Shown here: positions 1 through 64,000 of the stretch, in pieces | How the letters are laid out: every line of letters begins with the position of its first letter | Position numbering within the stretch: position 1 is the first letter of the stretch | Assembly: GCF_017812015.1 (NCBI RefSeq) | Contig: NZ_JADQTN010000001.1 | Location: forward strand, 1,776,501 to 1,840,500 | DNA from: Pontixanthobacter sp. CEM42 | GTDB lineage: Bacteria; Pseudomonadota; Alphaproteobacteria; Sphingomonadales; Sphingomonadaceae | Reading direction: 5' to 3' | Length of the DNA stretch: 64,000 nucleotides | Made by a program: the position numbers and the translations under genes | The notes under the pieces: model-generated | Told to the model about the DNA's origin: nothing | Seen by the model: only the letters and a program-made list of their open reading frames with translations | Database searches by the model: none

Positions 1-129
1 CGACGCAAGCGATCCCGGTTGTCCTAGCGCTTGATAGCCATAGCTCCCCAGAAATTGGGCTTGACAGTCAATGTGGTCGATGACGCGCACCAAGAAGCGG
101 TCACCGGTGAGGATCGTCGGACACGCCAT
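1..129 (-). CDS. virB6: VirB6-like type IV secretion inner-membrane protein, N-terminal fragment
   Basis: The first 43 codons of a gene that runs out of the left edge. The ATG overlaps the virB4 stop codon by one base (TGATG), so the two are translationally coupled. The start reads MACPTILTGDRFLVRVIDH and continues DCQAQFLGSYGYQALGQPG. That resembles the amino terminus of VirB6/TrbL polytopic proteins of sphingomonad type IV systems, including the conserved DCQA and GYQAL stretches. VirB6 is an inner-membrane channel component. Too little is present to see the membrane segments, so the name rests on this short resemblance and on the position after virB4. Confidence 0.6.
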   Translation of the reverse strand, partial: MACPTILTGDRFLVRVIDHIDCQAQFLGSYGYQALGQPGSLAS

Positions 130-2519
130 CAGGCTGCCTTCTCAATCAGCAGATGCATCCAGTTTGCCGGATCAGTGCCTGTTTTACCGACCAGCTCGTC
201 AAACAAGCGAACCGTACTCTCACGCCCAGAAAGTATGGTGAGAAGCTCTTGCTCACCGCTTAGATTGAGCCGCGCTACCACGCTTTCCTTCCCATGCTTT
301 ATCAGGAAGCAATGCGAGTTGTCTGGTAGGGATCTGACAAGTTCAAACTCATGCGGACTCAGGCCGAACCCTTGAATGTAATCCTCTGCCCGTGCCTTCG
401 GATTGATCATGAATATCTGCGTCGCGGCCTGCTCGATGATCGCGCTGGCGATCTGGCTTTCCAGTGCGTCCTGCGCACTCTGGGTTGCGAACCCGACGAT
501 ACCGTTGCGCTTTCGGATAGTCTTTTCCCAATCCTTGATCTTGCGAACAAACACAGGATCATCGAGCGCCTTCCACCCTTCATCGATAACCAAAATCGTC
601 GGATTACCGTCGAGACGTTGCTCCACGCGGTGGAAGAAATACAGCATCGCGGGTGTGCGGGCGACCGGGTGGTCGAGAATGGCGGTCATGTCGAACCCTA
701 CAGTAGTTGCGGTCAAATCGGTAATATCTTTCGGATTGTCAAACAGCCAGGCATGCTCCCCATCGCCAAACCATGGCTTTAACCGCGAATAGAGATCGCC
801 CGACATTGGCCGATCTTGCCCTCTGCATAATTCAGCGAAGTGACGTAGCTGCCGCATCTCTTTGGGTTGCGCAAAATTTGCCTCAAGCGCATCGCGTAGC
901 TGCTCTTGCTCTGCACTCGTCACTTCACCAACCAGCAAAGCCAGCCATTCCTTAAGAAACGCCGCATTTGCCGCGTTCTTGCGAAGCTGCAGCGGGTTCA
1001 GCCCAGACTTAAACGCGGGATCAAGTCGGTCGTAATTTCCGCCGATTGCCCGGATGAACAACTCGGCACCGCGATCCTTATCGAAGAATATCGTACGCGG
1101 CTTATACTTCTGCGCCTGTGCCAGCAGGAAATTCAGGACCACTGTCTTGCCGGAACCGGACGGCCCGATCACCGTGAAGTTGCCGAGGTCTTTCTGATGA
1201 AAATTGAAGAAATACGGCCCGGCTGCGGTCGTCTCGAATAACGTTACCGCCTCGCCCCAATGGTTGCCATGAACCTTACCAACCGGGAAATTGTGGAGGC
1301 TAGCGAGGCCCGCAAAATTCGTCGTCGAGACCATCCCGCGCCTCGGCAAATAGCGAAAGTTCCCGGGAAACTGAGACCAGAAAGCGGGTTCCAGAGCGAT
1401 ATCCTCACGCACTGCATTGATGCCAAGATCAGCCAGCAATGCGATCACTTCGGCGACCTGCGTATTCAGCTTTTTGAGGTCATCGGCGTGGATTGCAATC
1501 GTTGTGTGGTGCTCGCCAAAACCAGCACGGCCAGCAGCAACCTCGTCCTTCGCGCTGGTCAACTCGTCACGTAACGACAAAGCTTCGTCTTCTGCCGAAC
1601 GCATCCGGCGCAGCGCCAGATTCATCCTGCCGAGCGCTTGGCGGCGTTCAACGAATGCGAAGCTCTGGCTAACATTGATCTCGAATGGCAGTCGGTAAAG
1701 CTCGTCGAACATGCCGGGCATGGTCTGTCCGGGATAGTCTTTGATCGAGACGAGCGCCACAAACCGTCGTTCTAATGGGCCTGTGGGGGCAAGTTCGACC
1801 GCATCCTGCCCAAAGCTGATTCTCCGCGCCGGAATATGATGTCCGAGGTCGCCATGTGGCACCGCAGCGGGCCGCATATCTCCGTTATACAAATAGGAAA
1901 GAAACTCGAGAGGCTCCGATCGCTCGCCAGACGAAGTCTCGTAACGCGACAAGAGCTGCGGATCATATGCACTCAGAGACGCCATCAAAGCCTCTCTGGC
2001 ACTATCCAGCGCGCGTTTCTCAGCGGCGATCACGGCAGCAGCGTTATGGGTAGACTTGGCGAACCATCCTCGGACCCGCTCTGCCAATCCGATCTGCCCT
2101 TGCAGCGGGCGGCGGATGATTGTGACGAACAGCTCATTCACATAGAGATGCTTTGCACTCAGCCGCTCTCGCCAGCGTTGGTCGAGCTTTTGCGAAAAAT
2201 CGTCGATATATTCGCCATCAAGGGTGACATCAGCCCGTCTGCGAACGACATGATGGTAAAGAGCAAAGCGCGAACTACCCACAGTCCGCAACATTGCATC
2301 ACGCAATTCTGCGCGGTAGTTCAATTCATCACTATCGGCCGTTTCAAACAGCAAACCACCCAGACGAATTGTCTGCATCAACGTGCCATCGCGGGTTTCG
2401 ATAGTGGCATCGTCCAAATGCCGCGCATATGGCAAATGCGCGCCTGCCGGCGTTTCGTTCGCGATTACTTTGGAATCACGCGTTAATGCTGGAGCGATCA
2501 GGGACGATAGGAATTGCAT
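129..2519 (-). CDS. virB4: VirB4 family type IV secretion ATPase
   Basis: Cytoplasmic ATPase that energises pilus biogenesis and substrate transfer in type IV secretion systems. The Walker A motif GPSGSGKT lies near residues 452-459, and the Walker B stretch ILVIDEGWKAL about 190 residues later, typical of VirB4/TrbE. The N-terminal domain contains GAHLPYARHLDD, a common VirB4 signature. About 796 residues, the normal length. The reading frame is open back to a TTG at 2573 with no ribosome binding site. The ATG at 2519 has AGGA seven bases upstream and gives a family-like start, so it is preferred. It overlaps virB3 by 22 bases and is followed directly by virB6. No frameshift is visible. Probably part of a conjugative or integrative element. 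Confidence 0.9.
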   Translation of the reverse strand: MQFLSSLIAPALTRDSKVIANETPAGAHLPYARHLDDATIETRDGTLMQTIRLGGLLFETADSDELNYRAELRDAMLRTVGSSRFALYHHVVRRRADVTLDGEYIDDFSQKLDQRWRERLSAKHLYVNELFVTIIRRPLQGQIGLAERVRGWFAKSTHNAAAVIAAEKRALDSAREALMASLSAYDPQLLSRYETSSGERSEPLEFLSYLYNGDMRPAAVPHGDLGHHIPARRISFGQDAVELAPTGPLERRFVALVSIKDYPGQTMPGMFDELYRLPFEINVSQSFAFVERRQALGRMNLALRRMRSAEDEALSLRDELTSAKDEVAAGRAGFGEHHTTIAIHADDLKKLNTQVAEVIALLADLGINAVREDIALEPAFWSQFPGNFRYLPRRGMVSTTNFAGLASLHNFPVGKVHGNHWGEAVTLFETTAAGPYFFNFHQKDLGNFTVIGPSGSGKTVVLNFLLAQAQKYKPRTIFFDKDRGAELFIRAIGGNYDRLDPAFKSGLNPLQLRKNAANAAFLKEWLALLVGEVTSAEQEQLRDALEANFAQPKEMRQLRHFAELCRGQDRPMSGDLYSRLKPWFGDGEHAWLFDNPKDITDLTATTVGFDMTAILDHPVARTPAMLYFFHRVEQRLDGNPTILVIDEGWKALDDPVFVRKIKDWEKTIRKRNGIVGFATQSAQDALESQIASAIIEQAATQIFMINPKARAEDYIQGFGLSPHEFELVRSLPDNSHCFLIKHGKESVVARLNLSGEQELLTILSGRESTVRLFDELVGKTGTDPANWMHLLIEKAA

Positions 2520-2785
2520 CGCCACATCCTGTAATTCTTCACTCTCGGGCAATTGCGCACGCGAGTAATCCAAAGGTCAAAAAAGCGCGGCTCATGCAGA
2601 CATAGCAACATGGCAACGCCGTGAAGCGCTAGCGCCACTAGCAAGACCCATAAGCTCTTAAAGATCAAAAACAGCTCGACGGCGATAATCACGTTGAGCA
2701 CGAAGAATGTGAACGTTACACCGGCGAACATCTGCGGACGCGTCAGCGCCACAAACAGCGTATCTCGCCGCAATTCGTTACTCAT
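2498..2785 (-). CDS. virB3: VirB3-like type IV secretion protein
   Basis: Small inner-membrane protein of 95 residues that assists VirB4 in pilus assembly. It begins MSNELRRDTLFVALTRPQM, matching the VirB3 pattern of a short polar N-terminus with an LTRP-like motif, followed by two adjacent hydrophobic segments (about residues 22-62). A GGGAAG ribosome binding site precedes the ATG. It is the first gene of the operon visible here. No VirB2 pilin frame is found upstream, although VirB2 normally precedes VirB3. The C-terminus overlaps the virB4 start. Confidence 0.82.
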   Translation of the reverse strand: MSNELRRDTLFVALTRPQMFAGVTFTFFVLNVIIAVELFLIFKSLWVLLVALALHGVAMLLCLHEPRFFDLWITRVRNCPRVKNYRMWRCNSYRP

Positions 2786-3174
2786 CGATTCTTCCCGCCC
2801 TCATGTCGGCAGACACTGCCTTAGAGTCGACCTTTCTGGCAAGTCACGATGGCGATGAATTTGGATTTCGCCCGATATAGCAATTGGGCATTGAGCCTAA
2901 AGCAAACTTCTTTGCGCAAACCGACAAGGCTCGCTTCGAGCATCGAGGCGGTAGGTGGTGTTGTTTCATTGACGTCCGCTTTCCACCCCACAAGCAGTCG
3001 CTGAGAGGTTATGTTGCCCATGCTGGTAGCTGACTGGCCGCTAGTTAGGATATGAAGCTGGGAGCGGTCTTTCTGCCAACGACCCAATTACGGACATTCA
3101 GTTATTGTCTGGACTTAGTGTGGGTTTGGCCGTGTTCTCCGAGGCCAAAGCAATCAACGCTTAAGACGGTAGAT

Positions 3175-3204
3175 TGCTCATCTATCTCGGGAAATAGATG
3201 AGCA
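3175..3204. repeat. Perfect 11-bp inverted repeat
   Basis: TGCTCATCTAT and its exact complement ATAGATGAGCA flank an 8-base spacer. It sits 15 bases beyond the terminator hairpin of the 3352-3660 gene. There is no T-run beside it on either strand, so it may be an operator or a second, backup hairpin rather than a terminator. Confidence 0.6.
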
Positions 3205-3213
3205 CTTGAGACC

Positions 3214-3247
3214 AAAAAAGGCCGTACCTCACAAATGAGGTACGGCC
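3214..3247 (-). terminator. Rho-independent terminator of the 3352-3660 gene
   Basis: A perfect 12-bp stem (GGCCGTACCTCA / TGAGGTACGGCC) with a CAAA loop at 3220-3247. On the minus strand it is followed by six T residues (complement of 3214-3219). It lies 105 bases downstream of the stop of the leftward small membrane protein gene. Confidence 0.85.
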
Positions 3248-3351
3248 AAGGTTACACCACGGTACTGGGCCGCATTGGTGCGTTCATTTGAGTGCGAGCC
3301 AATCGGGCATGTCGCAGGGATCAAGGACAACAGCCTGCACGCCGACAGGCG

Positions 3352-3660
3352 TTAGACCAACAGTCCGGCCAGCAGACCAAAGATTGACGCTATAATCATG
3401 GCGCTCAGAGACATCCATTTGTCCGCTTTTGCGGCATCACGAATGACTAGGAAATAGGCGGCGAGCCACGGCACCAGCGCAGCTGTGACTGCGATTCCAG
3501 CGATTTGCCCAACTTGGAAACCCTCATCAAATGGAGAGGCAATCGGCGAGATGTCAATCGAAGCAGCTTGAACAAATGCAACCAGCGCAGCGATCACGCT
3601 GCCAGCAGTTGTCATCGCTGCGACCTTTCCGTGTTCCACATGCTCACTAGACTTTGGCAC
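3352..3660 (-). CDS. Small membrane protein of unknown function
   Basis: A 102-residue protein with three hydrophobic stretches, one near residues 16-35, one around 50-75 and one at the C-terminus (ASIFGLLAGLLV). It is therefore probably an integral inner-membrane protein. The start is GTG at 3660, with AGAGG eight bases upstream. A strong terminator follows at 3220-3247, so it is likely a monocistronic unit; the surface-protein gene lies 97 bases upstream on the same strand. It does not resemble VirB2 (no pilin-like signal peptide). No family is recognised. Confidence 0.65.
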   Translation of the reverse strand: MPKSSEHVEHGKVAAMTTAGSVIAALVAFVQAASIDISPIASPFDEGFQVGQIAGIAVTAALVPWLAAYFLVIRDAAKADKWMSLSAMIIASIFGLLAGLLV

Positions 3661-3756
3661 TGTTGGTTCCTCTTATGTGTCAGGATGTTTGAGTTGGACA
3701 CGGTCTGATCGCCTTGCCTTTCCAGACAATCAGACCGTGCGTAGAGAGTTTCTTGG

Positions 3757-6700
3757 TCAGAACCCGAATGAGATCGACGCGCGGATACCGGTGCTGCGGA
3801 AGTTGTCAGCGCCGATCCCATCGTGGAACGCGCCCAAGCTAGCTCTGAAGCCGCGTCCAGATAGCGCGTCGAGGCCGCCTTCGATTCGAGCTCTTAGCCC
3901 GTCATCAAGCACATTGTTGATGTTTGTACCGAAGGTGTAGATGCCTTCGACCTCACCAAAGGGCCGAAGTGTCCATCCACTATCGAGTTCAATAATGTGA
4001 TGCACACGCGGACGGAAGCTGATGTCGCCTTGGCCCACCGATTGTTCGGGAATGAGGACATTCAGACTATCGGTATAAGCCAGTTGCTTCTCGTCGAGAT
4101 ACCGGATCGTGACCTCTGGCCGGATCTGCGTGTCCCTGCCTAACTCGAACTGCCCAACAAGTGACCCACTATAATAACTGCGGCTTGTATCGAATTCATC
4201 GATATAGGTCCCCAATGGCGATACACGGTTGTTGGATTTGCCCCAACCGGCACGCACTTCCGCGAACAACTCGGGTGCTAGACGGACCATGGCATAGGGC
4301 CCGACCAGCCAGCCACTACCTTCCGCTTCACCAGCCTCCAGATCATCACGATCATTGAAGTCGTCAAACTCTGCCAGGGCGCCGAGCAAGAGATTGTTGC
4401 CAATCCGGTAGTCGGCACCAACGTGGAATATCCGGAAATTGGCGCGCTGATTGCCAAGCCTTGCCTTTGTAAAGAAGGCCTCGCCCCAGATATCGAACGG
4501 AGCGCCTGCTCGATCCTGTGCGCCTGTTGCTGCCCTTGCCTGCGATAGGCTGGTCGAGGCACTGGCCTGTCCGCTACTAAGCGACATCGCAAATGGCAAA
4601 GCGCCCGAACCGGGGATTGGAACACCATAGGCGGTGGCCGTCCCCGGTTGCGCCTTGGCTCCGTCGAGCCGGTCCAGCCTGCGTTGCAGATCAGGCTGGT
4701 GCGACATGATTAGCGCATTACGCCCGGTCAGGAAGTCGGCAATTGCCGTGCTTGCCGCTTCGCGCGAATTGACCGATGTGAACGTGCACACCAAATCTTC
4801 GCTGGGCGACAGTTCAAGGGCAATTGACCGCGCAGACAGGTTTGCGACAGAATCGGCATCGTTGCACGAAATGTCAGTCACCGCATAACCTGATGCGGCT
4901 AGGTCGTTTACCGAGACCGTATAGGAGCCGGCCGTCACGCTGCTTGCGCTGATTTGGCCTGCGCCATTCGCAGTATTCACAACGCCGTTCAACGCCGGGA
5001 TTGATGATGTGAATGTGACCGGTGTGTCGCCGCCGATAACGCGCTGTACAATCGTTACCGTCCCCACAGCGCGAACGCTGATGGTAACGGTATCGGCCAC
5101 CGAGTCTGCCTGACCGTCGCTCACGATGAGGCTAAAGACCAAATCCTCATTGCCATTGACCAGGGGGGCAACAAATGTTGGGGAGGCGCCGCTCCCACCG
5201 GTCAATGACACTGGCGTACCTGATATCTGGGTCCAAGTGTAAGTAAGAGTATCGTTTTCAGGATCGCTCGAAGCAGAACCATCCAACGTAACCGTCTGTC
5301 CGCTATCAATCGGGCCTTGATCAACGCCAGCATCCGCAATTGGAGGCGAGTTGGCGAGGATCGTGATGTCGACTTGATCAGTTGGAAATGCGCCGGTGGC
5401 CGGAGGCGTGCCATCATCAACCGCCAATTCGAATGTTAAAGTTTGTGCAAGACCAGTAGGTGTCGGGGCTGTGAAGGTTGGGCGATCCGTATTTGCGCCC
5501 ACCAAAGTCACTGTTGGGCCTGCTACCTGAATCCAAGCAAAGGCGAGCGTATCGCCATCCGCGTCGCTTGATCCAGTCGCGTCAAGAGTGACCACTTCAT
5601 TCCCGAGAACAGTCTGATCTGGGCCTGCGTCAGCTGTCGGACCGGCATTGGCAGGGACGGTAACATCGACCGTATCTGCTGCGGAGTTAGCTGTCCCGTC
5701 ATTCGCAATCAGGCTAAAGGTCAATATCTGTGCGGTATTCGTCTTTGGCGGAGCGATAAAACTCGGGCTAAGCGTTGTTGCTGAAATGAGCGACACTGAC
5801 GGGCCAGCAATCTGTGTCCACTGATAAGTAAGAGGGTCTCCGTCGTTGTCGTTCGCCGATCCAGCCAAAACTACTGTGGCACCAGGCAGGGCAGTTTGAT
5901 CAACTCCAGCATCCACCGTTGGTAAGGCGTTTGTGGCCACGTCGACGCTGACCACTTGCTGGGCTGCACTCGATGCGTCGAACGTATCCGTCACCACCAC
6001 TTCAAATGTCAGCGATTGAACGACGTTGATGCCAGAAGGAGCGGTGAATTCCGGAGTGGCAGTGCCTGCTCCAGTCAAAGTCACAAGTGGACCGCTGATT
6101 TGTCGCCAACCGAAGCTCAGCGGATCACCTTCCGGATCATTGGAAGCTGTTGCATCCAGTGTCACTGTGGAACCACCCGCAACGTTTTGAGTGGCTCCCG
6201 TCACCGCGTTGGGAGCCTGATTGCCAGCTACCGTTACTTCGACAACATCCTCCGCGCGTCGATTGCGATCATCGGTCGCACGCAATCTGAACGAAAGAAC
6301 TTGTGGGAGGGGGCCGCGAACCGGCGCTGTAAAGCTAGTTGCTAGAGAGTTTGTGGATGTCAATGTTACCGGTGTTCCGCCAACTTGAAGCCACTCTATC
6401 GTGAAGGGATCCAATTCCGGATCGCTTGCCGCGCCTGTGAGGCCGACATTTGTCCCACCATTGACCGTCCGATCAAGCCCAGCATCAACAATTGGAACTT
6501 GGTTTGGAAGTGCTTGAGCACATACCCCTCCCGCCGCTTGAAGAAGGTTGGCAGGAACGAGCGCTGATGCAACGACTGGCCCGATACCGCTACCGCTCCT
6601 TTCGTTGATTACAATCTCAAGTGGTCCGCCGCTTGTGTCCGGATTGGCAAAAACTGTCGTTGTGAACACGCCTGCGTTGGAGCCTACGGGTGTACTGATA

Positions 6701-6969
6701 AGTTGTCGCGAAAGAACCCTGCTTCCGCTTCGTGTCCCTACGGCGTAGAAATCGGTACCGTTTCCGTCATCCGTCACGGCCGAGACAGTCGCAGAAAATT
6801 GAATGGCACAAATACTTGATGAGCCGGAAACTGATGTAACAACGGGTGTCGTGGATGTTATTGCGAGGGCGTCACCGCCGCTCAAGGAAAGCGCAATCAG
6901 CGACGTTGCCGTCATGAGTGATTTGCGCGGCACATTTCGTATGTTGAAACGACTAAAGTTTGGAAACAT
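3757..6969 (-). CDS. PKD-repeat surface protein with C-terminal autotransporter-type beta-barrel
   Basis: A 1070-residue exported protein. The signal peptide is about residues 1-36, ending GGDALA. It is followed by a unique domain with a Cys pair, then five tandem Ig/PKD-like repeats of about 94-98 residues (roughly 156-248, 249-346, 347-440, 441-538, 539-633). Each repeat opens with a PPxADAGxDQTV-type strand and contains SSDPEGDxLTYxWTQ. A prealbumin/SpaA-like domain (634-733, containing AGSYTVSV) comes next, then a linker. Residues 820-1070 form a beta-rich domain with alternating patterns ending in SISFGF, a terminal Phe typical of outer-membrane barrels. The likely role is adhesion or surface display; the ligand is unknown. 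A GGGAAG site precedes the ATG. The combination of PKD repeats with a barrel in one chain is less usual than either alone. Confidence 0.8.
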   Translation of the reverse strand: MFPNFSRFNIRNVPRKSLMTATSLIALSLSGGDALAITSTTPVVTSVSGSSSICAIQFSATVSAVTDDGNGTDFYAVGTRSGSRVLSRQLISTPVGSNAGVFTTTVFANPDTSGGPLEIVINERSGSGIGPVVASALVPANLLQAAGGVCAQALPNQVPIVDAGLDRTVNGGTNVGLTGAASDPELDPFTIEWLQVGGTPVTLTSTNSLATSFTAPVRGPLPQVLSFRLRATDDRNRRAEDVVEVTVAGNQAPNAVTGATQNVAGGSTVTLDATASNDPEGDPLSFGWRQISGPLVTLTGAGTATPEFTAPSGINVVQSLTFEVVVTDTFDASSAAQQVVSVDVATNALPTVDAGVDQTALPGATVVLAGSANDNDGDPLTYQWTQIAGPSVSLISATTLSPSFIAPPKTNTAQILTFSLIANDGTANSAADTVDVTVPANAGPTADAGPDQTVLGNEVVTLDATGSSDADGDTLAFAWIQVAGPTVTLVGANTDRPTFTAPTPTGLAQTLTFELAVDDGTPPATGAFPTDQVDITILANSPPIADAGVDQGPIDSGQTVTLDGSASSDPENDTLTYTWTQISGTPVSLTGGSGASPTFVAPLVNGNEDLVFSLIVSDGQADSVADTVTISVRAVGTVTIVQRVIGGDTPVTFTSSIPALNGVVNTANGAGQISASSVTAGSYTVSVNDLAASGYAVTDISCNDADSVANLSARSIALELSPSEDLVCTFTSVNSREAASTAIADFLTGRNALIMSHQPDLQRRLDRLDGAKAQPGTATAYGVPIPGSGALPFAMSLSSGQASASTSLSQARAATGAQDRAGAPFDIWGEAFFTKARLGNQRANFRIFHVGADYRIGNNLLLGALAEFDDFNDRDDLEAGEAEGSGWLVGPYAMVRLAPELFAEVRAGWGKSNNRVSPLGTYIDEFDTSRSYYSGSLVGQFELGRDTQIRPEVTIRYLDEKQLAYTDSLNVLIPEQSVGQGDISFRPRVHHIIELDSGWTLRPFGEVEGIYTFGTNINNVLDDGLRARIEGGLDALSGRGFRASLGAFHDGIGADNFRSTGIRASISFGF

Positions 6970-7103
6970 TGCACTTCCCGACTTGCTGAAGACAGGCTGA
7001 CGCTAGACTTCGATGTTCGGTGGAAGAATACCCCATTCGAGGGATGTTGGTGCCACCTGATCAGCGGTATCCGGCCATTAAGTAAGCAAACAAGGAGCAA
7101 GTA

Positions 7104-7808
7104 ATGTCACCGCGCGCCGTTCTAGCAATCTCAGGATTTACCGCCTTAATCCTCGCCGCCGCAGGTGCTCAGGCAAACACTTATCGAAAGGTTGATAGCG
7201 ACGGAGTTGGAAACTGTGTTTTCTCTGATCGTGTTCTTAACAAGGGAGCCGAAGGGGACGCGGCCTATCGCGCTTCAAAGGTGAATTTTTCTGAGGGAGA
7301 AGATGTCTTTGTGCGTTGCTATTTTGCTAAGCCGCTGGGGGAATACGCGCGCAGTGGCAAGATTAAGAATAGCTTACGGGAAGGAGAATATTACGCGGAC
7401 TTAGAACTGCGCAGTCCGACGCGTTCATCCCAGGGGCCGGATATTGTTGGAGGCATGCAATTTGACTATGCCCCACATGAGGCACGGCTAAACCAACAGA
7501 GGTTTGATATAGGCTCCGTAACGGACTGTGACTTTAGGCTGCCAGCATATGATGCTCGTGTGTGGGGTGTCGGTGAGGATCGCTGCCCTAATCTCACACA
7601 ACTCACTCGCGCGGTTGGGAAGAAGCGCAACGCAGCCTTCCCTTTCACTGCCAAATATTGCGTCAGCGTCATGGTACAATTCGCAGACGTTGTTGACGAA
7701 CGCCGAGAGCTCGATGGCAACACCAACACAATCCGTGTTCAGCGATCACCTAGGCTAATGAACCATCGCTTATCGGAATCTTGCTTCGATTACACGGTTT
7801 CATCATAA
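7104..7808 (+). CDS. Secreted protein of unknown function
   Basis: 234 residues with a clear signal peptide (MSPRAVLAISGFTALILAAA, cleavage after AQA near residue 24). The mature part has several cysteines (NCVF, RCYF, DCDF, DRCP, YCVS, SCFD) that could form disulfides in the periplasm or outside. AAGGAG stands seven bases before the ATG. It lies divergent from the surface-protein gene and 33 bases ahead of the response regulator, so it may be co-transcribed with the two-component genes. No family recognised. Confidence 0.7.
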   Translation: MSPRAVLAISGFTALILAAAGAQANTYRKVDSDGVGNCVFSDRVLNKGAEGDAAYRASKVNFSEGEDVFVRCYFAKPLGEYARSGKIKNSLREGEYYADLELRSPTRSSQGPDIVGGMQFDYAPHEARLNQQRFDIGSVTDCDFRLPAYDARVWGVGEDRCPNLTQLTRAVGKKRNAAFPFTAKYCVSVMVQFADVVDERRELDGNTNTIRVQRSPRLMNHRLSESCFDYTVSS

Positions 7809-7841
7809 TGCACACCCTGAAGGGTACCCAGAAATAGTGTG

Positions 7842-8480
7842 ATGACATACCAGGTAGTAATCATTGAAGATAACGTTGTTGTTCGCGAGCATCTGAGGGA
7901 AATGGTGAATCGTATCGAGAGTTTCTCGGTCGCGGGCGAAGCGGACAGCGTTGTCGCCGGATCAGAATTGCTGGATACGGCTCCAGACGTGGCCCTTATC
8001 GACATCGATTTGATTGATGGTTCAGGCCTTGATTTGATAGCCAAAGCGCGAGATGGCTGTGCTACTAAAGTTGTTATGATCACCGTACTGGGCGATGAAC
8101 AAACTGTGCTTAGAGCGTTTGATGCTGGCGCGGACGGGTACCTCTTGAAGGACGGCCCAGTTGGAAGCATAGAAACTGCTCTGCACGATGTACTTGCTGG
8201 ACGCTCTCCAATCAGCGCGGCTGCAGCCACTCACTTGCTGCGACGTGTCCGCCGACCGAAGCCCTCCAAGAGCGAAGTTAAGCTTACTCCTCGTGAAATT
8301 GAGTTGCTACAATTATTGGCGAAAGGGCTGAGTAATGCTGAGGTTGGCGAGTGCATGGGAATTAAACCGCTAACGGTTGGCACTCACGCAAAAACTATTT
8401 ATCGAAAGTTGTCTGTCAACAGTCGCACCGAAGCCGTATATGAAGCGGTCAATGAAGGGTTTATCAGGTTTGACGGCTGA
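7842..8480 (+). CDS. NarL/FixJ-type response regulator
   Basis: A 213-residue two-component regulator. It has an N-terminal receiver domain with the acidic pair in IIEDN (residues 9-10), the phosphoacceptor Asp about residue 54 in ALIDIDL, and a Lys in LLKDGP near 106. A C-terminal LuxR-type helix-turn-helix follows (LTPREIELLQLLAKGLSNAE, then GIKPLTVGTHAKTIYRKL). The start could be GTG 7839 or ATG 7842; the ATG is taken. The stop overlaps the start region of the kinase gene, so the two form a cognate pair. The target genes are unknown, but neighbouring secreted and surface proteins are candidates. Confidence 0.92.
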   Translation: MTYQVVIIEDNVVVREHLREMVNRIESFSVAGEADSVVAGSELLDTAPDVALIDIDLIDGSGLDLIAKARDGCATKVVMITVLGDEQTVLRAFDAGADGYLLKDGPVGSIETALHDVLAGRSPISAAAATHLLRRVRRPKPSKSEVKLTPREIELLQLLAKGLSNAEVGECMGIKPLTVGTHAKTIYRKLSVNSRTEAVYEAVNEGFIRFDG

Positions 8481-10413
8481 TGAGACTGCGTTGGTGGATG
8501 TAGAGCGTGAACGTCGCACCATTTTTGATCAAAGATGGGTGTTGGCTCTTGGCTACATTCTAGCGAGTCAATTATTGTTCTGGCCGCTGCTGATAGGGAT
8601 GGAGCTTCTTTCTCGGCCGTCGGGTTCAGCCGCGCCAGAAACCATTTCGATGAGCTTTCTGGACAGAGAGCACCCTTCATTTGCCCAGCCTGTTCTTCTG
8701 CATCGCGATGCAGTCCCGAGCTATTCGATCAGCGACCCATTCCCTCCTGAAGAGGCAGAAAGAGTCGCGTACGTTCATCGTTTCGACAATATTGAGTCCG
8801 GCGAGGATATGGGGCTCTACATGGGCTGGGTTCGGCGAATAGTCGCAATCGAAGTCAATGGAACGACGGTGCGTCAGCAGACGGGTATGGATCATTGGGG
8901 GGTGTTGGGCGGTTTTGAAGCGACCGCTTTTGTCATCCCAGCTGAAATCCTTGAGACTACCGACAACGAACTCCGTGTGATCGGAGAAGGACGGAGTCGC
9001 AAAGTTGCCCCTGCTATCTACCTGTCCTCACCAGAAGACGTCCTCACGGCGGTGTCGTGGGGGCGTTTGTTCGATGTCGAACTAGCGATTGCAGCCGTCG
9101 CTGTGATGGCAATCGTACTGTTGATAGTACTCACTGCACAATGGCCACCGCTTGATCGTTACCGGATGAACGGATTGGCTGTATTGCTCGCTGCGTGGAT
9201 TTTTAAAAATTTGGCCCATCTGAACATTGTAGAACCGACGTCAGATGATTGGCGAATGTTTTTCACGTTCTTAGTCATCTTTATCTTCCTCGCAGCGTTA
9301 TGCTTTTTCTTGCTCAGATGGATCCGCGCGAGGAGGTATCTTACTGGTTGGCTGTTGGCCGCCCTCTCGTTGCTCATCGCCGCGCTGGCAATCTTGAATA
9401 TGACCGCAGAGCCAATTGTGTTTTTCCGAACCGCATTCTGGACCGAAACAGTTTTCACCTCAGTCATTTGCGTCGTCGGAATGTTCGCTTTGGCTTGGAA
9501 AGCAGCGGGGCGAAACGGATTGATGGCGGAATTCAACGCGATTGAAACTCTGCTCTTTTTAGTGTCGATTAGTGTGATTGGGTTTGACGCAATTGACGAC
9601 CAGTTCGATGTAATGTTGCCATTTTTCGATGGTCTGGCATTCGTAAACTACAAATCACCAGCATTCGGGATTATCCTCGGGCTTGGCTTGTGTGCGACAT
9701 TGGCGGCTCAGGCCACAGCAACCCGCAATCTTACCCGCAAAGCAAATCTGGAACTGCAACGCCGTGTTGATAGGCAGTCTGAAAAACTAGAAGAAAGTTA
9801 TCAACGGACACGATCACTTGAGCGGGACAATGCGACCAATGACGAGCGGCAACGCATTCTGCGCGACATGCACGATGGTGTGGGCTCACTCCTGCTTGGA
9901 CTATCAATGCAGATCCAAAGCGGCCGGCTAGGTATGGACGAAGTCCATGACGGCATTCGCAAGGGGATAACGGATCTACGCCTAATGGTCACAGCGATGG
10001 ATGGCGTTGGCGACGATTTGATTTTTGCTATTGGGGCTTTTGTACAGCGTGTTCGGCCCGATTTAGAAGGTGCCGGAATTGGTCTTACGGTTGACATTAA
10101 CCTGCCAGCCGACGGGCCAGTTATGTCTTCGCGCAAGATATTGAACTTGTATCGGCTTCTGCAAGAGTGTATCGCAAACACAATACGTCACTCTGGTGCG
10201 GAGGCTGTAACAATTCGCGTCGAACCAGAATGCTCAAACCCTTCGCTGGTTCGTATTACCGTTTGCGATGACGGACACGGCTTTGATCTTGATTCACATT
10301 CTGCAGGTCGAGGAATTGCAAACGTTAAGCAGCGTGCCAGAGCTATGGATTCAGAACTAGAGATTCGTAGCGATTCTCAGGGGACCTGCATCACCATCAA
10401 GCTATCCGAATAG
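8452..10413 (+). CDS. Membrane sensor histidine kinase, NarX/HisKA_3 type
   Basis: Partner of the preceding regulator; the genes overlap by 29 bases. From ATG 8452 the protein has 653 residues. It has one membrane helix near 29-51, a roughly 150-residue periplasmic domain, a block of several membrane helices to about residue 430, a coiled coil, and a HisKA_3 dimerisation domain with the phosphoacceptor His about 474 in RDMHDGVG. An HATPase domain follows, with the N box in ECIANTIRHS and a G box in DDGHGFD. The layout resembles 7TMR-DISM kinases (extracellular beta-sandwich plus multi-helix membrane domain). The signal is unknown. An alternative in-frame ATG at 8440 is possible. Confidence 0.88.
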   Translation: MKGLSGLTADETALVDVERERRTIFDQRWVLALGYILASQLLFWPLLIGMELLSRPSGSAAPETISMSFLDREHPSFAQPVLLHRDAVPSYSISDPFPPEEAERVAYVHRFDNIESGEDMGLYMGWVRRIVAIEVNGTTVRQQTGMDHWGVLGGFEATAFVIPAEILETTDNELRVIGEGRSRKVAPAIYLSSPEDVLTAVSWGRLFDVELAIAAVAVMAIVLLIVLTAQWPPLDRYRMNGLAVLLAAWIFKNLAHLNIVEPTSDDWRMFFTFLVIFIFLAALCFFLLRWIRARRYLTGWLLAALSLLIAALAILNMTAEPIVFFRTAFWTETVFTSVICVVGMFALAWKAAGRNGLMAEFNAIETLLFLVSISVIGFDAIDDQFDVMLPFFDGLAFVNYKSPAFGIILGLGLCATLAAQATATRNLTRKANLELQRRVDRQSEKLEESYQRTRSLERDNATNDERQRILRDMHDGVGSLLLGLSMQIQSGRLGMDEVHDGIRKGITDLRLMVTAMDGVGDDLIFAIGAFVQRVRPDLEGAGIGLTVDINLPADGPVMSSRKILNLYRLLQECIANTIRHSGAEAVTIRVEPECSNPSLVRITVCDDGHGFDLDSHSAGRGIANVKQRARAMDSELEIRSDSQGTCITIKLSE

Positions 10414-10518
10414 TGCCAAATCACTTGGCTCTACCTTATACGCGGTATTGAGAAGTCCTTACAGGTTGGGCTTATCTCACTCCTTAGATTTCATAGCGAT
10501 TTATGATGGAGCTTCAAA

Positions 10519-10701
10519 ATGTTGACATTCGGTGGAATAGGTTTGGTTGGCGCGGGTATCATTTTCACCTTCTTTGCAGACAAGATCGTTTCCGACCCCG
10601 AACTAGCGAAGACAAGAAAAAAGCAAGGCCCCTTGTTGGCTTTGGTAGGGGCTGCATTCCTGATTGCAGCAGTCTTACTTGGCTCAGTGATCGAGCTGTA
10701 A
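10519..10701 (+). CDS. Small two-helix membrane protein
   Basis: A 60-residue protein with two hydrophobic helices (about 2-22 and 38-58) separated by a charged loop (DPELAKTRKKQGP). GGAG lies eight bases upstream of the ATG, which supports real translation. It stands alone, 105 bases after the kinase gene and 150 before the DUF3617 lipoprotein gene. Function unknown. Confidence 0.6.
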   Translation: MLTFGGIGLVGAGIIFTFFADKIVSDPELAKTRKKQGPLLALVGAAFLIAAVLLGSVIEL

Positions 10702-10854
10702 CGCCGATCATCGTGCAAGACAGAATAACCACATCGAAAACAGCAAGCGCATTGGTACGCTAACCATGAGCGGGTTTAGAGAACCCTCTCACCAGCTAGG
10801 CTACCTCCACCCAACTCAACGGCGCCAGCCGAAAACACTTTAAGGAATATCGAA

Positions 10855-11343
10855 ATGCACATTACCAAATTGGTAGCCACGGGCACTCTGGCATTGCTCT
10901 TCGCATCTTGCGGGAGCAATCCTGATGCAGGCGAAATGCGTGCTGGTAAATGGCAGGTTTATGTCGGAATAACCGAATTCGATGTGCCGGGGGCGACTGA
11001 CGAGCAGAAAAAGGTTCTGGAAGGGACGAAAGGCGAGGTTCTCTCAGGGGAGCAATGTTACAGCGAGGAGCAGGCAAAGGCAGGAGTAGCAACGCTTACC
11101 AAGGAGTTTGAGCAAGGCAACGAGTGCAAAATGGGCGATTTCGCAAATGCAGGTGAACAGGTGACAGGAACTCTCACGTGTACCATGGATGGTGGAATCG
11201 AGACCGACCTAGCGATAACGGGATCGATCGCTTCGGACAAATTCAGGTTAGAAATGGACACCGAATTCATTCAAGACGACCTGCCAAATGGCAAGGCAAA
11301 TATGTCGATGGAGGTGGTTGGAGAGCGATTGGGCGATTGTTAA
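10855..11343 (+). CDS. DUF3617 family lipoprotein
   Basis: 162 residues with a lipoprotein signal (lipobox LFASC, lipidated Cys near residue 19), so probably anchored in the outer or inner membrane facing the periplasm. The pattern MRAGKWQVYVGITEFDVPG, ending in a C-terminal ERLGDC, together with conserved Cys residues (EQCYS, ECKMG, LTCTM), fits the DUF3617 family, common in sphingomonads and of unknown function. AAGGAA precedes the ATG at suitable distance. Monocistronic by spacing. Confidence 0.75.
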   Translation: MHITKLVATGTLALLFASCGSNPDAGEMRAGKWQVYVGITEFDVPGATDEQKKVLEGTKGEVLSGEQCYSEEQAKAGVATLTKEFEQGNECKMGDFANAGEQVTGTLTCTMDGGIETDLAITGSIASDKFRLEMDTEFIQDDLPNGKANMSMEVVGERLGDC

Positions 11344-11358
11344 AAACAAGCAATTGCC

Positions 11359-11430
11359 AATGTCCGCTATCACCCCCAATGTCGGTCATTGAGCATCGGC
11401 TAGAACTGGGCCGAGAGCGGAATGTCCGCT
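11359..11430. repeat. Duplicated AATGTCCGCT intergenic motif
   Basis: The 10-mer AATGTCCGCT occurs at 11359-11368 and again at 11421-11430. Related sequences occur at 2971-2980 (GACGTCCGCT), 3091-3100 (CGGACATTCA, opposite strand) and 19391-19410 (opposite strand, AATGACTGCTTT). All copies are intergenic. The spacing and the degenerate copies suggest a dispersed intergenic repeat. The 11344-11549 gap contains no gene. Confidence 0.4.
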
Positions 11431-11549
11431 TTGAGCAAGCCTAGCAGAAAATGCTGCCGTGCGATTTCAATCGAGAGGCGTGTTGTTCGCCTTCATCGGA
11501 GCGATTGAACATCTGAATTCACCTGGCGGCACCCATTTTGCCTAAATAC

Positions 11550-12509
11550 CTATCCGGCTTCGAACAGCCATCGAAGAATGCGGGTCTCCAAGGCCAGAGC
11601 TTTCTCCGGAGGTAGCGACCATATGTCATGGCCCATGCCTGCGATCTCCCAATATATGAATGTGTCGGTCGGCTCGAGATTGGCTGCAAGCTTCTGGGCA
11701 GATTGAACAGGAGCGCCGGAGAGATCTTCGGCTCCGTGCACCATCAGCACCGGGCGGGTCTCGTTGTGCAAGATGGGAGTTAGGCGTGTTGAGAGCCTGC
11801 TACGCCAAGCCCTGTAGGAATTGTCTTCACCTGACCAATGTTCGGTCCATGTCGGGTTTCGATCAATCGCGTCAAATTGCTCGCGCAGGCTCGCCACGCA
11901 TCCTTCGCGATCTTCGACCTGGCCTTCAGCGCAAACCCAGAAGTCCTCAAAATGCTCTTGCATCGTGAAGCCGCCACCGACCCCTCCAAATGCCAGACGG
12001 CTGATCTTGGGATTATAGGCAAAGAGCTGTGTGGCAATGTCCCCCCCGTCCGACCAACCGAAAACCACCAGCTGTCCATTCCACCAAGAAATCTCTCGGG
12101 TAAGCACCTGCAGAATTCTCAGATGATCGAGAACCCGTTGATCTATTGCATAATGCTCCATGAATGTGTCTGAGCAATCATCTGATGCAGCCTTCGTCGC
12201 TGGAACGCCGCTCTTACCGACTACCAAGCGTGCGTAGGCGATGTCGGGATTGCCAGAAGGCGCTAGGAGCTCGCTGAAACCGGCACGCTTGTGACCGACG
12301 CAGCCCGATCCATCGATCACGATAAGCAACGGGAGCTTGCCGCTTTCTGTCGATGGTCGATCAATCGTGTAAGCTAGCTGCCGGCCGTCAGTTGCCTCTA
12401 CCACTCCATCTTCGCTCAGATATGCTTGAGCGAGGGCTTGCGTTGCCGAGAGCATGAATGTGCAAAGTACGGCTAGTGATGTGAAGCTGTGAGTGAATAT
12501 GCGGATCAT
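11550..12509 (-). CDS. Secreted alpha/beta hydrolase
   Basis: 319 residues from ATG 12509, which gives a clean signal peptide (MIRIFTHSFTSLAVLCTFML, cleavage after ALA/Q). The frame stays open to 12650, but the upstream part overlaps the M13 gene and has no signal. Catalytic features of the alpha/beta fold are a nucleophile Ser in FGWSDGGD, an Asp in VHGAEDLSG and a His in GMGHDIW. An oxyanion-like IDGSGCVGH segment is near residue 70. The gene starts four bases after the M13 stop and is the last gene of the leftward hydrolase operon. The substrate is probably an ester or peptide but is unknown. Confidence 0.82.
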   Translation of the reverse strand: MIRIFTHSFTSLAVLCTFMLSATQALAQAYLSEDGVVEATDGRQLAYTIDRPSTESGKLPLLIVIDGSGCVGHKRAGFSELLAPSGNPDIAYARLVVGKSGVPATKAASDDCSDTFMEHYAIDQRVLDHLRILQVLTREISWWNGQLVVFGWSDGGDIATQLFAYNPKISRLAFGGVGGGFTMQEHFEDFWVCAEGQVEDREGCVASLREQFDAIDRNPTWTEHWSGEDNSYRAWRSRLSTRLTPILHNETRPVLMVHGAEDLSGAPVQSAQKLAANLEPTDTFIYWEIAGMGHDIWSLPPEKALALETRILRWLFEAG

Positions 12510-12513
12510 AGGA

Positions 12514-14577
12514 CTATTCCCACAAAGGAGTTCGCTCTGCTTGGCTCCGATAGAGACGATGCTGAGGGCCAATATCAAAATCGCGATACCAAGCGTCAAG
12601 GTTGGAAACGACCCCGTTGATGCTGTGTGGCGGTGCAGGCTGCGCTGCAAACAGAGCCATATCGCGCAACGCGGGATCTCGAGCGACCATCCTGACCTTT
12701 TGGGTCAACCCCAGCCAATAGCGCTGCGGTCCGGTAAAGCCATCAAGCACAATTTCCCGTTCGTCAGGGTGATCGTGCAAGTATAGTTCAAAGGCACGTC
12801 TGCCGATCAGCGCGCCGGTCAGATCGCCTACGATCTCGCCAATCATCTGTTCGGAATTGAGAGCCACTCCTGGCAGCATTTCATATTTGCCAAACTGCTC
12901 GATCAGCCTGCGTGTGCGCTGATCATATGCAAACCGAGAGTTGCTGGTCCACCAATTGCGAAGTGCGCCGCGACTATCAAATTTTGATCCCTGATCATCC
13001 AGAGAGTGACCAAATTCGTGACCGATTGTCGAACCGATGGAACCGAAATTCACGGCAGCATCGGCCTCCGGATCAAAAAATGGGGGTAGTAGAGCGCCTG
13101 CGGTGATGAATATCTTATTATATTGCTGATGAAAGCCAAGACCCACCCGGTGGGGATACATGTTCCAATCACCCCAGCGGGAAATCGGAGTCCCAATTCT
13201 CACTTTGTCGGCTTCCCACTGAGTGAGCCGCAGGCGCCGCAAATTGCCGACTAGGTCGTCCGCGTCTGAATGAAGCTGCGCCAGATCGGTCTGTGCTTTT
13301 GGCTCAGCCATTTCGAAGATTATGGCATCTGCCTTCTTCAGGGCCTCAGCTCGCGTTGTGTCATCCATCCATTCCGTTTCGAGCAATTGTTCGCGAAAGG
13401 CTCGGCGAACATATTCTGCGATCTCGAGAACCTGCTCCGTACTACTTTCGGGAAAATATTGATCGACATAGAGTGAGCCTACGTCCCAACCCAAATGGCT
13501 CTGGACGAATTCAATAGCACGATCGCCACGTGACGCCCGTTCAGAAGCGCCGGACAGGCGCTGACCAAAAAAAGCAAACCGATTGTTGCCGAACTTCTCA
13601 GGTAGTAGTTCCGCGTGGTTATTGATCCAGTGAAAAGTTAGGTAGCTTTTCCAATGATCGATGGGGATCTGGTCAAACAGAGCGGCACTTTCGGTAAGCG
13701 CTCCAATACCGAAGTTTAGTTCGCCGAGCTGTGAAACACCTTTGGCTTTGAAGAAAACCCTCCATGGGAACCCAGGTGCCCGGTGCCCCAACTCATCCAA
13801 CGAAACCAGATCGAAAGCTGCACCGGCGTCGCGCAAACGCGTAAAGTCCCACATGATTCGAGCATAGCGTGTCTCCAGTTCTAGGACATTTGCAGCGTGA
13901 TTTTGCCCGCCTGCAATACCTGCAAGATCAAGCGTATCCGCGACAAAGCTTCTATAAGCTATGCGGTGTCCGGCAAATGGCTCCGCGTCATCTTTGTAGT
14001 AAGCTTGGCCCGGCAACCCCAAGCCCGTAACGCGGTATTGTTCCAGAGAGAGTACGTAGCCGCCTTGCATATCGACCGGCGGCTTCACGATCAGATGAAA
14101 AAGAGACGGGGCCATGGGGTCGGCCATAAAACGGGCGACATCCGCATGCGTCCTAATTGCGTCAATTCGAGCGAGCCCATCGCTTACTGGCGCAATGCCA
14201 AGCCGCTCTACGCTTTCAAGATTGGCGTAGCTGCGATGAAAGTCCCGTATCCGGCGTTCAGCAGTTCCCGGTTCGGTAGATGAAGATGCCAGAATCTGAT
14301 CGAACATCACTGCGAGGTCATCGTAGACCTTGAACTGCGCGACCCACGGTTCGGACAAGGATGCCCGATCTCGCGGGATCACGGTTTTGTTGATCCAGCC
14401 CTCATTGACGTATGCGTAAAAGTCGTCGCCAGGCAGAACCATTGAGCTTATGTTCTCGACCTCGACCCCCCAAGGTTCATTCTCGGGGAGTGTCGTTTCA
14501 GCGTTGACCACTGCAGCAAGGCAACTCACTACGGAGAGCCCTAAACCAAGGCGCAGACGTGTGATCAATTGTGTCAT
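12514..14577 (-). CDS. M13 family zinc metallopeptidase (neprilysin/PepO-like)
   Basis: 687 residues from ATG 14577. The zinc motif HEFGH is near residues 520-524, and the third ligand Glu is in GEIVGDLTG near 581. The C-terminal PPHSINGVVSNLDAWYRDF matches the substrate-binding end of M13 peptidases. A signal peptide (GLGLSVVSCLAAVVNAE) directs it to the periplasm or outside. The start overlaps the stop of the MBL-fold gene as ATGA; the frame is open a further seven codons upstream, but the overlap start is preferred. M13 enzymes cut oligopeptides up to about 40 residues. Full family length with no visible damage. Confidence 0.9.
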   Translation of the reverse strand: MTQLITRLRLGLGLSVVSCLAAVVNAETTLPENEPWGVEVENISSMVLPGDDFYAYVNEGWINKTVIPRDRASLSEPWVAQFKVYDDLAVMFDQILASSSTEPGTAERRIRDFHRSYANLESVERLGIAPVSDGLARIDAIRTHADVARFMADPMAPSLFHLIVKPPVDMQGGYVLSLEQYRVTGLGLPGQAYYKDDAEPFAGHRIAYRSFVADTLDLAGIAGGQNHAANVLELETRYARIMWDFTRLRDAGAAFDLVSLDELGHRAPGFPWRVFFKAKGVSQLGELNFGIGALTESAALFDQIPIDHWKSYLTFHWINNHAELLPEKFGNNRFAFFGQRLSGASERASRGDRAIEFVQSHLGWDVGSLYVDQYFPESSTEQVLEIAEYVRRAFREQLLETEWMDDTTRAEALKKADAIIFEMAEPKAQTDLAQLHSDADDLVGNLRRLRLTQWEADKVRIGTPISRWGDWNMYPHRVGLGFHQQYNKIFITAGALLPPFFDPEADAAVNFGSIGSTIGHEFGHSLDDQGSKFDSRGALRNWWTSNSRFAYDQRTRRLIEQFGKYEMLPGVALNSEQMIGEIVGDLTGALIGRRAFELYLHDHPDEREIVLDGFTGPQRYWLGLTQKVRMVARDPALRDMALFAAQPAPPHSINGVVSNLDAWYRDFDIGPQHRLYRSQAERTPLWE

Positions 14578-16028
14578 TGATCGGTGAACTCCATACAAAT
14601 ATCCCTTCTAGAGGGACACAGTGCGCCAGCTTCAGGGCGCTCCGCTGCGGCGACAAAATCGTCCCAACTGTCCGTTTTTCGGGCGTGTCCCGATGCAAGG
14701 GCGCTGACTTCAAGTCCCAGATCTGAGATGATCCGAAACATTTGCATTGCAGAGGGTTGAACCCGACTGGCCCGGTCGACGATCAAACCGTGATAGTGAT
14801 CATCTTGGAACAGCACCTTCGCTTCGGCGTGATATACAAAAGCATTCTCCACCGAATGGGCTGTTGGACGGACGAAAATCGAAAATGGACCAACTGTGTC
14901 TTCGGGCCGCAATATCTGAGTATCGATTTTTGCTGTATCGTCGCGCAATGTTGCAAGTGCTGTCATCGCTTCATTTGTTAGATACAGTTTTGTTCGCAGA
15001 TCAACCACATCCTGCACCGCGTTCAGGTGGTCGCTGTGGTGGTGTGTCGCGATGACGGCCGAAAGTGGCAGTCGTCTGCCGAGATGTTCCAGCAGTGCAT
15101 CGTATCTCTCTTTAAGGCCAGCGTGGAGGCCCACTGCAATAACGCTTTGTCCGTCGATGGCGAAGAGTGCATAGTCTTCACGTCCAACCATGAACACATT
15201 CGCGGAAAGCGCATCTACCGTGAGCTCCGAGTGATCGACCATTTCCGGGGCTGCGCTCAGTTCGGGTTCGACTTGCAATACCGAACTCAGGTCGGCGTTC
15301 GGCACAAAGCTGACACCCCATTCATACTCGGTCATGACGTCGTCGACATATATCTGCGATTCTGACGCATAGGTGATACCGTCCTTCTTCCGGTGAGAGG
15401 CAAAAATGAAATTCACCGCGCCAATTTCACGTTCCATTGTGGCACGCCTGATCAATCCGTCGCCTCGCGCAACAAATACCGTGACTGCCAGAGAATCAGG
15501 AATGATCGAGAAGGTCAATTTGTCGTGCATCCGGCCCCTGTAGAAAGCCTCGCCAGCGTAGTTCACTTCGATTGATGATGTGGCCAGACGATATGCAAGG
15601 AGAGTATCTGAGCTACGGAAATCACCGCTATACCATTGCCAAAACCCACCATTTTCCGATGGCGACTGAGTCATAGACATATAGTCGATGTTGGTGGCCG
15701 TTTGCCCGGTCACAACATATCGGTTGTGATATACATTGCCATTCTGGAACGTCCATCGTTCCACGCTGCCACGCTCATTTTTCAGATCGAAGTGCTTGCG
15801 CAGGTTGTCAGATTCGTACTCGATAAACCGCGCAGTTTGGCCTTGCCCGAGCCAACCCAGGCGGCGATCGCTGCTGATCGAAGCGCTAGACATATCGCGC
15901 AGGGCCTCGCCGCCATAGGCTGCGGTCAGACGGTCAATGACATCATCCACCTTCACGTCGCGATTTTGTGCGGACAGCGGCACGCTCCACACAGCCATAA
16001 GAATTAAAAAGAATTGGAATACTCGCAT
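14574..16028 (-). CDS. Secreted metallo-beta-lactamase-fold hydrolase
   Basis: 484 residues with an N-terminal signal peptide (ILMAVWSVPLSAQ). Residues about 25-260 form an uncharacterised beta-rich N-terminal domain like that of other secreted MBL proteins. The C-terminal half carries the metal motif HHHSDH near 329-334, a later His (TAHSVENAF) and a metal-ligand Asp in FQDDHYHG. It is followed by the M13 gene with an ATGA overlap, so the two are made together. Probably a periplasmic hydrolase rather than an antibiotic lactamase; the substrate is unknown. Confidence 0.85.
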   Translation of the reverse strand: MRVFQFFLILMAVWSVPLSAQNRDVKVDDVIDRLTAAYGGEALRDMSSASISSDRRLGWLGQGQTARFIEYESDNLRKHFDLKNERGSVERWTFQNGNVYHNRYVVTGQTATNIDYMSMTQSPSENGGFWQWYSGDFRSSDTLLAYRLATSSIEVNYAGEAFYRGRMHDKLTFSIIPDSLAVTVFVARGDGLIRRATMEREIGAVNFIFASHRKKDGITYASESQIYVDDVMTEYEWGVSFVPNADLSSVLQVEPELSAAPEMVDHSELTVDALSANVFMVGREDYALFAIDGQSVIAVGLHAGLKERYDALLEHLGRRLPLSAVIATHHHSDHLNAVQDVVDLRTKLYLTNEAMTALATLRDDTAKIDTQILRPEDTVGPFSIFVRPTAHSVENAFVYHAEAKVLFQDDHYHGLIVDRASRVQPSAMQMFRIISDLGLEVSALASGHARKTDSWDDFVAAAERPEAGALCPSRRDICMEFTDQ

Positions 16029-16104
16029 GATACCCTCTTATAGCTGCGCGCCTAGTCAGGCGTTGCAATGGAGATTTTGGGTAGTCTGCGGTGTTAGATA
16101 TGTC

Positions 16105-17178
16105 TTACGGATTTCTAGCAAACTCTTCCGGATTCCACGCGTGCGCTGGGTTTTTTGCTAGCAACGCACGATACTGGCTAGGAGTTTGACCAGTTAGGGA
16201 TTTGAACGCTTTGTTGAATACTGAAATGGATTTGAAACCGGCGTCCAGCGCCAACGTAAGAATTGGCAGCTTGTCAGAGCCTGGTTCATCAAAAGCCCGA
16301 CATACGGCCCCGACCCGAATTTGATTGATGTAAGCGTTGAAATTGGGGTGGCCGAGCTCATTGTTGATCAAGGCGCGCAGCTTGTGCTGGCTTACACCGA
16401 TATCTTCAGAAAGGCTGGCAATGGTCAGATCTTGATCGCGGAAGGCTTCCTTCCCGAGGAGATAGTCTTCCAATCTCCCTAGTAGCCCATTGCCTTTTGC
16501 CGATAGCCCGCCACTTGATCGAGAATTATCGGGCGAATGAAACATGGGAACCTTCAGCCGCAGCATCCATACCGCGCCAAAGGCCAAAGCTGGGAAGATG
16601 GACATGACCTTTGCGGTACGCCAATCCAATGGACTTCCGTCCGGGATGAAGTCGGAGAGTGCCGCGCAGATCGTTACCGCCAGCAGTACCATCGCGAATA
16701 GTTCGGCCCGGCGATTGCCGGCTTGACGACTATGCGCGCGTGCAGCTTTGGATACTACGTACAGCAAGTGGCCAATAAGAACGACCGACGTAATTGCGCC
16801 ATAGATCGGAAGCCAAGCCGGGTAGTCGGACACCAAAGAGTACAACGCAAGGCGCGGCCAAAGGATCGGTGCTGCATACAATACACCAACCGCAATATGC
16901 CACCGCTGCAATCTAAAGTCTGGCACGCTTACGCTCAACGCGAAGAGCCAAGCAAATACGAGGTGCGGTATGTCCAGAAACCGCATGAGTGCAAGGACCG
17001 GCTCCGGTGGCGCAAACTGCGGCAGGGTGTAGCCAATAAACAGCGCCAAAACACTTGCACACGTAAGCAGCAGATACGGCGCACTTCGCCAGACCGTCCG
17101 ATAGCGCCAAGCGCTCACGGCAATCACCAAGAGCAGAGCGCACCCACCAAATCGAAACATCGCGTCTAGTAGAAGCAT
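16105..17178 (-). CDS. AraC-family regulator with N-terminal multi-helix membrane domain
   Basis: 357 residues. Residues 1-215 hold about six or seven hydrophobic helices (for example GCALLLVIAVSAW and ITSVVLIGHLLYVV). The C-terminal 100 residues form an AraC/XylS DNA-binding domain with two helix-turn-helices (LSEDIGVSQHKLRALINNEL and LALDAGFKSISVFNKAFKSL, then TGQTPSQYR). Membrane-embedded AraC proteins of this type act as one-component sensors. It sits in the middle of a same-strand hydrolase run (77-78 bases to each neighbour) and probably controls it. The ligand is unknown. Confidence 0.88.
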   Translation of the reverse strand: MLLLDAMFRFGGCALLLVIAVSAWRYRTVWRSAPYLLLTCASVLALFIGYTLPQFAPPEPVLALMRFLDIPHLVFAWLFALSVSVPDFRLQRWHIAVGVLYAAPILWPRLALYSLVSDYPAWLPIYGAITSVVLIGHLLYVVSKAARAHSRQAGNRRAELFAMVLLAVTICAALSDFIPDGSPLDWRTAKVMSIFPALAFGAVWMLRLKVPMFHSPDNSRSSGGLSAKGNGLLGRLEDYLLGKEAFRDQDLTIASLSEDIGVSQHKLRALINNELGHPNFNAYINQIRVGAVCRAFDEPGSDKLPILTLALDAGFKSISVFNKAFKSLTGQTPSQYRALLAKNPAHAWNPEEFARNP

Positions 17179-17256
17179 GACGTTACCGTGCTCGAGCCGA
17201 GTCTATGATGGGTGCGTGAATCGCAATCATCCTTTGCAATTAGCTAATCAGGATGA

Positions 17257-18663
17257 TCATTGCACTTCCTTGTCGATAAGCGCGATTGTACGTTCGACCG
17301 AGGGCAAGTGACCAGTGAACGGATTGGAGGGATCGAACACCTGCCACTCGTGCTCAGGAGGAATACCTTTGCCTTCCCATGACACGCCTTCGTGGTCGAG
17401 ATAGACCTCGTTTGAAAGCGTCACCACCCATCCGTTTGGCAATTTCTTTTCAAGCACGTCCGAAAGTGCGCCACGAGTCTTCGAGCCGACATGCGTGACG
17501 TTTGGAAGCGCGCGCAAAGATAGCGTCAGTGCCTCCGCTGCACTCACGGTTACATCGCTAGTCAAAACGTAAATCGGTCCGGCAAAACTCGGGCGAGTGA
17601 CCGGCTCAACGAACAGTGGCTGAGGTGTCCGGTTTGTCGCGTCACCAGCAAATTTGCTGGATACTAGGGTTTTCTTGCTGGCAAACCGCCTTGCGATCTC
17701 TCTGGCCAGATAGTCGTAGCCACCTCGATTCACCGAAATGTCGATTATGATCGCTTTTACGCTGGCACAATTGAAGTAGGAGATTATCTCGTCCATCGCA
17801 TCATTGATAGCGGCGAGTTCTTCATCTTCCGATGCGTCAGGCGTGGCCGCGTAGCCTCCCATAGACATGACGGCCATGTAACCGATGTCATCGCTTGTGA
17901 TGCCATACTTGATCCGCTCGTTGACTGCATTCCGGCCCTGGCCACCAAGTATCGCCTGTTCAATATCGGTCCGTAAAAATTGCCGGCCAAAAGCCGCCAT
18001 CGGACTCCCTTCTCCGAAGTAGGTCTGCTGCACTGCACTCAAAGTCGGACCGGGGAAGGCAATGAACTCTCCCTCCTCCCCTCCAACCACTGCTTGGATG
18101 CTAACGTGCCCATCCTTGAGCGACGAAAGCAGACCAATCATTGGCTCAATAATATCAGATTCTCCCGATTTTTCGTCGAGCTTGCTTCGAATACGGGCCG
18201 CTTGTTCGAGCCATTCGGGATTATGCACATCGAAGAAGGCATAGTGCTCTTTGAAATAGCTCACGAACGCATCGAAGTTTGCGAGTGCGCTGCCTCGATG
18301 ACCTTCCCGGTCCGATTGGCAAGCATCCGGTAACGCTCCAATCCGCCGAAAGCGAATGTCATAGGGATCGGTCCCGGTCCGAAGCTCCATGAGAGAGGAC
18401 TCCAAGTCTAGACGGCCAGCCCTCATGTAGCTGAAATGCGTTTCTTCTCCCGTCGTCTCGACGCATGCCTGATCAGTGTAGTCGTACGTTCTGACCTTCT
18501 GGCCACTCTCGCTAACGTCCAACAGAATTCCGTACCCGTCCGACAGCCAGACACCTTGGGTTTCATCGGCTGATAGGACATCCTCAATGGCAGATGACGC
18601 CATCGCGCTTGTTCCCGTAGCAAAAGCAAGAGCGGTAATCGCAAGGTTATAGTTGAAGCTCAT
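17257..18663 (-). CDS. Secreted S41-type serine peptidase
   Basis: 468 residues from ATG 18663, where a good signal peptide begins (MSFNYNLAITALAFATGTSA). The frame is open to 18801, but that extension would run into the divergent regulator. The S41 (C-terminal-processing/tricorn-like) core is visible: SSLKDGHVSIQ, an IIIDISVNRGGYD oxyanion-hole motif near residue 308, the nucleophile Ser in DVTVSAAEAL near residue 374, and the downstream GSKTRGALSD. First gene of a leftward series with AraC, MBL, M13 and alpha/beta hydrolase genes. Likely a periplasmic peptidase. Confidence 0.85.
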   Translation of the reverse strand: MSFNYNLAITALAFATGTSAMASSAIEDVLSADETQGVWLSDGYGILLDVSESGQKVRTYDYTDQACVETTGEETHFSYMRAGRLDLESSLMELRTGTDPYDIRFRRIGALPDACQSDREGHRGSALANFDAFVSYFKEHYAFFDVHNPEWLEQAARIRSKLDEKSGESDIIEPMIGLLSSLKDGHVSIQAVVGGEEGEFIAFPGPTLSAVQQTYFGEGSPMAAFGRQFLRTDIEQAILGGQGRNAVNERIKYGITSDDIGYMAVMSMGGYAATPDASEDEELAAINDAMDEIISYFNCASVKAIIIDISVNRGGYDYLAREIARRFASKKTLVSSKFAGDATNRTPQPLFVEPVTRPSFAGPIYVLTSDVTVSAAEALTLSLRALPNVTHVGSKTRGALSDVLEKKLPNGWVVTLSNEVYLDHEGVSWEGKGIPPEHEWQVFDPSNPFTGHLPSVERTIALIDKEVQ

Positions 18664-18778
18664 TGTGTTTCCTCCACTGCGAAAGAAACTAGCAGGTAGG
18701 CCGTGGTCATATTTGGCTTTTTTCGTTGCTATAGATATGAATATCGTACTTAGAGGCGATAAAAATGGCGATTTTCGT

Positions 18779-19234
18779 ATGCAGCTAGATGATTTCGACA
18801 CAGCGATCCTTCAGATTGTTCAAAAGAACAATCAGCTGACGCATGCAGCGATCGGCGAAAAAATTGGTCTTTCCAACTCCGCGGTGCGCCGCCGGCTGAA
18901 GTTACTGAGAGACAATGGGATTATCGCCAAAGATGTCTCGATTCTAGGCACAGAGGCTTTGGGCATAACAGTCATAGTCAGCGTGACATTCGACACGGAC
19001 TCGCCCCAAGCTTATGCGGAGTTCGACAAAGCCGTCCATGCCGACCTCCATATCAAGCAAGCCTACCACGTTTCGGGGACTACTGACTACGTGCTCGTCG
19101 TTCAGGGACCGACTCTGGCATGGTATGAACAATGGGCGAAAGACACGCTGATGTGCGATCGGAATTTGAAACGTCATGACACCAGCGTTGTGTATTCCTG
19201 CAAGAAATTCGACACTGCAAGATCGGTTGCCTGA
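18779..19234 (+). CDS. Lrp/AsnC family transcriptional regulator
   Basis: About 151 residues. An N-terminal winged helix-turn-helix (LDDFDTAILQIVQKN, GEKIGLSNSAVRRRLKLLRD) is followed by an RAM ligand-binding domain (AYHVSGTTDYVLVVQG). ATG 18779 gives the canonical MQLDDFD start. In-frame starts at 18737 and 18653 are possible but have no better ribosome site. It is transcribed divergently from the S41 peptidase with a 115-base gap, the usual position of a local Lrp regulator of the adjacent operon. Amino acid or peptide-derived signals are expected for this family. Confidence 0.87.
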   Translation: MQLDDFDTAILQIVQKNNQLTHAAIGEKIGLSNSAVRRRLKLLRDNGIIAKDVSILGTEALGITVIVSVTFDTDSPQAYAEFDKAVHADLHIKQAYHVSGTTDYVLVVQGPTLAWYEQWAKDTLMCDRNLKRHDTSVVYSCKKFDTARSVA

Positions 19235-19402
19235 TGGACCGCCGCCGACAACTCGTGAGTTTCGGCACACCCTTATCCGCTAGAACGAACTCTGAAGCAC
19301 TTGATTCCACTTCAATCGGGTGCACGCCTCGGCTGTCAAAGATGGCAGCTTCTGGCATCGTTTCGTGATCACTCGAACGCCCGATTTTGGGACGCAAAGC
19401 AG

Positions 19403-19951
19403 TCATTCGCCCTTCACTTCCCACCAATCAGGCCACGCAACTTTATTTGGCATGCGCGTCGCGCCCCAAACTTCGCGTTGCTCCTCGATAGTAACCCGCC
19501 TGTCACCAAGCCGCTCAAGCGCTTCCTCAACAATCCAAGGGTTCAATTCCCATCGAACCCGCTTCTCGTCGGTTGGAAACTTCTTGATGGCCAAACCGAG
19601 CGAGTCCAAAATCGCATCTGCACCAGAGGCGACAGACGAGATAATGATCGTATCGATCCCCTGACGGTCATCGCCGCGTGTAGATCGTGCTTGCTCGATG
19701 GCATCAAGAGAAACTCGGGCCGCAGCGCTATCGCCAGCTAGCCCCTTCTGCGTCAGTTGCAGCACAAACGCCTCAGCAGCAGTGACGCGCCGCTCTCGGC
19801 CATCCTCGCGGATCGTCACCATCTGTCCAAGCACCGCATCATAAGGAACAGATTTATGACGGTTCTTCGGACGCCCCTTCGGGTTGCCTGAACTACCCTT
19901 CTTGAACTGCGTTTCAGTTGGCGGTTTGCCGCGACCTACACCCTCGCTCAT
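19403..19951 (-). CDS. DUF5681 domain protein (second copy)
   Basis: 182 residues. The N-terminus contains TQFKKGSSGNPKGRPKNRH, the basic GNPKGRP signature of DUF5681, a family usually found in prophages and integrated elements, often beside packaging or methylase genes. The start overlaps the upstream DUF5681 stop (ATGA). The rest is predicted alpha-helical with a Trp-rich tail. Function unknown; nucleic-acid binding is a reasonable inference from the basic N-terminus. It and its neighbour are homologous in their first 90 residues. Confidence 0.75.
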   Translation of the reverse strand: MSEGVGRGKPPTETQFKKGSSGNPKGRPKNRHKSVPYDAVLGQMVTIREDGRERRVTAAEAFVLQLTQKGLAGDSAAARVSLDAIEQARSTRGDDRQGIDTIIISSVASGADAILDSLGLAIKKFPTDEKRVRWELNPWIVEEALERLGDRRVTIEEQREVWGATRMPNKVAWPDWWEVKGE

Positions 19952-20463
19952 GCGATCTTACCACGCGGCCATTTCAGGGTGTCAGGTTCGAAGGTGAAGA
20001 ACTTGATGCTGTCGACTTCTCTACGGTCAAATTTCTTGCGCCCTGGGCGGCTTAGTGCGGCTTGGGTCGCCCACGCATGAACCTTCCATCTGCTTGGAAA
20101 TTTAGGTTCAGGCTCAGCGATGCCGAGGATGCGCAAGGCTGCGTTCGCGTTGTCAGAGTCGTGATGGTGTTTGATCTCGATCTTGTGGCGCGGACCGGCG
20201 TTCTTCTTTTCAAGTGCCTTCTCGCGTGCTTCGATCATCTTGAGCACTTTGCGGATTGCCATGCGCTTGCCCGCAAGAGCGTCTTTCAAGGCTTGCTGCT
20301 GGAGGGCTTCTTCAACAGTTGCTTCACGCGATTTCCCGTTTTGGGTAATAACCAACATCTTATCGAGGATGATCTCGAACGCGGATACATTGGGCCGGCG
20401 CGGCTTGCGTGGACGCCCTTTGGGATTACCAGATTTTCCTGGTTGGAAGCGCGATCCGCTCAT
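19948..20463 (-). CDS. DUF5681 domain protein (first copy)
   Basis: 171 residues with the signature RFQPGKSGNPKGRPRKPRRP at residues 5-24, followed by EIILDKMLVITQNGKSREATVEEALQ, parallel to the neighbouring copy (AVLGQMVTIREDGRERRVTAAEA). Overlaps both neighbours by ATGA junctions, so methyltransferase, copy 1 and copy 2 are one translationally coupled unit. A charged coiled region (about 90-110) follows the core. Function unknown. Confidence 0.78.
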   Translation of the reverse strand: MSGSRFQPGKSGNPKGRPRKPRRPNVSAFEIILDKMLVITQNGKSREATVEEALQQQALKDALAGKRMAIRKVLKMIEAREKALEKKNAGPRHKIEIKHHHDSDNANAALRILGIAEPEPKFPSRWKVHAWATQAALSRPGRKKFDRREVDSIKFFTFEPDTLKWPRGKIA

Positions 20464-21764
20464 TCGCCAACCTCTTCGCCCTCGCGGAAGACGAGTTTCG
20501 GCTGCTTTCCGGTGAGATCAGTCCAGCGCTGCATTGCAAGATCCACATAGGCTGGATCAATATCAAGCCCGCGGAATGCGCGGCCCACTCGCTCAGCTGC
20601 AATCAAACTGGTGCCCGAGCCAAGGAAGATGTCGAGAACGAGCTCCCCCTGTTTTGTGACATCCTGATAGGCATCAGCCACCATCGCCACGGGTTTGACC
20701 GTTGGATGCAGCGCCAGATCCTCGCGCCTCGAACCGCGCATCGAGTTAACGCTGGGATAATCCCATACATTAGTCCGGTTGCGGCCGTGCTTGCCAAGCT
20801 CAACATTGTTGGCATGTTGTGCATCACCGACGTGGTACACAAAGATCATTTCATGCTTTGAGCGGTAGAGCGATCCCATGCCAGCATTGCTCTTGTTCCA
20901 CACGCAGATATTGAGCAGTTCACTGTAAGCGCCGTCTACAGACGCGGTTACATCGTCCATATGACGCCAGTCCATACATACGAAGTGTACCGCACCGCTG
21001 CGCGAAACGACCGAGCAAGCGCTTAGAGTATCTGCAAGAAAGCCGCGGAACTCATCCTCGCTCATCTCGCCTGATGCCATCGCAAACTCGCGGTGGCGTC
21101 CCTTGGCGTTCACATGCCCGTTGATCTTCACATTGTAAGGAGGATCAAGAAATGCACAGTCGATTGAGGCACCCTCGCCCACTACCGTCTGCAAGAATGC
21201 AGCATCGCGTCCATCGCCGCAGGCCACCCGATGTTCGCCAAGCTGCCAAATGTCGCCGGTCTCTACGCGTGGATTTTCTGGAACGGCAGGGATCACCTCG
21301 TCATCAGGGTCTTCGCTGTCAGCGAGAACCACATCGATCTCGCCGGTGCTAAAACCGGTTAAGCCAAGATCGAAATCGACCTCAGGCATAGAGAGGTCCG
21401 CAAGCTCGAGTTTGAGCACCTCAAGATCCCAACCTGCATTCAGAGCAATCTTATTGTCGGCAAGGCGCAGGGCTTTCTTTTGAGGTTCGCTGAGATCGGC
21501 AAGAGTTATCACAGGAACTTCAGTAAGTTCCATTTCTTTGGCTGCCCGCAGCCGTCCATGCCCGGCAATGAGGTTGCCCTCTGCGTCAGCCACCACTGGA
21601 TTGGTGAACCCGAAGGCGCTGATTGACTCTGCAATCTGCGTCACCTGTTTCTTCGAGTGCGTTCGCGCATTACGAGGATCAGGAACTAACTCCCCAACCG
21701 GCGTGTATTTAACCTCAAGGCGGCGAGAGGCAGATGCGTCTGCGGGCGATTGCGATTGGTCCAT
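20460..21764 (-). CDS. ParB-like domain fused to a site-specific DNA methyltransferase
   Basis: 434 residues from ATG 21764. Residues 15-110 resemble a ParB/Srx nuclease-fold domain (VPDPRNARTHSKKQ, NPVVADAEGNLIAGHGR). The methyltransferase follows, with motif IV LDPPYN at 206-211 and motif I FLGSGTS near 380-386, the order of a beta-class amino-methyltransferase acting on adenine or cytosine N4. There is no restriction endonuclease beside it, so it is probably an orphan or phage-type enzyme. The frame is open to 21962, but the extra part overlaps the divergent DUF3489 start and has no signature. Coupled to the two DUF5681 genes. Confidence 0.87.
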   Translation of the reverse strand: MDQSQSPADASASRRLEVKYTPVGELVPDPRNARTHSKKQVTQIAESISAFGFTNPVVADAEGNLIAGHGRLRAAKEMELTEVPVITLADLSEPQKKALRLADNKIALNAGWDLEVLKLELADLSMPEVDFDLGLTGFSTGEIDVVLADSEDPDDEVIPAVPENPRVETGDIWQLGEHRVACGDGRDAAFLQTVVGEGASIDCAFLDPPYNVKINGHVNAKGRHREFAMASGEMSEDEFRGFLADTLSACSVVSRSGAVHFVCMDWRHMDDVTASVDGAYSELLNICVWNKSNAGMGSLYRSKHEMIFVYHVGDAQHANNVELGKHGRNRTNVWDYPSVNSMRGSRREDLALHPTVKPVAMVADAYQDVTKQGELVLDIFLGSGTSLIAAERVGRAFRGLDIDPAYVDLAMQRWTDLTGKQPKLVFREGEEVGE

Positions 21765-21955
21765 AAGGGGAACATAGGAAGTCCGTTTGTTCTTTTCTAG
21801 GGGCAGTGCTCGACATTGCATGTGGATAGCGGGGATTACTCTGAACCGACTGGACTTCACTCCGCATTCGAGCAGTACTGTTCCTGCGCCCGGCAAGCCG
21901 GGCTTGCTTCGGTAGCGGCGGCCATATTCGGCCCCCGCATGAACCGGAGAATGAC

Positions 21956-22180
21956 ATGACAAAACAAGTCCCCGCCAAGGCCCTCAGCAAGCTCGATCAG
22001 TTGGAAAGGCTTCTAAAGCGCAAGAACGGCGCAAGCATTGCCGAGATGGCCAAGGCAACAGGATGGCAGCAACATTCCGTGCGCGGGGTGATGGCTGGTG
22101 CGCTCAAGAAGCGTGGACATTCCATCAATTCAGAGAAGACCGACGGCCTGCGCCGCTACCGGATTGAGACCTCATCGTGA
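21956..22180 (+). CDS. DUF3489 protein, small winged-helix-like
   Basis: 74 residues (KNGASIAEMAKATGWQQHSVRG, LKKRGHSINSEKTDGLRRYRI), fitting DUF3489, a helix-turn-helix-like domain found just upstream of DUF2924 and a large serine recombinase in alphaproteobacterial elements. The stop overlaps the next start as GTGA. It probably binds DNA and could act as regulator or accessory factor of the recombinase; that role is inferred from context only. Confidence 0.82.
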   Translation: MTKQVPAKALSKLDQLERLLKRKNGASIAEMAKATGWQQHSVRGVMAGALKKRGHSINSEKTDGLRRYRIETSS

Positions 22181-22584
22181 AAGACGATGTCGAAGCAATG
22201 GTCGCGGATATTGAAGTTATGGATCTCGATGCCCTGCGTGACCATTGGAGGCGGCGCAACGGCGCCCCTCCCTCGCTTCGCTCGAAGCCCATCATGCGCC
22301 AACTACTTGCATGGCGTGTTCAAGCCGAGGCCTTTGGAGGACTTGCCCCAGAAACACGCAAAGCACTGGCACGCACCGGAGCCGTGCAAGCCGAAGGCCG
22401 CCAGCTTGGCGTCGGCGCACGCCTGTCCCGAAACTGGAAGGGGAAAGAAGTAATCGTGACGGTAGAAGCGGACGGGTTCCGTTGGAACGATAAATCGTTT
22501 CCGAGCCTATCTGCCGCAGCCACGGCAATTGCCGGGTCGCGCTGGAATGGACCGAGGTTCTTCGGCCTGCGAGACACACGATGA
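22177..22584 (+). CDS. DUF2924 protein, recombinase partner
   Basis: 135 residues beginning at GTG 22177, inside the preceding stop, and ending in an ATGA overlap with the recombinase. Typical DUF2924 segments are visible: LRDHWRRRNGAPPSLRSKPIM, ARLSRNWKGKEVIV, GFRWNDKSFPSLSAAATAIAG, and SRWNGPRFFGL. The family is almost always adjacent to a large serine recombinase. Its last 50 residues resemble a small strand-rich domain with a conserved Trp. Biochemical role unknown. Confidence 0.85.
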   Translation: MKDDVEAMVADIEVMDLDALRDHWRRRNGAPPSLRSKPIMRQLLAWRVQAEAFGGLAPETRKALARTGAVQAEGRQLGVGARLSRNWKGKEVIVTVEADGFRWNDKSFPSLSAAATAIAGSRWNGPRFFGLRDTR

Positions 22585-24179
22585 GCGAAGCGAAAAAACG
22601 CTGCGCAATCTATACGCGCAAAAGCTCCGAAGAGGGTCTCGACCAATCGTTCAACTCACTCGATGCCCAGCGTGAAGCTTGCGAGGCCTATGTTCTGAGC
22701 CAAACCAGCGAGGGTTGGTCGGCATTGCCGACCCTTTATGACGATGGCGGATTCTCGGGCGGGAACATGGACCGCCCAGGCCTTCAGGCCCTGCTTCGAG
22801 ATATCGAAGCTGGTGAAGTGGACATCGTAGTCGTCTACAAGATCGACCGGCTCACCCGCAGCCTCACTGATTTTTCCCGTATCGTCGAGACCTTCGAGAA
22901 AGCCGACTCCAGCTTCGTCTCGGTGACCCAATCGTTTAACACCACCTCTTCCATGGGCAGGCTGATGCTCAACGTGCTGCTGTCCTTTGCCCAGTTCGAG
23001 CGCGAAGTCACCGGAGAGCGTATTCGCGACAAGATCGCAGCTTCCAAAGCCAAGGGCATGTGGATGGGCGGCAATTTACCCCTTGGTTACGACCGGCCCA
23101 AGGAAGGAACCCACAAGCTGCTGGTCAACGAGATGGAAGCGGAGAACGTGCGGGAGATCTTTGTGCGCTATCTGGCGCTGGGATCGGTTCATGCGCTTGA
23201 GCGCGAGCTTGCAGGGCGGCAAATCCATTCCAAACGCCGCGAGACTCTCAAGGGCAAGATTGTTGGCGGGACACCGTTCAGTCGCGGCGCGCTGTTTCAC
23301 CTTCTTCGCAATCAGATTTATCTCGGGCGGATCGTGCATAAGGACGAGAGTTTTGAGGGCGAGCACGATGCTATTGTAGATCAGACGCTGTTTGATGGGG
23401 TTCAAGCAATGCTCGACAACCAAAAGCGCAGGCACACTACAGCAGCGGATCAGCGAGGCGCAGCGGCTCCGCTTACTGGCAAGCTGTTTGATGCCTCCGG
23501 TAACCCGATGACCCCGACGATTTCATACGGCAAAACTGGCCGAAAATATCGCTATTATGTTTCGGCTCCGCTTCAGCAGGGCCGCGCGGCAGCATCAGGA
23601 ACAAAGGTCGAGCGGCTCTCAGCACCAGCTATCGAAAGCGTTATTGCAGAGACGGTCGGGCGATGGGTTCCAGAAACAGCCGATGTTTTTTCACTAATCC
23701 GCTCGGTTAGCCTTGGCGGCCAAGGTCTTCATATTACGGTAGATGCGGATCAGGCTCGACACTTTTCCAGCAAGCTTCGCGATAGCGAAAAGACTACTGA
23801 CCGCCAGCGCGGTCAGGTCACCATTCTCCTGCCGCTCGCCTTACCGCTTCGCGGAGGCAGACGGCACATCGTTCCAGCCAGCAGGCGCAGCGCCCAACCT
23901 GATCCGGTCCTCATCATGGCGCTGCGCAAAGCACATGCGATGGTTGAATACAAGAGAGGGTTGCCGCTTGTACAAGTTGGACCCACATCACCTTATGATC
24001 GCAGCATCTTGCGTCTTGCATTTCTCGCGCCGGATATTCAGCAGGACATTCTGGACGGGCATCAACCAGCAGGTTTCAACCTCCAGATTCTCAAGAAAAT
24101 CGACGTCCCGCTTTGTTGGTCCAAGCAGCGTAGAGCGCTCGGATTTGGCGATAACCGATTTCCCTGTTCTGCTGATTAA
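22581..24179 (+). CDS. Large serine recombinase / site-specific integrase
   Basis: 532 residues. The resolvase domain (1-150) carries the nucleophile Ser15 in YTRKSSEEG, the GFSGGNMDRPGLQ motif and the KIDRLTRS motif, followed by FEREVTGERIRDKI. A recombinase DNA-binding domain (about 180-290) and a zinc-free C-terminal region follow. It performs serine-type strand exchange between att sites. It is the third gene of a coupled DUF3489-DUF2924-recombinase unit and stands 373 bases from a tRNA-Ser gene, the likely integration site. Its last bases already contain the first TTCCCTGTT repeat. Confidence 0.92.
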   Translation: MSEAKKRCAIYTRKSSEEGLDQSFNSLDAQREACEAYVLSQTSEGWSALPTLYDDGGFSGGNMDRPGLQALLRDIEAGEVDIVVVYKIDRLTRSLTDFSRIVETFEKADSSFVSVTQSFNTTSSMGRLMLNVLLSFAQFEREVTGERIRDKIAASKAKGMWMGGNLPLGYDRPKEGTHKLLVNEMEAENVREIFVRYLALGSVHALERELAGRQIHSKRRETLKGKIVGGTPFSRGALFHLLRNQIYLGRIVHKDESFEGEHDAIVDQTLFDGVQAMLDNQKRRHTTAADQRGAAAPLTGKLFDASGNPMTPTISYGKTGRKYRYYVSAPLQQGRAAASGTKVERLSAPAIESVIAETVGRWVPETADVFSLIRSVSLGGQGLHITVDADQARHFSSKLRDSEKTTDRQRGQVTILLPLALPLRGGRRHIVPASRRSAQPDPVLIMALRKAHAMVEYKRGLPLVQVGPTSPYDRSILRLAFLAPDIQQDILDGHQPAGFNLQILKKIDVPLCWSKQRRALGFGDNRFPCSAD

Positions 24180-24384
24180 CAGGCCTGTTAATGTCGATAT
24201 AGCTCCCTGTTCGGGGCATTTAATTCCCTGTTCCGTCGATTAACAGGGATACGGTGTTTTTACGCCCGTAACCCACGGTAATCACGCGCTATTTTTCTCC
24301 ATGAATCGGGAGAAATCGTGCAAAAAGCCCTGTTATTGGCCCAAAACGAGCAGTTTTCCCTGTTAATCCCTGTTATAACAGGGA
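24160..24384. repeat. Cluster of TCCCTGTT repeats with two perfect palindromes
   Basis: Copies of (T)CCCTGTT or its complement AACAGGG(A) occur at 24160-24168, 24204-24211, 24224-24232, 24240-24250, 24328-24335 and 24356-24365. There are two perfect 18-bp palindromes: ATTAACAGGCCTGTTAAT at 24175-24192 and TCCCTGTTATAACAGGGA at 24367-24384. The block fills the gap between the recombinase gene and the tRNA. It looks like a multi-site protein-binding array, possibly for the recombinase, its accessory proteins or a regulator. The array does not have the uniform spacing of a CRISPR. Confidence 0.75.
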
Positions 24385-24552
24385 AACCGAACCCATGCGG
24401 TGATCGTCAGAGACTTGCTCAGCAAATATCGCCTGATGTCGCTGAAGAGACGTCGATAATGATGTGCTCGTTACGGAATAGCCCGCGCAAAGCCGCCAGT
24501 TCCGCGGACTTGCGAAGGCGGCTTGTTAGTAGAGAATAGTGCTGGGGGTGCG

Positions 24553-24642
24553 TGGCGGAGAGACAGGGATTCGAACCCTGGGTACGGTTGCCCGCACAGT
24601 AGTTTTCGAGACTACCCCGTTCGACCACTCCGGCATCTCTCC
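24553..24642 (-). tRNA. tRNA-Ser (anticodon CGA)
   Basis: A 90-base serine-type tRNA with a long variable arm. The acceptor stem is GGAGAGA pairing with TCTCTCC, discriminator G, and an encoded CCA at 24555-24553. The anticodon stem GTAGT/ACTAC encloses loop CTCGAAA, giving anticodon CGA (reads UCG). The T arm contains GGTTCGAATCC. The complement strand includes the string ACAGGGAT, which is also the core of the repeats between this gene and the recombinase. Confidence 0.96.
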
Positions 24643-24813
24643 GCATAGCGCAAAGCGTATCAAATACGCATTGGTTGGTCTGGGAAGGCGCGGTTAGCGG
24701 ATGGGTTTTGCCTTGCCAACCCCTGATATTCGCGCGCGGGTGAACTGCCGCACCGTGGACGCATTGGTGCGCGCGCTTGTTTTGCAGGTGCGAAGGGCTA
24801 TATTCCTGAAATA

Positions 24814-25194
24814 ATGGAACGCACGGAGTTCTTTTCCGAGGCCGCAGGCCGTACTATCAATGTCCCCCGTCATGCAAAGGCGCGGTTTGGCATTGGCGAT
24901 GTCGTGCGCCACCGGATGTTCGATTTTCGCGGCGTAATTTTCGATATCGACCCGGTCTTTGCCAATAGCGAAGAATGGTACGAATCGATTCCCGAGCACA
25001 TCCGCCCGGATCGCGAGCAGCCTTACTACCATCTGCTCGCCGAGAATGATGAGTCGTCTTACGTCGCTTATGTCAGCCAGCAAAACCTGTTGAGCGATTC
25101 CGACGGCGGCCCTGTGGGGCATCCCAATGTCGCGGAATTGTTCGAGCAATTTGCCGATGGCCGCTACAAGATGCGGCGTTCGCTAACTCACTAA
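24814..25194 (+). CDS. hspQ: Heat shock protein HspQ
   Basis: 126 residues. HspQ binds hemimethylated DNA and modulates Lon-type proteolysis in enterobacteria. The core is recognisable: AKARFGIGDVVRHRMFDFRG, then FDIDPVFANSEEWY, QPYYHLLAENDESSYVAYVS and QNLLSDSDGGPVGHP. The N- and C-terminal ends are slightly longer than the 105-residue E. coli protein. A possible promoter (TTGTTT, 16 bases, TATATT ending at 24804) would leave almost no leader, so it is only suggestive. Convergent with the ABC permease gene downstream. Confidence 0.9.
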   Translation: MERTEFFSEAAGRTINVPRHAKARFGIGDVVRHRMFDFRGVIFDIDPVFANSEEWYESIPEHIRPDREQPYYHLLAENDESSYVAYVSQQNLLSDSDGGPVGHPNVAELFEQFADGRYKMRRSLTH

Positions 25195-25223
25195 ACCGAT
25201 CATTCTGGACCAGTCTTTTTGAG

Positions 25224-26090
25224 CTAGTCTTTCAGCTTCCAACCGGATTTGAGCACGCGGTATGTGATTACTGCGAGCACAAGGTTGAATACCGCCAAGC
25301 CCATTGCACTCTGCACGACGGCCCAATTGCTGTCGCCGATATCGCTCTGCCCGAGGAAGCCAAAGCGGAAGCCGGAAATTACGTAAAAGAACGGGTTGAG
25401 GCGGCTGACCATCTGAAAAGCCGGAGCGAGATTGTCGATCACGTAGAATGTGCCCGACAGGAGCGAGAGCGGCGCAACGATGAAGTTGCTGATCGCGGCG
25501 TTGTGATCGAATTTCTCAGCCCATATCGATGTAAGCAGACCGAGCAGTGAAAGCATGATCGCGCCCATCAGGCCAAACCAGACGATCGCCCAGACATGTG
25601 CCGGCGCGAGCGAAACGCCCGGCCACAACACCATTGCCAAGGCCACTGCGCCGCCCACCAGAATGCCGCGGGTAACCGCCGCAGCGATGATTCCCCCCAT
25701 CAACTCGCCTTCCGACAAAGGCGGCATCAGCAAATCGATGATTGTCCCCTGGATCTTACCAGCGAGCAGAGAGAAGCTGGAATTGGCGAACGCGTTCTGC
25801 ATCATCGCCATCACAATCAGGCCCGGCGCGACGAAGCTGGCGAAGGGAACGCCCAGCACTTCACGCCCGGAACGGCCCAATGCGACACTAAAAATGACCA
25901 GAAACAGCAATGTCGTGACCGCAGGGGCCCAAATCGTCTGCGTCTGCACCTTTAAAAACCGGCGAACCTCCTTTATATAGAGGCTCCACAGACCAATGCG
26001 GTTGATGCCGGTGATAATCGGCTCCCCTCGCGGAGGAAAGGCATCGGACGCCGCGCGTGTTTGCGTTTGTTTCTGGGCTTGATCGGCCAT
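25224..26090 (-). CDS. ABC-2 type exporter permease
   Basis: 288 residues with six predicted membrane helices. An N-terminal RRFLKVQTQTIWAPAV segment and a C-terminal LSLLSGTFYVIDNLAPAFQ-NPFFYVISGFRFGFLG signature are typical of NodJ/YadH-like ABC-2 permeases. Such proteins export polysaccharides, lipids or drugs and need a separate ATPase. No ATPase gene is adjacent on this side; the partner must be elsewhere. Divergent from gcrA with a 90-base gap. Substrate unknown. Confidence 0.88.
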   Translation of the reverse strand: MADQAQKQTQTRAASDAFPPRGEPIITGINRIGLWSLYIKEVRRFLKVQTQTIWAPAVTTLLFLVIFSVALGRSGREVLGVPFASFVAPGLIVMAMMQNAFANSSFSLLAGKIQGTIIDLLMPPLSEGELMGGIIAAAVTRGILVGGAVALAMVLWPGVSLAPAHVWAIVWFGLMGAIMLSLLGLLTSIWAEKFDHNAAISNFIVAPLSLLSGTFYVIDNLAPAFQMVSRLNPFFYVISGFRFGFLGQSDIGDSNWAVVQSAMGLAVFNLVLAVITYRVLKSGWKLKD

Positions 26091-26180
26091 GGGCCCGCGC
26101 CTAGGGCGATTGGCTCAAACTGGCAAGCATCAGAAAGCTATGATGCCCGTCAATATGACAAAGAAATTGGAAGTGTACGA

Positions 26181-26882
26181 ATGAGTTGGACTGACGAACG
26201 GATCGGCACCCTTAAGAAACTATGGGAAGGCGGATCGACCGCAAGCCAGATCGCCGAAGAACTAGGCGGCGTGAGCCGTAACGCTGTGATCGGCAAGGCG
26301 CACCGCCTTGGCCTGAAATCGCGCCCTTCCCCGGTAAAAGCCAAGGACAAGAAGAAAGCAGCCCCTGCCAAGAAGAAGGCAGCGGCTCCGGCAAAACCGG
26401 TCATTCGTAAGCCAAAGGCGATTATGACGCCCAAAACGGCTGCCAATTCGCCGCCGCGCCCGCCAAGCAACGCGGTTGAACAAGCAGCCCGTGCGGCAGG
26501 CGCGAACATTCCTTCGCAGCCTATTCCGAATAAGAGCACAGAACTGCCGAAGATTGTTTCGGTCGGTCCCGGCGGATTTTTGCGCCAAGGCCCTGGCGAT
26601 CAGCAACCGCCAATCCCGCCAGCACCGCCGCGCCGTTTGGTGCCGGCCAAGCCAAGCCCTGAGATTGCGGATAAGACCAGCCTGCTCGATCTGTCAGAGA
26701 AAGTATGCCGGTGGCCGATGGGCCATCCCGGCGAACCCGATTTCCATTTCTGCGGCGCAGAAGTGAACCCGGGCTTCCCCTATTGCGTAGAGCACTGTGG
26801 ACGGGCGTTCCAAGCACAGCTGCCGCGTGGCGCGCGCAGACCGCCCCCACCCTTGCCGTTTGGCGGACCCCGGGTTCGTTAA
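26181..26882 (+). CDS. gcrA: GcrA cell cycle regulator
   Basis: 233 residues. GcrA is an alphaproteobacterial transcription factor that binds GANTC-methylated promoters together with sigma-70. The N-terminal helix-turn-helix is clear (SWTDERIGTLKKLWEGGSTA and GGVSRNAVIGKAHRLGL). A Lys/Ala/Pro-rich linker (residues 50-90) and a C-terminal zinc-like motif (CRWPMGHPGEPDFHFCG) leading to GFPYCVEHC follow. ATG 26181 is preceded by GGAAG; the frame runs open to 26061 but without family similarity. A terminator follows at 26904. Confidence 0.95.
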   Translation: MSWTDERIGTLKKLWEGGSTASQIAEELGGVSRNAVIGKAHRLGLKSRPSPVKAKDKKKAAPAKKKAAAPAKPVIRKPKAIMTPKTAANSPPRPPSNAVEQAARAAGANIPSQPIPNKSTELPKIVSVGPGGFLRQGPGDQQPPIPPAPPRRLVPAKPSPEIADKTSLLDLSEKVCRWPMGHPGEPDFHFCGAEVNPGFPYCVEHCGRAFQAQLPRGARRPPPPLPFGGPRVR

Positions 26883-26903
26883 GTCAGCGCAATATGAGTT
26901 GAG

Positions 26904-26935
26904 AAACGGCTCGCCAGAAATGGCGGGCCGTTTTC
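26904..26935 (+). terminator. Rho-independent terminator after gcrA
   Basis: Stem AAACGGCTCGCC / GGCGGGCCGTTT (one G-T wobble) around an AGAAAT loop, followed by TTTTCT. It lies 22 bases after the gcrA stop. Confidence 0.85.
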
Positions 26936-26996
26936 TATTGTGACTTTGCTATTGGGGCCTTGAAAGCGGGACCAGCTTCGCCCAACGCTTCAGGTA

Positions 26997-27773
26997 ATGA
27001 TAATCCGTCCGTTCATTCAACGCATTGCCGCATTGCTTTATGCGGGCGCATTGCTGGCAGCCTGCGCTCCATCTGGTCCGACTGGTCCGGTGGTCTTTGC
27101 GGCTTCAAGCCTGCAAGCACCACTTGATGAACTGGCAGAGAACTGGACATCCCAAGGCAACCGCGAGCCTGTCCTTTCCTACGCATCGTCAACTGCGTTG
27201 GCGCGACAGATAGAGAATGGCTCGCTGGCAGATTTGTACATCTCCGCCGATGAGCAGTGGACCAACTACATCGTCAGCGCAGGCAAGATCGGCCCAGAGG
27301 GCATAAGGACATTGGCGGGCAACAGCATTGTCGCCGCGACCCACAAAGATGGGCCCCATAATGCCGCCTATGAAATGATGCCAACAGCAGCGGAGTTGTT
27401 TACCGATGCCACCGTGACAAGCGGGGATCCGGAGTCTGTTCCGCTAGGTCGCTACGCCAAAGAGGCCTTGCTGACACAAGGTGTATGGGACGACATCGGT
27501 CCGCAAATTATCCGCACATCATCGTCAGCCGCTGCACTTCGGTTGGTGCTGCTGCAAGAAGCAGATTTCGGCATCCTATACGCCAGCGATGCTTTGCGCC
27601 GAGATGATCTGGAGTCATGGTCGATTTTTGCCGATGATGCGTATTCCCCAATAACCTACAAGGCAGTTCTGCTACCCAGTAGCGGACATCCAGAAGCCGC
27701 AGAGTTCCTAGACTATATTGTCTCTGACGAAGCAGCTGCCGTGTTTGCAAAATACGGCTTCACATTGCCATGA
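26997..27773 (+). CDS. modA: Molybdate-binding lipoprotein ModA
   Basis: 258 residues. Periplasmic receptor of the molybdate ABC importer. The signal ends in a lipobox (ALLAACAP, Cys about residue 23), so it is membrane-tethered. The mature start VVFAASSLQAPLDELAENW, the STALARQIENGSLADLYISAD segment and SGDPESVPLGRYAKEAL are typical of the family. The stop overlaps modB (ATGA). A short AGG lies close to the ATG, so the ribosome site is weak. Confidence 0.92.
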   Translation: MIIRPFIQRIAALLYAGALLAACAPSGPTGPVVFAASSLQAPLDELAENWTSQGNREPVLSYASSTALARQIENGSLADLYISADEQWTNYIVSAGKIGPEGIRTLAGNSIVAATHKDGPHNAAYEMMPTAAELFTDATVTSGDPESVPLGRYAKEALLTQGVWDDIGPQIIRTSSSAAALRLVLLQEADFGILYASDALRRDDLESWSIFADDAYSPITYKAVLLPSSGHPEAAEFLDYIVSDEAAAVFAKYGFTLP

Positions 27774-28471
27774 TTGCGCCGTTGACCAATGCCGAGTGGG
27801 AAATCATCGCCCTTTCGCTGAAAGTGACCAGTGCAGCGGTCCTGATGGCATTGCCGATTGCTTACGGCCTCGCATTGGTGCTTGCGCGGAGAAGGTTTCC
27901 GGGGCGGTTCCTGCTCGATGCACTGGTTCACTTACCTTTGGTCTTGCCGCCCGTTGTGACCGGATATGTCTTGCTGATCCTGTTTGGTCGAAACGGTCCG
28001 ATTGGCGGCTTCCTCGAAAGGGCTTTCGGTATCTCTCTGACATTCCAATGGACTGGCGCAGCTCTGGCAGCGGCGGTAATGGCATTGCCATTAATGGTCC
28101 GCGCCATGCGGTTGTCGATAGAGGCAGTAGATCAACGGCTGGTTGAAGCAGCCCACACGCTCGGCGCGAGCAAATGGCGAGCATTTGCAACGATCATTTT
28201 GCCGCTTAGCCTGCCCGGAATTCTGGCCGGAGTTATACTCGGCTTTGCGCGTTCGATTGGCGAATTCGGGGCGACCATAACTTTTGTTTCGAACATACCT
28301 GGCGAAACCCGCACGCTTCCGCTTGCCATCTATACCAGCCTGCAAGTGCCGGGGACTGACGTGGCTGTCGCGCGTCTTGTTGTGCTTGCCGTGATTATTT
28401 CGCTGGCTGCGCTTATCCTGAGCGAGTGGCTGGTCCGCAGAGCAAGCGGAGGGCGTACACATGTCCTTTGA
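27770..28471 (+). CDS. modB: Molybdate ABC transporter permease ModB
   Basis: 233 residues with five or six membrane helices. The ABC permease EAA loop is EAAHTLGASKWRAFATIILP (residues about 124-143), followed by ARSIGEFGATITFVSNIPGE, characteristic of ModB. Coupled to modA by an ATGA overlap and to modC by an 11-base overlap. Confidence 0.94.
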   Translation: MIAPLTNAEWEIIALSLKVTSAAVLMALPIAYGLALVLARRRFPGRFLLDALVHLPLVLPPVVTGYVLLILFGRNGPIGGFLERAFGISLTFQWTGAALAAAVMALPLMVRAMRLSIEAVDQRLVEAAHTLGASKWRAFATIILPLSLPGILAGVILGFARSIGEFGATITFVSNIPGETRTLPLAIYTSLQVPGTDVAVARLVVLAVIISLAALILSEWLVRRASGGRTHVL

Positions 28472-29081
28472 TATTATGATCAGGAAATCGCTCGGCGATT
28501 GCTCGGTTGATGTCGCCTTTCAGTCAGACACCAAGCTGGTCGCAATCGTCGGGCAATCGGGTGTTGGAAAGACCACACTGCTCAACTGCATTGCAGGACT
28601 GCTGAAACCCGATCAGGGCCGGATCACGATTGCGGGCACCACCTTGTTTGACAGCGAACTGCAATTCGACCTGTCCCCCAACCAGCGCGACTGCGGATAT
28701 GTGTTTCAGGACAGCCGCTTGTTTCCGCACAAAACGGTCGAGGAGAACTTGCGATACGGCGCCAGCCGCAATGGAGGCAAAGGCGCTTTGACGCTTGATG
28801 ATGCTGTGTCGTTGCTCGACATTGGCAGCTTACTGGACCGCAAGCCCAGCTCACTGTCTGGAGGCGAGACACGCCGCGTCGCTATTGGCCGCGCTTTGCT
28901 GTCCAATCCGAAATTTCTGCTGCTCGACGAACCGCTTGCTTCGCTCGATAGCGCCCGCGCGGAGCGGATCTTGCGCACCGTAGAACGCCTGCGTGACGAA
29001 TTGGCGATCCCCATGCTCTATGTCAGTCATGACGAGGCCGAGGTCGCGCGTCTGACCGATACAGCAATCACTCTGGACTAA
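28461..29081 (+). CDS. modC: Molybdate ABC transporter ATPase ModC, short form
   Basis: 206 residues. Walker A GQSGVGKTT, signature LSGGETRRVAIGRALL and Walker B FLLLDEPLASLD, followed by the switch His in YVSHDEAEV. It stops just after the nucleotide-binding domain, whereas E. coli ModC is about 350 residues with a C-terminal molybdate-sensing TOBE domain. That domain is absent here, with no sign of a frameshift in the following sequence. GGAGG stands nine bases before the ATG. Completes a modABC operon. Confidence 0.93.
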   Translation: MSFDIMIRKSLGDCSVDVAFQSDTKLVAIVGQSGVGKTTLLNCIAGLLKPDQGRITIAGTTLFDSELQFDLSPNQRDCGYVFQDSRLFPHKTVEENLRYGASRNGGKGALTLDDAVSLLDIGSLLDRKPSSLSGGETRRVAIGRALLSNPKFLLLDEPLASLDSARAERILRTVERLRDELAIPMLYVSHDEAEVARLTDTAITLD

Positions 29082-29131
29082 ATCAAGCGGGCCGAGCTAG
29101 GTCCATCGCACATCGAAACAGGAGTTCACCA

Positions 29132-29656
29132 ATGCCTCTCACTCTCCACGCAGCCACCGTCCCTGCATGGCTTCAAGTCATTGCTTCAACCCGGGCGCTG
29201 GTCGACAAGGCAGAGGCATGGTGTGGCGAAAACGGTCACGATCACAGCGAGATTTTGAGTGCCCGGCTAGCAGACAATATGTGGTCCTTTGACTGGCAAG
29301 TCAGCGCCGTATGGATGCACAGCGCGCACGCTCTCGCGGCAGCGGAAAGCGGAACGTTCGAACCGGATTTCTCAGCCGTGCCCGACAGTTTCGAAACATG
29401 CCATGCCAAGCTCGACACTGCCCGCGATTTCGTCAGCGCCGTTGATCCGCAAAAGCTGGAAGAATGGGCCAACAACAATCTGGATTTCGTGCTCGGCGGC
29501 ACCACGCGGATGAGCTTCACAGTCCAGAATTTCCTGCTCAGTTTCAGCACTCCCAATTTCTATTTCCACGCAGCCGCAGCCTATGACATTCTTCGCATGA
29601 AAGGGCTGGAGATCGGCAAGCGCGATTTCCTTGGTGCGGTCGCAATCAAGCAATAA
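29132..29656 (+). CDS. DUF1993 family protein
   Basis: 174 residues, cytoplasmic. The pattern LHAATVPAWLQVIASTRALVD, the LADNMWSFDWQV region and TRMSFTVQNFLLSFSTPNFYFH fits DUF1993, a DinB-like four-helix family of unknown function. AGGAG lies a good distance before the ATG. It follows modC by 50 bases, so it could be read through from the mod operon, but no functional link is known. Confidence 0.85.
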   Translation: MPLTLHAATVPAWLQVIASTRALVDKAEAWCGENGHDHSEILSARLADNMWSFDWQVSAVWMHSAHALAAAESGTFEPDFSAVPDSFETCHAKLDTARDFVSAVDPQKLEEWANNNLDFVLGGTTRMSFTVQNFLLSFSTPNFYFHAAAAYDILRMKGLEIGKRDFLGAVAIKQ

Positions 29657-29713
29657 AACTGTTTACATCCACGGGTCTAGCAATGCAGGCGTCTGCACAT
29701 TAAACGCCCCTGC

Positions 29714-30646
29714 ATGACTTATCTGACTTTCAAAAACGGCGCCGCTGCGGCTGTCCTATTCGCTTTGCTTCCGGCAACACCTGCACTGGCCGAACTGCCC
29801 GAACCTGTTCGCGCGATGATCGATGCGGCGATTGCTACAGGTGATGCCGACAAGGTTTCCACGGTTCTGGAATTGGCCAAAACCACCAACCCTGATGACA
29901 CGGCAGAGATCGACGCAATCAGCGCAGAATTTGATGCTCAGCAACAACAATTGGCCGCCACAGAGGCCGCCGCTGAAGAAGAAGCAATCCGCTCCGCCGG
30001 ACTGTTCGACAACTGGTCTGGCGAAGGGCAGATCGGCGCGTTCCGGTCAACCGGCAACAGCAGCAATACCGGCGTTACTGCGGGACTGGAACTGACGCGG
30101 ACAGGTGTCGACTGGCGGCACAAACTGACCGGACTTGCTGATTTCCAACGCACCAATGGCGTGACCACGCGTGAACAGTTCTTGGTTTCCTACGAACCCA
30201 ATTTTCAGCTGAACGACCAGATATATGTCTACGGCCTCGGCCAATATGAGCGTGACCGCTTTCAGGGTTTTTCGTCGCGCATCTTGGCATCGGGCGGCGT
30301 CGGGTACCGGGTCATTGATACTGACAGCACGCAGCTATCGGTCAAAGCCGGTCCTGCCTATCGGAAAACCAGCTTTATCGGTGGCGGCAGCACCAGCAAT
30401 ATCGCTGGCCTCGCCGCGCTCGATTTTGATTGGCAAGTCGCAGAACGGATCAAGCTGACACAGGATGCCAGCGCCTTGATCCAGTCGGGCAACAGCACCT
30501 ACATATCCACCACTGGGCTAGAAGCAGGATTGGGCGGCAATCTATCGGCGCGGATCGCATATGCGGTCGAGCATGACACTAACCCGCCAGCCGGAGCAGT
30601 GAAGACCGATACCCTGACCCGCTTCACGTTGATTTACGGCTTCTGA
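29714..30646 (+). CDS. DUF481 outer-membrane beta-barrel protein
   Basis: 310 residues. Signal peptide (KNGAAAAVLFALLPATPALA), then a charged helical region (about 30-95, rich in Ala/Glu/Asp). A DUF481 (YdiY-like salt-induced outer membrane protein) beta-barrel follows: GQIGAFRSTGNSSNTGVTAG, KLTGLADFQRTNGVTTREQF, YVYGLGQYERDRFQGFSSRI, and a terminal LTRFTLIYGF with final Phe. Its 3' end overlaps the converging DUF3142 gene by 13 bases. Confidence 0.85.
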   Translation: MTYLTFKNGAAAAVLFALLPATPALAELPEPVRAMIDAAIATGDADKVSTVLELAKTTNPDDTAEIDAISAEFDAQQQQLAATEAAAEEEAIRSAGLFDNWSGEGQIGAFRSTGNSSNTGVTAGLELTRTGVDWRHKLTGLADFQRTNGVTTREQFLVSYEPNFQLNDQIYVYGLGQYERDRFQGFSSRILASGGVGYRVIDTDSTQLSVKAGPAYRKTSFIGGGSTSNIAGLAALDFDWQVAERIKLTQDASALIQSGNSTYISTTGLEAGLGGNLSARIAYAVEHDTNPPAGAVKTDTLTRFTLIYGF

Positions 30647-31341
30647 TCGGGCCCGTCGCGGAGCAGGAAGATAACGTAACCCTTGAAGTTTGGATCGCCG
30701 GGAATCTGCTCGGGTTCGGACCATGCACCGCCTTCGACCAGCGCGATACGGTAAGGCATGGCGAGCCGGTCGGCGTGTGACAGATATCGCGCGTAGTCGG
30801 GTATAGTCGTCGTTTCCTGATAGGTCTGGATGACGATCTCATCCAATGCGCCGCGCATCGCAATGAGGTCGTCGTCGGAGGCATTGGCGGGCCAGTCCAT
30901 CAGCCCTGTCGCTGACAGCTTAAATTCGCTCGGCAAGCGCCGCCGCATGTCGGTAAGAAACGCCGCATACCCGCTCAAGCCGCCGGTGCTAGAATCGAAA
31001 TCCACTTGCACGCCAGTGAGCGTCCCGCGAGCATTCCAACGCCGTGCTTGATCAAGCAATTGGTCATACGCACTCTCGTCCCAATCGGTCCGTTCGGCGC
31101 GAACCACCAACCACAGCTCCGGCGCATCGCCGGTCGGCGCGCTCCGTCGCAATGGAACTATCTGTGACGGATTATCAGCCCGCAATTCCCCCCACAGCAG
31201 ATAGACAGCCTCTGACTCATCCATTGCAGGTGGCGGCTGCACACCGGTCCAAAGGTAGAAGGCGGAATAGTCGGCAGCAGCAACGTGATCGGCCTTGCGC
31301 TCGGGCACTTGCCCGCACGCCATCAGGGCCAGAGTCAGCAA
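30634..31341 (-). CDS. DUF3142 family lipoprotein
   Basis: 235 residues from TTG 31341. A lipobox (LALMAC) is at the very N-terminus and the body resembles DUF3142 (FYLWTGVQ, QVDFDSSTGGLSGYAAFL, EIVIQTYQE), probably a TIM-barrel-like lipoprotein of unknown activity. The TTG start gives a signal peptide too short to work. The frame continues upstream as ITGKRALAALLTLALMAC, which would be a proper lipoprotein signal. The first usable codon there is an ATT at 31368-31366 with GGGAG at correct spacing. It is coupled to the preceding 716-residue protein gene. Confidence 0.75.
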   Translation of the reverse strand: MLTLALMACGQVPERKADHVAAADYSAFYLWTGVQPPPAMDESEAVYLLWGELRADNPSQIVPLRRSAPTGDAPELWLVVRAERTDWDESAYDQLLDQARRWNARGTLTGVQVDFDSSTGGLSGYAAFLTDMRRRLPSEFKLSATGLMDWPANASDDDLIAMRGALDEIVIQTYQETTTIPDYARYLSHADRLAMPYRIALVEGGAWSEPEQIPGDPNFKGYVIFLLRDGPDQKP

Positions 31342-31357
31342 CGCAGCAAGCGCGCGC

Positions 31358-33508
31358 TTACCAGTAATATTTCAGCTCCCGGCCCCATTGGGTGTCGCCA
31401 TAATTACGTTTGAGCATGCGGAACCAGCGCCCACGCTGTTCCACATCGACGCCGTCGCCACCGCAACTGTTGTTACGGCTAGGGGCGTAGCACCGGATCG
31501 CGCGATAGAGCGCGTACGCCCGGTCTTTGCGCGATGCTCTGCGATTGGCGATGATCGAGGTGTAGAAATCATGGCGGATATTCGCCTCCCCCGGATACGC
31601 AGCCCCATCGCCAAGAACATAGTCCTTGTTGCGGCGATAATTGTAGCGCCCGCCAAAGTCGAAATCATCGAACCCGTTGAGTCGGTAGAAATCGCCTAAG
31701 CAGAGACGCCCTTTCACGTCGTTCCTGTTCCGCGCGAGCCGCTGCACTGTGCCTTTCAACGACGGGCAGTCATATGTGTCTGTGGTTCTGCCGTTGGCGT
31801 AGATCGCAACGGGCGGCGTCTCCGCGTCATAGATGTTCCAGAGGCTGGCATGATCATCGGTCTCAAACTGGGCCACGAGCGGATATTCCTTGAGGAAGCC
31901 CGCATATTGGCCGTGCTGAAGCTGCTTGGTTAGCGCAGCGAAAGTCGCGAAGCTGCGTACCGCCTCTGGCTGATAAGTGGCCCGCGCCTGCGATTTTAGA
32001 ATATCGGGGCCAACCGATTTCCCGAGCAAGGTCCGCAAAATCTGGACATCCGTGATCGGAGAGTGTCTTGCGAAGGCCTTCTCCAGCCGCCCAGACTTTT
32101 CGTATAATCTTGCCAGCGCCAGCTCGATAGCAGGACGCTGATAGAGGCCCTTCGCGCCTTTGATCAGGTCGAGCCAGAACCCTTCCTCATTGCGATCATC
32201 CAAAGCATGGAGTGCCAATCCGCGCAGATACTGTCGACTGAAATCGAGCGGTGTGTATCGCTCTGCCTTGGCTGCATCGGGAACCAGTTTCAGAACCGCC
32301 TTCGGGTCTTTTTGGATATAGTAGGCGTGGTTCGCCTTGAGGAACGCATACAGCTTTGGGTGATTAGCGAATGCCCCTTCCTGCGCTTCCAACTGTTCGA
32401 TGGCCAGAAGCTTGTCGTCGAAACCGTCACCGCGATTGCGCATCGCGCGCAGGTTGGAAATTGCGAGGAAGATCGGGGCACGCAGGCCTTGGATTGGCTT
32501 CTCGTTAAAGCCTCGGGCCAACAGCATATTGTCGATCTCTTCGATCAAATCCGCAGTCCCGCTATCCACCGCAGAAGTTTCGTTGAGCATTGCACCATAG
32601 ACGTCTTCCAATCGGGACATATCGCCCTGCAACCACAGTGTTTTGCGGATTAACCCACTCGCAGAATCGGCGTAACGACCCTCGGGATATTTGCTCAGAT
32701 AATCACGAAATCCGCGCTCCGCTGCGATCGAAAAAACCGTACTTTTGGTGCGCGGATCAAAATAGCCCCATTTACCAATTCGGTTGTCGACGGCCTGATT
32801 GAGGGCCGTTCGGCCAATCATATATCGGGATGTCTCTTTGACCCATGGATCCGCACCGCTCTCTGCAAGGATCAGATACATGCGTGAGGCGCGAGCCCAG
32901 TCTTCCAGATAAAAGCTCGTCGAAGCTTCCAGATACCCATGGAAAGCCCGTTGCGGCCGCGTGATCGGGCCAAGCGAGTGGCTGGGCCTGAAGTATACAT
33001 CATCGCGCGGTGGAGCGAGGCCTGCCCCCTTGTCACAAACACCGTTCAGCAGCGCACGCGAAGTCAGTAGGAAATTGCGCGTGTGGGGATTCAGTGAGGT
33101 GTATTTCGATAAGGCTTCGGAGAAGGCATTCTCACCACTCTCGGAAGTTTGGCATCGTGTTCCCAGGTGCTTAGGCCAGACAATGTCCTTGCGAACCGGA
33201 AACCATGTCCTACGCAGGCTGCCCCAGTTCGCCGAGTTTTTGCTGCGATAGGGGGCATACTCATCGACAGGATACTCTAATCCCGCACCGTCTTCCCCCA
33301 CGCTATCGAGCAACAACAGGAACATGTTCACGCGCGTATCATTGCCGGGGCCGATAGCGATCTGGCTCTCGCAATTTGGTGCTGGATTATCCGGGCGCAG
33401 TTGAGGCCAACATCCGCCTCCGCCACCAGCCATTGCGGGGCTCGATATCAGGACACTGGCTAAGGCAGCAGCAACCAGCGCTCCGAATCCAAAAAACGCC
33501 TTTTGCAT
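31358..33508 (-). CDS. Large secreted protein of unknown function, DUF3142 partner
   Basis: 716 residues from ATG 33508, preceded by AGGAGGGG. Signal peptide MQKAFFGFGALVAAALASVL ending in AMA, then a Gly-rich start. The rest is mostly helical, with repeated patterns of alternating Leu/Ala and Tyr (ARASRMYLILAESGADPWVK, ALARLYEKSGRLEKAF), suggesting TPR- or Sel1-like repeats. Several Cys pairs suggest a periplasmic location. Overlaps or abuts the DUF3142 lipoprotein gene, so the two probably work together in the envelope. Family not recognised. Confidence 0.75.
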   Translation of the reverse strand: MQKAFFGFGALVAAALASVLISSPAMAGGGGGCWPQLRPDNPAPNCESQIAIGPGNDTRVNMFLLLLDSVGEDGAGLEYPVDEYAPYRSKNSANWGSLRRTWFPVRKDIVWPKHLGTRCQTSESGENAFSEALSKYTSLNPHTRNFLLTSRALLNGVCDKGAGLAPPRDDVYFRPSHSLGPITRPQRAFHGYLEASTSFYLEDWARASRMYLILAESGADPWVKETSRYMIGRTALNQAVDNRIGKWGYFDPRTKSTVFSIAAERGFRDYLSKYPEGRYADSASGLIRKTLWLQGDMSRLEDVYGAMLNETSAVDSGTADLIEEIDNMLLARGFNEKPIQGLRAPIFLAISNLRAMRNRGDGFDDKLLAIEQLEAQEGAFANHPKLYAFLKANHAYYIQKDPKAVLKLVPDAAKAERYTPLDFSRQYLRGLALHALDDRNEEGFWLDLIKGAKGLYQRPAIELALARLYEKSGRLEKAFARHSPITDVQILRTLLGKSVGPDILKSQARATYQPEAVRSFATFAALTKQLQHGQYAGFLKEYPLVAQFETDDHASLWNIYDAETPPVAIYANGRTTDTYDCPSLKGTVQRLARNRNDVKGRLCLGDFYRLNGFDDFDFGGRYNYRRNKDYVLGDGAAYPGEANIRHDFYTSIIANRRASRKDRAYALYRAIRCYAPSRNNSCGGDGVDVEQRGRWFRMLKRNYGDTQWGRELKYYW

Positions 33509-33577
33509 ATTGCCCCTCCTGTTTGCCCGAGGGGACTGTCTCACATCCAAGCTGAACTGTGCAAGAACGGAAGTGCG

Positions 33578-34255
33578 TTAAACCCGCGCAAACCAGATTG
33601 TATGGCGCGGCCCCTTATTGTTCGGTCGAGCGCGGACTTCGCGGACTTCAACTTCAAAGCCATTCTTCTCAAGTCGCCGAGCGAAGCGCGGGTCCTGTGC
33701 GGCGGACCAGATCGACAGGACACCACCCGGCGCCATGGCTTCACCCATCTGACGCAGCATGCGCGGCGAATAGAGCTTGTCGTTCTCTTCGCGCACCAAC
33801 CCGTCGGGCCCATTGTCGACATCGAGCAGGATCGCATCGAATTGCGGACGCATACCGTCGGCAGCCTCGCCAATCGGATCGGCCACATCGGTGATTTCGA
33901 GCGATAGACGCGGATCAGCGAGGCAATCCCCTGTGTGGTGCGCCATTGGCCCTTTGGCCCACTCGATAATCTCGGGCATGAGTTCGGCCACCACCACTTT
34001 TGCATCGGTGCAAAGGCGCGCCAAAGCCGCACGCAAGGTGAAGCCCATGCCATAACCGCCGATAAGCATATTGGGCTTCGGAGCAGTCAAGCGATCAATA
34101 GTCAGTTCCGCCAATTGTTCTTCGGAGAACTGCATGCGCGTCGACATTAGCTCATTGCGTTGAAGCGTGATCATGTGATCCCGCCCGTGCGATATGAGTT
34201 GCAATTCTGCCCCGCCGGGGACTTGCGCAGTATCGATCAGTTTGCGTTCGAGCAT
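33578..34255 (-). CDS. Spermidine-synthase-like methyltransferase-fold protein
   Basis: 225 residues. A Rossmann fold with the SAM-binding strand-loop MLIGGYGMGFTLRAAL and a following acidic residue (VVVAELMPEIIEWA), then FDAILLDVDNGPDGLV and RMLRQMGEAMAPGGVLSIWS. These fit the SpeE-like superfamily but lack the putrescine-binding N-terminal domain of true spermidine synthase. It starts one base from the aspartoacylase gene's stop, so it is probably the last gene of the rimB-rimK unit. Substrate unknown. Confidence 0.78.
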   Translation of the reverse strand: MLERKLIDTAQVPGGAELQLISHGRDHMITLQRNELMSTRMQFSEEQLAELTIDRLTAPKPNMLIGGYGMGFTLRAALARLCTDAKVVVAELMPEIIEWAKGPMAHHTGDCLADPRLSLEITDVADPIGEAADGMRPQFDAILLDVDNGPDGLVREENDKLYSPRMLRQMGEAMAPGGVLSIWSAAQDPRFARRLEKNGFEVEVREVRARPNNKGPRHTIWFARV

Positions 34256-34256
34256 C

Positions 34257-35345
34257 TCACATTATCTCGTCTTCATCGAATAGCGGATCATCAATTGCGG
34301 CTTCTTCGATCTTGTTCAACCGGTCATCAGCGGTCCCGGGGCGGCTGACGCGGGCGATATGCATCAGGGCGTCACCCTGATTGACCACTGGCATCACGCT
34401 GCGGCCAATGATCAAACCAGATAGAGGCGATAGAACCTCGATTTCGACATCACCGAACGGATCCGAAATGGCACCCACCTGCTCGCCCTCCTCAACCATA
34501 TCTCCGGTTTTGCGCATCGCCCTAAAGATACCGCCTTCCTCAGCGCGAACCCAGCGGCTTCCGTCACTGCGGACCGATGCTGCCGCAGCAGCAGGCTGCT
34601 TACGGCATCCCATATCCAGATGTTCCATCACGCGAAGGATGCCGCGCACACCAATCCGGATGGCAAACTCGTCAAACCGCAAGGCTTCACCAGACTCCAT
34701 AAGCAGCATAGTGCAGCCATTATTATCGGCGGTCTGGCGCAATGATCCGTCGCGCAATGGCGACGTGACGATTGCGGGCGCACCGAACACATCGGCGAGC
34801 TCTGAGGCTTTCTCATTACCGGGGCTGTACCGGATTTGCGGCAGGTTTTCCCGGTTCATACCGGCAGAATGGAGATCGATCCCAAAATCGCTGCGCGCGA
34901 TTATTTCGGTCGTGAAAACATGCGCGAGTTGGGCTGCCAATGACCCTCGTGCGGAGCCTGGAAACACACGGTTCAAATCACGGCGATCGGGTAAATACCG
35001 GCTTTGGGCGATGAATCCGAATGCGTTGACCACCGGAACACAGAGCAACGTGCCGCGCAGGCGCTTTATTGATAGGTTCTTGAGCAATCTGCGGATCATT
35101 TCGACGCCAATAATTTCGTCGCCGTGGATCGCTGCGCTCACAAACAGGGTCGGCCCCGGTTTGGCACCATGTAGCACGCGAACTGGCATAGTTACCTCAG
35201 TATGCGTCGACAGCCTGCTAATCGGCAAATTCACCGTTGCGGATGTGCCTGCTGCAATGCTGGTCCCGCCTAGCTCGAACGGCGTGCGGGTTTCCCTTTT
35301 TGAGCTACCCTTTGCCACGCGTTTTGGTCTTTCCAGGCTTCGCAT
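34257..35345 (-). CDS. Succinylglutamate desuccinylase/aspartoacylase family zinc hydrolase
   Basis: 362 residues. Zinc carboxypeptidase fold with the first ligands in [10 protein letters not shown] and the later His in [10 protein letters not shown], plus the [10 protein letters not shown] substrate motif. A C-terminal biotinyl/lipoyl-like segment ([20 protein letters not shown]) follows. Directly downstream of rimK, overlapping it by 41 bases. In this setting it may trim or remodel glutamylated ribosomal protein S6 or free acyl-amino acids; that is inference from position. Confidence 0.85.
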
Positions 35346-36210
35346 TATTCTCGATAAACTCGATAATCATTCCGGCGATATCCTTTCCGGTCGCGTTCTC
35401 GATTCCCTCGAGACCCGGCGAGGAGTTCACCTCCATAATCACCGGCCCATGATTGCTACGTAGCAGGTCTACTCCACACACGTTGAGACCCATGGCTTTT
35501 GCTGCACGTACTGCGGTTGAGCGCTCTTCAGGGGTAATTTTGATCAGTTGAGCGCTGCCACCACGGTGCAGGTTCGAACGGAATTCACCCTCTGCGCCCT
35601 GTCGTTTCATGGCCGCAACGACTTTGCCACCAACAACCAGACAGCGGATGTCCGATCCGCCAGCCTCTTTGATGAATTCCTGTACCATGATCGCGATGTT
35701 TGCACCACGAAATGCCTCGATAATCGAAGCCCCGCCCTTGAGCGTTTCGGCCAGCACCACACCGATTCCCTGTGTACCTTCGAGGAGTTTGATCACCACC
35801 GGCGGGCCATTGACGGCCTTGATGATTGCCTCCGCTTGCTTGGGATCATTGGCATATGCAGTCAGCGGCAATCCGAGACCATATTTCGCCATGATCTGGG
35901 TCGAGCGCAGCTTGTCCCTGCTCCGTCCGATGGCCACACTTTCATTCAACGACCAAACGCCGCCCATCTCAAACTGACGCAGAACCGCCAGACCATAGGC
36001 TGTGATCGACGCACCAATACGAGGAATGACCGCTTCATAACCTTTCAGCGTTTCACCCTTATAGGTAACCGTCGGACGATGGCTGGCGATCTCAACCGTG
36101 CAACGCGTCGTGTTGAGAATGTCGAGCGTATGGCCGCGCTTCTCAGCAGCCTCGACCAACCGCCTATGCGAATAGAGGTTTGGATTACGGGCCAGCATCG
36201 CAAGTTTCAT
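35305..36210 (-). CDS. rimK: RimK, ribosomal protein S6 glutamate ligase
   Basis: 301 residues, ATP-grasp enzyme that adds glutamates to the C-terminus of ribosomal protein S6. The N-terminus [22 protein letters not shown], the [19 protein letters not shown] block, [16 protein letters not shown] and the C-terminal [21 protein letters not shown] loop are canonical. The start overlaps the rimB stop (TAATG). Confidence 0.94.
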
Positions 36211-36725
36211 TATGAGTCTCCTGATGCCCCATCGGCCGAGTGAACGAGCGGCTCGGCATCGCGTGTGCCATGAATAAAGGATTGTCCCGGGTGGATTTCA
36301 TACCGGCTACGCATCGCGCTGCGTCCAACTAGAATTGGATAGCGCATCGAGCCACGATTGGTGAGCGTAAAGTTCACCGCACGCGACAATCCGCCAAGCG
36401 ATAGACGGGTGCGCACGACCCAGCGGTCTTCTCTGGTGCCGTTTGAACTGGTTACTTTTCGCAGACCGCTCACGGGCAAATCGCGGTGAACTTTCTCAGG
36501 CTTCTCGCCCGGATTGTGCCGAATTCGGAACGACACGCGGACCATCTGTTCGCAATCGGCACCCTTGAACGGCTTGATGCTATCGACATGCAATGCGCTT
36601 GTACGCGCGCCGGTGTCGATCTTTGACGGAATATGTTCGAGGCCGAGATCCGGCAAATCGACATATTCACGCCAGCCGATTGAGATTTTGGGCTTGGTAG
36701 GAATGCGAAATGCTCCTTCAGCCAT
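36210..36725 (-). CDS. rimB: RimB-like retropepsin-fold protease
   Basis: 171 residues. The aspartyl motif [17 protein letters not shown] near residues 32-48, followed by [20 protein letters not shown] and [18 protein letters not shown], fits the RimB/ATP-dependent zinc protease family that acts with RimK on S6 tails. Coupled to rimK. First gene of the S6-modification cassette, transcribed in the same direction as pnp but separated from it by a terminator. Confidence 0.9.
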
Positions 36726-36756
36726 ATCATACCCGCGCCAGCTTCAGTGAGCAAAG

Positions 36757-36789
36757 AAAAAGGGCCGCGAGAATTGCTTCTCGCGGCCC
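36757..36789 (-). terminator. Terminator of the truB-rpsO-pnp operon
   Basis: Perfect 12-bp stem GGGCCGCGAGAA / TTCTCGCGGCCC with a TTGC loop (36762-36789). On the minus strand it is followed by TTTTTC. It starts 23 bases after the pnp stop. Confidence 0.9.
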
Positions 36790-36812
36790 CTCTTATCTGA
36801 TTGAAGTGACGA

Positions 36813-39104
36813 TTAGTCCTTCAGGAAGTCCGGCACGTGGGCTTCGCCACCGCCGTTACCACCTTTGTCGCCGCCACCGCCGCCGCGTGGGCCACGATCA
36901 CCACCGCGACCACGGCCACCGCCGCCGCCACGTGGGCGACGATCGCCGCCACCGCGTGGTTTGTTTTCGCGTGGTGGGCGAGTGTCTTCCAGCTCTTCGC
37001 CGGTTTCTTGGTCAACAACGCGCATCGACAGACGGACTTTGCCGCGCTGGTCGATCTCGAGAACCTTGACCTTTACTTCCTGACCTTCGCTGACAACGTC
37101 GCTTGGTTTTTCAACGCGCTCGTTCTTCATTTCGGACACGTGGACGAGACCGTCCTTGCCGCCCATGAAGTTCACGAATGCACCGAAGTCCACGATGTTG
37201 ACGACCTTGCCGTTGTAGATTTTGCCGACTTCGGCTTCTTCCACAATGCCTTCGATCCAAGCCCGTGCGGCTGCGATCTGGTCGTGATCGGAAGACGAGA
37301 TCTTGATCGTGCCTTCATCGTCGATGTCGACCTTGGCGCCAGTTTCCGCAACGATTTCACGGATAACTTTACCGCCGGTACCGATGATGTCGCGGATCTT
37401 CGATTTGTCGATCTGCATCGTTTCGATACGGGGAGCGTGCTTGGACACTTCGCCGCGCGAGGCACCCAGTGCATCGCTCATCTTGCCAAGGATATGCGTA
37501 CGGCCGGCTTTCGCCTGCTCGAGCGCCTTGGTCATGATTTCCTGCGTAATGCCGGCAACCTTGATGTCCATCTGAAGGCTAGTGATGCCTTCTTCCGAAC
37601 CGGCTACCTTGAAGTCCATGTCGCCGAGGTGATCTTCATCACCCAGAATGTCAGACAGAACCGCAAATTCTTCACCTTCAAGGATCAGACCCATCGCGAT
37701 ACCCGAAACAGGGCGCGCCAGTGGAACGCCTGCATCCATCATCGACAATGCACCGCCGCAAACTGTGGCCATCGAAGACGAGCCGTTGGACTCGGTGATG
37801 TCGGACAGAACACGGATTGTGTACGGGAAGTCTTCAACCGTTGGCAGAACCGGACGGAGCGCGCGGAATGCGAGCTTACCGTGGCCTGTTTCGCGGCGGC
37901 TGGTAAAGCCGAAGCGGCCCACTTCGCCGACCGAATATGGCGGGAAGTTATAGTGCAGCATGAAGTTGGTGAAGGTCAGACCTTCAAGACCATCAATCAT
38001 TTGCTCAGCGTCTTTGGTGCCCAGCGTAGTCGTACAGATCGCCTGCGTTTCGCCGCGGGTGAACAGCGCCGAACCGTGGGTACGGGGCAGAAGACCGACC
38101 ATAGCTTCGATCGGGCGAACTTCGTCGAGCTTACGCCCGTCGATGCGCGTACCGTCTTTGATGATCGCGCCGCGAACGATGTCGCTTTCCAGCTTCTTCA
38201 CCAGTTTCAGGCGGCCCATATATTCAGCCGGATCGCTTTCGGCGAGATCAGCATAGTGATCGCGGGCCTTTTCACGGGCAGCGTTCACGGCATCCTGACG
38301 GGCCGATTTGTCGGTGAGCTTGTAAGCTGCTGCGATATCGTCACCGATAACGCCGCGGAGTTCTTCGAGAGCGGCTGATTTGTCTTCAACCTTGTCGAGT
38401 TCCCATGGCTCTTTCGCTGCTTGCTCAGCGAGATCGATGATCGCGCCAATAACTTTCCGGCTTTCTTCGTGAGCGAACATCACCGCGCCGAGCATCTGCT
38501 CTTCGGTCAGTTCTTTCGCTTCGGATTCAACCATCATCACTGCGTCTTGTGTCGCAGCAACGACCAGGTCGAGATTGCCATCTTCACCCAGAGCGTCAGC
38601 GACGGTCGGGTTGAGGATGTATTCGCCATCATTGTTGAAGCCGACGCGCGCTGCGCCGATTGGGCCCATGAAGGGCAGACCACTGATAGTCAGAGCAGCA
38701 GATGCTGCGATCATTGCAACGATATCCGGCTCTGTTTCGCCGTCATAAGACATGACCTGACAGATCACATTGATTTCGTTGTAGAAACCTTCTGGGAACA
38801 GCGGACGACACGGACGGTCGATCAAGCGGCTGGTCAGTGTTTCTTTTTCAGTCGCACGGCCTTCACGCTTGAAGAAGCCGCCCGGAATACGGCCAGCAGC
38901 CGAGAATTTTTCCTGATAGTGGACAGTCAGCGGGAAGAAGTCTTGGCCTTCCTTGACTGACTTTGCGGCGGTCACGGCGCACAGCACCACGGTTTCGCCA
39001 TAAGTGGCCAGAACAGCGCCGTCTGCTTGACGGGCAATCTGACCGGTTTCGAGAGTGAGGGTTTTTCCGCCCCATTCAATCGATACGGTTTTCTTGTCGA
39101 ACAT
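36813..39104 (-). CDS. pnp: Polyribonucleotide nucleotidyltransferase (PNPase)
   Basis: 763 residues, full length. Two RNase PH domains ([20 protein letters not shown] at the start; [20 protein letters not shown] in the second), a helical linker, a KH domain ([20 protein letters not shown]) and an S1 domain ([20 protein letters not shown]). An unusual Gly/Arg-rich tail from about residue 715 ([19 protein letters not shown]) ends VPDFLKD. It phosphorolytically degrades RNA and is part of the degradosome. Long antisense frames within it are shadows. Confidence 0.97.
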
Positions 39105-39242
39105 GTATTTTCCTTATGATCCCACGTGGCCACATTGCTGCGCGGGGCCTTCTGTTTTCCGGGAGAACCGGCCCGGGCCGGTGTGGAGCATCTTTGGCTC
39201 CGGTGGCCCCTGCGCCGAATTGCGTCGGGTGCCAGATAGTGA

Positions 39243-39265
39243 AACGGCTCCCGATGGGAGCCGTT
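39243..39265 (-). terminator. Hairpin in the rpsO-pnp intergenic region
   Basis: Perfect 10-bp stem AACGGCTCCC / GGGAGCCGTT with a 3-base loop, ten bases after the rpsO stop. There is no clear T-run on the minus strand, so it is a weak terminator or an RNA-processing stem. A second palindrome, CCGGCCCGGGCCGG at 39168-39181, lies closer to pnp. In E. coli this region carries the rpsO terminator and the RNase III site of pnp autoregulation. Confidence 0.5.
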
Positions 39266-39274
39266 CCGAAACTC

Positions 39275-39544
39275 TTATTTACGCAGACCCAGCTTCTGGA
39301 TCAGCTCGTTATAGCGCGCTACGTCGATCTTCTTGAGATAGGCGAGCAAGCTACGACGCTTATTCACCATTGTCAGCAGGCCGCGACGGGAATGGTTATC
39401 CTTGTGGTTGGCCTTGAAGTGGTCGGTCAGGTTGCGAATGCGGGTCGTCAAAATAGCAACCTGTACTTCTGGCGAACCTGTGTCGCCGTCAGCTGTTGCA
39501 TATTCCTTGATTACGTCCTGCTTTTCTTTCGCACTGATAGTCAT
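39275..39544 (-). CDS. rpsO: 30S ribosomal protein S15
   Basis: 89 residues with the standard sequence landmarks: [39 protein letters not shown] and a C-terminal [12 protein letters not shown]. It binds 16S rRNA early in small-subunit assembly. Lies six bases after truB and ahead of pnp, the conserved order. Confidence 0.98.
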
Positions 39545-39550
39545 AGTCTT

Positions 39551-40567
39551 TTACTCCGCGACATCGTGAAGGTTAAAACCCCTAACGACCTTGGTCGTCC
39601 CGCCTACAAGCTCCACCAATGCGACCGGGATATTCCGGTGCATGGCACAATAGAGCCCGTCTGCTTGGGGCTGCCCGGTTAAGACGCGGCCCTGGCGGAC
39701 CGCTGCTGCCTGTTCGGACGTGAGATCAAGAGCCGGGATGTCGTCCAGCCCTGCCTCCAAAGGCAGTATTACGTCTTCAAGTGGCGCGCCCTTACCGATT
39801 TCATTCAATTTGTCTAGCGAAATCGCCTGATTTTCGAGGAAGGGCCCCGCCTTTGTCCGCCTAAGAGAGGTAACATGCCCAACCGTTCCAAGCGCCCGCG
39901 CAATATCGCGTGCAAGAGAGCGGATATAGGTGCCCTTGCTAACATAGGCTGTGAGGGTGATCGCATCAGCCAATTCGAGCGGTTCATGGCCGATTTCCGG
40001 ATCAGGCCGCGTCGCTGTGGTCGCGAAGGTCGAATAGGGCATATCATCACCCGAAAAGCCCGAGCCGGATGTCAGCGAATAGATCGTCACACGCCGCGTC
40101 TTGAGCTCAACCTCTTCGCCAGCACGCGCCAGATCATAGGCCCGCTTGCCATCGACCTTGAGCGCCGAATATTTGGGCGGCACCTGATCGATCTCGCCAG
40201 TGAAATGTTCGAGTATCGCGGTAATGGCCGCCATTGGTGGGCGTTGATTGCTGGTTTGAACAACCTCCCCTTCGCTATCCAGAGTGCTGGTTTCTTCACC
40301 AAACTGGATGGTGAACTCGTATATCTTGCTGGCATCGAGCATCCGCCCTGCCAGCTTAGTCGCTTCGCCCAGCGCAATCGGCAGAACACCTTCCGCCAGA
40401 GGATCGAGCGTCCCACCATGTCCGACCTTGGTCTTGGCAAAGCCAGCCTCGCGCAAATTGCGCTTTACCGCCGCAACAGCCTGCGTCGAGCCAAGCCCAT
40501 GAGGCTTATCCAGCAATATCCAGCCGTTGGGAGCCGAAAATTTAGGGGGTAGTTTCGTGTCTGTCAT
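39551..40567 (-). CDS. truB: tRNA pseudouridine(55) synthase TruB
   Basis: 338 residues. Catalytic Asp in VGHGGTLDPLAEGVLPI near residue 57; other motifs are GWILLDKPHGLGST at the start and PPKYSALKVDGKRAYDLAR. Makes pseudouridine 55 in tRNA T loops. The protein carries an additional C-terminal segment like other alphaproteobacterial TruBs. The usual upstream neighbour rbfA is 9.6 kb away; the stretch between holds a galactoside gene cluster. Confidence 0.95.
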   Translation of the reverse strand: MTDTKLPPKFSAPNGWILLDKPHGLGSTQAVAAVKRNLREAGFAKTKVGHGGTLDPLAEGVLPIALGEATKLAGRMLDASKIYEFTIQFGEETSTLDSEGEVVQTSNQRPPMAAITAILEHFTGEIDQVPPKYSALKVDGKRAYDLARAGEEVELKTRRVTIYSLTSGSGFSGDDMPYSTFATTATRPDPEIGHEPLELADAITLTAYVSKGTYIRSLARDIARALGTVGHVTSLRRTKAGPFLENQAISLDKLNEIGKGAPLEDVILPLEAGLDDIPALDLTSEQAAAVRQGRVLTGQPQADGLYCAMHRNIPVALVELVGGTTKVVRGFNLHDVAE

Positions 40568-40598
40568 GCCGCTCCGCTAGGCGGGAACTGTGATCGGC

Positions 40599-42041
40599 TC
40601 AAGCAGCATCACCTCTGCCAATTGCAAGTTCGGCAGTTTGGCCGAAGATCAGCTTGTTCATCACCAGCGATGTCAGAACCGACAATACCAGCGTGAAGAA
40701 CATGCCGTGGATGTAATGCAGCGGCTGCCAGATCATGCTGAAATACGCATAGAATGCGACGCCGGTCACAACCCCGATCATCGCCGCGCCCGCCTTCACA
40801 TTGCGGAAGGCAAGGCACACGATAAACGCCGACAGGATCGGCATAGACAGCAATCCGTAAAGCTCCTGCACTGTATTGATCAGGCTTTCCTGACTGGCGA
40901 AGAACGGCACCAGCACCAGCGCCAAGATCGACATGGCAATCGACACAATCGCGCTGAGTTTTACCACAGGCGGATCTTTGTCGACATAAGCCTCGTGAAT
41001 GTCGCAGACATACAGCGCAGCAGAGGCATTCAGGATCGAATTGAAGGTCGTGAGAACCGCTGCAGCAATACCCGCCGCAAATGCGCCCGAAAGCCAAACG
41101 GGCAGAACATCACCGACAATCCGTCCGTAGGCCGGGTCGCCGATGTCGCCGTACAGCTTGTAAGAAACAATACCCGGGATCACGACAATCGCCGGTACGA
41201 TCAGCAAGCGGATACCCGCTGCCGTCAACACACCTTTTTGCGCTTCCTTGATATTGGGAGCAGCCATCGCGCGCTGGGTAATCGTCTGGTTGGTCGACCA
41301 GTAAAATGTCTGGATGAAGATCATGCCCGTAAGCAAAGTATGCCACGGAATAGGCGAGTCATTGTCACCTACTAACGTCAGCCGTTCCGCCGGAATGCCC
41401 GACAGATCGAAGTCGATCGCTTGCAGCGCCAGATAAACTACCAGCAGCGCAAGGCCGAGGATCAAGACACCCGAATAGGTGTCCGACACCGCAACCGCTC
41501 TTAGCCCACCGAAAATCGCATAACACGCGCCGACGGTCGCCAAGATGATCGAGGTAATCATCAAGTTCTGCAGCCCTGTATCCATACCGGTCATCGAGAG
41601 CAGGAACAGCGAACCGCCATAGAGAATAGCGGGCAGGAAAATGAACAGATTGCCGAACAGGAACAACACCGAAATCAACGCCCGGATATGCTTGTCACCA
41701 TACTTCTTCTGGAGCAGTTCGGTCGTCGTGGTACAGTTGTTCTTGTAGTAAACCGGTAGGAACACGAAACACAGGATCAGCAAACCAGCAACGGCAGCAA
41801 ACTCCCACCACGCAAGCAGCGCCATCTGGTTGCCATTCATCCCGATCAGCTGATCGGTCGAGAGGTTCGTCAGCGTGATCGAACCGGCCACAAAATACCA
41901 AGCCAAACCGCCATTCGCGAGAAAGTAGTCCTTCTCGTCAGCCGCTTCGCCTTTGCCTTTACCTCGGCAATGCAGATACGTCGCCAGCGCGATCAGAGCA
42001 GAGATTGCGACGAAAACCGCAATTTGGACCGGACTATTCAT
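40599..42041 (-). CDS. Sodium/solute symporter (SSS family), probably sugar
   Basis: 480 residues with about 13 membrane helices. SSS landmarks include DEKDYFLANGGLAWYFVAGS, LSTDQLIGMNGNQMAL, QTFYWSTNQTITQRAMAA and TTFNSILNASAALYVCDI, closest to the SGLT-type sugar branch. It is divergent from the alpha-galactosidase gene, which suggests it imports galactose or the galactoside that operon degrades. The substrate is inferred only from position. Confidence 0.87.
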   Translation of the reverse strand: MNSPVQIAVFVAISALIALATYLHCRGKGKGEAADEKDYFLANGGLAWYFVAGSITLTNLSTDQLIGMNGNQMALLAWWEFAAVAGLLILCFVFLPVYYKNNCTTTTELLQKKYGDKHIRALISVLFLFGNLFIFLPAILYGGSLFLLSMTGMDTGLQNLMITSIILATVGACYAIFGGLRAVAVSDTYSGVLILGLALLVVYLALQAIDFDLSGIPAERLTLVGDNDSPIPWHTLLTGMIFIQTFYWSTNQTITQRAMAAPNIKEAQKGVLTAAGIRLLIVPAIVVIPGIVSYKLYGDIGDPAYGRIVGDVLPVWLSGAFAAGIAAAVLTTFNSILNASAALYVCDIHEAYVDKDPPVVKLSAIVSIAMSILALVLVPFFASQESLINTVQELYGLLSMPILSAFIVCLAFRNVKAGAAMIGVVTGVAFYAYFSMIWQPLHYIHGMFFTLVLSVLTSLVMNKLIFGQTAELAIGRGDAA

Positions 42042-42110
42042 GAATTCTCATCCCTCTCGATAGCCTGCTCTGTGACAGGTCTAGCCGCCACGCCTAGCCC
42101 GCTTTCCCGG

Positions 42111-42130
42111 TCAATACCAACCAATACCAT
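42111..42130. promoter_or_regulatory. Tandem CAATACCA repeat in the symporter/alpha-galactosidase divergent region
   Basis: Two copies of CAATACCA (42112-42119 and 42122-42129) lie exactly 10 bp apart, one helical turn. The opposite strand reads TGGTATTG twice. This is a plausible binding site for a regulator of the two divergent units. No regulator gene is visible nearby. Confidence 0.35.
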
Positions 42131-42152
42131 TGTTTCTATTTGCGCGGCTCAC

Positions 42153-44291
42153 ATGATCTGCCAGAGATGCTGTGTGGCTGACTTTACTATCCTCCGCGGC
42201 AAGGACACGCTGGTTGTGCTCTGCACTGCCAAGGGCGGGCGGCCACGGATCGTCTATGCAGGGCCGGATATCCCCGGAGCCACACCGGAGGAACTGGCAA
42301 TACTCCAGAGCGGCCAGCATATCCCCGGTGGCCCTGAGCAGCCTATCCCGCCGTCACTGCTCAATCCGCTGGGCACAGGATGGCCGGGCGCTGCAGGCCT
42401 GATCGCGCATCGCGATGGCAAGGATTGGGCGATTGATCTGCGTGTCGAAAACGTGCGCCAGTCCGACGAGAGTGACGCGGAAATTGTCTGCGTCGATGCT
42501 TTGAGCGTACTGCAGTCCACGCACAATTTCGCGCTCTGTCCCCGCACTGGCGTTTTCACCGCATCGACCAAGATCGTCGGCAGCAGCGACAAGCCGGTCA
42601 ACATTGATTGGTGTGCCGCTCTCTGCCTGCCGATGGATGACAGATTGAACCGGCTCCGCAGCGTCAGCGGCAAATGGGCGAGCGAATTTCAGATCGAAAA
42701 CATTGAGCGCTTTCGCGGATCTTATCTGCGCGAAAACAAAGCAGGCCGCACAAGCCATTCCGACTTTCCCGGATTGTTTGCCGGAACCGGTACAACCGAT
42801 GAAGCAACCGGACTGGCGTTCGGTTGTCACCTTGGCTGGTCAGGCAACAGCCGCATGCGCATTGATACAGAGCAAGATGGCACAACCATTCTGCAGGCTG
42901 GCGAACTGCTCCTGCCCGGGGAGGTTTCTGACAGATACACCACACCACAGCTGGTCGCCTGCTGGTCCAATGATGGATACGGCGACGTCTCGCGGCGGCT
43001 TCACGCGTTTGTGAAGAATTCGATAGTCAGCGAACGCTCAAAACCGCGCCCCGTCCACTACAACACATGGGAAGCGGTCTATTTCGATCACGATGAAGCT
43101 CGCCTGATTGATTTGGCCGAACAAGCCGCAGAAGTAGGCGCAGAGCGCTTCGTGCTGGACGATGGCTGGTTCGGAGGACGGCGCAGCGACAAGGCTGGTC
43201 TCGGCGATTGGTGGGTCTCGCCCGATATCTACCCCAATGGCCTGCAATCAATCGTCAATCGCGTCCGCGAGCTGGGAATGGAATTCGGGCTGTGGTTCGA
43301 GCCTGAAATGGTCAATCCTGATAGCGATCTTTACCGCGCGCATCCTGACTGGGTGCTGGGAGTCGAGGGCGTCGAGGCGATCCCGTCGCGGCATCAGCTA
43401 ACGCTCGATCTGACTAAGCCCGAGGTCACCGACTATCTGTTCGAGAAGATCAGCGCACTGATTACCGAATACCAGATCGACTACATCAAATGGGACATGA
43501 ACCGCGATACGCAGCATCCCGTCAGCGACGGGCGCGCCGTGATGCACAAGCAGACTGAAGCGCTATATGCTCTGCTCGACCGCTACCGCACGGCACACCC
43601 CACCTTGGAAATCGAAAGCTGCTCTTCAGGCGGTGCTCGTGCCGATTACGAAATTCTCAGACGGACCGACCGCATCTGGACGTCGGACAATAATGACGCA
43701 CGCCACCGCCACCAAATCATGCGCGGCGCCAGCCATTTCTTCCCGCTGAGCGTGCTTGGCAATCATGTTGGTCCCAAGCGTTGCCATATCACCGGCCGGA
43801 TGTTCTCGATGGAGTTTCGCGCGGCTAGTGCGATCTTTGGCCATATGGGAATGGAGCTGGATCTGGCAGACGAGACCGCCAAGGATCGCGCCACCCTTGC
43901 GGCAGCAATTAGGCTTCACAAACAACACCGCGAACTGATCCATGGTGGCGAATTCTACCGGCTCGCAACTCCCGACTATCTGGCCGCCATGGGCTGCGTT
44001 GCGCGCGAGAAAGATGAAGCATTGTTTAGCTGTGCGTTGCTCGATATCCATCCGGCTACGAAACCGGATCGCCTCCGCTTCGATGGGCTCAACCCCGCGA
44101 AGCAATATCGTATCAAGCTGCTCTGGCCGCAAAGTAACCCGTCGCGCTCTGATCCATCCATCATTGACGCCGCCGCGCTTATGGAGAATGGAAGCCTCTT
44201 CGCAGGTGCAGCATTGATGGAACACGGCATCCAGTTGGCATTGGTCCATCCCGACACTTGCCTGATTTATCATTTGAAGGCCGAGAATTGA
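42153..44291 (+). CDS. GH36 family alpha-galactosidase
   Basis: 712 residues from ATG 42153 (GTG 42174 is an alternative; neither has a strong ribosome site). The GH36 core is clear: VHYNTWEAVYFDHDE, RFVLDDGWFGGRR, GLWFEPEMVNPDSDLYR, the nucleophile Asp in YIKWDMNRD, and the acid/base region SCSSGGARADYE-IWTSDNNDARHR. No signal peptide, so cytoplasmic; substrate must be imported. Stop overlaps the glpD TTG start. It hydrolyses terminal alpha-galactosides; raffinose-type or galactosyl-glycerol substrates are both possible. Confidence 0.9.
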   Translation: MICQRCCVADFTILRGKDTLVVLCTAKGGRPRIVYAGPDIPGATPEELAILQSGQHIPGGPEQPIPPSLLNPLGTGWPGAAGLIAHRDGKDWAIDLRVENVRQSDESDAEIVCVDALSVLQSTHNFALCPRTGVFTASTKIVGSSDKPVNIDWCAALCLPMDDRLNRLRSVSGKWASEFQIENIERFRGSYLRENKAGRTSHSDFPGLFAGTGTTDEATGLAFGCHLGWSGNSRMRIDTEQDGTTILQAGELLLPGEVSDRYTTPQLVACWSNDGYGDVSRRLHAFVKNSIVSERSKPRPVHYNTWEAVYFDHDEARLIDLAEQAAEVGAERFVLDDGWFGGRRSDKAGLGDWWVSPDIYPNGLQSIVNRVRELGMEFGLWFEPEMVNPDSDLYRAHPDWVLGVEGVEAIPSRHQLTLDLTKPEVTDYLFEKISALITEYQIDYIKWDMNRDTQHPVSDGRAVMHKQTEALYALLDRYRTAHPTLEIESCSSGGARADYEILRRTDRIWTSDNNDARHRHQIMRGASHFFPLSVLGNHVGPKRCHITGRMFSMEFRAASAIFGHMGMELDLADETAKDRATLAAAIRLHKQHRELIHGGEFYRLATPDYLAAMGCVAREKDEALFSCALLDIHPATKPDRLRFDGLNPAKQYRIKLLWPQSNPSRSDPSIIDAAALMENGSLFAGAALMEHGIQLALVHPDTCLIYHLKAEN

Positions 44292-45802
44292 CCGACGACA
44301 CACCATACGACCTTCTAGTCATCGGCGGCGGGATTAACGGCGTTGGGATCGCCCGCGATGCCGCAGGACGCGGCGCAAAAGTGCTGCTGTGTGAAAAAGA
44401 TGACTTGGCCAGCCATACATCCTCTGCCAGCACCAAGCTGGTCCATGGCGGTTTGCGCTATCTGGAGCACTACGAGTTCCGCCTAGTGCGGGAAAGCCTG
44501 ATCGAGCGCGAACGCTTGCTCGGCATGGCGCCGCATATCATCTGGCCACTGCGCTTCGTGTTGCCGCATGACAAAGGCCTGCGCCCGTCATGGCTGCTGC
44601 GGCTGGGCCTGTTTCTCTACGACCATATTGGCGGGCGAAAACTGCTCCCTGAGACCAAAACTGTTGATCTGCGGGCCGCACCACATGGTGATGTGCTCGA
44701 AGAGCGGCTCGTCAAAGGGTTCGAATACTCGGATTGCTGGGTCGAAGATGCCCGGCTTGTTGTTCTGAACGCGATGGACGCGGCGCAGCGCGGCGCCGAC
44801 ATCCGCACCCGCACCGCATGTGTCGGCTTGGACCGGCGCGGGCAGGTCTGGCTTGCTGATCTCAAAGACAAGCATGGTGAGACGCAGCGTATCTCTGCAC
44901 GGGCAGTTGTGAATGCAGCCGGCCCATGGGTTGACGGAGTGCTTGGCAAAGCGATGCCGGAAAAGCAGCATCAGAACCTTCGTCTTGTCAAAGGCAGTCA
45001 CCTGATCTTCCCAAAACTGTTCGATCACGATCAAGCGTACATCTTCCAGAACAAAGACGACCGGATCGTATTCGCAATTCCCTATGAACGGGAATTCACG
45101 TTGGTTGGAACCACTGATGTCGCGTTCAAAGGCGATGCCAACACCATCGAAATATCGGATGATGAATCCGCCTATATCTGCGATGCTATCAATGAATATT
45201 TGAAAGTTGATGTAGCGCCCGACCAGGCTATCTGGAGTTACTCCGGTGTACGCCCGCTCTACGATGATCAATCGCGCAATAACTCGACCGTGACCCGCGA
45301 TTATGTGTTCGAGCTCGACAATCCAGAAGGCGCACCGCCGATTCTCTCGATCTTCGGCGGCAAGATCACGACTTACCGCAAGCTCGCAGAACATGCGCTT
45401 CACAAGCTGCCAATGCCTTGGCTTGAAACACAGGACGCATGGACGGCGGGTGCAGATTTACCCGGCGGCGACATGGAGGTCGGTCAATTCGATGCCTTCG
45501 TTTCAGACATGCAGTCCCGATACGAATGGTGCTCTGCCGATGTTATGCTCCGCCTGTGCCGTGCTTATGGAACGTTGGTTTTTGCAGTTGTTGGCGATGC
45601 GAAATCATGGGCCGACATGGGACAAGACTTCGGCGCTGGCCTGACCGAGCGCGAGGTCGGATATCTGATCGATGGCGAATTCGTGCAAACCGCCGAAGAC
45701 GTACTCTGGCGGCGAAGCAAACTCGGCCTGCATATGAATGATGCGGAGCGCAAATCACTCGAAGATTGGTTCGCCAAGCGCGGTGCGGCCGCGGCGGCAT
45801 GA
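44288..45802 (+). CDS. glpD: Glycerol-3-phosphate dehydrogenase (GlpD)
   Basis: 504 residues from TTG 44288, which overlaps the alpha-galactosidase stop (TTGA) and has GAAGG seven bases upstream. FAD-binding LLVIGGGINGVGIARDAAG, then STKLVHGGLRYLEHYEF, KGSHLIFPKLF and the SGVRPLYDD segment are characteristic. Membrane-associated enzyme oxidising glycerol-3-phosphate to dihydroxyacetone phosphate. Its place between galactosidase and galT is unusual. No glycerol kinase gene is in the window. Stop overlaps galT by ATGA. Confidence 0.93.
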   Translation: MTDDTPYDLLVIGGGINGVGIARDAAGRGAKVLLCEKDDLASHTSSASTKLVHGGLRYLEHYEFRLVRESLIERERLLGMAPHIIWPLRFVLPHDKGLRPSWLLRLGLFLYDHIGGRKLLPETKTVDLRAAPHGDVLEERLVKGFEYSDCWVEDARLVVLNAMDAAQRGADIRTRTACVGLDRRGQVWLADLKDKHGETQRISARAVVNAAGPWVDGVLGKAMPEKQHQNLRLVKGSHLIFPKLFDHDQAYIFQNKDDRIVFAIPYEREFTLVGTTDVAFKGDANTIEISDDESAYICDAINEYLKVDVAPDQAIWSYSGVRPLYDDQSRNNSTVTRDYVFELDNPEGAPPILSIFGGKITTYRKLAEHALHKLPMPWLETQDAWTAGADLPGGDMEVGQFDAFVSDMQSRYEWCSADVMLRLCRAYGTLVFAVVGDAKSWADMGQDFGAGLTEREVGYLIDGEFVQTAEDVLWRRSKLGLHMNDAERKSLEDWFAKRGAAAAA

Positions 45803-46878
45803 GTGACATTGTCACGCCTCTGGATACACCTGTCGTTGGTGACGTGTTCCTCCGCAACTTCAGAAAAGCTGACGGACGGATGCTTTATCTCTACGGGCGC
45901 GAAGCCCATGGCTTGCCTGTGCAAAAGCAGCAAAACGACGACATCGCGACAGGCGGTGAGGTACGTTTCCATCCGCTGCGTGGCGAGTGGAACATCTACG
46001 CAGCGCACCGGCAAAACCGGACATTCAAACCCGCGGCCAGCGCTGATCCGCTCGCGCCGACGATTGCAGGCGGACCGACAACCGAAATTCCATTCGAAGA
46101 CTTTGAATTGGCGATCTTCGAGAACAAGTTTTCCGCACTCCATCCGCTTGCTCCAGCGCCGCCTCAACTCGATGGAATCGACAGCGAAGGCGCCACAGGG
46201 CGATGCGAGGTTATTGTCTACACCCCTGAGGCTGAAGGCAGCCTCCACACTATTGGTCAAGACCGCAGGCGGCTTCTGATCGCTGCATGGATTGATCGCT
46301 ATCAGGCGCTGTTTGCCGAAGGCTGCGGCTATGTTTTGCCGTTCGAAAATCGCGGTGATGAGGTTGGCGCGACGCTGCACCATCCGCACGGACAGATTTA
46401 CGGCTTCGGCAAAGTGCCACTCGTCCAGCAGGCTGCTATCGATGCTTTCGCTGGCGGCTATGACTTGGCGGCGGAGATCGCTGCTGCGATGCCCGACTAT
46501 GGTTTGTCCGAGGCGAACGGCATGGCTGCCTTATGCCCGCGATTTGCGCGATTCCCCTATGAGGTCTGGATTGCCCCTATCCAGTGCCGCGAAGGCCCAT
46601 GGGATTGCAGCGAAGAGGAACTGGACGGCTTCGCTACACTGCTCGGCGAAGTGACACGGCGCTATGATGCCTTCTTCGGCCGCCCAACCCCCTATATGTT
46701 TGCGTTGCACTCGGCACCGCGTGAAGGTTGCGACAACTACCACTTCACTGCACAGTTCTATCCGCTTCTGCGCGGACCTGACCGGGTCAAATATCTTGCG
46801 TCCGTCGAACAGCATACGGGCGTCTTTACCGTCGACGTGATGCCGGAAACCGCCGTTGAGGCGCTGAGAGCAATCTAG
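45799..46878 (+). CDS. galT: Galactose-1-phosphate uridylyltransferase
   Basis: 359 residues from ATG 45799 inside the glpD stop (ATGA). Leloir pathway enzyme exchanging UMP between UDP-glucose and galactose-1-phosphate. The catalytic HPHGQIYG near residue 194, EVRFHPLRGEWNIYAAHRQ, NRGDEVGATLHHPHG and FHFTAQFYP-like NYHFTAQFYP are family hallmarks. One base separates it from galK. Confidence 0.94.
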   Translation: MSDIVTPLDTPVVGDVFLRNFRKADGRMLYLYGREAHGLPVQKQQNDDIATGGEVRFHPLRGEWNIYAAHRQNRTFKPAASADPLAPTIAGGPTTEIPFEDFELAIFENKFSALHPLAPAPPQLDGIDSEGATGRCEVIVYTPEAEGSLHTIGQDRRRLLIAAWIDRYQALFAEGCGYVLPFENRGDEVGATLHHPHGQIYGFGKVPLVQQAAIDAFAGGYDLAAEIAAAMPDYGLSEANGMAALCPRFARFPYEVWIAPIQCREGPWDCSEEELDGFATLLGEVTRRYDAFFGRPTPYMFALHSAPREGCDNYHFTAQFYPLLRGPDRVKYLASVEQHTGVFTVDVMPETAVEALRAI

Positions 46879-46879
46879 C

Positions 46880-47917
46880 ATGGCAGTGACCGTCACATCA
46901 CCCGGCCGCGTCAATCTGATCGGCGAGCACACCGACTATAATGGCGGCTGGGTCCTGCCCGCAGCCCTGTCGGTGAGCCTCACGGCCACGCTCATGCCGC
47001 GCGAGGATCGACGCATCAGCGTATCGGCGCGAGGATATTCGGGCACAGCCGAGCGCACGATCGATGATGCGGCTGGCGGGGACTGGTCCGATCCGGCTGT
47101 CGGTTCGATTATCGAGGCGATCAATTTGGGATTGTTGAAGGGCGGCGCCGATATTTCCGTGCAATCCTCCATTCCTGCCGGATCGGGGCTATCATCTTCC
47201 GCCGCACTGGTTGTCACACTGCTCAAAGCGGCGCGAGAGGCGGCGGGATCGAGCCTTTCCGACACCGAAATTGCAGTCGCCGCGCGCCGTGTCGAGAACG
47301 ACTATATCGGCGTTCCCTGCGGCATCATGGACCAAATGGCGGTAGCCATCTCCAAACCCGGCGAGGCAATGGCGCTGGATACGAGTTCGCTGGAATACCG
47401 CGTCGTGGCTTTGCCGAAAACGCATGACATGGTGGTGATCCATTCGGGTAAGACGCGCAAACTGACCGATGGCCGCTATGCTGAACGCAAGGAGGAATGC
47501 GACGCAGCGAAGGCCGCATTCGGCACCAATCATCTTTGCTTGCTCGACCCCGAGGCAGTGGAAGCAGCCGATATCGATGAGACTGTCCGTCGCCGCGCGC
47601 GCCATTGCGCGACCGAGCATCGGCGCGTGCACGCTTCAATCGAAGCTCTGGAGAGTGGCGACACCTGCCAGTTCGGCGCGCTGATGGTCGCCAGCCATGC
47701 TTCCATGCGTGACGATTTCGAGATGTCGCTACCCGCTATCGACGCGCTAGTTGAAGATGCTGTTGAACAGGGAGCGACAGGAGCGCGCCTGACCGGCGGC
47801 GGATTTGGGGGATGTATTGTCGCCTGCGTTGACCGCGCGAAGCGAAGCGAATGGCAAGAAGCGCTTCTTGCAAAGCATCCCAAAGCCCGGTTCGTGGACG
47901 CAATCACGCCCGAGTAG
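46880..47917 (+). CDS. galK: Galactokinase
   Basis: 345 residues. GHMP kinase motifs: substrate loop GRVNLIGEHTDYNGGWVLPA at residue 9 onward, ATP loop PAGSGLSSSAALVV, and TGGGFGGCIVACV at the C-terminus. Phosphorylates galactose to galactose-1-phosphate for GalT. Last gene of the galactosidase-glpD-galT-galK operon. Convergent with tdk, separated by six bases. No galE in the window. Confidence 0.95.
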   Translation: MAVTVTSPGRVNLIGEHTDYNGGWVLPAALSVSLTATLMPREDRRISVSARGYSGTAERTIDDAAGGDWSDPAVGSIIEAINLGLLKGGADISVQSSIPAGSGLSSSAALVVTLLKAAREAAGSSLSDTEIAVAARRVENDYIGVPCGIMDQMAVAISKPGEAMALDTSSLEYRVVALPKTHDMVVIHSGKTRKLTDGRYAERKEECDAAKAAFGTNHLCLLDPEAVEAADIDETVRRRARHCATEHRRVHASIEALESGDTCQFGALMVASHASMRDDFEMSLPAIDALVEDAVEQGATGARLTGGGFGGCIVACVDRAKRSEWQEALLAKHPKARFVDAITPE

Positions 47918-47922
47918 GACGA

Positions 47923-48501
47923 TCAGCCGCCCAGCGCCTCGCTGAAATGTTTCCGGCACAATGCAACATAGCGATCATTGCCGCCGATTTCCGTTTGCGC
48001 GCCGGCTTTCACCGCAGCGCCGCTCTCATCGACGCGCAAATTCATGCTGGCCTTCTTGCCGCAATGACACACGGCTTTGAGCTCTACGAGCGAATCTGCC
48101 AGGCCCAAAAGAGCTGCCGAACCGGGAAATAGCTCGCCCTGAAAATCGGTCCGCAACCCGTAACACAGCACTGGTATGCCCGCTTCGTCGGCCAAGCGTG
48201 CGCATTGCCAAACCTGATCTTTTGACAAAAACTGTGCCTCATCGATCAGCACGCAATCTATCGGCTCGACCGAATGCGCAGCGCTTATCTGGGCCCACAA
48301 ATCGGTACCATCCTGATAGCGATGCGCCTCTGCGCCCAAGCCAATCCGGCTCTCGATCGCCTTGTCATCTGACCGATCATCCAACTGTGCCGTCCACAAC
48401 ATCGTGTGCATGCCGCGTTCGCGATAGTTGAAATCTGCCTGCAAAAGCGTGGTCGATTTGCCTGCGTTCATTGACGCGTAATAGAAATACAGCTTAGCCA
48501 T
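47923..48501 (-). CDS. tdk: Thymidine kinase
   Basis: 192 residues. Type II (zinc) thymidine kinase: P-loop YASMNAGKSTTLLQ, IDEAQFLSKDQVWQ catalytic region, GLRTDFQGELFPGSAALLGLAD lasso start, and Cys zinc ligands (ELKAVCHCGKKASMN). Makes dTMP from thymidine in nucleotide salvage. Monocistronic, divergent from abgT. Confidence 0.95.
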   Translation of the reverse strand: MAKLYFYYASMNAGKSTTLLQADFNYRERGMHTMLWTAQLDDRSDDKAIESRIGLGAEAHRYQDGTDLWAQISAAHSVEPIDCVLIDEAQFLSKDQVWQCARLADEAGIPVLCYGLRTDFQGELFPGSAALLGLADSLVELKAVCHCGKKASMNLRVDESGAAVKAGAQTEIGGNDRYVALCRKHFSEALGG

Positions 48502-48563
48502 GCATGGGATTTAGACGCAAAACGCCGCCATACGGAAGAGCGGCACGCAATGAGGGTGTGTAA

Positions 48564-50192
48564 ATGAGCGAAGCAGTCGCAACGGAACAGTCACAAAAGG
48601 GCATTTTGGGCTGGGTTGAGCGGACAGGCAACAAGCTGCCAGATCCGGTTTTTCTCTTCTTCTATCTAATTATCGCGCTGGTCGTGATTTCGGTGATCTG
48701 CGCAATGGCCGGTGTCTCTGCGTTTCACCCGACCGAACTGGATGAAGCGACAGGGGGGAAACTGAAGATAGAGGCTATCAGCCTGTTGGCCGCAGACAAT
48801 ATTCAGCGGCTGTGGGTCGAAATGCCCAAGACATTCACCCACTTCCACCCGCTGGGATATGTTCTGGTCGTCATGCTCGGCGCGGGTGTCGCAGAGCGTT
48901 CAGGCTTCTTCGCAGCCGGCATGGCCAAAGCGGTGAAAAGCGCGCCGAAAGCGCTTCTCACACCGGTCGTCGCTCTGGTGGCGATGATCGGCAACCACGC
49001 TGCTGACGCCGGTTACGTAGTGCTGATCCCGCTCGCAGGCATCCTCTTCGCAGCAGCCGGACGTCACCCGCTGGCTGGTATTGCGGCGGCATTCGCGGGC
49101 GTATCCGGCGGCTTCTCGGCCAATATCTCTCCCGGTCAACTGGACGCGCTGCTGTTCGGTATTACCGAGGAAGCGGTCGCGGCCAGCTCGCTCGACCCGG
49201 CATGGACGGCGAATATCGCAGGCAACTGGTACTTCATCGCCGCGATGACATTCCTGTTCCTGCCGATCATCTGGTATGTCACCGATAAGGTTATTGAGCC
49301 GCGCCTTGGCGCATGGACCGGCGGAGCGTCCGCAGGTGCAGACGATGAGGGCCTCAGCCCCGATCCGACGGAGCATACTGGCGAACTCGCAGCGAAGGGT
49401 CTGCGTCATGCGGGACTGGCGGCACTGTTTGTCGTGGCGCTGTGGGTAGCGATGGTGTTCGCACCGGGCACGCCGTTGATTAACGAAGCAGCGTGTGACG
49501 GTATTCCCGCCGCTGACTGCTCGATCCATTCCGAACTGCGTCCGCTCTACCAGTCTTTGGTAGGTGCCTTCTTCCTACTCTTCCTGCTTACCGGCTGGGC
49601 CTATGGCCGCGCGACTGGCGTTATCAAGGACCACCGCGACCTCGTGAATATGATGGCGGAGTCGATGAAGGATATGGGTTATTACCTCGTCCTCGCCTTC
49701 GCAGCGGCGCATTTCGTGGCGATGTTCAACTGGTCGAACCTTGGCTTAATCTCCGCAGTGCATGGCGCAGCAGGCATTCAATCGACCGGATTGCCCTTGC
49801 CGCTCGTGCTGGGCCTGATGGTTATCTTCGCGGGCTTGCTCAACCTGTTCGTTGGCTCGGCGAGCGCGAAATGGGCACTGCTCGCGCCGATTCTTGTGCC
49901 GATGCTGATGCTGCTTGGCATTAGTCCTGAGGGCGCAACGGCCGCCTATCGCGTCGGCGACAGTGCGACCAACATCATCACGCCGCTGATGGTCTACTTC
50001 CCGCTGATCCTGGTGTTTGCACAGCGCTGGAAAGCAGACTTCGGTCTTGGCAGTCTGACCGCGATGATGCTGCCATATTCGATTTGGCTGCTGATCTCGG
50101 GCACGACGCTGATCGTGGTCTGGTTCTATCTGGGTATTCCGCTCGGACCTGATGCTCCGGTGGCTTACGCGCTGCCGGGCGGCGGGGGCTAA
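48564..50192 (+). CDS. AbgT family transporter
   Basis: 542 residues with about 12 membrane helices. The AbgT pattern is visible: LGWVERTGNKLPDPVFLFFY at the start, the re-entrant hairpin regions AGVSGGFSANISPGQLD and SASAKWALLAPILVPMLMLL, then GDSATNIITPLMVYFPL. Family members import p-aminobenzoyl-glutamate or export sulfonamides, driven by ion gradients. GAGGG precedes the ATG. The abgA/abgB peptidase genes are not nearby, so substrate is uncertain. Confidence 0.88.
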   Translation: MSEAVATEQSQKGILGWVERTGNKLPDPVFLFFYLIIALVVISVICAMAGVSAFHPTELDEATGGKLKIEAISLLAADNIQRLWVEMPKTFTHFHPLGYVLVVMLGAGVAERSGFFAAGMAKAVKSAPKALLTPVVALVAMIGNHAADAGYVVLIPLAGILFAAAGRHPLAGIAAAFAGVSGGFSANISPGQLDALLFGITEEAVAASSLDPAWTANIAGNWYFIAAMTFLFLPIIWYVTDKVIEPRLGAWTGGASAGADDEGLSPDPTEHTGELAAKGLRHAGLAALFVVALWVAMVFAPGTPLINEAACDGIPAADCSIHSELRPLYQSLVGAFFLLFLLTGWAYGRATGVIKDHRDLVNMMAESMKDMGYYLVLAFAAAHFVAMFNWSNLGLISAVHGAAGIQSTGLPLPLVLGLMVIFAGLLNLFVGSASAKWALLAPILVPMLMLLGISPEGATAAYRVGDSATNIITPLMVYFPLILVFAQRWKADFGLGSLTAMMLPYSIWLLISGTTLIVVWFYLGIPLGPDAPVAYALPGGGG

Positions 50193-50198
50193 GTAGCC

Positions 50199-50597
50199 TT
50201 AATCGTCCGCGTCCAAATCACGAGCGACCTTCGGATCGCTCAGCAATTGGTCGATCCGTGATGCTTCGTCGAAGCTCTCGTCCGGCTGGAAATTCAGCTT
50301 CGGCGCGAATTTGAGGCCGAGGCGTTTGGCGACTTCACGCTGGAAAAAGGCGGTGTTGGTCTTTAGCGCCTTGATCACGACCGCCTCGTCTTCACCCATC
50401 AACGGCTTCACATAGACTTTGGCATTGCGCAGATCAGGCGTCATGCGGACTTCGGTCACGCTGACGCTGGTTGCCCGCAGCACATCATCATGCGCTTCCC
50501 CGCGCGCGAGCAATTCGGACAGGATGTGCCGCACCCGCTCGCCCACTTTCAGGACGCGGACTGATTGCTGTTCTTTGGTGGACTCGTTTCTAGCCAT
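50199..50597 (-). CDS. rbfA: Ribosome-binding factor A
   Basis: 132 residues. KH-type ribosome maturation factor: [40 protein letters not shown], then [20 protein letters not shown] and [10 protein letters not shown]. Acts on the 5' end of 16S rRNA. Overlaps the DUF1697 gene by eight bases. It is normally just after infB and just before truB; here it is separated from both. Confidence 0.94.
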
Positions 50598-51138
50598 CGA
50601 GCTCGTCCATCTTCGCGAGAATACGTTTCATGCTCTTCATATTGCGTGCGGTGCCGCGAATTCCAAGGCGGCGCGTGATAAAATCGCCGGTCAGCTTGCT
50701 GCGCCCAACCCCATCGACATAGTCGACATGCAGCGCATTGGTGCCGCCAGCAATGCGCTCTGGGCCGCGCCCTTCATGATCGATCTGCAACGCCTTCACC
50801 TGCATGCCGCCGGGCTGGTCGAGGAAAAACATCGTGTGGACGAATTTTTCCTCGCCCGAATCTGCAAAAGGATTCTCGGCAATGATCGCAGCGAGTTCAT
50901 CGCGCGTCATCACAACCACTTCGCTGTCGATGTCGAATTCGTCGCGGATGATCCACGCGATCTTTTCCGCAAGCCCCTCGGACGGCATCGGCTCATGCAC
51001 GAACAATACGTTGCCGCTTGCCGCAACGGTTTCGATTTCTTCAACCTCCTCGCGTTCGAGTGCTTCGCGCAGATCAATCATCTTCAGCCGGTTATTGCCG
51101 ACATTGATGCTGCCGAGAAAGGCGACGTAGCGCGTCAT
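50590..51138 (-). CDS. DUF1697 family protein
   Basis: 182 residues. [44 protein letters not shown] and the [24 protein letters not shown] segment match DUF1697, a two-domain family of unknown function. ATGA overlap with the thioesterase gene and eight-base overlap with rbfA place it firmly in the infB-rbfA operon. No catalytic residues are apparent. Confidence 0.85.
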
Positions 51139-51557
51139 TGTGGCAGATCCGGTGTGAAGCCGGGGTTTGGCGTAGGAATGCAGGTGGATGTCGCACGGGC
51201 GAGGATCGTGCCATCGGGCTCGGTCAGCTCCGCGCTGAGAAATAGCACGCGCTTACCCGCTTTGATGACTTTGCCCGTCGCCACCAACAGCCCCTGCCGG
51301 ACAGGCCGAAGCAAGGAGAAATTCACATCCAGCATCAGCGGCGAATATTCGCCATTGGTGGAATAGGTGTAGGCCCAACCCATAGTCTCATCGAGGAAGC
51401 CTGCGACCAAACCGCCCTGCACGCTGCCGCGCGGAGTGATGAAACTTTCCGGCGCGGTGAAGTTCATAGTGATGGTCGACGTCTCTTCATCGAAAGAGAC
51501 GAATTCCGCGCCCATCAGTTCTGCGTGGGGCCAGCTTTGCGCTACGAAATCGCTCAT
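51135..51557 (-). CDS. PaaI-type hotdog thioesterase (copy 2)
   Basis: 140 residues. Hotdog-fold acyl-CoA thioesterase; the helix motif GGLVAGFLDETMGWAYTYST carries the catalytic Asp/Glu, and LRPVRQGLLVATGKVIKAGKR forms a typical strand pair. Paralogue of the gene just upstream, with shared N-terminal SWPHAELMGAEFVSFDEET. ATGA junctions on both sides. Substrate unknown. Confidence 0.87.
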   Translation of the reverse strand: MSDFVAQSWPHAELMGAEFVSFDEETSTITMNFTAPESFITPRGSVQGGLVAGFLDETMGWAYTYSTNGEYSPLMLDVNFSLLRPVRQGLLVATGKVIKAGKRVLFLSAELTEPDGTILARATSTCIPTPNPGFTPDLPQ

Positions 51558-51982
51558 GTCTCGGCGCCCGGCACAGCAGTGGGCATAGCGGTAGATGTTG
51601 CACGGGCTAGGAGATTGCCATCCTTGTCGAATAGCTCCCCTTCCAGAAACGCAACACGGCGACCAACGCGAATTACGCGGCCCTTCGCGATAATCGTTTC
51701 CATCGGAACCATCCGCGCGAAACTCATGTTCATATCGAGATTGAGCGGCAGCAATTCACCATCGGTCGCAGCAAGCAGTGCCGTGCCCATCACTTCATCG
51801 AGAAAACCGCCGATCAAGCCGCCCTGCACCGCACCGCGTGGAGACGCAAAGCTTGGCGGCGGCGTATAGCGAACAGTGACCGTCGCCGTCTCCTCGTCAA
51901 AGGAAACAAACTCTGATCCCATCAGCTCTGCGGATGGAGAGCGGCGGCGCGTGAAGATTGGTGCACGATCATCTGCCATCAA
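51554..51982 (-). CDS. PaaI-type hotdog thioesterase (copy 1)
   Basis: 142 residues, paralogous to the downstream neighbour: RRSPSAELMGSEFVSFDEET parallels that copy, and GGLIGGFLDEVMGTALLAAT is the catalytic helix. A tandem duplication inside the infB operon. The first 11 residues differ. The pair could act as a heteromer. Start overlaps the small upstream gene by ATGA. Confidence 0.87.
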   Translation of the reverse strand: MMADDRAPIFTRRRSPSAELMGSEFVSFDEETATVTVRYTPPPSFASPRGAVQGGLIGGFLDEVMGTALLAATDGELLPLNLDMNMSFARMVPMETIIAKGRVIRVGRRVAFLEGELFDKDGNLLARATSTAMPTAVPGAET

Positions 51983-52191
51983 ATTGGATCGCCATCATAC
52001 AATTTCCACGATGAAGCCGCAGTTCCATACTCTTCAAGACAGAAAAGCTTCGCCATCTTGATATCGTCCTGATGATAGTCACGCTCCGGATGGCGACTAT
52101 CATCATTTTCGAACACGAAGACGTAAACGCCGACTATATCGGGCTGCAGAACAATCCGCGAAAATAGGCCAGCGTCAAAGCTCTGTTCCAA
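51979..52191 (-). CDS. Small conserved-looking protein of unknown function
   Basis: 70 residues beginning at TTG 52191, immediately after the infB stop. Contains PDIVGVYVFVFENDDSRHPE and a helix-like KMAKLFCLEEYGTAASSWKL. The amphipathic pattern and the ATGA overlap with the next gene argue for a real gene. No family recognised and no clear ribosome site. Confidence 0.6.
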   Translation of the reverse strand: MEQSFDAGLFSRIVLQPDIVGVYVFVFENDDSRHPERDYHQDDIKMAKLFCLEEYGTAASSWKLYDGDPI

Positions 52192-54723
52192 TTACAGAAC
52201 CCGCTCTTTCTCCTCGATCTCGAAGACTTCGAGGCTGTCGCCCGGTTGGACGTCATTCGTGTCTTCCAGAACTACGCCGCATTCGAGGCCGGTGCGGACT
52301 TCGTCCACATCATCCTTGAAGCGTCGCAGCGAGGCAATGGTGGTCGCCGACACAATAACATCGTCGCGGGTGAGACGTGCGAACAGGCCTTTGCGGATCG
52401 CGCCTTCGGTGACCATGAGGCCAGCGGCCTTGTCCTTCTTGCCAGATTTGAAGACTTCTTTGACTTCTGCACGACCAACAACGTGTTCGATCTTTTCGGG
52501 GCCAAGCTCGCCGGCCATTTCTTTCCCGATTTCGTCGGTCAGGTGATAGATCACATCGAAATACTTCATCCGGACTTTTTCCCGCTCAACCAATTGGCGG
52601 GCCTTGGGATTAGGACGAACATTGAAACCGATGATCGGTGCCTGCGATGCCGCTGCGAGCGTTACGTCGCTTTCGGTAATCGCACCAACGCCAGCGTGCA
52701 GCACGCGGACCTTGATCAGATCGTTGCCGAGATTGTGTAGCGCAGTGGTGATCGCTTCGACACTGCCCTGCACGTCGGCTTTCACCAGAACAGGGAACTC
52801 GACGACGTCGCTCTTCAAATTGTTGAACATCGTGTCGAAGCTGGTCGGGGCGAGCGCTGTACGCTGCGCCGTTGCACGTTCCTGACGGAACTCGGCTACT
52901 TCGCGGGCACGTGCCTCGTTTTCAACCACAGTCAACTGATCGCCAGCACCCGGCACACCGCCGAGGCCAAGAACCTCAACCGGCATGGATGGGCCAGCTT
53001 CTTTGATCTGCTTACCTTGATCGTTGACCACTGCGCGAACCTTGCCGCTTTCGGTGCCGACCACAAACACATCGCCGCGTTTCAGAGTACCGCGTGTGAC
53101 AAGCACAGTGGCGACAGGGCCGCGGCCCTTATCCAGCTGTGCTTCGATTACGGTAGCATCTGCCGCACGATCCGGATTGGCTTTCAGTTCAAGCAATTCA
53201 GCCTGAAGCGCAATTTTCTCAAGCAATTCATCAAGGCCGGTACCTTTGGTTGCCGACACTTCGACGTCCTGCACATCACCCGACATCGCTTCCACGATGA
53301 CTTCATGTTCAAGCAAACGCTCACGCACTTTCTGTGCATTCCCTTCTGGCTTATCGATTTTGTTAATCGCGACGATCATCGGGACGCCAGCAGCTTTGGT
53401 GTGCTTAATCGCTTCGATGGTTTGCGGCATAATGCCGTCATCCGCTGCGACAACCAGCACCACGATATCCGTGACATTGGCCCCGCGCTGACGCATTTCG
53501 GTGAAAGCGGCGTGACCCGGCGTATCGAGGAAAGTGATCTTCGATTTGTCCTTGGTCGTGACCTGATAGGAACCAATATGCTGGGTAATACCGCCAGCTT
53601 CGCCCTTGGTCACATTGGTGCCGCGCAGCGCATCGAGCAGGCTGGTCTTACCGTGATCGACGTGCCCCATGATCGTAACCACAGGCGGACGCGGTTTCAG
53701 AGTATCCTCTGGATCCTTGTCCTCTTCGACTTTGATGTCGACATCGTCTTCGGAAACGCGTTCGATATTGTGGCCAAACTCTTCGACCAGCAATTCGGCA
53801 GTGTCCTGATCAATCGTCTGGTTGACGGTGACCATCATATCCATGTTGAACAGCGCCTTCACCAGATCAGCGCCCTTCTCACCCATACGCTTGGCCAGTT
53901 CGCCGACAGTAATCGCTTCTGGAACGATAACGTCACGGACTTGCTTCTCGCGCGGTTTGGACGAACCACCACCTTGTTCGCGGCGTTCTTTTTCCCGTGC
54001 ACGTTTCAGCGCGGCGAGGCTGCGGGCGCGGCGGCCTTCATCTTCGTTCAGCGCTTTGGTAACAGTCAGCTTGCCCGAACGGCGCTTGTCTTTGCCGCCA
54101 CCCTTGGCCGGACGCTTCTCTTCCTTCTTGGGAGGACGCTTCGCTTCAGGCCGGGCAACGGGCGTGAACTTACGCGCAGCCGGTGTCGGTGTGGCCTTGC
54201 TTTCTTCGGCAGGCGCTTCCTTGGCCGCAGCTTCGGCAGCAGCGATTTCCGCAGCCTGTTTGGCTTCGTCCTCAGCAGCCTTCTTGGCGGCAGCTTCAGC
54301 GTCTGCGTCGGCTTTCTTATTGTCTTCCTGAGCTTGCTTCTCTTGCTCGACAGCCTTGGCTTTTTGCTCGGCATCTCGGCGGTTGGCATCTTCGGCAAGA
54401 CGCAGGCGCTCTTCCTCAGCCTCACGCTGGAGGCGGGCAACGCGCTCTTGCGGGGTCTCGGATGTATCCGCGACTTTCTTCTTAGGCGCAGGTGCTTTGG
54501 CAACCGGCTCTGCCGCTGGTTCGGGCGTAGGCTCTGGAGCCGGAGCTGGTGTCGGCGCAGGCGTTTCGCCAGGCTTCAAGAGCTTCCGGCGGCGTTTCAC
54601 CTCAACCGTGACGTTATTCGTCCGGCCGTGCGAGAAAGTCTGTTTGACTTCTCCACCACCAGCCGGGCCTTTTAGGCCAAGTGGCTTGCGGGTGCGCGTC
54701 GGTTTTTTGTCTTCGTCGCTCAT
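52192..54723 (-). CDS. infB: Translation initiation factor IF-2
   Basis: 843 residues. IF-2 N-terminal extensions (MSDEDKKPTRTRKPLGLKG at the start) with a long Ala/Lys/Glu-rich segment (about residues 55-210), then the IF2_N domain (VIPEAITVGELAKRMGEKGA). The GTPase domain has G1 GHVDHGKTSLLDAL, G3 DTPGHAAF and G4 NKIDKP; beta-barrel domains and C-terminal GLECGVVLEDTNDVQPGDSL follow. Positions initiator tRNA on the 30S subunit. Part of the nusA-infB operon. Confidence 0.97.
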   Translation of the reverse strand: MSDEDKKPTRTRKPLGLKGPAGGGEVKQTFSHGRTNNVTVEVKRRRKLLKPGETPAPTPAPAPEPTPEPAAEPVAKAPAPKKKVADTSETPQERVARLQREAEEERLRLAEDANRRDAEQKAKAVEQEKQAQEDNKKADADAEAAAKKAAEDEAKQAAEIAAAEAAAKEAPAEESKATPTPAARKFTPVARPEAKRPPKKEEKRPAKGGGKDKRRSGKLTVTKALNEDEGRRARSLAALKRAREKERREQGGGSSKPREKQVRDVIVPEAITVGELAKRMGEKGADLVKALFNMDMMVTVNQTIDQDTAELLVEEFGHNIERVSEDDVDIKVEEDKDPEDTLKPRPPVVTIMGHVDHGKTSLLDALRGTNVTKGEAGGITQHIGSYQVTTKDKSKITFLDTPGHAAFTEMRQRGANVTDIVVLVVAADDGIMPQTIEAIKHTKAAGVPMIVAINKIDKPEGNAQKVRERLLEHEVIVEAMSGDVQDVEVSATKGTGLDELLEKIALQAELLELKANPDRAADATVIEAQLDKGRGPVATVLVTRGTLKRGDVFVVGTESGKVRAVVNDQGKQIKEAGPSMPVEVLGLGGVPGAGDQLTVVENEARAREVAEFRQERATAQRTALAPTSFDTMFNNLKSDVVEFPVLVKADVQGSVEAITTALHNLGNDLIKVRVLHAGVGAITESDVTLAAASQAPIIGFNVRPNPKARQLVEREKVRMKYFDVIYHLTDEIGKEMAGELGPEKIEHVVGRAEVKEVFKSGKKDKAAGLMVTEGAIRKGLFARLTRDDVIVSATTIASLRRFKDDVDEVRTGLECGVVLEDTNDVQPGDSLEVFEIEEKERVL

Positions 54724-54734
54724 AAAGCTCGTCT

Positions 54735-55511
54735 CTATCTTTCAATACTCAAATCGTCATTCGAACGGGGCGCAGACTGCACCTCGCCCGTATTCTGTAA
54801 GGGCTGTTTCGCCCGTAGGAAATGCATCAGGCGCGTTAGGACCGATTGGACCCGTTCTGCGGACTTATCATCTGCCAGCGCCATATGAACGACGTTATCG
54901 CGGCCCAATGCCACAGACAGTGCCGCTCGGTCCAGTGGCAAGGTGGTACCCCTACCTTCTAAACGCCCGCCTGAACCTTCGGCATCGCGTCCCACACGCC
55001 ATGCCTGATCCAGCTTCTTACGCCCATCTTCGCTCGCATCCGATGCGTGTAGCAAGAGCGCAACTCGGCCGGACCGGGCCTGTTCGGCAATCCGGTCTGA
55101 TCCCAATATAAGTTTTCCAGCGCGCATTTCGAGGCCGAGACGGTCCAAAAGCAAGCGGGAAAGCGCTGTCTCGATCAAATCAGGTAGATCTTCAGGTACG
55201 GTCAATTTCGCGCCCTTGAATGCCCGCGCCAACGCGCCGCGCAATTTTCCAGCCGCTAGCGCGTCTTCCAACTCGGCGCGTGTCACACCAAGCCAAGCAC
55301 CACGCCCGGGCGCGCGCGCCAGCGGATCGGGCAGCACATCGCTGATTCCGTCTTCTTTGGCAGGCGATATCGCAAGCCGGATCAGTCCGTCTTTCGGGGA
55401 GACCTCCCCGGACAGAATACAGCGCCGTTCAGGCGCGGAAGCTTTATGCCCCCGCCCCGATGCGGCTTCGGAGATGTCGGAAGCTACAGGCTCATGTGGT
55501 GGAGTCCGCAT
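54735..55511 (-). CDS. YlxR/DUF448 nucleic-acid-binding protein with L7Ae-like domain
   Basis: 258 residues. N-terminal DUF448 (YlxR): APERRCILSGEVSPKDGLIR and GRGAWLGVTRAELEDAL. The C-terminal half (about 105-235) resembles an L7Ae/L30e-like fold (RLGLEMRAGKLILGSDRIAE, GRVALLLHASDASEDGRKKL). Alphaproteobacterial YlxR proteins commonly have this longer form. Lies between nusA (20-base overlap) and infB; probably RNA-binding in translation or transcription control. Confidence 0.87.
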   Translation of the reverse strand: MRTPPHEPVASDISEAASGRGHKASAPERRCILSGEVSPKDGLIRLAISPAKEDGISDVLPDPLARAPGRGAWLGVTRAELEDALAAGKLRGALARAFKGAKLTVPEDLPDLIETALSRLLLDRLGLEMRAGKLILGSDRIAEQARSGRVALLLHASDASEDGRKKLDQAWRVGRDAEGSGGRLEGRGTTLPLDRAALSVALGRDNVVHMALADDKSAERVQSVLTRLMHFLRAKQPLQNTGEVQSAPRSNDDLSIER

Positions 55512-57183
55512 CAGCGGCCTCCTGTGTGTCGGATCCGTCGGTGGAAGCGGCTGGTGCGTCTTCCCCGTTGGAATCAGGCTCGTCTTCGAACCAATGCGCG
55601 CGCGCAGCCATAATGATCTCGTTGCCCTGTTCTTCGGTCAAGCCGTACTCGCCCAGAACACCGCCCTTGTCTTCAGTCCGCTTCGACTGCTGTACGTCAG
55701 CCTTCATGCGCGGGCCCTCGGTCGGATTCTGGCGGCGCTTCGGTGCTTCGCGCTTCTTGGCGATCAGCTCGTCAGTCGCGAGATCAGCAAGATCGTCAAG
55801 CGTCAGAATGCCACCCTTACCCAGCACAACCAGCATTTGCTCGGTCAGATGCGGAAGTTCGGCAATGGCGTCTTCAACGCCCATTTCCTGACGCTCGGTG
55901 CGAGCAGCTGCCTCGTGACGTTCGATCGCTTCCAGAGCACGGCTCTGAAGTTCTTCAGCAAGCTCCTCGTCGAAGCCTTCAATCGCGCCCAGCTCTTCAA
56001 GCTGCACATAGGCAACTTCTTCCAGCTCGGCGAAACCTTCGGCAACCAGAAGCTGCGACAGCGTTTCGTCGACATCGAGCTCTTCTTCGAACATTTTCGA
56101 ACGCTCGGCGAATTCCTTCTGGCGTTTCTCCGAGGCTTCTTCCTCGGTCATGATGTCGATCTGGTGACCGGTCAGTTGACTGGCGAGACGGACATTCTGA
56201 CCGCGACGGCCAATCGCAAGACTCAATTGATCGTCAGGAACAACGACTTCGATACGGCCTTCATCCTCATCGAGAACAACGCGCGCAACAGTCGCTGGCT
56301 GTAGGCCGTTGACCACGAAAGTCGCGGTGTCTTCCGACCATGGAATGATGTCGATCTTTTCGCCCTGCAATTCCTGCACGACAGCCTGAACGCGGCTACC
56401 CTTCATACCAACACAGGCACCGACGGGATCGATAGAACTGTCATGGCTGATCACGCCGATCTTGGCGCGGCTGCCCGGATCGCGAGCAGCGGCTTTGATC
56501 TCGATAATGCCATCGTAAATCTCGGGTACTTCCTGAGCGAACAATTTGCGCATGAAATCAGGATGCGCGCGACTGAGGAATATCTGCGGACCGCGATTGT
56601 TGCGCTCCACCTTAGTGATAATCGCGCGGATACGTTCGCCGACACGGGCGGCCTCCCGCGGAATTTGCTGGTCGCGGCGGATAACGCCTTCTGCGCGCCC
56701 CAGATTGACGATCACATGGCCGAACTCAACCGATTTGATCACGCCAGTGATGACTTCGCCGTCACGATCTTTGAATTCTTCGAACTGACGCTCACGCTCG
56801 GCATCGCGAACCTTCTGGAAGATCACCTGCTTGGCGGACTGTGCATCGATGCGGCCCAGATCAACCGGAGGTAGCGGATCGACAATGAAGTCGCCCAGCT
56901 TGGCATCATCTTCGAGCTTCTGCGCCGCTTTCAGATCGACTTGCTTGAAGTAGTCTTCGACTTCCTCAACCACTTCGACAACACGCCACAAACGCAAATC
57001 GCCGGTTTGCGGATCGAGCTTCGCGCGAATATCGTTCTCCGCACCATAGCGGTTACGCGCGCTCTTCTGGATCGCTTCTTCCATCGCTTCGATGACGATC
57101 GCTTTGTCGATCATCTTCTCGGTTGCGACAGCGTTCGCGATTGCAAGCAGCTCTGCCTTATTGGCGGAAATAGCACTGGCCAT
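55492..57183 (-). CDS. nusA: Transcription termination/antitermination factor NusA
   Basis: 563 residues. N-terminal domain (AIVIEAMEEAIQKSARNRYG), S1 domain (GEVITGVIKSVEFGHVIVNL), KH domains (VGACVGMKGSRVQAVVQELQ and LAIGRRGQNVRLASQLTG), then two acidic repeats and a C-terminal acidic tail. Binds RNA polymerase and rRNA leader RNA. The start overlaps the rimP stop by one base (TAATG). Confidence 0.97.
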   Translation of the reverse strand: MASAISANKAELLAIANAVATEKMIDKAIVIEAMEEAIQKSARNRYGAENDIRAKLDPQTGDLRLWRVVEVVEEVEDYFKQVDLKAAQKLEDDAKLGDFIVDPLPPVDLGRIDAQSAKQVIFQKVRDAERERQFEEFKDRDGEVITGVIKSVEFGHVIVNLGRAEGVIRRDQQIPREAARVGERIRAIITKVERNNRGPQIFLSRAHPDFMRKLFAQEVPEIYDGIIEIKAAARDPGSRAKIGVISHDSSIDPVGACVGMKGSRVQAVVQELQGEKIDIIPWSEDTATFVVNGLQPATVARVVLDEDEGRIEVVVPDDQLSLAIGRRGQNVRLASQLTGHQIDIMTEEEASEKRQKEFAERSKMFEEELDVDETLSQLLVAEGFAELEEVAYVQLEELGAIEGFDEELAEELQSRALEAIERHEAAARTERQEMGVEDAIAELPHLTEQMLVVLGKGGILTLDDLADLATDELIAKKREAPKRRQNPTEGPRMKADVQQSKRTEDKGGVLGEYGLTEEQGNEIIMAARAHWFEDEPDSNGEDAPAASTDGSDTQEAADADSTT

Positions 57184-57749
57184 TAATTGTCAGCCTTCTC
57201 TTCTTCATCTTCTGAAATTTCATCGGCACCGGAAGTGTCCAATGGTTTAGTCGCAGCAATCAGCGCGTCGGTCAGGACGAGCTTTGCCGAATGGATCGAA
57301 CCGAGCGGAAAAGATACCGCACCGGCCTTGTTATCTTCAATTGTGACAGTCTCAGCTTTTATGCCGACCAAATTACCGCGTAGGTGGCGCGGGCCGTCAA
57401 AGCCCTTGGCCATCGAGACTTTTGCCTCATGCCCTGCCCAGTCAGAATAATCCTTGGGGCGCGTCAGCGGGCGGTCGATACCGGGCGAGCTGACTTCAAG
57501 GTGATAAGCACCTTCAACCAAAACGTCGCCCTGCTCTTCCAAAGCATCAATCTGCTCGGACACTGCGCGCGACAAGGCTGCGCACTGCTCGATCACCAGC
57601 TGCCCCGTCGCCGGATCCTCCGCCATGATTTGCAACGCTTGGGTTCCGTCACCGGCTTCCGAAGGCATCATCTTTACGCGCACCAGATCAAAACCGAGAG
57701 CTTGCGCTTCGGGTTCTATAATCTGCGTCAGGCGTGCCAGATCGGCCAT
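57183..57749 (-). CDS. rimP: Ribosome maturation factor RimP
   Basis: 188 residues from ATG 57749, which has GGAG seven bases upstream; the frame extends to 57782 without extra signature. RIIEPE-like QIIEPEAQALGFDLVRVKMM, then QCAALSRAVSEQIDALE and the YHLEVSSPGIDRPLTRPKDY motif. Needed for 30S maturation. First gene of the nusA-infB operon; the promoter lies in the 57783-57990 gap, not located. Confidence 0.93.
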   Translation of the reverse strand: MADLARLTQIIEPEAQALGFDLVRVKMMPSEAGDGTQALQIMAEDPATGQLVIEQCAALSRAVSEQIDALEEQGDVLVEGAYHLEVSSPGIDRPLTRPKDYSDWAGHEAKVSMAKGFDGPRHLRGNLVGIKAETVTIEDNKAGAVSFPLGSIHSAKLVLTDALIAATKPLDTSGADEISEDEEEKADN

Positions 57750-57985
57750 TCGGTCTCCGTCAGTAAACAATCGCTGTGACAATAGAGTTTCGTGCCGGCC
57801 CCTTTCGGCGCCAGCCCCACTTTGTAGTCACAATGTCGGGATGAGAGGCAGATAGGCGGGGACCAGCGCGATTGCAACATGAATCGAATACGCCGAGCAC
57901 AAATACCCTCAATTTGATCTGACGATGATGCCTGAACACGCAAACAAATAACTTGCGGGATTGCCTCGACCCGCCTAGCGGAAAG

Positions 57986-58004
57986 GATATGTTGTAACAT
58001 TATC
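57986..58004 (+). promoter_or_regulatory. Zur-like operator
   Basis: GATATGTTGTAACATTATC, an imperfect palindrome centred on ATGTTGTAACAT, 21 bases before the DUF1826 start. It matches the form of alphaproteobacterial Zur boxes (GTTATAATATAAC type). The gene pair it precedes, DUF1826 and MerC-like, is often zinc-regulated. Confidence 0.55.
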
Positions 58005-58024
58005 TTTGGCGGTCTTTTCCTCTC

Positions 58025-58627
58025 ATGACGACACTATTGCATTCCACAATTGCTAAATCCGATTCCGCAAGCGTCCTTCGCGAAGTACGCAATGAGGATT
58101 GCAACCTCGCTATCTGGGAGCGCGCATCCATTGCCGGTATCGAAGGGCTTTTTTTGGGTTCGCCGGACGATGTGCGCTTCACGGCATCGCTAAATGATCT
58201 GCCCGATCAGTTGCGCAAACAGTTAAATATGTCCGGCTTCACCGCGACTTCTGCGCGCGATAGGTTGATCGCTGACACCGTTCAGTTGGCGGCGATGTAC
58301 TGCTCGATCTTGGCCACCGATGCACTCGAAATCCGGCTTGAGACGGTAACGACAAACGCCTGCCGCAAATGGCATTCCGATTATGTGACTGCACGCGTCA
58401 TCACGACATATGTCGGTTCCGGCACGGATTGGCTCGATGCGGAAGATGCAGCGCGTATAGAACACGGGCTTGGTCCTACAAACATCAACTCGCTGCAACC
58501 TGGAGATGTCGGAATTTTTAAAGGTAGGCTCGCGACCAACGCACCGGCAATCCACAGATCTCCGCCAATCGATGGTACAGGCGAGAAGCGGCTTCTACTT
58601 GTGCTCAATCCATCTGCAGAGGTCTGA
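58025..58627 (+). CDS. DUF1826 family protein
   Basis: 200 residues. The family core is KWHSDYVTARVITTYVGSGT followed by DWLDAEDAARIEHGLGP and a C-terminal KRLLLVLNPSAE. The HSD dyad and conserved Arg/Thr could bind a metal, but the reaction is unknown. DUF1826 genes are frequently associated with zinc-limitation regulons; here a Zur-like palindrome lies just upstream and a MerC-like gene just downstream. Confidence 0.83.
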   Translation: MTTLLHSTIAKSDSASVLREVRNEDCNLAIWERASIAGIEGLFLGSPDDVRFTASLNDLPDQLRKQLNMSGFTATSARDRLIADTVQLAAMYCSILATDALEIRLETVTTNACRKWHSDYVTARVITTYVGSGTDWLDAEDAARIEHGLGPTNINSLQPGDVGIFKGRLATNAPAIHRSPPIDGTGEKRLLLVLNPSAEV

Positions 58628-58628
58628 A

Positions 58629-58991
58629 GTGCAATCTCCGGCAAGTTTCGACCGCGCCGCCGTTGCGCTTAGCGTGGCATGCGTCGCTCATTGCATGGTG
58701 CTACCAGTTATCGCCATTTCTATGCCGTTCTTAGCTGCAAGCGTAGAGGCAGAGTGGGTGCATTGGACACTGGCTGCATTTGCGACCTTCGCATCAACAA
58801 GCGTTATCATGCATCGCAGCACAACCCGCGAGCCATCATTTCTGGTACCGGCTGTAACAGGTATGATTTTGATTATAGCGGCATTGTTTGGAGAAAGTTT
58901 CGGTATCGATGAAACACTACCGACGGTCTTTGGCGGAATCTTACTGGCAACAGCGCATATTCGGCGACTTATCGGTAAGCAGCCCCATTAG
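58629..58991 (+). CDS. MerC-like membrane protein
   Basis: 120 residues from GTG 58629, two bases after the DUF1826 stop, with AGAGG six bases upstream. MerC-type integral membrane protein: SVACVAHCMVLPVIA in the first helix has the CxxxC pair, and three more hydrophobic helices follow (VHWTLAAFATFASTSVIM, LVPAVTGMILIIAALFGESF, TVFGGILLATAHI). Classical MerC imports Hg(II); beside DUF1826 it more likely handles zinc or another metal. Confidence 0.8.
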   Translation: MQSPASFDRAAVALSVACVAHCMVLPVIAISMPFLAASVEAEWVHWTLAAFATFASTSVIMHRSTTREPSFLVPAVTGMILIIAALFGESFGIDETLPTVFGGILLATAHIRRLIGKQPH

Positions 58992-59293
58992 TTGCAGAAG
59001 CGCTGAACTTGGCGGTCGAGCTCGTCAATTTTGCGGGCATCGCGGTCGGTTGTTCCGTTATCGAGCGAACGCTCCCACGCATCGGCTGCGAGCTCTTTGA
59101 ACCGGATGCACTGTTCGCGCTTGGCTTCCGTTTGCGCGTTCTTTATTTCTTCGCCAATCGAACTGCCATCAAGCGATGCCATGGGCTGGTTCATAACATC
59201 GTCTACATTGCGCGGTGCGGAAACCGCATAGGCAACCCAGCCTGCGATCACGACAGTGCCAGCTAGACTTGCGATTGCTTTGATGCCGTTCAT
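58988..59293 (-). CDS. Small membrane-anchored protein of unknown function
   Basis: 101 residues from ATG 59293, preceded by GGGAG (a TTG immediately upstream is less likely). One N-terminal helix (ASLAGTVVIAGWVAYAVS), then a charged helical tail with REQCIRFKELAADAWERSL and a final CN. Probably periplasmic with a disulfide. Converges with the MerC-like gene (stops overlap by four bases). No family recognised. Confidence 0.6.
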   Translation of the reverse strand: MNGIKAIASLAGTVVIAGWVAYAVSAPRNVDDVMNQPMASLDGSSIGEEIKNAQTEAKREQCIRFKELAADAWERSLDNGTTDRDARKIDELDRQVQRFCN

Positions 59294-59397
59294 CAACCAT
59301 CTCCCTATCAGTGTTGGACACGGTAGTTGGCACGTCCTAAATCTGAGTTAACCGGTGTTTGTCGCACTGAAGGCAAAGTGCCGGACTGTCGCGGTTT

Positions 59398-60201
59398 TCA
59401 CATCTCTTCGATTTTTTCGTACTTACCCTTGTTGAGCACCCAGGCATCGCCATCGATAATCACAAAGACTCTTGCCGGTATATAATAGCTTTGAAAATAG
59501 TGAATTTCGGTCGGATGCTTATCTAGGACGTGAGACACTCCCAGCGCATAGGGCTTTTGGCCCTCTGGGCCATCCTCGAGCCCCATGGTGAGACACGAAT
59601 TCGTAAACTTGCGCGATGATTTGACCTTCCCATCTGGTGTAACATCGAACCGGTAGTGACCGCCAAAGGGATAAGAATTTTCTTCGGTCGTTGATGTGAG
59701 CAAATATATTTTGATCACCCCGTCCTCGTCAGGTGGAAGGCCGATGAAATTCGCAGAGCTGCGGGTGCAAAAGCCCCACTCCTGTTTCTTGAATTCCTCG
59801 ATTGCCGCTGTACGCGCTGCGACTATGCTTTCCAGCATCGGAGACAGGGCAACCCGGGTTTCTGCGTCATGCACCCCGCCGCCGATTACTTTCGAACCTG
59901 CAACTTCGTAGCGGGCGAATTCGTGGTGACCCTCTTGATCTTCGGCAAAGAAAACCAATCCAAGGTTCCCGTTGTCGAGCGGTTCGACCACATAGCCGCG
60001 CAAATCATTCTGAGCTGACATATCGACCGTTTCGGCAAGCGCGTCAGTGCCGTGCCAAGCCGCTTGGTCGTGTAAATAGAGTTGCTGGCCGAGTTCCATG
60101 GATTTGACATTGGCAGCTTCAGCCTTCTCGGACGGTTCCTTCGCCATCACAGGGGACGCGATCATTAGCGCGGTTGCGAGTATTGAAATCAGATAGCGCA
60201 T
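59398..60201 (-). CDS. Secreted protein of unknown family, paralogue A
   Basis: 267 residues with signal peptide (ISILATALMIASPVMA). It shares a string of motifs with the next gene: SANFIGLPPDEDGVIKIYLL, SYPFGGHYRFDVTPDGKV, FTNSCLTM and VLDKHPTEIHYF. A Cys in GFCTRSS and one in NSCL may pair. Not recognised as a known domain. The tandem pair are neighbours on the same strand 46 bases apart. Confidence 0.65.
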   Translation of the reverse strand: MRYLISILATALMIASPVMAKEPSEKAEAANVKSMELGQQLYLHDQAAWHGTDALAETVDMSAQNDLRGYVVEPLDNGNLGLVFFAEDQEGHHEFARYEVAGSKVIGGGVHDAETRVALSPMLESIVAARTAAIEEFKKQEWGFCTRSSANFIGLPPDEDGVIKIYLLTSTTEENSYPFGGHYRFDVTPDGKVKSSRKFTNSCLTMGLEDGPEGQKPYALGVSHVLDKHPTEIHYFQSYYIPARVFVIIDGDAWVLNKGKYEKIEEM

Positions 60202-60247
60202 GGCAATCCTTTAGAAATCTTGACATTCAGAATTTTGTCCAGCGGCT

Positions 60248-61117
60248 TCACTGGCTGCCTGGCATCACGCCATCAGCCATCGCTTTGCCGGCTGCGATTT
60301 CTTCCTCGGTCCAATTGACGTAATCAATGTCCCAAGTGACCTCCGCCGCGGTGACCTGGAGAGCCAAATTCATATAGCGCGCGGCGAAATGATGAATCTC
60401 AGTGGGGTGCGGATCAAGTACGTGGACGAACGGAAAGTTGTCTGGCGCATTGTGGACATAACGTTCGAAGCGCGGCGCATCGAGACAGGAATTCTCGAAT
60501 GCGCGGCCACTAACAGCCTCGCCCTCTGCATTAACCATGAAGCGGTAATGGCCGCCCAGCGGGAAGCGCCCAGGGACAACCGGTGGTGAAAGAACATATA
60601 CCGCGATCATGCCGTCCTTGTTCGGTGGCAAAGTGACATAGTTCGCTGCTCCCGACCGGCATAACGGCAATTTCTGCTCGGCGCCCTGCTTCATCGCCAT
60701 ATCGCGCGCTGCGATCTGCTTCAGCAGGAAGTCTGACAAAGGGTGCTTAGCCGGGTCATCGTGCATTTTTGCCGAGACCAGAGCGCCGCCGTCTACCTCG
60801 AACAGAACGAACTCAAAGAGCGACCCTTCGCGCTTAGTGTAAAACACGACGCGGATATTACCGTTGTCGAGTTCTTCGGTCATGAATGTCAGATATTCTG
60901 GGCGATCTTCTGCTCTCAATTGCCGATTGAGTTCATCGTGCGCCAACCATGACGCCCGATCATGCTGAAACATCTGCTCGCCAATCCGTGCAGCTTCAGC
61001 ATTCGCAGCGATCTGCTCGGCGCTGGCACCTTTGGGGGCACCTTCGGGATTGGCCGGAACAGCTGGCGTGGAGAAAGCCAAACCAAACAGCACCGGCAAG
61101 AACAACAAACGCTTCAT
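60248..61117 (-). CDS. Secreted protein of unknown family, paralogue B
   Basis: 289 residues from ATG 61117 with GGGGA just upstream; signal peptide MKRLLFLPVLFGLAFSTPAV. Homologous to paralogue A: LCRSGAANYVTLPPNKDGMI, RFPLGGHYRFMVNAEGEAVS, FENSCLDA and VLDPHPTEIHHF. Slightly longer, with an extra middle segment. The N-terminal helix (EAARIGEQMFQHDRASWLAH) also matches A (MELGQQLYLHDQAAWHG). Function unknown. Confidence 0.7.
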   Translation of the reverse strand: MKRLLFLPVLFGLAFSTPAVPANPEGAPKGASAEQIAANAEAARIGEQMFQHDRASWLAHDELNRQLRAEDRPEYLTFMTEELDNGNIRVVFYTKREGSLFEFVLFEVDGGALVSAKMHDDPAKHPLSDFLLKQIAARDMAMKQGAEQKLPLCRSGAANYVTLPPNKDGMIAVYVLSPPVVPGRFPLGGHYRFMVNAEGEAVSGRAFENSCLDAPRFERYVHNAPDNFPFVHVLDPHPTEIHHFAARYMNLALQVTAAEVTWDIDYVNWTEEEIAAGKAMADGVMPGSQ

Positions 61118-61213
61118 ATAATCCCCAAAATCCAACCGAGCGGCACTGATCAACCTTGTGCCAGCGGGCGTTTCATGACGCAATGGCGCAAAGTTGCAGC
61201 GATCCGTCCGACA

Positions 61214-61633
61214 TCAACAGCAGTGGGCACTTTTACCGATGACTTCGATATCCGGCGCTGCACCATAATCTTCACGCTGGCCATCGGTGAAAAATGCTTC
61301 CCAGACGATACCATCAGGATCGCGCGTCCAAGTCTTGTACGAATGCGCATAACAGCACTGCGTTTCACCCTCTTCGAATGTGTCCGCACCAGACGCTTCA
61401 ATGTTGCGGTAAATGTCCTGCAGTTCGTCGTCATTCGATGCCTGTAGTCCAACATGCGCGATGCCGCTCTTGCCCTTTGCTGGCTCAATCGAGATGTTCA
61501 CAAACGGATCATCGAGCAACCATTTCTTATAGTCTGGCTCATCAACTGTCGGTTCGGCGCCGAACAGTTTGGTGTAGAAATTGGTGGACACTGCAAGGTC
61601 GTTCACGCGCAAATTCATATGAAGCCGCTTCAT
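61214..61633 (-). CDS. arsI: ArsI/CadI family dioxygenase-like protein
   Basis: 139 residues, VOC/glyoxalase fold. The ArsI signature is a vicinal cysteine pair followed by a His-Ser-Tyr: ETQCCYAHSYKTW. N-terminal MKRLHMNLRVNDLAVSTNFY carries the metal-ligand His. ArsI cleaves C-As bonds of trivalent organoarsenicals. Overlaps arsR by ATGA, so it is under ArsR control. No arsenite pump gene is nearby. Confidence 0.87.
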   Translation of the reverse strand: MKRLHMNLRVNDLAVSTNFYTKLFGAEPTVDEPDYKKWLLDDPFVNISIEPAKGKSGIAHVGLQASNDDELQDIYRNIEASGADTFEEGETQCCYAHSYKTWTRDPDGIVWEAFFTDGQREDYGAAPDIEVIGKSAHCC

Positions 61634-61983
61634 GTAGGCTCTCCTGTAGCGATTGTTTTGTGGGTACTTTCAATACTGCGATCTTCAGCGCAGCAATTTT
61701 CGAGTAGATATGAGATCAGATTCTGCATCGTTCCAAATCTGACGCGGTAGATAACTGACCGGCCTTCGCGCCGCTCCGCCACCAAACCGGCGTGTTTCAG
61801 ATTCGTGAGATGAAACGAGAGCGAACTCGCTGGTACGCCAACCCTTTTGGCAATCACGCCTGCTGCGAGTCCAGCATTCCCCGCTTTTACAAGCTCGCGA
61901 AAAACAGCGAGACGATTGACCTGCGCGAGAGCTGCCAGGGTTTCGACGGCCTGCTCCGACTCCGAGTACTTCATCATTTCCAT
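61630..61983 (-). CDS. arsR: ArsR family transcriptional repressor
   Basis: 117 residues from ATG 61983. Winged helix: ETLAALAQVNRLAVFRELVK, VIAKRVGVPASSLSFHLTNL and YRVRFGTMQNLISYLLENC-C. The C-terminal vicinal CC after YLLEN may bind metalloid. Chosen start sits immediately after the palindromic operator; the frame continues upstream through the operator to 62019. It presumably represses itself and arsI until arsenical binds. Confidence 0.87.
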   Translation of the reverse strand: MEMMKYSESEQAVETLAALAQVNRLAVFRELVKAGNAGLAAGVIAKRVGVPASSLSFHLTNLKHAGLVAERREGRSVIYRVRFGTMQNLISYLLENCCAEDRSIESTHKTIATGEPT

Positions 61984-62003
61984 ATTTCGATAATTATGGA
62001 AAT
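61984..62003. promoter_or_regulatory. ArsR operator
   Basis: ATTTCGATAATTATGGAAAT, a 20-bp palindrome with a single mismatched pair, directly upstream of the arsR ATG. AT-rich and of the size typical for ArsR dimers. Confidence 0.7.
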
Positions 62004-62046
62004 GAATCGAATTTGTCAAGCCTGCGTTGACGTAATCGCCAGTCAG

Positions 62047-63075
62047 TCAGCCTTCTGCCAGCCCGTGTTTCTTGATGCAATGGCGCAGCTGATCGTAACT
62101 GAGGCCCAGCGCTTTGGCGGTTTGACGCTGGTTCCAGCGGTGCTTGCCCAGCGCATGTTCAACAATGGTGCGCTCATGCTCGTCGACCGCTGCGCGCAGA
62201 TCATCAACCAATTCCAGATCAGCCACAGGCGATGCTGCTACTGAAGGTGATGCGACTGCCTCGGCTGGCTTCGACTTGCTCGAGGCTTCGCCAATGGGCT
62301 TCCATGGGGAATCGAACGGATCGAATTGCACATGTGCAATCGGCTCGTTCCAATCGTCCCAACGATAAATCGCACGCTCGACTACATTACGCAGTTCGCG
62401 GACATTTCCTGGCCAAGGATGATTATCGAGTTCCTTGCGGACGTGCTCGGCGAAGCCGGGCCAGCCTTCCCACCCAATCTCCGCCGCCATCCGCCGCCCG
62501 AAATAGTCGGTCAGCATATCGATGTCGCCTTCGCGCACGCGGAGCGGCGGCAAGGTGATAACCTCAAAACTCAGCCTATCGAGCAAGTCGGAACGGAATG
62601 TTCCTTCTTCCGCGGCCTTGGGCAAATTCTCATTGGTCGCTGCGACAATCCGCACATCGACATTGATAGGACGCGAGGAACCAATGCGCGTCACTTCGCC
62701 ATATTCAACAGCCCTCAACAGGCGTTCTTGCGCGGCCATCGACAGCGTACCCAGTTCGTCGAGAAATAATGTGCCTTTGTCGGCTTCTTCAAACCTTCCG
62801 GCGCGTGCTTTGGTAGCACCTGTGAAAGCGCCTGCCTCGTGACCGAACAATTCGGCCTCGATAAGCGTTTCGGGAAGAGCCGCGCAGTTCATCGTGACTA
62901 GCGGTTCACCCCACCGTTCGGACAGACGGTGGAGACGCTCTGCAATGAGCTCTTTGCCCGTTCCCCGCTCGCCCACAACGAGCACCGGACGCCGCATCGG
63001 AGCCGCGCGACTGGCGCGCTCGACCGCGTCCAAGAATGCCCCGGATTGGCCGATAAATTGGTTCTTTTGCTCCAT
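62047..63075 (-). CDS. pspF: PspF, sigma-54 activator of the psp operon
   Basis: 342 residues. No N-terminal sensory domain: the AAA+ ATPase starts at once (VVGERGTGKELIAERLHRLS Walker A; GAFTGATKARAGRFEEADKG, the sigma-54-contacting GAFTGA loop; GTLFLDELGTL Walker B). The C-terminal Fis-type helix-turn-helix is NQRQTAKALGLSYDQLRHCI. Normally inhibited by PspA. Divergent from the psp operon with a sigma-54 promoter between. Confidence 0.95.
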   Translation of the reverse strand: MEQKNQFIGQSGAFLDAVERASRAAPMRRPVLVVGERGTGKELIAERLHRLSERWGEPLVTMNCAALPETLIEAELFGHEAGAFTGATKARAGRFEEADKGTLFLDELGTLSMAAQERLLRAVEYGEVTRIGSSRPINVDVRIVAATNENLPKAAEEGTFRSDLLDRLSFEVITLPPLRVREGDIDMLTDYFGRRMAAEIGWEGWPGFAEHVRKELDNHPWPGNVRELRNVVERAIYRWDDWNEPIAHVQFDPFDSPWKPIGEASSKSKPAEAVASPSVAASPVADLELVDDLRAAVDEHERTIVEHALGKHRWNQRQTAKALGLSYDQLRHCIKKHGLAEG

Positions 63076-63178
63076 TGCCCCAACCTATAGTGAAAATTCC
63101 CAATGGTTGGCAATAGGCACTAAGTCGGATTTTCGGCTGATTCAGGCAACATATTGAATATATTATAGTAAATCAGTT

Positions 63179-63194
63179 TGGCACACCCCTTGCT
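63179..63194 (+). promoter_or_regulatory. Sigma-54 promoter of the psp operon
   Basis: TGGCAC-N5-TTGCT, an exact match to the -24/-12 consensus (GG at 63180-63181, GC at 63192-63193), 82 bases before the first ORF. The AT-rich stretch upstream (63145-63175) is a likely PspF/IHF binding zone. Confidence 0.92.
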
Positions 63195-63275
63195 AAGATG
63201 TGGACAAGAAATGTGTGAACAATACCAAACGGTGTCGAAAGTCAGTTTTGCCGCCATCTTAGAAGGAACCGTGCC

Positions 63276-63428
63276 ATGTATGACCGCCGCTTTTTCCAGA
63301 CCAAACTGGGCCAGGCCGCAATGGCTAGTATCGCTGCAATGTGTGCATTCGTTGCACTGACAACGCAGATGCAAGTTGATCCGGCATTCGCCGCATCGCC
63401 AGCAATCGAAGCGGTCGAGCTCGCATGA
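63276..63428 (+). CDS. Small exported psp-operon protein
   Basis: 50 residues (MYDRRFFQTKLGQAAMASIA at the start, then a hydrophobic stretch ending in AFAAS). It looks like a signal peptide or single membrane anchor with a short tail. AGAAGGA lies upstream of the ATG. First ORF behind the sigma-54 promoter; its stop overlaps an ATG in the pspA frame (ATGA). Too short for an ordinary gene call, but the position and ribosome site support it. Function unknown. Confidence 0.65.
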   Translation: MYDRRFFQTKLGQAAMASIAAMCAFVALTTQMQVDPAFAASPAIEAVELA

Positions 63429-63646
63429 ACAAGCCTTCCGACAAAGGTTCGGGAGAACGGGATCCCCTAGCGCCTGAAAAAGGGCCTAAGGCTGCCGGAG
63501 CGCAGGTCGATAGTGACATGCCCCCGCGCAATGCGGTATCCCGCTTCGAGGCTGAGGTAGAACGCCTTCGCCAGACCCCGACACCTACGCAGACTGCTAA
63601 TATGCAGGCGCAAACATTCAATCTGTTCAACAGTGGAGCACCCTTG
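63425..63646 (+). other. In-frame extension upstream of the canonical pspA start
   Basis: 74 codons open in the pspA frame, beginning with an ATG that overlaps the upstream small ORF stop (ATGA). Encodes a Pro/Asp/Glu-rich segment (MNKPSDKGSGERDPLAPEKG, later RFEAEVERLRQTPTPTQ). It could be a genuine N-terminal extension of PspA or translated leader. The canonical start at 63647 has its own GGAG. Confidence 0.5.
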
Positions 63647-64000
63647 ATGGGAATATTCAGCCGAACCCGTGATATCATCGCCGCCAATTTCAACGATATG
63701 CTGGATAATGCCGATGACCCGGCAAAAATGATCCGCATGATCATCCTCGAAATGGAGGAAACTCTGGTCGAAGTGCGCGCAAGTGCGGCACGGACGATCG
63801 CCGATCAAAAAGAAATGCATCGGCACACGGTGAAGCTGGACAGACTGCAGGCTGATTGGGGCGAAAAAGCCCAATTGGCTCTGAGCAAGGATCGTGAAGA
63901 TCTTGCACGCGCTGCTCTGGTTGAGAAGAAGAAGGCGTCGGACATGTCCGATCAGCTGAAAGCAGAGATCGCTGTGCTGGACGACGCCCTTCGCGCTTAC
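63647..64000 (+). CDS. pspA: Phage shock protein A, N-terminal part
   Basis: 118 codons are visible before the right edge. Begins MGIFSRTRDIIAANFNDMLD, the canonical PspA/IM30 start, followed by KMIRMIILEMEETLVEVRAS and a long coiled coil. PspA binds stressed inner membrane and inhibits PspF. GGAG stands eight bases before the ATG. Alternative start at 63425 (see the extension entry). Truncated by the window. Confidence 0.93.
   Translation, partial: MGIFSRTRDIIAANFNDMLDNADDPAKMIRMIILEMEETLVEVRASAARTIADQKEMHRHTVKLDRLQADWGEKAQLALSKDREDLARAALVEKKKASDMSDQLKAEIAVLDDALRAY

Follow-up and report, generated by a model that had tools for sequence, protein, structure and literature searches.

A glpD gene inside an alpha-galactosidase and galactose operon of Pontixanthobacter points to a possible route for glycerol galactosides

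The window, a 64,000-nucleotide stretch of the genome of Pontixanthobacter sp. CEM42, contains a gene for glycerol-3-phosphate dehydrogenase (glpD) placed between an alpha-galactosidase gene of family GH36 and the galactose genes galT and galK, which raises the question of what substrate, if any, would call for galactose and glycerol enzymes together. The initial annotation described an overlapping GH36-glpD-galT-galK operon with a divergent sodium symporter, and both the coordinates and the family scans confirm this arrangement; the four genes all lie on the plus strand. The features are as follows, the two flanking genes being ones that we take, from their sequences, to be truB and tdk.

39551..40567, minus strand: truB, left border of the site, kept next to glpD in relatives whether or not these have the operon
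40599..42041, minus strand: SSF-type sodium:solute symporter (Pfam SSF and TIGR00813 over cut-off)
42042..42152, no strand: intergenic stretch of 111 bp from the SSF start to the GH36 start, presumed to hold promoters and operator
42153..44291, plus strand: GH36 alpha-galactosidase, 712 aa (Pfam Melibiase, GH36 N and C domains)
44288..45802, plus strand: glpD, aerobic glycerol-3-phosphate dehydrogenase (NCBIfam PRK12266)
45799..46878, plus strand: galT, hexose-1-phosphate uridylyltransferase, divergent (Pfam N-domain; HPHGQ)
46880..47917, plus strand: galK, galactokinase (TIGR00131)
47923..48501, minus strand: tdk, right border of the site, a conserved neighbor of glpD both in relatives that have the operon and in those that lack it

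The TTG start of glpD overlaps the stop of the GH36 gene (TTGA), the ATG start of galT overlaps the stop of glpD (ATGA), and a single base separates galT from galK; these overlaps suggest that the four enzymes are co-translated.

The GH36 protein matches the Pfam GH36 N (117 bits), Melibiase (393 bits) and GH36 C (46 bits) domains, all above their 27-bit cut-offs, and aligns with AgaSK (2yfn) at 332.7 bits over residues 107–652, such that its KWDMN and SDNNDA motifs, which we take to carry the proposed nucleophile and the proposed acid/base of GH36, fall on the KWDMN and SDNTDA of AgaSK. Its 12 best solved-structure matches are all named alpha-galactosidase, one of them fused to a sucrose kinase. 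It thus shares domain family and aligned catalytic motifs with AgaSK and the bacterial AgaA/AgaB type, but differs from them in belonging to an alphaproteobacterial clade of its own that is tied to glpD and glpK. No signal peptide is obvious by eye at its N-terminus, in agreement with the initial annotation. GlpD scores 764 bits (cut-off 360), with no second glpD match in the genome, and GalK scores 254 bits against 226.65. GalT is more divergent: its Pfam N-domain passes (71.5 against 22.1), its C-domain falls short (26.8 against 29.2), as do both NCBIfam GalT models, and the sequence contains HPHGQ, presumably the GalT motif. The adjacent galK and galT resemble a Leloir gal operon and would serve the galactose set free, but here GlpD stands between the galactosidase and galT.

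Comparison with relatives shows that glycerol genes recur beside this type of galactosidase. A tree built from 148 GH36 proteins places the window's enzyme in a clade of 50 members (SH-like support 99), and glpD and/or glpK lie in the flanks of 34 of these as against 1 of the 98 proteins outside it (compared by Fisher test); within the same family, the figures are 19 of 27 clade genomes and 1 of 35 loci fetched for other GH36s. The glycerol kinase gene glpK is itself linked in 14 of the 50 clade rows and in 1 of 98 outside. The 16 of 50 clade members with no nearby glycerol gene, as judged from the fetched flanks, some of them cut, count against a glyceride substrate. When all called genes within 8 kb were clustered for the window and the 49 other clade loci, the recurrent neighbours proved to be galK (28 of 50), glpD (27), galT (26), glpK (13), GH42 (11), a TonB receptor (11) and galactonate aldolase (8), along with local chromosomal genes; DeoR/GlpR-like regulators are present in 7 clusters, the single one that was scanned scoring 313.6 against 331, just under the cut-off of the best DeoR/GlpR model. 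The orders vary among several alphaproteobacterial families, for example GH36-glpD-glpK in Hirschia, glpK-SSF-GH36-galT-galK-DeoR-glpD-GH42 in Parvularcula, glpK-SSF-GH36 in Sphingorhabdus, and GH36, GH42, SSF and glpD-glpK in Caulobacter, with glpD or glpK linkage also in Henriciella and Kordiimonadaceae. The gene-order comparison proposed in the initial annotation lends support to the idea of a glycerol galactoside.

The initial annotation saw its weak point in a glycerol kinase missing from the window. The gene is indeed absent there, but this objection can be set aside, since glpK is present at positions 151827–153296 of contig C1, the contig that carries the operon (C1:1818653), and lies within the cluster in some relatives. 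A second FGGY kinase of the genome, named from its sequence, is xylulokinase-like and lies beside other sugar genes. The glycerol facilitator model has no match in this genome, in which a single aquaporin Z and a single divergent MIP channel were found; MIP matches are missing altogether from 3 of the 27 clade genomes. With few or no such channels, glycerol may arise mostly within the cell. The parts recall the glp regulon (GlpK, GlpD, GlpR), with GlpD in the operon, glpK elsewhere in the genome and GlpR-like DeoR regulators in the clusters of some relatives, but the window's genome differs in lacking a facilitator match, and glycerol would come from intracellular cleavage of a glycoside.

A likely beta-galactosidase gene, linked or not, is present in every one of the 27 clade genomes within a family sample of 249 (22 with GH42, 5 with GH2, none with both, the GH2 genes being domain matches in frames of 1036–1134 aa and hence putative beta-galactosidases), and GH42 or GH2 occurs in 14 of the 175 genomes of that sample without GH36. 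The window's genome has one GH42, at C1:30536 (gene at about C1:30461–32452), far from the operon, and so encodes both an alpha- and a beta-galactosidase, as a digalactosylglycerol pathway would need. We tentatively favor the reading in which the operon serves to degrade glycerol galactosides, most likely digalactosylglycerol, alpha-Gal-(1->6)-beta-Gal-glycerol, and hold this to be plausible, if short of probable. Genes for an alpha-linked galactose, a beta-linked galactose and glycerol fit this compound, the deacylated head group of the plastid lipid DGDG, better than they fit floridoside. Lipases would strip the fatty acids from DGDG to leave digalactosylglycerol; the SSF symporter would import the small glycoside, helped by an outer-membrane TonB receptor of the kind found in the clusters of some relatives; the cytoplasmic GH36 enzyme would remove the alpha-linked galactose and the GH42 enzyme encoded elsewhere the beta-linked one; GalK and GalT would send galactose into the Leloir pathway; and glycerol would pass through glycerol kinase and GlpD to dihydroxyacetone phosphate. 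What was observed is how the genes are ordered, which families they belong to, and how often they are linked or occur together; the transport route, the substrate and the joint action of the parts are deduced from these observations.

The symporter scores 108 bits against a Pfam cut-off of 22.8, its gene lies within 8 kb of GH36 in 40 of the 50 loci (49 clade loci and the window), and its nearest solved chain is 2xq2, a sodium/glucose cotransporter. At the positions that we take to be the galactose contacts of vSGLT (Q69, E88, S91, N142, K294 and Q428), alignment to 2xq2 by eye shows four residues kept, with alanine replacing S91 and phenylalanine replacing N142. We propose that it imports a glycerol galactoside or galactose; the usual cargo of SSF proteins is monosaccharides or similar small solutes, which counts against import of digalactosylglycerol by this route.

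The strongest alternative is a general galactoside operon, in which SSF, GH36, GalT and GalK would act on melibiose-type alpha-galactosides or other oligosaccharides and GH42 on beta-galactosides, with galactose genes gained and lost around a housekeeping glpD that merely happens to reside between truB and tdk. Ten relatives that have no GH36 match carry glpD between these two genes with no galactose genes, two further relatives (L040/L252 and L042/L253) have partial states at this site, and operon presence requires at least nine state changes on the glpD tree; a search for GH36 remnants in the partial loci L252 and L253 and in L254, which has no operon, gave a best E value of 0.03, with nothing useful beside glpD. 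In this lineage glpD is probably a resident gene, such that its embedding in the operon is weaker evidence here than it appears, and as the sole glpD of the genome it no doubt has a part in ordinary glycerol-3-phosphate metabolism as well. The same alternative is favored by the many GH36s outside the clade that pair with SSF, GH42 or galTK and no glycerol genes, and by the naming of all 12 best solved-structure matches. However, it leaves unexplained why glpK, which is absent from the truB-tdk site, is also linked to the clade, why glpD or glpK is linked in other orders in Hirschia, Parvularcula, Henriciella, Caulobacter, Kordiimonadaceae and Sphingorhabdus, and why seven clusters hold DeoR/GlpR-like regulators. 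We regard it as somewhat doubtful. GH42 by itself is rejected as a mark of glycerol use, being common also where the GH36 belongs elsewhere in the tree (29 of 38 genomes, most without linked glycerol genes), and the alpha/beta pair is accordingly not specific to glycerides.

Direct cleavage of floridoside or isofloridoside (alpha-galactosyl glycerol) to galactose and glycerol, the substrate proposed in the initial annotation, is unlikely: the GH36 enzyme, GalK, GalT, glycerol kinase and GlpD that it requires are all encoded in the genome and the genera of close relatives are largely marine, but the relatives also include Caulobacter and Sphingorhabdus, which are not typical red-algal associates, and floridoside needs no beta-galactosidase, so that neither the GH42 or GH2 of all 27 clade genomes nor the tracking of the operon by GH42 at the truB-tdk site (found in all 13 genomes that carry the operon and in none of 10 that lack it, GH42 being unlinked there) is explained. 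Nor is glpK linked to the operon in the window's genome as part of such a pathway. An excerpt of PMC8509150 describes a GH36 alpha-galactosidase that makes isofloridoside from galactose and glycerol by the reverse reaction, in keeping with a substrate of this kind. The broader idea of a glycerol galactoside gains support, with glpD and glpK recurring beside the clade GH36 and glpK in the genome, but the choice of floridoside over other glycerol galactosides is not supported.

Few membrane lipids made by phototrophs are more abundant than DGDG and MGDG. With rather less confidence than we attach to the substrate, we consider it possible that the clade represents an undescribed alphaproteobacterial locus for chloroplast galactolipid head groups, in which a lipase, an importer, an alpha- and a beta-galactosidase, enzymes for galactose and a glycerol branch would form one module, with GH42 and GH2 interchanging, and likewise the Leloir and galactonate routes. 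No bacterial gene cluster for DGDG or MGDG glycerol-galactoside head groups, or for floridoside, is described in the titles and opening abstract lines of the literature matches listed, most subscription journals lying outside that search. The idea has a precedent in Egel's galactosylglycerol hypothesis for the lac operon (1979, 1988), as cited in an excerpt of PMC8333865, where a galactosidase likewise serves glycerol galactosides freed from plant galactolipids; the present case differs from the lac case so summarized in having glycerol-catabolic genes in or near the galactosidase cluster, and a lipase-like gene too in 5 of the 50 clade rows. If the reading is true, Egel's 1979 proposal that galactosidases are there for galactosylglycerols would gain backing from genomes, this locus type would become a marker for carbon flow from galactolipid head groups, and the old question of what galactosidases were for could be tested in cultivable bacteria.

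The ORF list of the window shows no lipase or galactolipase between truB and tdk, which argues against digalactosylglycerol as the substrate here. Among relatives, four clade loci (L081, L082, L176 and L177) have a lipase-like gene (PAF-acetylhydrolase/PET-hydrolase-like) placed between GH42 and SSF, that of the Caulobacter locus L082 at positions 6560–7897, and in a fifth, L158, from the window's own family, such a gene is downstream of SSF-glpK-dgoA; outside the clade one is found at L197. The end of L085 gives a match that is weak and partial. The distance of glpK and GH42 from the operon in the window's genome also weighs against the digalactosylglycerol reading, as does the want of a common upstream motif: inspection by eye of the regions upstream of GH42 in six genomes, and of GH36/SSF and glpK in seven, revealed no convincing operator common to the operon, GH42 and glpK. 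The sequence AAGCGGGCTAGGC is found in the SSF/GH36 intergenic region of the window and also in two relatives (G120 and G179).

The initial annotation placed glpD inside a GH36-galT-galK operon, with stop/start overlaps and a divergent symporter, and this arrangement is borne out by the coordinates and by family scans:

40599-42041, - strand: SSF symporter, confirmed by family scan
42153-44291, + strand: GH36, family confirmed by family scan
44288-45802, + strand: glpD, confirmed as GlpD by family scan
45799-46878, + strand: galT, a divergent GalT in family scans
46880-47917, + strand: galK, confirmed as GalK by family scan

In the window sequence GH36 and glpD overlap at TTGA and glpD and galT at ATGA, and the divergent symporter gene lies 111 bp from GH36. 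The flanking genes, which we take from their sequences to be truB and tdk, form a setting that is conserved among relatives. In ten relatives without a GH36 match (G006, G062, G064, G086, G092, G130, G141, G162, G187 and G211) glpD lies between truB and tdk without SSF, GH36, galT or galK. Two genomes have partial arrangements without GH36 at this site, glpD-galT-galK in G048 and SSF-glpD-galT-galK in G002. G180 (loci L241, G180:C1:1090001-1102000, and L149) has glpD there, with SSF, GH36, galT and galK together elsewhere in the genome, and G015 has glpD there, its GH36 being from another clade. A tree of 30 glpD proteins, three of them (L049, L060 and L062) from loci without a visible truB-tdk setting, requires at least nine changes among operon, partial and bare states. 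Because of these bare and partial loci and state changes, glpD is probably the resident gene, with the genes for galactose use either acquired or lost around it. The bare-glpD relatives weaken the embedding argument in the window's lineage, although the glpK linkage and the other lineages are unaffected.

Of the 249 genomes in the family sample 74 have a GH36 match, as do 21 of the 385 in the class sample; the named loci are from one scan of genome contigs and represent the best 80 of 592 relatives. A FastTree phylogeny of 148 rows (151 loci, L063-L162 and L176-L226, minus four duplicates, plus the window) groups the window's GH36 with 49 other rows (SH-like 99) in a clade that is alphaproteobacterial throughout where rows are named. 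Either or both of glpD and glpK are present in the fetched flank (mostly 7-10 kb, some cut by contig ends) in 34 of the 50 clade rows versus 1 of 98 outside, noting that rows are not independent, that the outside group takes in other phyla, and that L071 is scored as a miss, its glpD being cut at a contig end and below threshold. For glpK alone the counts are 14/50 and 1/98. A same-family control gives a linked glycerol gene in 19 of 27 clade genomes versus one of 35 loci with other GH36s (those fetched out of 38, tallied by hand), counting a G087 glpK at 10.2 kb as linked but not the glpK genes of G202 and G151, which lie 10-11 kb away. The single linkage among the 98 outside rows is L225 (also L256, genome G217), where glpK, glpD and a DeoR regulator lie 4-8 kb from a non-clade GH36.

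Gene orders around GH36 in relatives

Erythrobacteraceae-like genomes: SSF / GH36-glpD-galT-galK
Hirschia maritima: GH36-glpD-glpK, with AraC and GH42
Parvularcula MAG: glpK-SSF-GH36-galT-galK-DeoR-glpD-GH42
Henriciella and Hyphomonadaceae MAGs L075 and L073: galK-galT, GH36, DeoR, SSF, glpD, glpK
Sphingorhabdus: glpK-SSF-GH36
G040 (L158): glpK-SSF / GH36-glpD-GH42
Caulobacter OR37 and RHG1: GH36, GH42, lipase-like gene, SSF, glpD-glpK

The galactose branch looks exchangeable, with galactonate (De Ley-Doudoroff type) genes where the flank is without galT/galK, as at seven clade loci (L070, L076, L083, L085, L157, L158 and L159); the L158 aldolase scores over its cut-off, and the other galactonate-pathway names are putative, by similarity to cluster members. 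Genes called in the 8 kb on either side of GH36 were clustered for the 49 other clade loci and the window, with a simple gene caller that overlooked GH36 itself at one locus. Apart from genes of the local chromosome, the families that recur are SSF (40), galK (28), glpD (27), galT (26), glpK (13), GH42 (11), TonB receptor (11), galactonate aldolase (8), DeoR/GlpR-like (7), galactonate-kinase-like (7), AraC (5) and lipase-like hydrolase (5); among those recurring families that could be named, there is no sucrose or mannan enzyme.

The absence of a glycerol kinase from the window had been named as the weak point. None lies beside the operon, but of the two FGGY kinases in the genome (3.08 Mb, 2 contigs) one is a glycerol kinase, the other being xylulokinase-like:

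C1:151827-153296: glpK, glycerol kinase (TIGR01311, 598.5 bits; cut-off 590.35)

A strong match to it occurs in each of the 27 genomes of the family that have a clade GH36. Two adjacent MIP channel genes (C1:217132-218583; L246:5132-6583) encode an aquaporin Z, which scores over cut-off, and a divergent member below every equivalog cut-off, with no glycerol facilitator model over its cut-off for either, a classification that covers the window's genome alone among clade genomes. MIP matches are missing from three of the 27 (G060, G192 and G194), and glycerol may enter by other routes.

A likely beta-galactosidase gene, of family GH42 (PF02449), is present in 22 of the 27 genomes that have a clade GH36. 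The remaining five (G087, G151, G153, G202 and G243) have one GH2 C-domain match each, in frames of 1036-1134 aa, and at E<=1e-50 no such match occurs in the 22 with GH42. At this threshold GH42 is found in 29/38 genomes of the same sample with other full GH36s, 3/9 with a weak GH36 and 10/175 without GH36 (14/175 for GH42 or GH2), an association whose significance is inflated by kinship among genomes. An earlier control of 60 hand-chosen GH36-less genomes gave GH42 in 12 at E<=0.001, two reaching 1e-50. In the truB-tdk comparison GH42 is present in 13/13 genomes with the operon versus 0/10 without, and within genera g54 and g73 the two vary together (G054 versus G130 and G187; G194 versus G141). 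GH35 gave nothing over cut-off in 12 genomes. The only GH42 gene of the window's genome, at about C1:30461-32452 (L167:9461-11452; domain at C1:30536-31696), is far from the operon and unlinked to it; across relatives, its presence tracks the operon.

The glycerol-galactoside part of the initial proposal is supported by genome context, namely linked glpD/glpK and a genomic glpK; floridoside is only one of several candidates. Digalactosylglycerol, the head group of DGDG, fits the wider evidence better, and alpha-galactosidase, beta-galactosidase, galactose enzymes, glycerol kinase and GlpD together are the chemistry of its use. Against this, GH42 accompanies non-clade GH36s too, and the window's operon itself is without GH42, glpK or a lipase gene. 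A secreted acyl hydrolase might feed a digalactosylglycerol pathway, and the lipase-like gene could encode such an enzyme:

L082:6560-7897: PAF-acetylhydrolase/PET-hydrolase-like gene
L081:6526-7866: the same
L158:2174-3478, - strand: the same

The L082 protein, the one scanned, falls in the PAF-acetylhydrolase and PET-hydrolase families (PF03403, 39.2 bits, cut-off 20; PDB hits starting at E 5e-8); signal-like N-termini were judged by eye. The alpha/beta hydrolase gene, which encodes a candidate galactolipid acyl hydrolase, lies between GH42 and SSF in L081, L082, L176 and L177. In L158 it is downstream of SSF, glpK and aldolase, and in L197, outside the clade, it is next to GH42.

We found no description of a bacterial gene cluster for floridoside or digalactosylglycerol in the portion of the literature searched, which leaves most subscription journals outside its scope. 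Galactosylglycerols from galactolipids are raised as possible lac substrates (Egel 1979 and 1988, as cited in PMC8333865), P. syringae is reported not to consume plant apoplast galactosylglycerol in vitro (PMC11844564), and a GH36 enzyme synthesises isofloridoside (PMC8509150). Red algae contain di- to tetragalactosyl glycerols alongside floridoside (PMC6320990), so the substrate could come from algal solutes as well as from galactolipids.
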